Below the pieces are notes generated by a model that saw only the letters and a program-made list of their open reading frames with translations, did no database searches and was not told where the DNA came from. From a virus, in the IMG/VR virus record IMGVR_UViG_3300030103_002857, positions 1 through 25,280 of that record: DNA of 25,280 nt; one strand, written 5' to 3'. Below, in pieces: positions 1-25,280 of this stretch; position 1 is the stretch's first letter; each line of letters begins with the position of its first letter. A program made the position numbers and the translations under genes.

Positions 1-654
1 CACAAATGTTTAGTAATTAAAAATGGAATAGAAAAAATAGGAAAAGCTAAACCTTATGAACAAAACAAACCTATAAAAATTATTCATCAAAATACTCCTT
101 GGAGAGGACTAAGTGTATTATTAGGTGCAATGCAATTAGTAAAGAATCCACTTATTAGTTTAGATGTATATTCATCTACAGAAATATATGGAAAACAATT
201 TTATGAACAAAATGATTATAATTATACGGCACTTTATAAACAAGCAAAAGAATTACCTAATGTAAATTATATTGGTTATAAACCAAATGAATACATTAGA
301 GAAAATATTCATAATTATAATATGTATGTGTATCCAAGTATCTTTGAAGAAACATCATGCATATCTTTATTAGAAGCTATGGCTGCTGGTCTTTACTGTA
401 TTACAACTAATTATGGAGCTTTGTTTGAAACAGGAGCAGAGTTTCCTATGTATATACCCTATGATACTAACTACAGAAATTTATCTGAAAAATTTGCTTA
501 TGGTATTGATGCAGCTGCTATTACTTTGCATGACCCTACTATTCACCGTCATTTAGAAGATCAATCTAAGTATGTTAATAATTACTATAACTGGACCAAA
601 CAAGCTACGTCTTGGGCCCGATTTTTACAAGGAGCAATTAATGCAAAAAAGTAA
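1..654 (+). CDS. Glycosyltransferase, group 1 / GT-B fold (5' partial)
   Basis: The reading frame is open from base 1, so the gene begins before the window and only the C-terminal 217 codons are seen. A run near residues 112-140 has two Glu residues separated by seven (E-TSCISLL-E) followed by AMAAG, the sugar-nucleotide-binding signature of GT4-like retaining glycosyltransferases. The string FEETSCISLLEAMAAG and the following YCITTNYGA fit the GT-B C-terminal Rossmann half. Such enzymes move a sugar from a nucleotide-sugar donor to a glycan, lipid or other acceptor; the acceptor cannot be told from sequence. The stop overlaps the next gene, a GT-A type enzyme, by 14 bases, which suggests coupled translation and a joint task. 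The first in-window ATG at 130 is not the real start, because clear protein sequence precedes it. Fairly sure of the fold, not of the substrate. Confidence 0.8.
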   Translation, partial: HKCLVIKNGIEKIGKAKPYEQNKPIKIIHQNTPWRGLSVLLGAMQLVKNPLISLDVYSSTEIYGKQFYEQNDYNYTALYKQAKELPNVNYIGYKPNEYIRENIHNYNMYVYPSIFEETSCISLLEAMAAGLYCITTNYGALFETGAEFPMYIPYDTNYRNLSEKFAYGIDAAAITLHDPTIHRHLEDQSKYVNNYYNWTKQATSWARFLQGAINAKK

Positions 655-1603
655 TACGCCCTCGGGCAAAAACAATGAACCCATCTGGTTTAATAAAACA
701 GATTCGAGCAAAATTGTAGAACACAATAAAGATACTTATCAAACTATAAAGACCAACAAAGTAGATTCTGAGGTTACAGAAATTAACATAGGAAATGTAT
801 CCCCATACAAAATTATGGTATGTACACCATGTCATAGTGAAGTCACTATGCATTACACACAAGCTGTTTTAAAATTTCAACAAGCTTGTTTAAGAAAAAA
901 TATATTAGTAAGTTTTACTTTATTAAAATCTTCTTTAGTTACACAAGGTAGAAATATATGTGTAGCTAGTATGTTAAATCACGAAGATAACTATACTCAT
1001 TTATTGTTTATAGATTCTGATATTGATTTTAACCCACAAACTATATTTAAAATGTTAGAAAAAGATAAAGACATTATAGGGGTTCCTTATCCTATGAAGA
1101 CATTAAGTTGGGATAAAATGTGGAGAAGACTGCATGAAAAAGAAGATGCTATTCAAGGGCCTGATGATTTAATGCACTCTGGATATACTTATCCTGTTAA
1201 AACAAATAACCCTAATGATGTTGAGGCTCATGATGGAGTAGTAGAACTTACCCATATTCCAACAGGATGTATGTTAATTAAAAGAAAAGTATTAACTGAT
1301 TTAATTGAAGCTAATCCAGAACTAGAAATCTTTCAAGCTACTATCATTAATGGTAAAGAAGTTAAACAACCTAACATGTATAATTTATTTGATACCTTAC
1401 ATGATCCTAAAACTAAACGTTATTTTGGTGAAGACTTTGGTTTCTGTCAAAGATGGCGAGACATAGGTGGTAAGATATATGCATATATTAATGATTATAT
1501 TACTCATGTAGGTGAGTATTCTTATTGTGGTCGTTTTAGAGATGATTTGTGGCAAGGAAGTCGAGCTCTCAAATCTGTTGACGAGCCTAAAAAAATCAAA
1601 TAA
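641..1603 (+). CDS. GT-A type glycosyltransferase-like protein
   Basis: The protein is about 320 residues. I chose the ATG at 641 because AAGGAG lies seven bases upstream; an ATG at 572 in the same frame would overlap the previous gene by 83 bases and adds unlikely sequence. After a hydrophilic 50-residue N-terminus, a domain begins with KIMVCTPCHSE. It carries a DxD motif (D125, D127 in LLFIDSDIDF) expected to bind metal and nucleotide-sugar, and a late GEDFGFC string typical of the catalytic region of GT2-like enzymes. It shares the same ordered motifs with the gene at 16071-16781, so the two are paralogs. It probably transfers a sugar with the upstream GT-B enzyme; the acceptor is unknown. 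It ends 56 bases before the first structural gene. Confidence 0.75.
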   Translation: MQKSNTPSGKNNEPIWFNKTDSSKIVEHNKDTYQTIKTNKVDSEVTEINIGNVSPYKIMVCTPCHSEVTMHYTQAVLKFQQACLRKNILVSFTLLKSSLVTQGRNICVASMLNHEDNYTHLLFIDSDIDFNPQTIFKMLEKDKDIIGVPYPMKTLSWDKMWRRLHEKEDAIQGPDDLMHSGYTYPVKTNNPNDVEAHDGVVELTHIPTGCMLIKRKVLTDLIEANPELEIFQATIINGKEVKQPNMYNLFDTLHDPKTKRYFGEDFGFCQRWRDIGGKIYAYINDYITHVGEYSYCGRFRDDLWQGSRALKSVDEPKKIK

Positions 1604-1659
1604 AGTATAGTATTTTCAGGATATCTATGCCTGCTTAACAGTATAAATTTATTTAAATT

Positions 1660-3306
1660 ATGGCAATATCTAGATCTTTAATGAACAGACAATTACAAGC
1701 AAACGGTGGCATCATGCAAGTTGCACCTAGAGAAAAATTTGGTTTAGGAAGTAAATTAAAAAAGTTTGTAAGAAAAATTATACCTAATGAAGTAGCAGAA
1801 GTAGCTACTAAAGTAGCCCCTTTTGTGGCTCCATTTAACCCAGCTGTTGCTGCAGCGATGTCGGGTATAGGTACATTTGATCAAACTGGTAGTATTGGTG
1901 ATTCTTTAAAAGCTGGTGGTTTAAACTATGCTGGAGGCCAAGCAGCTAGATTTTTAGGTGGTGCAGGATTTCAAAGTAATCCTTTTGCATCAGGTGGTGC
2001 TTTTACACCTAGTGGTTTTACATCAGGATTTAGTTCCCCTATAGGTACAGATACTGGTCTTGGTAAGTTCTTCTCGAACCGAGGAACTGACGCGGTTCAA
2101 GGCGTAGGAGATAATACTATAATTCCTAAACAAAAACCTACTAATCTTTTAACAGAAGAAATGAGTGAAGTATCTTTATCTCCTAATAATTTAGCAGAAC
2201 AAATGAGTGAGGTATCTTTATCTCCACAAAAAATAGCTGAAAAAGTAACACAAGAAACTATTACAGGTTCACCAAAACAAATGACAATCACAGAATCTAT
2301 ACAAAAAATTTTAAGTCCTAATAGCACTTTAAATGAACGAGGATCTGAAGCTTTAAATCTTTTAAAAAGAGGAACTAAAGCAGCCTTTACAAAAACAGAT
2401 GCTAAAGGAAATACAGTTATTGACAAACCAGCGGTAATGGGAGCATTAGCTTTTACAGCCTCATATGCAGAAGCTAGAGCATTAGCCGCTGAAACTGGAA
2501 TTGATGAAGACTTAACTGAAGCAGAGTATGATGAATTAACTAAAGCAGATAAAAAAGAAGAGTACGCAAGTTATTTAACTAACTTTTTTGCCGGTAGAAA
2601 AGACGGCGGAAGAATAGGATTTGCTAAAGGTAGTCCAGACGAACCGTCTGAAATAGGTATCATGACTATTGACGTTGAAGCAGGTGATGACGAGAATGAA
2701 GAGGACATGGATGATTTAATGGCAGGTATTACATTTAGTTCTGCAGAAAAATCATATTTGTTTAAAAGATTAGGTGCGGGTGGTGGAGCAAGTAGATCTT
2801 ACACAATGCCTCAATTATATAGAATATTAAATAAACCGGGTTCTTACCCAGATGATGCAGCAGTATTAAAACAAATAGCTATTATGGGTCTTAATAAAAA
2901 AGACGGTGGAAGAATAGGGTTTTCACGTGGATCTAACCGAGTGTCTGAACTATTAGTTTTAAGAGATGAGTTATTAGGAAAGGGTGAAGATGTATCTGAT
3001 ATTGAAGCAGAACTATTTCAATTAACAGGTAAAACGTTTAGATCTATTGGTGGTATAGGAGATGTGCCTACAGGTAAAATGAGAAAAAATAATGCTGGTG
3101 TAATTGAAAGAGACTATAGAGATGAAGGCGGATTTGTACCAGTAGGAATAAAAGAACGAGCTGATGACGTACCAGCTATGTTAAGTAAAAATGAATTTGT
3201 TATGACTGCTGATGCTGTTAGAGGTATTGGTGGAGGAGACGTTGAAAAAGGATCTAAAAGATTATACAACACAATGAAACAAGCAGAAAAAGTAGGTAAA
3301 GCATAA
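1660..3306 (+). CDS. Probable virion-associated protein with GGRIGF motifs
   Basis: This 548-residue protein belongs to a type I recognise from marine phages; its biochemical role is not established. The start MAISRSLMNRQLQANGG is a typical N-terminus for this group, although there is no clear ribosome-binding site, only an A+T-rich leader. A hydrophobic Ala/Gly segment spans about residues 45-75, followed by Gly/Phe-rich sequence. A 14-residue tandem repeat lies at about residues 167-195. The motif DGGRIGF occurs twice (D315-F321 and D415-F421). The C-terminus has DDVPAMLSKNEFVMTADAV followed by RGIGGGDVEKG, a block I associate with tail-region proteins of ocean phages. It heads a chain of structural genes joined by TAATG overlaps, so a tail or virion function is inferred from context. 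Confidence 0.7.
   Translation: MAISRSLMNRQLQANGGIMQVAPREKFGLGSKLKKFVRKIIPNEVAEVATKVAPFVAPFNPAVAAAMSGIGTFDQTGSIGDSLKAGGLNYAGGQAARFLGGAGFQSNPFASGGAFTPSGFTSGFSSPIGTDTGLGKFFSNRGTDAVQGVGDNTIIPKQKPTNLLTEEMSEVSLSPNNLAEQMSEVSLSPQKIAEKVTQETITGSPKQMTITESIQKILSPNSTLNERGSEALNLLKRGTKAAFTKTDAKGNTVIDKPAVMGALAFTASYAEARALAAETGIDEDLTEAEYDELTKADKKEEYASYLTNFFAGRKDGGRIGFAKGSPDEPSEIGIMTIDVEAGDDENEEDMDDLMAGITFSSAEKSYLFKRLGAGGGASRSYTMPQLYRILNKPGSYPDDAAVLKQIAIMGLNKKDGGRIGFSRGSNRVSELLVLRDELLGKGEDVSDIEAELFQLTGKTFRSIGGIGDVPTGKMRKNNAGVIERDYRDEGGFVPVGIKERADDVPAMLSKNEFVMTADAVRGIGGGDVEKGSKRLYNTMKQAEKVGKA
2161..2225 (+). repeat. Tandem repeat inside the GGRIGF protein gene
   Basis: A 23-base segment at 2161-2183 recurs at 2203-2225 with a single A/G difference, giving a 42-base period. 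At the protein level this is a 14-residue unit beginning EQMSEVSLSP (EEMSEVSLSP in the first copy), repeated once with a degenerate continuation (AEKVTQET). It is in frame, so unit gain or loss would only change protein length. Confidence 0.8.
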
Positions 3307-4199
3307 TGGCAACAGATTATACACAAACGGTAAGACGAGCACCCTTTTTAGAAGCAGCTCAAGAAAATTTTATTGATTTATTAACACAACAAGTTGGTAG
3401 AGCTCCTGGTTCGGTAGGTGTACCAACACTTGCGGAACTTGGACCACAAGTTGCTGGTCAAAATGTTTTAACTCAAGCGGCTCAACAACAAGCAGCGACT
3501 CAAGCAGGACTTGGTCAATTACAATTTGATGCGAGTGGGGCTGTAACAGGGGCAGGTGCTGGAACAGGTGTTGCAGGATATCAACCTTTCTTAGATCAAG
3601 CTGCTGCTTATTCAGGCCCACAAGCTTTTCAAAGCTTTATGTCGCCTTATCAGCAACAGGTAATTGATACAACATTACAAGAGTTTGATGTACAAACAGC
3701 AAAAGGTGTACCGCAGCTTGCAGCAAACGCTATTCAAGCTGGAGCTTTTGGTGGCGGTAGAGAAGGTATAGCTCAAGCAGAGTATGCTAACACCGCAGCA
3801 AGAAACAGAGCAGCATTACAAGCTCAATTATTAGGTCAAGGATTTACTCAAGCAAATCAATTAGCTAATCAAGCTTTTGATCAACAAAGAAACTTAGCAT
3901 CACTACAGCCATCGTTGGCAGCGTCTGGTGTGCAACAACTAGGTGCAGCTGGCACAGGAAACTTAGCTTTCCAACAGGCTCAATTAGATGCCGCTCAACA
4001 AAGAGCACAACTAGCTTATCAAGAACCATTAAATAGAATACAGGCTTTTGGATCAGGTATTGCATCTCAAGCAAGCGGATCACCATTAACTACAACCAAC
4101 CAAACTATGGGTGGAGCAGGAGGTGTTGGACCATTATCTCAAGCTTTATCTGCTGGCCTAAGTGCTTATGGTTTAGGTAGTATTTTTGGAGGACGATAA
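3306..4199 (+). CDS. Gln/Ala/Gly-rich probable virion protein
   Basis: This 297-residue protein is rich in Gln, Ala and Gly. Its ATG overlaps the preceding stop by one base (TAATG), which implies coupled translation. The central part reads FLDQAAAYSGPQAFQSFMSP, then YQQQVIDTTLQEFD, then GAFGGGREGIAQAEY, then long Gln/Ala helix-like sequence (QANQLANQAFDQQ). The FGGGRE block is one I recognise in structural-region proteins of marine phages, but no function is established. Composition suggests extended helices, such as those of internal virion or tail-fibre-associated proteins. It ends in a Gly/Ser-rich hydrophobic tail (about residues 268-297). Long antisense frames here come from CAA/GCT-rich codon use and are not genes. 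Virion assignment rests on neighbours. Confidence 0.65.
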   Translation: MATDYTQTVRRAPFLEAAQENFIDLLTQQVGRAPGSVGVPTLAELGPQVAGQNVLTQAAQQQAATQAGLGQLQFDASGAVTGAGAGTGVAGYQPFLDQAAAYSGPQAFQSFMSPYQQQVIDTTLQEFDVQTAKGVPQLAANAIQAGAFGGGREGIAQAEYANTAARNRAALQAQLLGQGFTQANQLANQAFDQQRNLASLQPSLAASGVQQLGAAGTGNLAFQQAQLDAAQQRAQLAYQEPLNRIQAFGSGIASQASGSPLTTTNQTMGGAGGVGPLSQALSAGLSAYGLGSIFGGR

Positions 4200-5731
4200 T
4201 GTATTTTAAAAGACCATCATTTAGAAGAGGCGGAACTATCGGTGGTGGAATTATGTCTGGTACCGACATGGGTAGCAGAACAGGTTTTCAAAACCCTATT
4301 ATTAATTTTTTAAATAAAAATATAATGGGCCCTAATACTCAATTTCGTACAATGCCTTCAGGCCCACTTACTATAACTCAACAACCAAAAAGAGGAATTG
4401 AAGAAGTATTAGCTAACACTAATATTAGAGGAAGCGTTAACACCATGCCTCAAACGGTAGAAGAATTATATGAGAAGAGAGGCGAGAAGCTTAAACGTTC
4501 TGGAAATGTATTAGGAGAAGTATTTGCTTCTAAAACTTTTACTGATGCTGATGGTGTCGAAAGAGATAGAACTACTGGAAAAATAGTAAAAAACACTGTA
4601 GAGAGCAGCGGTATTGCAGAGGTTTTAAGCGAAGGAGCAGCAGGAGATCAAATTACAAAATTAACTGATGAAGAAAAAGGCGCAGCAACTGATGCTTTAT
4701 TAGCATCAATACAAGAGAAAAAAAATAAAGTAGAAGCAGGAAGTGAAGACAGCTCTATTACTTTAGATCCAATGGAAGAAATTAAAAGAGAAAAAGATTT
4801 TTTAAATAATCTTTTAAAAAACGAAGGTTTAGAGAGAGGAGAAGCTGCCTTAGTAGCTGCTAAGGCTATTGGAACTGAAGGTAGTTTTAAAGATAAATTA
4901 GATGCAGCTGTAAATATGGCTTTACCTATTGTAAGAAAAAGAAACAAAGAGGACAAAGCAGTTACATTAATGGCATACAAAGCTTTCAAAGATAAAGAAA
5001 AAGAAGAAGCTAAAGCAGGTAAAGATACACCTGGTATTAAAGAATTAAAATATCAAGCTAGTCTTTTAGTAGGATCAAAAGATCCAAGATACGAAGGTAA
5101 GTCTCAAGAAGAGATTATGAAAATTGTAGTAGCTGATAAATTTAAAAACACAGATGAATTAGGTAGAAAGAAAATTTTAGAAGACAGTGCAGCAACTGTT
5201 AAAGAAGATTTTGAAGATGTATTAGATTCTAAAAAAACTTTAGAAACATATATTAAAACAAAATATACCGACAAAGGTAAAGAAGTAGATGCAACAGATA
5301 AAAAATTAATTCGATTACAAGAAGACTTAGCTGAGAATGTAGCCGCATTTAAATTACTTGCTGACTATGCAGAATTTGCAGATGTATTTCCTACTTTTGC
5401 TAATGCATTTAAAAAATTAAATTTAGCTGAAGGCGGAAGAGTTAAAAGAGCTTTAGGTACTCCAGACACAGGGTCAGGAGAACAAATAATTACAACAGAG
5501 GCTCAAACTGTTGGAGCTGAGACGGCTGAAAAACCTGTTATGAAATTAACTTATGCCCAACTAAGAGATAGATTACCAGCAGAAATTACCGACGATGTAG
5601 TACAACTATTGGCAAACAGTGAAGAGGCGTTACAAGAATTTGCATATATAGAAACACAAAACGATGTTAATGCTTTTAATTTAAAGTATGGTGTTAATCT
5701 TATAATTCCTCCTGCACCTCAAACAGCATAG
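4199..5731 (+). CDS. Probable virion protein with GGxI/GGRV motifs
   Basis: This 510-residue protein starts MYFKRPSFRRGGTIGGG, an N-terminus seen on marine phage proteins. The start is supported by GGAGG about six bases upstream and a one-base TAATG overlap with the previous gene. The middle (about residues 150-400) is highly charged, Lys/Glu/Asp-rich and predicted helical or coiled. Near residue 415 it has EGGRVKRALGTPD, echoing the GGRIGF motifs of the gene at 1660. The last 60 residues form a separate block (LRDRLPAEITDDVVQLLANS followed by EALQEFAYIETQNDVNAF) that looks like a small helical domain found at the ends of related phage proteins. No enzymatic motif is seen. Placement between other structural genes suggests a tail or ejection-complex component; function is unknown. 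Confidence 0.65.
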   Translation: MYFKRPSFRRGGTIGGGIMSGTDMGSRTGFQNPIINFLNKNIMGPNTQFRTMPSGPLTITQQPKRGIEEVLANTNIRGSVNTMPQTVEELYEKRGEKLKRSGNVLGEVFASKTFTDADGVERDRTTGKIVKNTVESSGIAEVLSEGAAGDQITKLTDEEKGAATDALLASIQEKKNKVEAGSEDSSITLDPMEEIKREKDFLNNLLKNEGLERGEAALVAAKAIGTEGSFKDKLDAAVNMALPIVRKRNKEDKAVTLMAYKAFKDKEKEEAKAGKDTPGIKELKYQASLLVGSKDPRYEGKSQEEIMKIVVADKFKNTDELGRKKILEDSAATVKEDFEDVLDSKKTLETYIKTKYTDKGKEVDATDKKLIRLQEDLAENVAAFKLLADYAEFADVFPTFANAFKKLNLAEGGRVKRALGTPDTGSGEQIITTEAQTVGAETAEKPVMKLTYAQLRDRLPAEITDDVVQLLANSEEALQEFAYIETQNDVNAFNLKYGVNLIIPPAPQTA

Positions 5732-5739
5732 GAGAAAAC

Positions 5740-8700
5740 ATGGGATTTGATAGATCCATTTTAGAAAACGAAGAACTTACTAGGGCTCGAGGAACCGATG
5801 CTGGCGTTACAGATTATCTATTTGATATTCCTGTTGGAGCTGTAGCTGGTTTAAGTCAAGCTGTTAAAGGTCTTCTTCAACTAGGTGCAATGCCTATTGA
5901 TTATCTTGCAAACACAGATCTACTTACAGGTATTGATAATATCTTTGATAAGATAACTCCAGAAACAGATACGGCAGTTGGAGACATTACATCTATTCTT
6001 GCGCAATTTGCTATACCTTATGGAGCTGCATTAAAAATTGCAGGGGGTATTAGTAAATTAAAAGGTTTAAGCACAGCCACTAAACTGACAGCTCCTGGTA
6101 TGACTAGAGCATCACAAGGTATGGAACTTGCTAAACGTGCAGGTTACTACGGAGGTATAGGTGGTATTACAGACTTTGCAGTTTCAACTCCTGATGATCT
6201 AGGCACACTTTCGGACGTAATAGGTTTAACTGAGCAAACAGACTTTGAAGGTTTAACAGGTAAAGAAAGAGCTGCTGAAACAATTAAAGGTAAATTAAAA
6301 TTTGGTGCAGAAGGTACAGTTGTAGGTGGCGGAGTTACTTTGTTACCATCTGTTGCTAGTGTTGGATTTAGATATGGAATTATACCTGCAGCCAAAACAG
6401 TGGGTTATGTAGGCGGTAAAGCTTTAAATGTAATTGATTACCCTTTGACCGGTGCAATTAATGCAATCGTAGGTAAAGGTGAGAAAAGTGCTATTCAATC
6501 TGCTGTTGCTAAAGGTGGAGCTCTTGCAGAAAAAGCTGGAGACAAGTTGGGATTAAGTGGCGATTGGAGACATGTCCCTGTAGATGGTGGTATGTTAGAT
6601 CAAATTAAAAGAGGTATAGTCAGAGTTAAAGATCAATTTGTAACTGATAGAGGTTTGACTCCAGAATTAAGAAGTATGCAGATTGCTGCTAACAATGCGT
6701 TAGCAGGTAAAGAAAAAGTTTTAAAATCATTTGGATCTAAGATTCAAGAGATACAAGAAAATATAATTAAAGATTACAAAGTTAAATTTGATGATGGTGA
6801 GTCTTTACTTGCATTACAAATAGAAGCAAACAAAGTCAAAGATATACTAAAAGCTAAAACTGCTGGTGAAATAGATGACATAATTGCGACCCTTGAAAAA
6901 GGTAAAGATAAAACAGTTGAAAGAGAATTGATTAAAAATATTAAAAAACTTAAACAGATAGTTGATAAAACAAATAATCAATACAAAATTTTTACAGCAG
7001 ACATGGACCTAGCCAATGGAGCAGCTATGGATTTTGGTTTGTATACACAAAGAAGATTTGCTGCATTTAATAATAAAAAATTTAAATTTAATCCTTTGTT
7101 AGAAAACGATGCGTTTGATTGGTTTCGAGCTGCAATAAAAAAGAAAGAACCTGGTTTTGAAAATGTATTAAAGAATGCAGAAGATACTGCGGAAAGAATT
7201 GTTGCAACAAAAAATTTAAAAGGCGCAGAGAGATCTAAAGCTTTAACTACAGAAATAGATAAACAAGTAAACATATTAGCTAAAAACAAAATGTTAAATT
7301 TAAAACAATTAGCTATCAAAGGTAATCTTGAACCTAATAGTTTATTTTTTGGAGTAGGAAAAGCGTTAGGTATGAGTAAAGAATTAGTAAAAGAAAAAGG
7401 ATTACCTGATGTAATGAAAAAATTACTATCTATTGAAGATGGTAGAACTTTAGGCGAGTTAACTAAAGCAGGTAAAACAGTTGCTAAAGATGTTGAAACA
7501 TTTAATCCTATGATTGCGGCTATTGATGTTGTGTTAAATCAATCAAGACAAATGCATGGCAAAAGAGTTTTTGATGCAATGTTAAGAGAAGGTTTAGATT
7601 TACCTGGAAGAGCAGGTCTTATTTTAGATGAAGCAGCTGTTGCAAGAAAAGGATTGGACACGGCTAAAGGATCTTTAATAAATTTAAAAAATATAACTGA
7701 AGTTGGAAAAAGAGTTGACTTAGATGATGTATCTTTAAGTAGTGAACTTTTTGATGGTAGGTTTTTTGCAGCACCTGAAGTAGCCAATGCGTTGGTAGGA
7801 GCTAAAGAATTAACTGCCAGTTTGTACGGGCTGCCTGGATACAAATCTTTAATGACTTTAAAAGCTGGAGCTCAAATATCTAAAACTATTTTATCACCAA
7901 TGACACAAGTTAGAAACTTTACAACAGCTTCTTTCTTTCCATTAGCTAGTGGATTGATTGGAGGCAAAGTAGGTTTTAAAGATGCATGGAGATTAACAGC
8001 TGGAGATATATTTCAAGGGGCCAAAACCGATAAACAAAAACTTGCTAAAATAGAAAACCTTATTAATCGAGGTGTTATTGATCAGAACATAAACGTTCAA
8101 GAAATGAAACGTGTGTTAGAAAAAGCTAAAGACGGTAAGATTACTTTTAATACTTTAATGAACACTAGAATTATGCAAAAGCTAACAGACATCTATCAAG
8201 GTGCTGATAACTTTTGGAAAATATACTCTGACAATTTTTATCAAGGCGCATTAAAGACTGCTTTTGGAAATCCAGAAACATTAATTAAAGGTAGCAAAGC
8301 ATACAATACATACATGCAAAATATTGAAGACTGGTTTAGAGTAGTAGGGGGACAAAGATTTGTAAAATTAGATCCATTAACTGGTGTAGAAAAAACACCA
8401 TTACAAGCATTAGAAGAAGCTTCAGCTTACTTAGTTACCAATACTATTCCTACATATAGTAAAGTACCTGCAATAATTGAAAACATTAGAAATTTACCTT
8501 TAGGTAATTTCGTAGCATTCCCTGCAGAAATTTTAAGAACGACTGCAAATATTATAAATATAGGTGCAAGAGAATTAACAAGCACCAATCCATTTATAAG
8601 ACAGATGGGTGCAAGAAGATTAGTAGGTGTTTCAACTGTGCTTGGTGGCATAGGTTTTACAGTTCAAAAAGGTGCACAATATATGACAGGTGTAGACGAA

Positions 8701-9957
8701 GAAATGATGAATGCATTTCAAACTTCTTTTGCTCCACCATATCAAAAAAATTCAACACTAGTTCCAGTATCTGCTCCAGATGAAAATGGTAATTTTAAAT
8801 ATTATAATTTTTCATATTCTAATCCGTATGATTCGTTAGTAGCTCCGGTTAATGGAATTATTGGTGCATTTACAGAAGGTAGATTGAGAGAAGACAATGT
8901 TATGTCTATTGTAATGGATTCATTGTTTGGTGGTGCAATTGATCCAAACAAAAGAAAAGGTGCAATTATAGAATTTTTAACACCTTTTATATCTGAGTCT
9001 ATTGGTACTGAAAGAGCTTTTGACGTTACAGTTAGAGGTGGCAAAACCTCAGAGGGTAAACAAATTTATTTTCCTCAAGATGAACCAAGTGTAATTATTG
9101 CTAACTCTCTTAAACACGTTTTTGGTGGATTGACTCCAGGAGCCGTAACTTCTTTTGCAAGAATTTGGGATGGAGCGACAGGTAGATTTACTGATTATGG
9201 AACTCAAAGAGATGGTCTTGACGAAGTAGTAGCTTTGATGTCAGGGGTTAGAGTAGAAGATGCAAAACCATTAACAAGCATGCCATTTATCCTCACATCA
9301 TTTAATGGTGATAAAAAAAATATGAGAAGTAAATTTGCAAGAAGAGCTTATTCTGCTCGTACAGGTGCAGAACAAAAACTTGGAGCTTATGTACAATACA
9401 TGTTAGAATCTTATGATTCTCAAAACAGATTATATACAACTATAGAAAATGCAAAAACTTTAGGTATAAGTAAAAATAAATTAAAAAAAATATTAGAAGA
9501 ACGTTTAACCAAAACTGAAGCTAAACTTTTATTAAAAGGCATATATAAACCACCATCGTACAGTGAGAATGCATTTAAAGCTATTGAAAAAAGACTTAAA
9601 AAAGAAGATCCATTAGAAGGTATTAAAAAAGCTAATGAAAATGAAACAGTCATGGAAGTATATGATGACCTTAAAAAAGATTTAAAAAAATATAAATTAG
9701 GTGGATCTACGGATAATTTAAATCTTACTATTGATTATATTTTAAGTCCTGATGTTGAAGAAGTAAGAAATTTAAGAAGTGATTTAGCTCCTCCAACTGG
9801 AACTTTAATCGCAGAAACTAAAGCAGTGTTGCCTGTGGACGTAAACAAAAATGTACCTGTAAATGCTAATTTATTTGCAAATAATATAAATGTAGGAAGA
9901 CAATATAATCTACTACCAACCGATCAAAAATTTGATAAACTATTTCCTTTAGGATAA
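5740..9957 (+). CDS. Very large probable internal virion / DNA-ejection protein
   Basis: At 1405 residues this is the largest protein of the window, similar in size to T7 gp16 (about 1300). AGGAG sits just before the ATG, eight bases after the previous stop. The N-terminus has hydrophobic or amphipathic segments (VGAVAGLSQAVKGLLQLGAM, then IPYGAALKIAGGI). Long charged helical stretches (about residues 320-470) follow, and a hydrophobic region around residues 950-985 includes RRLVGVSTVLGGIGFTVQ. The segment with LPLGNFVAFPAEILRTTANI resembles domains of large polyvalent phage proteins that enter the cell with DNA; this is a resemblance by eye only. No lytic transglycosylase motif was recognised. 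Proteins of this size next to tail genes in short-tailed phages usually form the channel for genome ejection, which is my inference here. Confidence 0.65.
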   Translation: MGFDRSILENEELTRARGTDAGVTDYLFDIPVGAVAGLSQAVKGLLQLGAMPIDYLANTDLLTGIDNIFDKITPETDTAVGDITSILAQFAIPYGAALKIAGGISKLKGLSTATKLTAPGMTRASQGMELAKRAGYYGGIGGITDFAVSTPDDLGTLSDVIGLTEQTDFEGLTGKERAAETIKGKLKFGAEGTVVGGGVTLLPSVASVGFRYGIIPAAKTVGYVGGKALNVIDYPLTGAINAIVGKGEKSAIQSAVAKGGALAEKAGDKLGLSGDWRHVPVDGGMLDQIKRGIVRVKDQFVTDRGLTPELRSMQIAANNALAGKEKVLKSFGSKIQEIQENIIKDYKVKFDDGESLLALQIEANKVKDILKAKTAGEIDDIIATLEKGKDKTVERELIKNIKKLKQIVDKTNNQYKIFTADMDLANGAAMDFGLYTQRRFAAFNNKKFKFNPLLENDAFDWFRAAIKKKEPGFENVLKNAEDTAERIVATKNLKGAERSKALTTEIDKQVNILAKNKMLNLKQLAIKGNLEPNSLFFGVGKALGMSKELVKEKGLPDVMKKLLSIEDGRTLGELTKAGKTVAKDVETFNPMIAAIDVVLNQSRQMHGKRVFDAMLREGLDLPGRAGLILDEAAVARKGLDTAKGSLINLKNITEVGKRVDLDDVSLSSELFDGRFFAAPEVANALVGAKELTASLYGLPGYKSLMTLKAGAQISKTILSPMTQVRNFTTASFFPLASGLIGGKVGFKDAWRLTAGDIFQGAKTDKQKLAKIENLINRGVIDQNINVQEMKRVLEKAKDGKITFNTLMNTRIMQKLTDIYQGADNFWKIYSDNFYQGALKTAFGNPETLIKGSKAYNTYMQNIEDWFRVVGGQRFVKLDPLTGVEKTPLQALEEASAYLVTNTIPTYSKVPAIIENIRNLPLGNFVAFPAEILRTTANIINIGARELTSTNPFIRQMGARRLVGVSTVLGGIGFTVQKGAQYMTGVDEEMMNAFQTSFAPPYQKNSTLVPVSAPDENGNFKYYNFSYSNPYDSLVAPVNGIIGAFTEGRLREDNVMSIVMDSLFGGAIDPNKRKGAIIEFLTPFISESIGTERAFDVTVRGGKTSEGKQIYFPQDEPSVIIANSLKHVFGGLTPGAVTSFARIWDGATGRFTDYGTQRDGLDEVVALMSGVRVEDAKPLTSMPFILTSFNGDKKNMRSKFARRAYSARTGAEQKLGAYVQYMLESYDSQNRLYTTIENAKTLGISKNKLKKILEERLTKTEAKLLLKGIYKPPSYSENAFKAIEKRLKKEDPLEGIKKANENETVMEVYDDLKKDLKKYKLGGSTDNLNLTIDYILSPDVEEVRNLRSDLAPPTGTLIAETKAVLPVDVNKNVPVNANLFANNINVGRQYNLLPTDQKFDKLFPLG

Positions 9958-9960
9958 ATT

Positions 9961-10713
9961 ATGGCAACTTTAAAAGAACTAATTGAATTATCAGGTGTAC
10001 AGCAAATAGCTCCAGGTAGAACTGTAGGTGAACAAGTTTATGATGATCAAGTGGAATCAGGACAAATTCAATATGGCGACGTAGCACCAAGTGATTATGG
10101 ATACACGGGTTTAATTGAAGAAGGTTCAGAGTTTAATACTCCTTATACTATGAGAAGTCGACCAGGACTTTTAAGTGTCTATGATAGATTAACTGGCCCA
10201 CTTAAAAATGTTTTTGAACAGTATGGTCCACAAATTGCAGGAAGTATTATGGGCGGTATTATGGGTATTCCAGGAGTTGGTTTTTTAATGAACCGACTTC
10301 CAAATGATCCTTATTCACAAAATAGAATGGATATGTATGGAGCTTATCGAGGAGCTGATGGTTTTATGAAAGATAAATTTGGATATAATTTAGGCACTAC
10401 TTTATTTAAAAATAAATTTATGGAACCAGGATCTAGTTCATTTAGATCTTATGCATTAGAAGGATTAGGAAGTTTAAATCCTGTAGCTGCAGATCAATAC
10501 TATCAAGAAAATTATGGTTTAAATTTTAATCAAGTTAAAGACGCAATACAAAATAAAGAAGACCCTTTTGGTTCTGCTGGCATAATAGACATGGGAGCAG
10601 ATTATCAAGGTGGTGGAAATAATGAAAATAATAATTTTAATGACAGCAGTGGTAGAGGAGGAGGTTCATTTGGAGACGCAACAAACGATGCAAGCTTCAG
10701 TGATTATTCATAA
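9961..10713 (+). CDS. Hypothetical structural-region protein, Gly/Asn-rich C-terminus
   Basis: This 250-residue protein begins MATLKELIELSGVQQ and has AGGAT just upstream, overlapping the end of the 1405-residue gene. A hydrophobic stretch (IAGSIMGGIMGIPGVGFLM, about residues 90-110) could insert in a membrane or pack in a virion. The C-terminal 50 residues are Gly, Asn and Ser-rich and probably disordered. No catalytic motif or known domain is recognised. Its stop overlaps the start of the next small gene (TAATG). It may be a minor virion protein accompanying the ejection protein, judged only by position. Confidence 0.6.
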   Translation: MATLKELIELSGVQQIAPGRTVGEQVYDDQVESGQIQYGDVAPSDYGYTGLIEEGSEFNTPYTMRSRPGLLSVYDRLTGPLKNVFEQYGPQIAGSIMGGIMGIPGVGFLMNRLPNDPYSQNRMDMYGAYRGADGFMKDKFGYNLGTTLFKNKFMEPGSSSFRSYALEGLGSLNPVAADQYYQENYGLNFNQVKDAIQNKEDPFGSAGIIDMGADYQGGGNNENNNFNDSSGRGGGSFGDATNDASFSDYS

Positions 10714-10889
10714 TGGCTAAAAAATCTGCATTACAAAAAATAGAATATCATGAAAAAATCTGTCGTATTATGCAGAAACAAACTTTTCAAAGAATTGATA
10801 GAATGGAAACTAGAATAGCAAGATTAGAAAAATGGATTATAGGTGGACTAGGCGCAATACTTTTAGCTGTGCTTTCCAATCATATGTAG
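10713..10889 (+). CDS. 58-residue coiled-coil plus single-membrane-segment protein
   Basis: A short gene read directly: it starts at the TAATG overlap with the previous gene and ends in TAG at 10887-10889. The protein is basic and helical (MAKKSALQKIEYHEK, then RIDRMETRIARLEK) and then has one membrane segment at about residues 41-56 (WIIGGLGAILLAVLSN). This layout, an N-terminal soluble helix with a C-terminal membrane anchor, resembles XhlA-type lysis accessory proteins. It is too short for certainty. It ends one base before the convergent stop of the minus-strand gene at 10891, so no intervening terminator fits. I am confident it is a gene because of the overlap and coherent composition, less so about a lysis role. 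Confidence 0.65.
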   Translation: MAKKSALQKIEYHEKICRIMQKQTFQRIDRMETRIARLEKWIIGGLGAILLAVLSNHM

Positions 10890-10890
10890 T

Positions 10891-11097
10891 TTAACGACAC
10901 ATACAGCCAATAAAATTTCCGCTGCCATCATTCATAATATGTAAATTTAAAGTATCTACATAACCGGTAAGTTTAATCCTAAGTATATCACACAAGTCAA
11001 AACAATCTATTTCTGAAGTTATAACAATGCCTTCCATAATTTGTTTTGTTACAGGTATTAATTGATATAAACCATCATTTAAAATTATTAGATCCAT
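10891..11097 (-). CDS. Small hypothetical protein downstream of the SNF2 helicase
   Basis: This minus-strand gene encodes 68 residues and overlaps the end of the helicase gene by ten bases. A purine-rich GGGAGAAGAG lies just upstream of its ATG on the minus strand and can serve as ribosome-binding site. The sequence (MDLIILNDGLYQLIPVTKQI, later ILRIKLTGYVDTLNL, ending NFIGCMCR) has no motif I know. It is predicted alpha/beta and has no membrane segment. It is the second and last gene of the minus-strand pair and shares the helicase promoter, so it may be functionally linked to the helicase. Its stop abuts the stop of the plus-strand 58-residue gene. Confidence 0.6.
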   Translation of the reverse strand: MDLIILNDGLYQLIPVTKQIMEGIVITSEIDCFDLCDILRIKLTGYVDTLNLHIMNDGSGNFIGCMCR

Positions 11098-12521
11098 GCT
11101 TTTAACTCTTCTCCCATAACTTCAGATGCAATATTTATTTTTTTACGTAAAGCTTTTACTATACGTTCATCCACAGTTTTTTCACATATAATATCTATGT
11201 AAGTCATTTTTCTTTTCTGCCCTATACGATTTATTCTAGCCTCTGATTGAGTTCTTTTTTCTAAATCATAACCATTAGAATAATAAATCATAACATTAGC
11301 TTCTGTAAGCGTAATACCATAACCACCGGTTTGAGGTGTGCCTACTAAGAATCTAACTTTAGAGTTAGGATCTTGTATGGCTTTAATGGCTTTGGCCCTA
11401 TCTTCAGTAGATGTAGATCCATAATAAGTCATTACGGAACCTGGATCATACTCTTTTTCAATAGCTTTAACTATAGAGTCTATATCATGTCTCCAATGGG
11501 CCCAGATAATAGCTTTACCTTCAACCTCTTCTAATATGTCCATTAATGCATTAACTCTTTCATTTTTAATAATTTTAAGGGTACCATCGTCAGCTTTAAA
11601 GTGACCACAAGTAATTTGTTGGAGTCTCATCAGCTGCACCAATGCAGTAGAAGTAGTCATTAACTTGCCATCCATTTGTGCAAGAGCTACATTTTTCATT
11701 TGATCGTAAATTTTTTGTTGTTCTTTACTTAGCTGTATAATTCTTTTTTGATATGTATAATCAGGTAAATCTAAACAATCTTCTTTTAAAACTCTGTCAG
11801 AAAACAACGCAATTTTATCCGATAATTCTTGTAAATTTTTATAACCAACAGGAACTTTTGCACTATGTGAACCAAAGTTCATAGTTTTAAGTATAGCGTA
11901 TCTAGTTCTAAATGCATAATAAGAAGTAAAGTCTAATAAACCTTCTCCTAAAAATTCACATTGTTTATATAAATCTAACGGTGATTTAGTAACTGGTGAT
12001 CCTGTAAGGATTCTTTTGTATTTAGCATATTGGCCCAAGGAACATATATGTTTAGACCTCTTAGCATCAGGATTTTTTATAGTTGTAGATTCATCAATGG
12101 CCATCATAGTTCTATGACATCTTAAAAACTTAGCTGCAAACTCTACACCTTTACTTGTACTAAATGCATCAACGTTCATAATTAAAATATGTAAATCTTC
12201 TCCAGGTTCAAATAAAGTATCAAGTTTTTGTTGTTGCGATTTAGTAATGTTAGCTTGCCACAACACCATTTTTTTATCTACATGATCTACCATGTGTGTA
12301 GGTATTTCTGAGTCATACCAATTTTTATACACACCTTTAGGTGCTACTAATAAAAATCCGTTTATTTTACCTTTATCATAAAGCATTGATACATTATCAA
12401 TTAATACTTTAGATTTACCTGTACCCATCTCCATAAAGTATGCAAATAATTCTTTATTATGAGATTTCTTAAGAGCTTTTAATTGATGCTCATATGGTTT
12501 AGTCTTAAATTTATAGTTCAT
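11088..12521 (-). CDS. SNF2-family DEAD/H-box ATPase / helicase
   Basis: A 477-residue superfamily 2 ATPase. I chose the start at 12521 (MNYKFKTKPYEHQLKAL) because AAGAAG precedes it; an upstream in-frame ATG at 12554 has no such site and would lie inside the promoter region. Motif I is MGTGKS (G33-S37 region), motif II is DEST in MMAIDESTTIKN, motif III is LTGSPVT, and the C-terminal lobe has GGYGITLTEANVMIYYSNGY and then QSEARINRIGQ, the SNF2/RapA-type motif VI. Such proteins translocate on double-stranded DNA and remodel DNA-protein complexes or joints; phage examples often lie near replication or recombination genes. It is transcribed against the rest of the window with one small partner gene. 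The family is certain; the specific role (replication restart, recombination, transcription) is not visible. Confidence 0.92.
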   Translation of the reverse strand: MNYKFKTKPYEHQLKALKKSHNKELFAYFMEMGTGKSKVLIDNVSMLYDKGKINGFLLVAPKGVYKNWYDSEIPTHMVDHVDKKMVLWQANITKSQQQKLDTLFEPGEDLHILIMNVDAFSTSKGVEFAAKFLRCHRTMMAIDESTTIKNPDAKRSKHICSLGQYAKYKRILTGSPVTKSPLDLYKQCEFLGEGLLDFTSYYAFRTRYAILKTMNFGSHSAKVPVGYKNLQELSDKIALFSDRVLKEDCLDLPDYTYQKRIIQLSKEQQKIYDQMKNVALAQMDGKLMTTSTALVQLMRLQQITCGHFKADDGTLKIIKNERVNALMDILEEVEGKAIIWAHWRHDIDSIVKAIEKEYDPGSVMTYYGSTSTEDRAKAIKAIQDPNSKVRFLVGTPQTGGYGITLTEANVMIYYSNGYDLEKRTQSEARINRIGQKRKMTYIDIICEKTVDERIVKALRKKINIASEVMGEELKAWI

Positions 12522-12538
12522 AGTAATTCTTCTTTCTA

Positions 12539-12566
12539 TTGACAGCCATACCAAAAGATATATAAC
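12539..12566 (+). promoter_or_regulatory. Sigma70-like promoter for the 12586 gene
   Basis: TTGACA (12539-12544), a 16-base spacer and TATAAC (12561-12566) make a near-consensus bacterial promoter. Transcription would start near 12573, leaving a leader of about a dozen bases that carries AGGAAAG directly before the ATG at 12586. Its -35 lies close to where the opposing promoter would start. Confidence 0.65.
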
Positions 12567-12573
12567 AAGTCAA
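12545..12573 (-). promoter_or_regulatory. Sigma70-like promoter for the SNF2 helicase pair
   Basis: On the minus strand, TTGACT (12573-12568) is followed after 17 bases by TATGGC (12550-12545), preceded by TGG that gives an extended -10 (TGn). The likely start falls near 12538, about 17 bases before the helicase ATG. It physically overlaps the plus-strand promoter in the same 35 bases, so the two probably interfere. The -10 is weak, hence moderate confidence. Confidence 0.5.
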
Positions 12574-12585
12574 TAGGAAAGTTAT

Positions 12586-12978
12586 ATGGCACTAACAACA
12601 TTAAATACAATACCGACTCAAAGTAATGAGCCTTTTGTTTATGTTATTCAAGAATTACCAGGAACTAAAATAGGCAGTCCTAAGTTTAATATAATGGGGG
12701 CTCAAAAATATGGTAAATTAAAAGTGCTGCTTCCAGAACATTCACAAATTATTTTATCTCCAGGACCTTTAATATTTAAATTAAGAAAACTTTTAGATAA
12801 ATATACACATAAAGATTATTTACTACTTACAGGCGATCCAGCTATTATAGGAGTTGCATGTTCAATTGTAGCAGAAAAAACAAACGGTAGATTTAATTTA
12901 TTAAAATGGGACAGACAAGAAAAAATGTATTATCCCATAGAAATTAACATATATGAACAAGGAAAGATTGAAGAATAA
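12586..12978 (+). CDS. Hypothetical protein at the head of the replication block
   Basis: A 130-residue protein with AGGAAAG before its ATG and a near-consensus promoter directly upstream. The N-terminal half includes PFVYVIQELPGTKIGSPKF, then NIMGAQKYGKLKVLLPE. A central segment (YLLLTGDPAIIGVACSIVAE) is hydrophobic and looks like a buried beta-alpha unit rather than a membrane span. The C-terminus NLLKWDRQEKMYYPIEIN is probably beta-strand. It resembles small conserved proteins of marine phages, but I know no function. It is followed by its own stop and then a new strong promoter, so it may be expressed apart from the genes that follow. Confidence 0.65.
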   Translation: MALTTLNTIPTQSNEPFVYVIQELPGTKIGSPKFNIMGAQKYGKLKVLLPEHSQIILSPGPLIFKLRKLLDKYTHKDYLLLTGDPAIIGVACSIVAEKTNGRFNLLKWDRQEKMYYPIEINIYEQGKIEE

Positions 12979-12983
12979 ACTTC

Positions 12984-13011
12984 TTGACATAGGATATTAT
13001 GACATTATATT
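12984..13011 (+). promoter_or_regulatory. Strong sigma70-like promoter for the replication genes
   Basis: TTGACA (12984-12989), a 16-base spacer and TATATT (13006-13011) form the best promoter in the window, within the 69-base gap before the gene at 13048. Transcription would start near 13018. The run of closely spaced genes from 13048 towards 22970 could all be served by it, since I see no clear terminator with a U tract within that run. Confidence 0.7.
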
Positions 13012-13047
13012 AGCAGCATCATTAACTACTACGAAAGGTAAAAAGAA

Positions 13048-13602
13048 ATGAGTATAAATCTAGAAGAAGACAAAGTTGATTCGTTAGCTAATGCTAATAC
13101 GAACGACATCAAAGAATTATCTGCACAGGTTATTAAGTTAAGAACCTTGGAAGATAAACTTACAATAAAAGAAGAAGAATTAAAAAAAATTAAAAATGAT
13201 ATAGACGTTTTATCTGGAGAGGTTATACCTACCATGATGACAGAAATGAATATATCAAAATTTAGTTTAGCAGATGGGGCTGGCGTAGAAGTCAAACCCG
13301 TCTATGGTGCTTCTATTCCTAAAGCAAGAGAGGTAGAAGCATTTAACTGGCTTCGTAATAATGGCTTGGGTGACATAATTAAAAATATGGTTACCGTTTC
13401 CTTTGGTCGTAACGAAGATAACAAGGCAGCAAGTTTTGCTGACCTTGCACAAGGTCAAGGGTATCAACCGACCCAAAAATTAAAGGTTGAACCAATGACA
13501 CTTAAAGCTCTGGTCCGTGAGCGTACCGAAAAGGGTCTCGAGATGCCCACGGATCTATTTAACGTGTTCGCAGGAAACAGAACCAAAATAACAAGGAAAT
13601 AG
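13048..13602 (+). CDS. Conserved phage protein with N-terminal coiled coil, unknown function
   Basis: A 184-residue protein. AAAGG precedes the ATG by about nine bases. Residues about 20-60 are a coiled coil (LRTLEDKLTIKEEELKKIKN). A compact domain follows with IPTMMTEMNISKFSLADGAG, a beta hairpin (VEVKPVYGASIPK) and AFNWLRNNGLGDIIKN, then a Lys/Arg-rich C-terminus. This layout is common beside ssDNA-binding or recombination genes of phages, but no catalytic motif is visible, so I do not assign one. It is the first gene after the strongest promoter and is followed four bases later by the candidate ssDNA-binding gene, which suggests work on DNA. The stretch around 13480-13580 is less A+T-rich than its neighbours. 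Confidence 0.65.
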   Translation: MSINLEEDKVDSLANANTNDIKELSAQVIKLRTLEDKLTIKEEELKKIKNDIDVLSGEVIPTMMTEMNISKFSLADGAGVEVKPVYGASIPKAREVEAFNWLRNNGLGDIIKNMVTVSFGRNEDNKAASFADLAQGQGYQPTQKLKVEPMTLKALVRERTEKGLEMPTDLFNVFAGNRTKITRK

Positions 13603-13606
13603 AAAC

Positions 13607-14386
13607 ATGAACAAAGAACCGACGATAAAAAAGAATGGTGCAATCTCTTCAAACGTAGTGTTTGAAGCTGATGCAGCTATACAAACTGGAACGGTAACAC
13701 AAGATGATCTTGCATTACCATTTCTTAAAATACTTGGTCAGTTATCTCCCGAAGTAAACAAGAGAGACGGCAAGTATGTTGAAGGGGCTGAACCTGGAAT
13801 GATATACAATTCAGTAACAGGTGAACTCTTCAATGGTGAAAAAGGAGTCCAAGTGATTCCATGTTACTACAAACTCGAATACGTCGAGTGGAAAGATAGA
13901 GGAAAAGATGGATCAGGTGCTCCGGTCAATATTTATCCTTCATCAAGTGACATCATGACTAAAACAACTAGAGGCGGCGATTTCAAAGATAGATTACCTA
14001 ACGGTAATTATATTGAAAAAACTGCACAACATTTTGTATTAGTCAACAGTGCTTCACCAACTACAGCGTTGATTGCTATGAAGTCTACTCAATTAAAAAT
14101 TAGTAGAAAATGGAATAGCATGATGCAAAGTATTAAGATGCAAGGTAAAGACGGATTGTTTACACCAGCATCTTTTAGCCATCTTTATCAACTAAAAACC
14201 GTACAACAGTCTAACGACAAAGGTACATGGTTTGGTTGGGAAGTGAGCAAGATAGGTTCAATTCAGGATGCTGCATTGTATCAACAAGCTAGAAGTTTTT
14301 CTGAAAGCATTTCTAAAGGGGATGTTCAAGTTAAACATGGTGAAGATGATACAGCTAAAGCAACTGATGGGTCAGCTCACTATTAG
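13607..14386 (+). CDS. Possible single-stranded-DNA-binding protein
   Basis: A 259-residue protein starting four bases after the previous stop, with AAGGAAA upstream. It contains DLALPFLKILGQLSPEVN, then GKYVEGAEPGMIYN, VQVIPCYYKLEYVEW and a Lys-rich central part (KSTQLKISRKWNSMMQSIKM). The predicted beta-rich body with aromatic and basic residues, the tail with three consecutive acidic residues (EDD) that ends in an aromatic Tyr, and its place before primase and polymerase genes make an ssDNA-binding role plausible. T7 gp2.5 likewise ends in an acidic tail with a terminal aromatic, but I cannot show homology by eye. It could equally be a recombination mediator or a protein of unknown role. 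Confidence 0.5.
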   Translation: MNKEPTIKKNGAISSNVVFEADAAIQTGTVTQDDLALPFLKILGQLSPEVNKRDGKYVEGAEPGMIYNSVTGELFNGEKGVQVIPCYYKLEYVEWKDRGKDGSGAPVNIYPSSSDIMTKTTRGGDFKDRLPNGNYIEKTAQHFVLVNSASPTTALIAMKSTQLKISRKWNSMMQSIKMQGKDGLFTPASFSHLYQLKTVQQSNDKGTWFGWEVSKIGSIQDAALYQQARSFSESISKGDVQVKHGEDDTAKATDGSAHY

Positions 14387-14442
14387 AATTCCATTAGGAA
14401 TTGTTGCAACTGGGGTGGTAAAGCGAGAGTGGACCCACCCCA
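14387..14442 (+). promoter_or_regulatory. Cluster of three palindromes before the primase gene
   Basis: The 68-base gap holds AATTCC-atta-GGAATT (14387-14402), then the perfect palindrome GTTGCAAC (14403-14410), then TGGGGTGG (14411-14418) pairing with CCACCCCA (14435-14442) around a 16-base loop. They start right after the stop of the previous gene and are adjacent. No run of T follows the last hairpin, so a classical terminator is unlikely. RNA processing, translational control of the primase gene (which has only a weak AAAG site) or a protein-binding or replication site are possible. Confidence 0.55.
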
Positions 14443-14454
14443 CAAAATATAAAG

Positions 14455-16074
14455 ATGGAAGAAAAATTTATAGATATATTTACAGGTCTTAAAAGAGACT
14501 ATGGTTATGCGGATATAAACTCTGCATACAAAGATCCTTCTACAGGTAAACTTAAATTAAAATACGGGTGGGCAGCAAAAGAATTATTAGAATCAGATTA
14601 CTTAGATCATCTCAGTGGTAAAAAATCTATAGGTATACAACCTTGTGATGATGATGGATTAGCAAAGTTTGGAGCTATAGATATAGATTCAGATGAATAT
14701 GATAACTTTGATTTAAGAAAGTATTTAGAAATTATAGATAAAAAAAATATTCCTGTAGTTCCTGTTAAATCTAAAAGTGGAGGACTTCATATTTATGTTT
14801 TTTTTAATGAACCAGTTAAAGCTAGTTTTGTTAGAAATTTTTTAGATAAACTATTATTTACATTTGATCTTAAGGCATCAACAGAAATATTTCCAAAACA
14901 AACTCAATTAGGGATAGGTTCTGATAGCAAACCTATTAATGGTAACTTTATAAATTTACCTTATTATAATCGTAACGAAAGAGTAGGTTTAAATTTAGAT
15001 GGGACAGAGTTTACTTTTGAACAATTTATAAAAGTCGTCGAAGCTAACACAAAGACTAAAGAAGATCTAGAAGAATTTGCAACAGAACTTATGCGACTTG
15101 AATTAACAGGTGGTGCAGATGAATTTGCAGATGGACCCGTTTGTTTACAAAGATTATCTAAATCTAAGTTAGATGATTATAGAGATAGATTTATTTATAA
15201 TTATATGGTGTTTGCTAAAAAGAAATATCCAGACAATTGGGAAGAAAAACTTTTAGAGGGTGCAAGAAACTATATTGTTTACGATAACATTTGGGGAGAT
15301 GAAAAAGTAAAACAAAAAATTAAAGCATATAAAAAAGATACAGCAGGCCATACCTGTTCTGAAGAACCTATTAATAGTATGTGTGTTAAATCAGAATGTT
15401 TAAAAAGAAAGTTTGGTGTAGCATCAGACAAGGTTAAAAAGTTTCCAGCATTGTCGGCATTGATTAAAATAGATTATTCTCCTGAACCAGAATTTAGATT
15501 TACAGTACACTACAATGACAAAGTAGAGGGTGAGACTACGCAGCAAATAATTGCTAGAGATATTAATTACATCATGGACCAAGAAAAACTTAGACGTTTA
15601 ATTGGAGCACATACACCTATTCCACCGCCGCGAATTAAGGGTGATGACATGCAAAATATTTTAGATAACCTATGGCAAGGAATGAAAACAGAAAAAGCTC
15701 CTCCAGGTACATCACCAAAAGAAATACTTCATAAACATTTAGATGATTATATCCATGGTGTACCAGCAGTTAGTGATGCTTCTTTTAGAAGCGGCAGCAC
15801 ATTAATCGATGATGGGTTTGCTTATTTTGTATTTGATCCTTTTTATAATTTTTTAAAAAATAAAGAATGGAAATCTAAAATTGATAAGACAGGGCGAATG
15901 ATGGAAGATTTTTTTAATGCTGAATTACGACATCTTAAAAGATATCCTAAAAAAGAAACAGAAAAGAAATCACATAACCCAGTAAGATGTGTTAAAATAT
16001 CAATGACTCATTTTGAAAGAGAAGAAAACTCTGTTGAAATAATACCAATGAAAAGCAAAAAGGACATACTATGA
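14455..16074 (+). CDS. Archaeo-eukaryotic-type primase (AEP, TOTE-like)
   Basis: This 539-residue protein carries the ordered AEP primase motifs: DxD at D76/D78 (AIDIDSD), SGGLHIYVFF with H112, then STEIFPKQ and GNFINLPYYN (about 163-172). These residues bind metal and nucleotide in primase-polymerases of the TOTE/PrimPol-like branch. A likely zinc site follows: H299, C301, C310, C315 in a pattern of the kind seen after the catalytic core of such primases. The C-terminal third is helical and charged and may be the PriCT-like or helicase-interacting part; no helicase motif is seen in it. The enzyme should make primers for the family A polymerase encoded about 2.5 kb downstream. Start: ATG at 14455 with a weak AAAG site. 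The stop overlaps the next gene by four bases. Confidence 0.8.
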   Translation: MEEKFIDIFTGLKRDYGYADINSAYKDPSTGKLKLKYGWAAKELLESDYLDHLSGKKSIGIQPCDDDGLAKFGAIDIDSDEYDNFDLRKYLEIIDKKNIPVVPVKSKSGGLHIYVFFNEPVKASFVRNFLDKLLFTFDLKASTEIFPKQTQLGIGSDSKPINGNFINLPYYNRNERVGLNLDGTEFTFEQFIKVVEANTKTKEDLEEFATELMRLELTGGADEFADGPVCLQRLSKSKLDDYRDRFIYNYMVFAKKKYPDNWEEKLLEGARNYIVYDNIWGDEKVKQKIKAYKKDTAGHTCSEEPINSMCVKSECLKRKFGVASDKVKKFPALSALIKIDYSPEPEFRFTVHYNDKVEGETTQQIIARDINYIMDQEKLRRLIGAHTPIPPPRIKGDDMQNILDNLWQGMKTEKAPPGTSPKEILHKHLDDYIHGVPAVSDASFRSGSTLIDDGFAYFVFDPFYNFLKNKEWKSKIDKTGRMMEDFFNAELRHLKRYPKKETEKKSHNPVRCVKISMTHFEREENSVEIIPMKSKKDIL

Positions 16075-16781
16075 CAGATAAAAAAATACCTACAGTGCAT
16101 GTATCAATGCCCTGTTATGATACCATGCAAGTACCAACTTGTTTAAGCCTGCTTAAACTTTTTGACAAGTTTACCACAGCTAAAATTAAAACTAACATAT
16201 CTACATTTAAATCTCCTTACGTAGGTTATTCTAGAAATATGCTTTCAGCTTTATTTTTAGAGTCTAATTATGATTATCAATTATTTGTAGATGCAGATGT
16301 AAGTTTTGAACCAGAAGTTATTGGTTCAATGATCATGGCACAAAAGGATTTTATTTGTGCACCGTACAGAAAAAAGACTCAGGATAATTCTGTATCTTAC
16401 TCTGTAGCATTTCCAGATTATAAAAATATAAATATAGACAAATCAGGGATCACGGAAATTATTGGTGGACCAGCAGGACTAACATTAATTCATAGATCTG
16501 TTTACGAAAAATTAATTAAACAATATCCACAATTAAAAATTAAATATGCTTCAAATATTTCTGATGAGGCTAAAAAATATTTATATAATTTTTGGGAAAA
16601 TACTTTTGATTCAAAAGAAGGGGCTTGGTATGGAGAAGACGTTTCTTTTTGTAGTTTAGCACGACAAGTAGGATTTAAACTTCATGCTTTAGTTCATTGT
16701 GAGGTTGGACACCACGGTACATTTAACTTTTCTGGAAAGTTTGTAGATACATTTTCGCCGAGTAATGAAAAAAGTAACTAA
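16071..16781 (+). CDS. GT-A type glycosyltransferase-like protein in the replication block
   Basis: A 236-residue protein overlapping the primase gene by four bases (ATGA) and the following helicase gene by 17. It has the same ordered motifs as the gene at 641: an N-terminal VHVSMPCYDT, an SRN triplet (R55), a DxD (D74, D76 in LFVDADVSFE), CAPYRKKT, and GEDVSFC near residue 190. This is the layout of GT2-like GT-A enzymes. The length is short but near a minimal GT-A domain. It probably transfers a sugar from a nucleotide-sugar; the acceptor is unknown. Finding it locked by overlaps between a primase and a helicase is odd for a glycan gene, and DNA or protein modification should be considered. 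The fold is likely; activity is inference. Confidence 0.72.
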   Translation: MTDKKIPTVHVSMPCYDTMQVPTCLSLLKLFDKFTTAKIKTNISTFKSPYVGYSRNMLSALFLESNYDYQLFVDADVSFEPEVIGSMIMAQKDFICAPYRKKTQDNSVSYSVAFPDYKNINIDKSGITEIIGGPAGLTLIHRSVYEKLIKQYPQLKIKYASNISDEAKKYLYNFWENTFDSKEGAWYGEDVSFCSLARQVGFKLHALVHCEVGHHGTFNFSGKFVDTFSPSNEKSN

Positions 16782-18210
16782 GATATACGGTCCACCCGGC
16801 ACCGGTAAAACTGAAAAATTAATTAGACGTGCCATGGCCTACATAAGAATAGGCACTCCTATTAATAAAATAGGTTATTTTGCTTTTACTCGTAAAGCAG
16901 CAAATGAAGCAAAAGATCGTATGCTTAAAAAAAATCCACAATATAAAAAGAAACAATTAAAATATTTTCAAACATTACATTCTTTAGCTTTTCATAGTTT
17001 AGGATTGAGAGAAGAAAATGTAATGCAAGACTATCATTATAACGATTTAGGTAAAGAACTTAGTGTAAGAGTTAATGCTAAAAAAGATGCCGACGCATCC
17101 CCTTATTTAACATGCGATAATGAATACTTTCAAATTATTTTAAAAGCAAAAGAAAAAGATATACCGGTGTGGGATGAATACTGCACAGGAGAACACTCTA
17201 CAAATGTAGATCCTGATTTATTAAAACATATCGAAGCTAATTATAACAACTATAAACATCCTGATGTAAATAATTTAGTTGACTTTACAGATATGATTCA
17301 TGACATAGTACAGCAGCCACATAAAATTCCAGAGTTTGATGTAGTATTTATTGATGAGGCACAAGATTTATCTCCCATACAATGGAAACTATATGACATA
17401 TTAAAATTTAAATCTAAAAAAGTTTATCTTGCAGGAGATGATGACCAAGCTATTTATGGGTGGGCTGGAGCAGACGTAGATAGATTCATACAAGAAGAAG
17501 CTGTAGAAAAAGTATTATCTAAATCACGTAGAATACCTAAAGCTGTTCAAGATATATCAGAAATTATTACTGCAAGGATTGAAGGATTAAGAGCTACTAA
17601 AAATTATTTACCTAGAAATGAAGAGGGATTATGCAGTAAAATCAATAGTTTAGAGAATCTTGACTTATTTAGTCAGGATTGGTTAATTTTAACTAGAACT
17701 ATATCTAGATCAAAAGAAATATGTAATCTGTTAAAAGTAAAAGGTTTATATTATGAAAACAAACATCAAAAAAGTTATAACACTAAATTATACAGGGCTA
17801 TTATTAATCATAGCAAATGGTTAAATGGTGAATCAATACCGGATACAGCATTAGAAGACATCAAAGAATACATGGGCAACAGAGAACTTAAAAAAGATTT
17901 AAAGTGGTTTGAATGTTTTGATAATGCTCCAGCTGAAGATAAAATTTACATAAGACTTATGTTGTCAAATAAAGAAAAATTAAGTGATGAAGCAAGAATT
18001 AAAGTATCTACTATTCATGCAGCTAAAGGTGGTGAATGTGAGAACGTAATTTTAGTATTAGACAATGCTAAAAAAATTAGAGAGGCCACAATAAAAAGTG
18101 TAATAAAGCGTGACGAAGAGCATAGAGTGTGGTATGTAGGTTGTACGAGAGCTAAAAGAAACTTATATTTAATGAGAGCAAAAATTGAAAGGAAGGGATA
18201 TCAACTATGA
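16765..18210 (+). CDS. Compact UvrD/Rep-like superfamily 1 helicase
   Basis: A 481-residue SF1 ATPase. Walker A is GPPGTGKT (G9-T16), motif Ia is FTRKAANEA, Walker B is DEAQD (D197-D201), motif III is GDDDQAIYGWAGAD (Q228), and the second lobe has STIHAAKGGE and then VGCTRAK. All core UvrD-type motifs are therefore present. UvrD and Rep are about 700 residues; this one lacks most of the accessory 1B/2B inserts. UvrD-type enzymes unwind with 3' to 5' polarity. With no hexameric helicase visible in the window, it may be the main helicase at the phage fork, an inference. Its ATG overlaps the preceding gene by 17 bases without a good ribosome-binding site, so coupled translation is likely; its stop overlaps the next gene by four bases. 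Confidence 0.88.
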   Translation: MKKVTKIYGPPGTGKTEKLIRRAMAYIRIGTPINKIGYFAFTRKAANEAKDRMLKKNPQYKKKQLKYFQTLHSLAFHSLGLREENVMQDYHYNDLGKELSVRVNAKKDADASPYLTCDNEYFQIILKAKEKDIPVWDEYCTGEHSTNVDPDLLKHIEANYNNYKHPDVNNLVDFTDMIHDIVQQPHKIPEFDVVFIDEAQDLSPIQWKLYDILKFKSKKVYLAGDDDQAIYGWAGADVDRFIQEEAVEKVLSKSRRIPKAVQDISEIITARIEGLRATKNYLPRNEEGLCSKINSLENLDLFSQDWLILTRTISRSKEICNLLKVKGLYYENKHQKSYNTKLYRAIINHSKWLNGESIPDTALEDIKEYMGNRELKKDLKWFECFDNAPAEDKIYIRLMLSNKEKLSDEARIKVSTIHAAKGGECENVILVLDNAKKIREATIKSVIKRDEEHRVWYVGCTRAKRNLYLMRAKIERKGYQL

Positions 18211-18455
18211 CAGATAAAGATATATTTAAAGAATCATTTCCACAGTATACTCAAGTAGGCGGGAATCACTATACCAAGTTTCCTATACAGCCTTATGAGT
18301 TTATTTCTAAAAATGATTTATCGTTTTTTCAAGGCAATGTTATAAAATACGTTTGTCGTTACCAACGAAAAGGTGGAATCGAAGATCTTAAAAAGATAGT
18401 GCACTATTGTCAATTAGAAATGTTAAAAATTAAGGACATGAAAAAGAATAAATGA
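18207..18455 (+). CDS. DUF3310 family protein
   Basis: An 82-residue protein with the DUF3310 signature in order: VGGNHYTKFPIQPYEFI, then FFQGNVIKYVCRYQRKGG and EDLKKIVHYCQLEM. Family members are small phage proteins, often labelled nucleotide kinase-like without solid proof; no Walker motif is present here. Usual length is 60-120 residues, so this one is complete. It overlaps both the helicase and the next tiny gene by four bases and so belongs to the replication operon. The function is unknown; a link to nucleotide metabolism or replication is suggested by context in many phages. Confidence 0.85.
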   Translation: MTDKDIFKESFPQYTQVGGNHYTKFPIQPYEFISKNDLSFFQGNVIKYVCRYQRKGGIEDLKKIVHYCQLEMLKIKDMKKNK

Positions 18456-18562
18456 TTAAGTATATACTACAAAAGATATATCATTACTCAACAGCTTTAA
18501 CTTCATGGTCATGGCAAAAACTATACGGTAATAGAAAAAAAGGATATGGTTATAAAAAATGA
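18452..18562 (+). CDS. 36-residue basic protein bridging DUF3310 and polymerase genes
   Basis: A very short gene linked by ATGA overlaps on both sides: its ATG overlaps the previous stop and its TGA at 18560-18562 overlaps the polymerase ATG. The protein starts MIKYILQKIYHYSTAL and ends in a basic Gly/Tyr/Lys tail (NRKKGYGYKK). The central TSWSWQKLYG is aromatic. No homolog is recognised. The double overlap leaves no untranslated gap and is the main evidence that it is translated; it could also serve only to deliver ribosomes to the polymerase start. Confidence 0.55.
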   Translation: MIKYILQKIYHYSTALTSWSWQKLYGNRKKGYGYKK

Positions 18563-20415
18563 AAGTACCTTTGTTTGAAGCACAGACAGAATGGAATGAA
18601 CCAGAAGAATTTCCTGATCTAAGAAAATACGACGAGATTGCAATTGATTTGGAAACAAGAGATCCTGATTTAAAATCTAAAGGTTCAGGTTCTATCATTG
18701 GTAATGGAGAAGTTGTAGGTATAGCTGTTGCTGTGCCTGGTAGAAAATTTTATTTTCCAATTGCTCACGGATCAGGGCCAAACATGGATCGTAAAAAAAC
18801 TTTAGAGTGGTTTAAAGATATTTGTGAGTCCGATGCTATAAAAATATTTCACAATGCAATGTATGATGTGTGCTGGATTAAATCTATGGGTCTTAAAATA
18901 AATGGACAGATAGTAGATACTATGATTGCTGCATCATTAATTGATGAAAACAGATTTAGATTTGATTTAAATAGTTTGTCTTGGGATTATTTAGGCCATG
19001 GTAAAAATGAAGCTGCGTTAAATGAAGAAGCAAAGTCTAGAGGACTAGATCCTAAAGCAGATATGTGGCAACTGCCAGCAATGTATGTTGGATCTTACGC
19101 AGAAAAAGATGCAGAGCTTACACTAGAGTTGTGGCAAATATTTAAAAAAGAATTAATACATCAAGATGTTGAGTCTATTTTTGAATTGGAAACTGATCTT
19201 TTCCCTTGTTTGGTAGACATGCGTTTCCTTGGAGTCCGAGTAGACGTTCAACGAGCTCATAAATTGAAGCAACAGTTAACATTGCAAGAAGAAGAACTCC
19301 TGCACAAAATAAAAAAAGAAACGCACATAGACGTTCAATTAATGGCTGCAAGAAGTGTTGCCAAAGTTTTTGATAAACTTGGTTTACCATACGAACGAAC
19401 TGCAAAATCACAAGCTCCATCCTTTACAAAAAATTTTATTCAGAATCATAGCCATCCTGTAGTTAGAATGATTGCTCAAGCTAGAGAAGTTAATAAGGCT
19501 CATACTACTTTTATTGATACCATAATTAAACATGAACATAAAGGTAGGATCCATGCAGACATAAATCAAATAAGGTCGGATTATGGCGGAACTGTGACTG
19601 GTAGATTCTCATATTCAAATCCTAATTTACAGCAGCTTCCAGCCAGAAATAAGGATCTTGGACCTATGATTAGGTCTATATTCATACCAGAGGAAGGCCA
19701 TACATGGGGTTGTTTTGACTATTCTCAGCAAGAGCCTAGGCTGGTAGTGCATTATGCAGCTTTACACAAATTTCCATCAGTTAATGATGTAATAGATAAT
19801 TATGAAAACGATACTTCTACAGACTTTCATCAGGTCGTAGCAGACATGGCAAAGATACCTAGATCTCAAGCCAAGGTAATTAACCTGGGTTTATTTTATG
19901 GTATGGGTAAAGCTAAACTTCAAGCAGAGTTAGGAGTATCAAAAGATAAAGCTGCAGAATTGTTCGATCAATACCACGCTAAAGTTCCCTTCGTTAAGCA
20001 GTTAATGAATAGTGCTTCCAATCGTGCCCAGGAGCGTGGTCAAATTCGAACTCTCTTGGGACGATTGTGTAGATTTCATTTGTGGGAACCAAATCAATTC
20101 GGTATGCATAAAGCATTGCCTCACGAAGAAGCACTCCAGGAACACGGACCAGGAATTAGAAGAGCATATACTTACAAAGCATTAAATAAATTAATTCAAG
20201 GATCAGCTGCTGATATGACAAAAAAAGCAATGTTAGATCTTTACAAATCTGGTATAGTAGCTCACATACAAATTCATGACGAACTATGTGTAAGTGTTCG
20301 AGATGATGAACATGCAAAACAAATAGTTGAGGTTATGGAGAATGCTGTAACTTTGGAAGTCCCCAACAAAGTTGATTACGAAAAAGGCAAAACTTGGGGA
20401 GATATTAATGGTTAA
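18559..20415 (+). CDS. polA-like: Family A DNA polymerase with 3'-5' exonuclease domain
   Basis: A 618-residue Pol I-type replicative polymerase. The proofreading domain is intact: Exo I D30/E32 (AIDLET), Exo II D103 (HNAMYD), Exo III Y180/D184 (YAEKD). There is no 5'-3' exonuclease domain, as in T7-like phage enzymes. Polymerase motif A is DYSQQEPR (D387-R394), motif B runs from R435 and K439 to Y447-G448, and motif C is HDE (H573-E575). The residue equivalent to E. coli Phe762 is Leu (L443, codon CTG at 19885-19887), an often discussed marker in marine phage polymerases. Motif A departs from the usual DYSQIELR at two positions (Q391, P393), but the catalytic Asp, the Glu and the Arg are kept. 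It overlaps the 36-residue gene by four bases. The assignment is firm. Confidence 0.96.
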   Translation: MKVPLFEAQTEWNEPEEFPDLRKYDEIAIDLETRDPDLKSKGSGSIIGNGEVVGIAVAVPGRKFYFPIAHGSGPNMDRKKTLEWFKDICESDAIKIFHNAMYDVCWIKSMGLKINGQIVDTMIAASLIDENRFRFDLNSLSWDYLGHGKNEAALNEEAKSRGLDPKADMWQLPAMYVGSYAEKDAELTLELWQIFKKELIHQDVESIFELETDLFPCLVDMRFLGVRVDVQRAHKLKQQLTLQEEELLHKIKKETHIDVQLMAARSVAKVFDKLGLPYERTAKSQAPSFTKNFIQNHSHPVVRMIAQAREVNKAHTTFIDTIIKHEHKGRIHADINQIRSDYGGTVTGRFSYSNPNLQQLPARNKDLGPMIRSIFIPEEGHTWGCFDYSQQEPRLVVHYAALHKFPSVNDVIDNYENDTSTDFHQVVADMAKIPRSQAKVINLGLFYGMGKAKLQAELGVSKDKAAELFDQYHAKVPFVKQLMNSASNRAQERGQIRTLLGRLCRFHLWEPNQFGMHKALPHEEALQEHGPGIRRAYTYKALNKLIQGSAADMTKKAMLDLYKSGIVAHIQIHDELCVSVRDDEHAKQIVEVMENAVTLEVPNKVDYEKGKTWGDING

Positions 20416-20417
20416 TT

Positions 20418-21068
20418 ATGGCTTACTTAAATGCAAACATACCCGTGCAATATGCACAGATAAGGAGAGAATATTTATATGATCTTAAAAAACATCATGG
20501 AGAAGTTGAAGACTGTATTATCTTTGGTATTAGCTGTATGTCAGGTCGTGCTATCTTATGGCATGCTATTATGGAAAACGGCGCAATCTTTTATCGTCTC
20601 CCAATTACGGCTTTTATTCAACGTGGTTATGAACCCGCAGCTGTTCCACGTAAGAGAATTGATGAACTGGAGCTTTGGAATTCTTTTAGTTATTATCCTG
20701 CTGTTACTAGTTATGATATTCTAGACGGACAAGCAGGTAAATACATAGGCAAAGATAAAAAATGGCATACTGGTAAATATTTATTTACTATTGACTTTGC
20801 TCATCCAGAGAGTAACATTGTTGACACTGATCATTCAGAGATCCCGCATGAACATAAATGCGCTCACATACTTGCTTTAGATGACGGCAACTATGCTGCA
20901 CAACCTAACAATCGATTAATTTGGGACTTACCTTCTTTTACAGTGAAGGATAATATTCCTGATTGGAAAGTGCAAACGACTGAATGGAACGTAGAGGATA
21001 CACAACAGTGGCGAACTGAAGACACTGATAATTTCTTTTACGAAATGGAGGAAAAGAAAAATGATTAA
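20418..21068 (+). CDS. Hypothetical protein following the DNA polymerase
   Basis: A 216-residue protein starting two bases after the polymerase stop. The N-terminal part (YLYDLKKHHGEVEDCIIFGI) leads into a compact alpha/beta region with SGRAILWHAIMENGAIFYRL. The C-terminal 60 residues are acidic and Trp-rich and may be flexible. No catalytic motif is recognised. Its stop overlaps the next gene by eight bases. The same place next to a polymerase gene is occupied by similar unnamed proteins in marine phages as far as I recall, so a replication accessory role is possible but unproven. A competing frame at 20479-20724 inside it is a shadow. Confidence 0.65.
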   Translation: MAYLNANIPVQYAQIRREYLYDLKKHHGEVEDCIIFGISCMSGRAILWHAIMENGAIFYRLPITAFIQRGYEPAAVPRKRIDELELWNSFSYYPAVTSYDILDGQAGKYIGKDKKWHTGKYLFTIDFAHPESNIVDTDHSEIPHEHKCAHILALDDGNYAAQPNNRLIWDLPSFTVKDNIPDWKVQTTEWNVEDTQQWRTEDTDNFFYEMEEKKND

Positions 21069-21240
21069 TGTAGTAAATGGAATATGCATGGATTGTGGCC
21101 ATAGACACAGAGGAATCGCTAAATGTAGTTTTTGCGATTGTGTATGGGAAACTATAAAAGTAGTGGAGGACAACATGATTAGAAAAATTTGGAATAAAAT
21201 AAAAGAATTTTCTAGAAGATTAATGTTCTGGACTAGATAA
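21061..21240 (+). CDS. 59-residue zinc-ribbon protein
   Basis: A short gene read directly. GGAGG stands about nine bases before the ATG at 21061, which overlaps the previous stop by eight bases. The N-terminal half has C9, C12, C22, C25 (CMDC, CSFC) and a further C27, a four-Cys zinc ribbon. The C-terminal third is a basic amphipathic helix (MIRKIWNKIKEFSRRL). A second GGAGG (21165-21169) stands five bases before the in-frame ATG at 21175, so a separate 21-residue helix-only product is possible. The zinc ribbon suggests nucleic-acid or protein binding. Confidence 0.65.
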   Translation: MINVVNGICMDCGHRHRGIAKCSFCDCVWETIKVVEDNMIRKIWNKIKEFSRRLMFWTR

Positions 21241-21350
21241 TGAGCAAAGAGGGCCCCAATGGATTACAGATTTACAGCACTTTTAATATTGTTATTGTGT
21301 TTGTTGGCTATCTTTGTACGGCCCTCGCAGCCATTGAAAGTAGACCCTAA
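21240..21350 (+). CDS. Alternative 36-residue membrane ORF (doubtful)
   Basis: This frame starts at the TAATG overlap with the zinc-ribbon gene and holds a hydrophobic stretch (FNIVIVFVGYLCTALAA). It has no ribosome-binding site of its own and overlaps the better-supported 45-residue ORF at 21259 in another frame. Both encode a membrane segment, which may reflect shared T-rich codons rather than two genes. It is listed because the overlap start is typical of this genome. Confidence 0.25.
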   Translation: MSKEGPNGLQIYSTFNIVIVFVGYLCTALAAIESRP

Positions 21351-21396
21351 AGATTATATACTTCCGCTACCAAAACCAAAAATAAATGAGCAATAA
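21259..21396 (+). CDS. 45-residue membrane protein with proline-rich tail
   Basis: ATG at 21259 is preceded by AAAGAGGG about seven bases upstream. The protein has one strongly hydrophobic segment (FTALLILLLCLLAIFV, residues 5-20), then a short tail with PSQPLKVDP and PLPKPKINEQ. A membrane anchor with Pro-rich tail beside a peptidoglycan peptidase recalls small spanin subunits, but there is no convincing lipobox, so I do not call it Rz1. Its Shine-Dalgarno region GAGGGCC (21249-21255) is complementary to GGCCCTC (21320-21326) inside the gene, which might mask the start. It overlaps the next gene by 11 bases. Confidence 0.55.
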   Translation: MDYRFTALLILLLCLLAIFVRPSQPLKVDPKDYILPLPKPKINEQ

Positions 21397-21769
21397 ACCT
21401 TTAAACATATCTGAATCCGCTGCTGTGCAGATGCCGATGAAAACGGTTGCCTCTCTGATTTTACTCGTCGCAGCCGGCGTGTTCGCATACACGGAGCTGA
21501 CGGCAAGGTTAGTATCGTTAGAGACATCACGTGAGTTGTTTGAAAATGATTTGTTAAAGAAATCTGAACAAGTGCCCGTGGACCAGGAACAACATTTTTT
21601 ACTCGAAGATTTGTATAAGTCTGTAGAGAAAATGGAAAAGACTCAAGAGATGAACATGACAAACAAAGTTAATATAGAATTTTTAGCTGAACAATTAGAT
21701 AAAGCGTTAAAAGATATTGAAAGCTTAAAAGATAAGGTAAGAGAAAATGGCAACGGGAAGAATTACTAA
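21386..21769 (+). CDS. Membrane-anchored coiled-coil protein, likely lysis-associated
   Basis: A 127-residue protein: a short N-terminal tail (MSNKPLNISESAAVQMPMKT), one membrane segment at about residues 21-36 (VASLILLVAAGVFAYT), and then a long acidic coiled coil to the end (including LEDLYKSVEKMEKT and DIESLKDKVRENG). This is the layout of spanin-like or holin-accessory proteins, and a peptidoglycan peptidase gene follows 0.4 kb later. One membrane segment with a large outer domain fits a signal-anchor in the inner membrane. There is no clear ribosome-binding site; it overlaps the preceding ORF by 11 bases and the next gene by 23. The first 100 bases are clearly richer in G+C than flanking DNA. 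Lysis role inferred. Confidence 0.6.
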   Translation: MSNKPLNISESAAVQMPMKTVASLILLVAAGVFAYTELTARLVSLETSRELFENDLLKKSEQVPVDQEQHFLLEDLYKSVEKMEKTQEMNMTNKVNIEFLAEQLDKALKDIESLKDKVRENGNGKNY

Positions 21770-21917
21770 AAAAGTTTTAGACTATATAGCTGAGATGAAC
21801 AGAACAGCAAAACAGATGAGTTATGTTAAAGATTTAAAAAAAGAAGTTGAAACTGGCAAGCATGGTACACAAAAATATGTTATCAAGCAAGGTGTAAACA
21901 AAGGTAAAACAGTATGA
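21747..21917 (+). CDS. 56-residue basic hypothetical protein
   Basis: A short gene read directly, starting 23 bases inside the end of the coiled-coil gene with AAGAG upstream, and ending in a TGA that overlaps the next ATG (ATGA). The protein is helical and Lys-rich (TKKVLDYIAEMNRTAKQ, then DLKKEVETGKHG) with a basic end (GVNKGKTV). No motif is recognised. The overlaps on both sides and the coherent composition support a real gene. It may be a small DNA- or membrane-associated helper; nothing more can be said. Confidence 0.55.
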   Translation: MATGRITKKVLDYIAEMNRTAKQMSYVKDLKKEVETGKHGTQKYVIKQGVNKGKTV

Positions 21918-22153
21918 TTTTAATGGAAGTAGTAGCTCTTCTTATGATTATTAATGGAGAGATTAAAGAACACAGAATTCAAATAGATCCTGATACAGGT
22001 AAACATTCAATGGCAATGTGTTTAAAAGGTAAGAGGTATGCTAAGAGAACTGAAACAGGAAAAAATATACAGCACCAGTGCATCAAGTCGATGGCTGAGG
22101 TCGAAAAAAATATCGATGGATCTTTATCAATTAAGAAGTTAATACTAAAATAA
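21914..22153 (+). CDS. 79-residue hypothetical protein, possibly exported
   Basis: The N-terminus MILMEVVALLMIINGEIK has a hydrophobic run that could be a weak signal peptide or anchor, with no preceding Lys/Arg. The rest is basic with two Cys (CLKGKRYAKRT and HQCIKSMAEVEK), which might pair. It overlaps its neighbours at both ends (ATGA before, TAATG after), placing it directly before the M15 peptidase gene. If the N-terminus is a signal, the protein would act in the periplasm with the lysis enzymes. No homolog is recognised. Confidence 0.5.
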   Translation: MILMEVVALLMIINGEIKEHRIQIDPDTGKHSMAMCLKGKRYAKRTETGKNIQHQCIKSMAEVEKNIDGSLSIKKLILK

Positions 22154-22632
22154 TGGAACTTACACGTAATTTTACCTTGGAGGAATTAACCAAATCGGAC
22201 ACAGCAATCCGTAAAGGTATTAATAATAATCCTAACGCAGAACAAATAGAAAAATTAAAAGTATTGTGTGAAAAAATTTTACAGCCAGTACGTGATCACT
22301 TCGGCAGAGTCAAGGTGACCAGCGGCTTTCGTTCACCTGAGTTATGTGTAGCCATTGGTAGTTCTATAAATTCGCAGCACGCCAAAGCTGAGGCCGCAGA
22401 CTTTGAAGTGGTAGGTGTAGATAACTGTGAATTAGCGGATTGGATACATAGAGAATTAGAATGGGATCAATTGATTCTTGAATACTACACTCCTGGTGAA
22501 CCTAACTCAGGATGGATACACTGTAGTTATACTGAGGGCATGCCAAGAAAATCTTTTTTACATGCATTTAGACAAGAAGGTAAAACAAAATACAAACCAA
22601 TATTAGGAAAAGCAAAGGATATTTTTGTCTAA
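22153..22632 (+). CDS. M15-family peptidase, probable endolysin
   Basis: A 159-residue single-domain zinc peptidase of the M15 (D-Ala-D-Ala carboxypeptidase-like) type. Zinc-binding residues are seen in SQHAKAEAADFEV (H76, D83) and SGWIHCSY (H123); the usual Gly in SxHxxGxAxD is Ala here. An N-terminal LEELTKSDTAIR motif and VTSGFRSPELC precede them, as in peptidoglycan-cleaving phage members. It should cut the peptide cross-links of peptidoglycan at lysis. No signal peptide is present, so a holin or another export path would be needed. It starts at a TAATG overlap and ends eight bases into the next gene. The family is firm; a virion-associated use cannot be excluded. Confidence 0.88.
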   Translation: MELTRNFTLEELTKSDTAIRKGINNNPNAEQIEKLKVLCEKILQPVRDHFGRVKVTSGFRSPELCVAIGSSINSQHAKAEAADFEVVGVDNCELADWIHRELEWDQLILEYYTPGEPNSGWIHCSYTEGMPRKSFLHAFRQEGKTKYKPILGKAKDIFV

Positions 22633-22852
22633 AATTAATTTAATGAAAGCGTTTAGTAATATTGACACTGTTCATGGTGTTTGTGAAGAGTGTAATGAGG
22701 ATACTATTTTAGTAGCAATTGTTAGTGAGTTTTACAGGTGTACTAATTGCGGGCATGATACTAAACAACATATTAATGGTAGCATTCGATATTTAAAACT
22801 ATCCGAAGATGATAAAAAATTTATAAAACAATATGGCAAAGCAGAAGTTTAA
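22625..22852 (+). CDS. 75-residue zinc-ribbon protein with TTG start
   Basis: I chose the TTG at 22625 (AAGGA five bases upstream) over the ATG at 22643, which lacks a site. The protein has two Cys pairs, CEEC (about residues 20-23) and CTNC (about 39-42), forming a zinc ribbon, followed by NGSIRYLKLSEDDKKFIKQY. It overlaps the peptidase gene by eight bases and the next basic-protein gene by 20. Zinc ribbons of this size often bind nucleic acid or RNA polymerase; the partner here is unknown. Confidence 0.65.
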   Translation: MSKINLMKAFSNIDTVHGVCEECNEDTILVAIVSEFYRCTNCGHDTKQHINGSIRYLKLSEDDKKFIKQYGKAEV

Positions 22853-22970
22853 AAATTTTGAACCTAGACCTAAGCCTAAAAAAAGAATTAGGGTCCATAA
22901 AAAATCAAAAAATAAAAGTGAAAAACGCAGCTTTAAAAAATACAACCGACAAGGACGAAGGGCTAAGTAG
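22833..22970 (+). CDS. 45-residue strongly basic protein
   Basis: A short gene read directly; it begins 20 bases before the end of the zinc-ribbon gene and stops at 22968-22970. The protein is mostly Lys and Arg (for example KPKKRIRVHKKSKNK and YNRQGRRAK) and should bind nucleic acid if made. There is no ribosome-binding site, so translation would depend on coupling. Its stop overlaps by eight bases the end of the convergent minus-strand gene. I recall similar basic peptides in marine phages, without known function. Confidence 0.55.
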   Translation: MAKQKFKNFEPRPKPKKRIRVHKKSKNKSEKRSFKKYNRQGRRAK

Positions 22971-23199
22971 TTATTTTACCTTCATCTTTTATAGGTTCAC
23001 AATGAAATTTAGGGTACAACTGTAAGTTGTTTATCTGTTCTCTAGTAAAATTACCCTCTGCAAATAAGACTTCATAGGACTCAGATAGGCCTGATCGTAT
23101 ACAATCATGGTGATTATTCAATACTTTAGGATAATTAGGGTTAGTATAGCACTCCCCACTGGTTACAGAACATATAAAAACAGTTAATAAAAATTTCAT
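22963..23199 (-). CDS. Exported Cys-containing protein, own promoter, antisense to the operon
   Basis: A 78-residue protein whose N-terminus (MKFLLTVFICSVTSG) is a typical short signal peptide: one Lys, a hydrophobic core, then small residues. The mature part keeps three or four Cys (C10 inside the signal, C17, C33, C67), allowing disulfides in the periplasm, and contains SGLSESYEVLFAEGNFTREQ. AAGGT lies seven bases before the ATG on the minus strand, and a good promoter (23221-23248) drives it alone. A single gene with its own promoter against the surrounding operon is the pattern of a moron; host-surface or superinfection-exclusion functions are typical, but nothing proves this here. Confidence 0.7.
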   Translation of the reverse strand: MKFLLTVFICSVTSGECYTNPNYPKVLNNHHDCIRSGLSESYEVLFAEGNFTREQINNLQLYPKFHCEPIKDEGKITT

Positions 23200-23206
23200 A
23201 TTTACC

Positions 23207-23235
23207 TTGACTACTCTTATTTTATAGGATAAACG
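23207..23235 (+). promoter_or_regulatory. Possible weak promoter for the RHH / ParB-like genes
   Basis: TTGACT (23207-23212) is followed by A+T-rich DNA with GATAAA or TAAACG at 15-17 bases. The -10 is poor. It would overlap the minus-strand promoter, repeating the face-to-face arrangement at 12539-12573, and would place a start 20-30 bases before the ATG at 23267. Confidence 0.3.
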
Positions 23236-23248
23236 AATAAAATGTTAA
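23221..23248 (-). promoter_or_regulatory. Sigma70-like promoter for the antisense exported-protein gene
   Basis: On the minus strand TTAACA (23248-23243), a 16-base spacer and TATAAA (23226-23221). Transcription would start near 23214, about 15 bases before the ATG. The match to consensus is good and nothing else on the minus strand can use it. Confidence 0.62.
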
Positions 23249-23266
23249 ACAGAAAGGATATAACAA

Positions 23267-23446
23267 ATGACTGATTTTAACAAGTACCAAAATATCTCGG
23301 TTAAAAAAGAAACATATGCCAAGATAGATAAGATTAGAAAAGTAATAGTACCTGATGATCCAAATGTATCAAGGGCCCAGGTAGTAACTATTCTAGTAAA
23401 CAAAGAAGCCAAACGTTTAAATGGCAAAATAAAAGAAAAAGACTAA
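23267..23446 (+). CDS. Ribbon-helix-helix (CopG/Arc-like) probable regulator
   Basis: A 59-residue protein read directly, with AAAGGA nine bases before the ATG. A short strand (QNISVKKETYAKI) leads into a helix, then a turn and a second helix with VSRAQVVTILVNKEAKRL, the pattern of a ribbon-helix-helix DNA-binding domain. Such proteins act as dimers, the strands contacting the major groove; many repress their own operon. It is the first gene after the divergent promoter region 23200-23266, the natural place for its operator, and precedes a ParB-like gene by 26 bases. Fold assignment is by pattern only. Confidence 0.6.
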   Translation: MTDFNKYQNISVKKETYAKIDKIRKVIVPDDPNVSRAQVVTILVNKEAKRLNGKIKEKD

Positions 23447-23472
23447 CGCATAACCATACAGGAGGAAAGCAA

Positions 23473-24267
23473 ATGTCTAAAGATACAAAAACAAACCGAG
23501 AGTATTTTACAAAAGATTACTCGAAGTTTAAAAAAACAAGAGGTAACAGACCAATAGATCCTGGTCATGTAGCAAGTATAAAAAAATCTATTGCTGCAAG
23601 AGATCTAGAGTTACCTATCTATGTTAATCACAACATGGAAATAAGAGATGGTCACCATACTTTTCAAGCAAGAAAAGAATTGGACTTAGGAATTTATTAC
23701 ATCGTAATTGATTCTAAAGATGCATTAGATATGGCTATATTTAATGCAGGAAGAAAAGATTGGAACATGAACAATTTTTTAAACTTCCACTGCACAAGAG
23801 GTAAACAAGATTATAAAATCTTGAAATCCAAAATGGAACAATATCAAATGCCAGTGATTGAAACGCATTACCTTATGTTAGGTAAAGCTACCGGTGGTAA
23901 ACACATCACAGAAGATTTTAAGCATGGTAATTTTAAAATACCTGCAGGAAATCTAGCTGCCTTTGATAAGATTGCTCACGAGATGAAATATGTAAATAAT
24001 ATTTTTAACTCTGGCAATAAATTAAAAAGGCCTTTTATTAGAGCTTTCTCAATTATGAGAAAACATCCTAATTATGATTTTAATAGACTTAAGTCTGCAT
24101 TAAAATCAAAGGCTAGCAAACTCTTAGCTGCAACAAGTAGTAATGAATATATTACTCAACTTGACACGGTATACAACAGTGGCTTAGCAGACAAGAGTAG
24201 AAAAATGAATCTAATTCAATTCGCTAAAGATAGAGAATATGAAGAAGATAATATAACAATCAACTAA
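23473..24267 (+). CDS. ParB/Srx-like N-terminal domain protein
   Basis: A 264-residue protein with AGGAGG seven bases before its ATG, the best ribosome-binding site in this part. The N-terminal 80 residues carry the ParB-N pattern: NRPIDPGHVASIKKSI, then PIYVNHNMEIRDGHHTFQAR with the GHH (G60-H62) in place of the usual GxxR/GHHR. The C-terminal two thirds are helical and basic and lack a recognisable helix-turn-helix. ParB-fold proteins bind and hydrolyse CTP or serve as nuclease-like or regulatory modules in phages. No ParA partner is seen, so partition is unlikely. Next to the RHH gene it may form a regulatory pair. The domain call is likely; function unknown. Confidence 0.7.
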   Translation: MSKDTKTNREYFTKDYSKFKKTRGNRPIDPGHVASIKKSIAARDLELPIYVNHNMEIRDGHHTFQARKELDLGIYYIVIDSKDALDMAIFNAGRKDWNMNNFLNFHCTRGKQDYKILKSKMEQYQMPVIETHYLMLGKATGGKHITEDFKHGNFKIPAGNLAAFDKIAHEMKYVNNIFNSGNKLKRPFIRAFSIMRKHPNYDFNRLKSALKSKASKLLAATSSNEYITQLDTVYNSGLADKSRKMNLIQFAKDREYEEDNITIN

Positions 24268-24277
24268 AGGAGAAAGT

Positions 24278-24529
24278 ATGAAATATACGTTAATTAAAAG
24301 AGTAACGTTTACCTATAAAGGAGCGACAGATTCAGTGAGTGTAATAAAAGAAGCGGACTCATTAGAAGATGCACTTAAATATAAAGTAGGTGCGGAGATG
24401 TTAGAAGAACCCGCAGACAATAAAACGTTTGAAGTTCTCATTAACATTAATGATGCATTTAATTATATCAAAGAGCCAGCGAAACCTTTGCTGCTAACAG
24501 ATGAAGTTAAAGGTCAAAAGGCCTCGTAA
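24278..24529 (+). CDS. Small hypothetical protein
   Basis: An 83-residue acidic protein with AAGGAG before its ATG, ten bases after the ParB-like gene. The start MKYTLIKRVTFTYKGATDSV suggests beta strands, followed by a helix (EADSLEDALKYKVGAEML) and more strand, so a small alpha/beta domain is likely. No motif is recognised. It overlaps the next gene by one base (TAATG) and is part of the run that continues to the right edge. Confidence 0.6.
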   Translation: MKYTLIKRVTFTYKGATDSVSVIKEADSLEDALKYKVGAEMLEEPADNKTFEVLININDAFNYIKEPAKPLLLTDEVKGQKAS

Positions 24530-24711
24530 TGGCGGAACTTAGAGAAGAACATTTTGAGGTTATAGATAGTAACAAAGCTAAAAATTTTGACAAAGAAAAT
24601 ACTGCCAAACTTAATAAAGCTCGTGAAATCTATAACCGCACAAATGGTCTACAAAATATTTCGGAGCATGAACTCAAAAAGTTTAATGAGTTGATGAAGT
24701 ACAAACTATGA
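24529..24711 (+). CDS. 60-residue helical hypothetical protein
   Basis: Starts at a TAATG overlap, with AAGG seven bases upstream. It is charged and helical throughout (EHFEVIDSNKAKNFDKENTA, then LNKAREIYNRTNGL and EHELKKFNELMKYKL). No domain is recognised. Its TGA overlaps the start of the following gene. Coupled translation with both neighbours is likely. Confidence 0.55.
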   Translation: MAELREEHFEVIDSNKAKNFDKENTAKLNKAREIYNRTNGLQNISEHELKKFNELMKYKL

Positions 24712-24926
24712 TGTCAGAAGAAGATATAAAAGAATATCATAAATTAATTGAAAAATTAGAACTATCTAAAAAGAAGGGGACTCCGATAGATGATCGGGGT
24801 CCAGCCGATCTTACAAAACGAATTGAAGTATTAGAATTTAGAAACGAAAAGCTGCACAAGTACAATGAAAAACTAATCGAAGAAGTAAGATCTCTTCGAT
24901 CTAAACTATACATAAAGGAGAACTAA
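24708..24926 (+). CDS. 72-residue coiled-coil protein
   Basis: Starts at an ATGATG that overlaps the previous TGA; either ATG could be used. The N-terminal helix (EEDIKEYHKLIEKLELSKKK) is followed by a short loop with GTPIDDRGPADL and a C-terminal coiled coil (KRIEVLEFRNEKLHKYNEKL) predicted to dimerise. The loop is encoded by the GC-rich competing hairpins at 24778-24810. Function is unknown; small coiled-coil proteins in phage early regions often bind host proteins. Confidence 0.6.
   Translation: MMSEEDIKEYHKLIEKLELSKKKGTPIDDRGPADLTKRIEVLEFRNEKLHKYNEKLIEEVRSLRSKLYIKEN
24778..24810 (+). promoter_or_regulatory. Two mutually exclusive hairpins inside a coding gene
   Basis: GGACTCCGA (24778-24786) pairs with TCGGGGTCC (24794-24802), nine pairs including one G-U, around a seven-base loop. 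GATCGG (24792-24797) can instead pair with CCGATC (24805-24810). The two share bases and cannot form together. Both stand out in A+T-rich DNA. No T run follows. Confidence 0.45.
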
Positions 24927-25078
24927 TGACAAAACTAGATAGTTATACTTGGTTAAAAAGAATGATGGCAAGATGCACGCCAGTTAAAACTTTAAGAACT
25001 CTTTTTATAAAAAGGTATGGCACAAGAAATGTACCTTTTCTTGAGAGTGTTCAAAAACAATTTGGTTATTATGATTAG
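24926..25078 (+). CDS. 50-residue basic hypothetical protein
   Basis: A short gene read directly: AAGGAG six bases before the ATG, which overlaps the previous stop by one base (TAATG). The protein is basic and partly aromatic (LDSYTWLKRMMARCTPVKT, then RTLFIKRYGTRNVPFLES). No membrane segment and no known motif. Its stop at 25076-25078 lies eight bases into the next gene. The good ribosome-binding site and overlaps support a real gene. Confidence 0.6.
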   Translation: MTKLDSYTWLKRMMARCTPVKTLRTLFIKRYGTRNVPFLESVQKQFGYYD

Positions 25079-25280
25079 AGGAGATAGTGCAGAGTATAAC
25101 TTACTTGCAAAGTGGGCCGATCAATTAAGCCCTCGAGACTTTTATTTAACTGTAGAGATAGGAGTTAGAGAAGGTTATGGCTCTGATGTCATTATGGAAA
25201 ATCTAAAGAACCGTCCTAACTTTCACATTGGTATTGATCCTTACGGAGATATTATTTACGACCACGTTGATATGCCTCCA
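25071..25280 (+). CDS. Class I SAM methyltransferase-like protein (3' partial)
   Basis: The gene runs off the right edge after 70 codons. It starts at an ATG overlapping the previous stop, without a clear ribosome-binding site. VEIGVREGYGSDVIMENL is the first strand and glycine loop of a Rossmann-type methyltransferase (E29, G31, G35 region), and IGIDPYGD has the acidic end of strand 2 (D56) that would hold the SAM ribose. It resembles the class of small-molecule or sugar methyltransferases found near glycosyltransferases, which fits the glycosyltransferase genes elsewhere in the window. Only the N-terminal third is visible, so substrate and final family cannot be judged. Confidence 0.6.
   Translation, partial: MIRGDSAEYNLLAKWADQLSPRDFYLTVEIGVREGYGSDVIMENLKNRPNFHIGIDPYGDIIYDHVDMPP

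What the first reader, a model, noticed from the sequence alone, without database searches (positions are those of the whole stretch)
16071..16781. A glycosyltransferase paralog locked inside the replication operon
The protein at 16071-16781 and the one at 641-1603 share ordered motifs: PC near the N-terminus, RN before the core, DxD (DAD versus DSD), APY/VPY, an L-I-(H/K)-R string, GED..FC and a C-terminal HHGTFNFSGKF versus HVGEYSYCGRF. They are paralogs of one GT-A family. One sits with another glycosyltransferase before the structural genes; the other overlaps primase and UvrD-like helicase genes by 4 and 17 bases. Such placement suggests timing with replication, so modification of DNA bases or of a replication-stage protein is a possibility beside surface glycan change. 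No base hydroxylase is seen in the window, which argues for caution.
Basis: partly seen in the sequence, partly recalled or inferred. Interest (0 to 1): 0.62.

Follow-up and report, generated by a model that had tools for sequence, protein, structure and literature searches.

The report
Optional sugar-transfer gene between replication genes
A real sugar-transferring enzyme gene sits between two DNA-replication genes of an ocean phage, but close relatives often carry the same two genes with nothing between them, so it is an optional extra rather than a locked part of replication, and what it puts sugar on is still unknown.

Summary
The 16071-16781 protein (P1) and the 641-1603 protein (P2) are homologs (28% identity, E 1e-29), both phrog_1574. 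AlphaFold models of both are GT-A glycosyltransferases with DxD and ED motifs, closest to STIV A197. The window comes from an HTVC023P/HTVC027P-type pelagiphage.

"Locked" is wrong. Of 158 informative contigs found through the primase, 73 read primase-P1-helicase and 85 read primase-helicase, with nothing between, including relatives with 97-98% identical primase. On the primase tree the state changes at least 10 times. P1 alleles differ by up to 32% between phages with 97% identical primase. P1 is under purifying selection: a functional accessory cassette exchanged at one fixed site.

DNA glycosylation is not supported for P1: no TET/JBP, thymidylate-synthase-type hydroxymethylase or TAGT was found in P1-bearing pelagiphage records, including the complete HTVC027P genome. 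However, a separate branch of the same family sits directly upstream of the sliding clamp in T4-like phages, some of which carry TET/JBP or dCMP-hydroxymethylase-like genes nearby, so a DNA role for that branch stays open.

Most likely P1 alters an envelope glycan or a protein of the infected cell; the acceptor is untested.

The parts
16071..16781 (+). P1, GT-A glycosyltransferase (236 aa, phrog_1574), accessory gene between primase and helicase
16290..16298 (+). DxD metal-binding motif of P1 (D74-A75-D76)
   Evidence: invariant D74 and D76; GT-A model
16635..16640 (+). conserved E189-D190 ('GED..FC'), probable catalytic acid region of P1
   Evidence: invariant; role inferred from GT-A families
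14455..16074 (+). archaeo-eukaryotic (AEP-TOTE type) primase, overlaps P1 start by 4 bases
16765..18210 (+). UvrD-like helicase, start overlaps P1 end by 17 bases
641..1603 (+). P2, homologous GT-A glycosyltransferase (320 aa, phrog_1574) upstream of structural genes
1013..1021 (+). DxD motif of P2 (D125-S126-D127)
130..654 (+). GT family 1 (GT-B type by Pfam) C-terminal part, partner of P2; gene cut by the record's left end

Best explanation
P1 is a soluble, metal-dependent GT-A glycosyltransferase carried as an optional cassette at one fixed site in the replication operon of HTVC027P-like pelagiphages. It overlaps both neighbours, so it is probably translated together with primase and helicase (inferred). 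It probably moves a sugar from a host nucleotide-sugar in the cytoplasm onto a precursor of a host envelope glycan during the replication stage, changing the surface of the infected cell (receptor masking or superinfection exclusion), with alleles swapped between phages as hosts differ. Shown: fold, motif conservation, purifying selection, fixed site, repeated gain/loss and allele exchange. Inferred: catalytic activity, co-expression, acceptor and benefit.
For: GT-A model pLDDT 89.7, pTM 0.89; best solved match STIV A197 Z 17.9, 2.2 A over 162 residues, then LH3, COLGALT1, Mnn9. Metal and acidic motifs invariant. dN/dS about 0.22 among close pairs. 73 occupied and 85 empty junctions, clean at base level, at least 10 state changes. 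Primase 97.4% identical but P1 67.7% identical in L403/L407; P1 about 61% identical between phages whose primases are about 50% identical: allele exchange, as expected for a gene facing host variation. No base hydroxylase. Family members on SAR11 chromosomes and, in cyanophage ACG-2014f, near tail collar genes, another GT and a nucleotide-sugar epimerase point to glycan or surface work.
Against: No direct evidence for any acceptor. P1-like genes elsewhere lie near a recombination exonuclease and a related branch lies next to the sliding clamp, not with surface genes. The SAR11 chromosomal relatives L224/L228 sit beside histidine biosynthesis genes, not an obvious glycan cluster. Membrane attachment was not tested beyond overall hydropathy.
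Confidence: 0.4

Rival explanations
1. P1 glycosylates a protein: a host enzyme or a phage protein made at the replication stage. The nearest solved folds act on, or are suspected to act on, proteins (collagen hydroxylysine GTs, viral capsid GTs).
For: Structural neighbours LH3, COLGALT1, Mimivirus R699 and STIV A197. The late region of HTVC027P and HTVC023P encodes 2OG-Fe(II) oxygenases that could hydroxylate proteins.
Against: Shared GT-A fold does not set the acceptor. The match to LH3 is to residues 293-536. P2, not P1, sits with virion genes. The oxygenases are in the late region and not linked to P1.
Confidence: 0.3
2. P1 glycosylates phage DNA bases as they are made by the replisome, protecting against host nucleases, comparable with T4 alpha-GT (which binds the clamp) or the TAGT enzymes.
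For: Position between primase and helicase. A related branch adjoins the sliding clamp in all 76 of 80 T4-like loci with enough downstream sequence. TET/JBP in Cr30, DLP_6 and G104 and dCMP-hydroxymethylase-like genes in G098, G107, G109 and G110. Alpha-GT copurifies with gp45 and T6 TAGT is GT-A (PMC13216743). Other HTVC023P-type clades are reported to carry thymidine hypermodification genes (PMC9599517).
Against: No PF00303 in 47 P1-type records, no PF12851 or PF20691 in the pelagiphage records searched, and no base hydroxylase by Pfam in the proteins scanned from the complete HTVC027P genome. P1 is on a different branch from the clamp-linked GTs. A2 against T6 TAGT gives hhalign probability 0.8%. 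Association in T4-like phages is weak against the control (13/51 against 2/16). Half of close relatives lack P1.
Confidence: 0.15
3. P1 is a decaying or neutral passenger without activity.
For: Frequently absent.
Against: Active-site residues invariant, dN/dS about 0.22, intact ORF and conserved overlaps in the occupied contigs.
Confidence: 0.04

Closest known systems
phrog_1574 (PHROGs, 'unknown function')
   Same: P1, P2, the T4-like clamp-linked GTs, the ACG-2014f gene and SAR11 chromosomal relatives all match it
   Different: P1 is a distinct sub-branch with its own relatives L213-L215
STIV A197 (PDB 2c0n), viral GT-A protein
   Same: Best solved match for both P1 (Z 17.9) and P2 (Z 18.3); only clear sequence-profile hit in PDB (E 0.00069)
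   Different: Archaeal virus; about 22-26% identity; acceptor not established here
HTVC027P gp05 (QGZ17786.1)
   Same: 64% identical, same primase-gp05-helicase order
   Different: Annotated only as hypothetical protein
Anp1 family, GT62 (yeast Mnn9)
   Same: Weak Pfam matches in 11 of 21 family members, Mnn9 Z 15.4; relative L215 passes the cut-off
   Different: P1 itself scores 19.1 against a cut-off of 28.8
TAGT (PF20691; T6 beta-glucosyl-HMC-alpha-glucosyltransferase)
   Same: GT-A fold per PMC13216743; phage gene near replication genes
   Different: No Pfam match for P1, no profile similarity; no hydroxymethylated-base genes found in P1-bearing phages
T4 alpha-GT and beta-GT
   Same: Phage GTs encoded in or near the replication region; alpha-GT copurifies with the clamp
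   Different: GT-B fold; need hydroxymethylcytosine

Membership tests
GT-A glycosyltransferase | GT-A Rossmann-like fold | tested here: met
   AlphaFold pLDDT 89.7 for P1, core of P2 well predicted; Z 12-18 to many GT-A enzymes
GT-A glycosyltransferase | DxD metal-binding motif | tested here: met
   DAD/DSD invariant at both Asp positions in P1, P2 and distant relatives
GT-A glycosyltransferase | measured sugar transfer | not testable with these tools
   needs purified enzyme
phrog_1574 | profile match over nearly full length | tested here: met
   P1 1.4e-20, P2 4.8e-35
Anp1 (PF03452, GT62) | score above the Pfam gathering cut-off | tested here: not met
   P1 19.1 bits and P2 18.7 against 28.8
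TAGT (PF20691) | profile match | tested here: not met
   no match at E up to 1 for P1 or P2; hhalign to T6 TAGT probability 0.8%
T4-type DNA glucosyltransferase (GT-B) | GT-B fold | tested here: not met
   P1 is GT-A
phage DNA base-glycosylation system | source of hydroxylated bases (dCMP/dUMP hydroxymethylase or TET/JBP) in the same genome | tested here: not met
   none in complete HTVC027P by PF00303, PF12851 or Pfam scan of most of its proteins; most other P1 records are fragments, and an unknown hydroxylase cannot be excluded
phage DNA base-glycosylation system | glycosylated nucleosides in virion DNA | not testable with these tools
   needs mass spectrometry

The most novel reading that the evidence does not exclude
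phrog_1574 is a second GT-A family of DNA-base glycosyltransferases coupled to replisomes: clamp-linked members act on hydroxymethylated cytosine made by TET/JBP or hydroxymethylase, and P1 acts on a base hydroxylated by an unrecognised enzyme in pelagiphages, as a switchable protection cassette.
Probability: 0.12. Interest if true: 0.78.

Novelty: new member of a known kind. Interest (0 to 1): 0.42.

Why it matters
Pelagiphages of this type are reported to be among the most abundant viruses in the ocean (PMC9599517). A single gene toggling at one site in otherwise near-identical phages is a natural experiment: matched P1+ and P1- phages would show what the gene does. The T4-like branch, placed against the sliding clamp and sometimes near TET/JBP or hydroxymethylase genes, gives a testable candidate for an undescribed family of DNA glycosyltransferases.

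Tried and rejected
Thymidylate-synthase-type genes as partners: none in 47 P1-type records nor in 41 other HTVC023P-type records. TAGT homology by profile comparison: none. Net charge as a hint of DNA binding: P1 is near neutral, the clamp-linked GTs are acidic, T6 TAGT is neutral; uninformative. Junction as a general insertion hotspot: rejected, all 85 unoccupied junctions have a gap of 3-13 bases and no other gene. Temporal expression of gp05 in HTVC027P: the transcriptome paper's main text gives no value for this gene and its tables are not held. Restriction-resistance data for the OC phage: the paper found reports only a DNA methyltransferase test. PADLOC defence models: no match for P1 or P2. 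Control for hydroxylase association in T4-like phages: suggestive but too small to settle (13/51 against 2/16). No DNA glucosyltransferase appears among the listed PDB fold matches, which excludes nothing by itself.

Full report
What is there. The window is a 25,280-base virus record of an HTVC023P/HTVC027P-type pelagiphage: its proteins match the SAR11 phages HTVC027P and HTVC023P in order. The gene at 16071-16781 (P1) encodes 236 residues and overlaps primase by 4 and the UvrD-like helicase by 17 bases. The gene at 641-1603 (P2) follows a GT family 1 gene and precedes structural genes. P1 and P2 are 28% identical (E 1e-29) and both match phrog_1574, a PHROG of unknown function.

Fold and active site. 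An alignment of 21 relatives gave an AlphaFold model of P1 with pLDDT 89.7 and pTM 0.89. Foldseek and VIA-align place STIV A197 first (Z 17.9, 2.2 A over 162 residues), followed by human LH3, COLGALT1, yeast Mnn9 and Mimivirus R699. P2's core gives the same leading matches (Z 18.3 to A197). The only clear PDB profile hit is also A197. DxD, RN, ED and HxG positions are invariant. Both are GT-A enzymes by fold and motifs; activity itself was not measured.

Is it locked? No. I collected contigs with the neighbouring primase as bait (window primase and HTVC027P primase), so P1 did not bias the sample. Of 158 informative contigs, 73 read primase-P1-helicase and 85 read primase-helicase with a 3-13-base gap and no other gene. 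Empty-site contigs include primases 97-98% identical to the window's (L309, L310, L315-L317) and contigs of 57-59 kb (L335, L338). At base level the empty junction reads ...CTTTAATGA, primase stop and helicase start overlapping, while the occupied one reads ...CTATGA[P1]...AATGA. More distant HTVC023P-type phages also lack a GT there, as does HTVC023P. On a primase tree with the junction trimmed off, the state changes at least 10 times, all forced by well-supported branches.

Selection and exchange. P1 shows dN/dS near 0.22 among close pairs (primase 0.08, helicase 0.12). P1 can be 68% identical between phages with 97% identical primase (L403/L407), yet about 61% identical between clades whose primases are about 50% identical. 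That pattern fits allele exchange at a fixed site. P1 is a functional accessory gene, and the P1- phages I could check keep P2 (contigs of L078/L335 and L066/L322).

Family history. In a protein tree P1 is one clade (100/100), sister to genes in phage-like contigs binned in SAR86 and actinobacterial MAGs (L213-L215), and this group is sister to P2 plus relatives, the two together being one clade (100/98). P1-like L214 lies next to a phage exonuclease (phrog_298), and L213 carries a similar sequence in one frame with the GT. SAR11 chromosomes carry phrog_1574 members.

DNA modification. PF00303 gave 0 of 47 P1-type records; PF12851 and PF20691 gave none in the pelagiphage records; a Pfam scan of most HTVC027P proteins found no base hydroxylase, only two late-region 2OG-Fe(II) oxygenases. 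[quoted passage not shown] Whether that last annotation is P1 I could not tell; no TAGT was found in the HTVC023P-type records searched.

An unexpected parallel. In T4-like phages Cr30, DLP_6, phiM12, OC and RHph_I1_18 a phrog_1574 GT sits directly or within about 1 kb upstream of the sliding clamp. In 80 contigs closest to the phiM12 GT, all 76 with enough downstream sequence have the clamp next. This is a separate branch (99/94). TET/JBP genes occur in Cr30, DLP_6 and G104, and short dCMP-hydroxymethylase-like genes (Asp in place of the thymidylate synthase Asn) in G098, G107, G109 and G110. phiM12, OC, RHph_I1_18 and G097 showed neither. Cr30, phiM12 and RHph_I1_18 carry genes with the Asn of true thymidylate synthases. 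In a clamp-loader-ascertained sample 13 of 51 GT+ loci and 2 of 16 GT- loci show TET, hydroxymethylase or TAGT hits, so the link is suggestive only. T4 alpha-GT is known to copurify with the clamp (PMC13216743).

Conclusion. The gene, the motifs and the overlaps are real; the operon position is an optional occupancy of one site, not a lock. I favour an envelope-glycan role (0.4), then protein glycosylation (0.3), then DNA (0.15); the rest is unassigned. The acceptor is the open question.

Noticed in passing
L295, L297, L298, L299, L300 and L455-L534: A phrog_1574 GT-A gene lies directly upstream of the sliding clamp gene in T4-like phages (76 of 76 loci with enough sequence), overlapping it by 4 bases in phiM12 and RHph_I1_18; TET/JBP, dCMP-hydroxymethylase-like or TAGT genes are nearby in some.
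   Followed up: partly
Cr30 59353-60681 (KF301602.1) and DLP_6 27179-28525 (KU682439.2): Genes annotated as 'SNF2 DNA repair protein' match Tet_JBP (PF12851) with HxD motifs; the annotation looks wrong.
   Followed up: yes
L213:901-2277: An exonuclease-like N-terminal part and a P1-like GT form one open frame, while L214 and L215 carry them as separate genes; a fusion or an assembly error.
   Followed up: no
window 20418-21068: Homolog of HTVC027P gp11, annotated PurM in GenBank; no Pfam match, and PHROGs labels the family 'ferredoxin' (phrog_3704). The PurM label is doubtful.
   Followed up: partly
window 1-654: The GT family 1 gene at the left edge is cut by the end of the record; full-length relatives are about 309-315 aa.
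   Followed up: no
HTVC023P 43038-47988 (MN698239.1): Three 2OG-Fe(II) oxygenases and a putative ferrochelatase sit in the late region near tail genes; possible virion protein hydroxylation.
   Followed up: no
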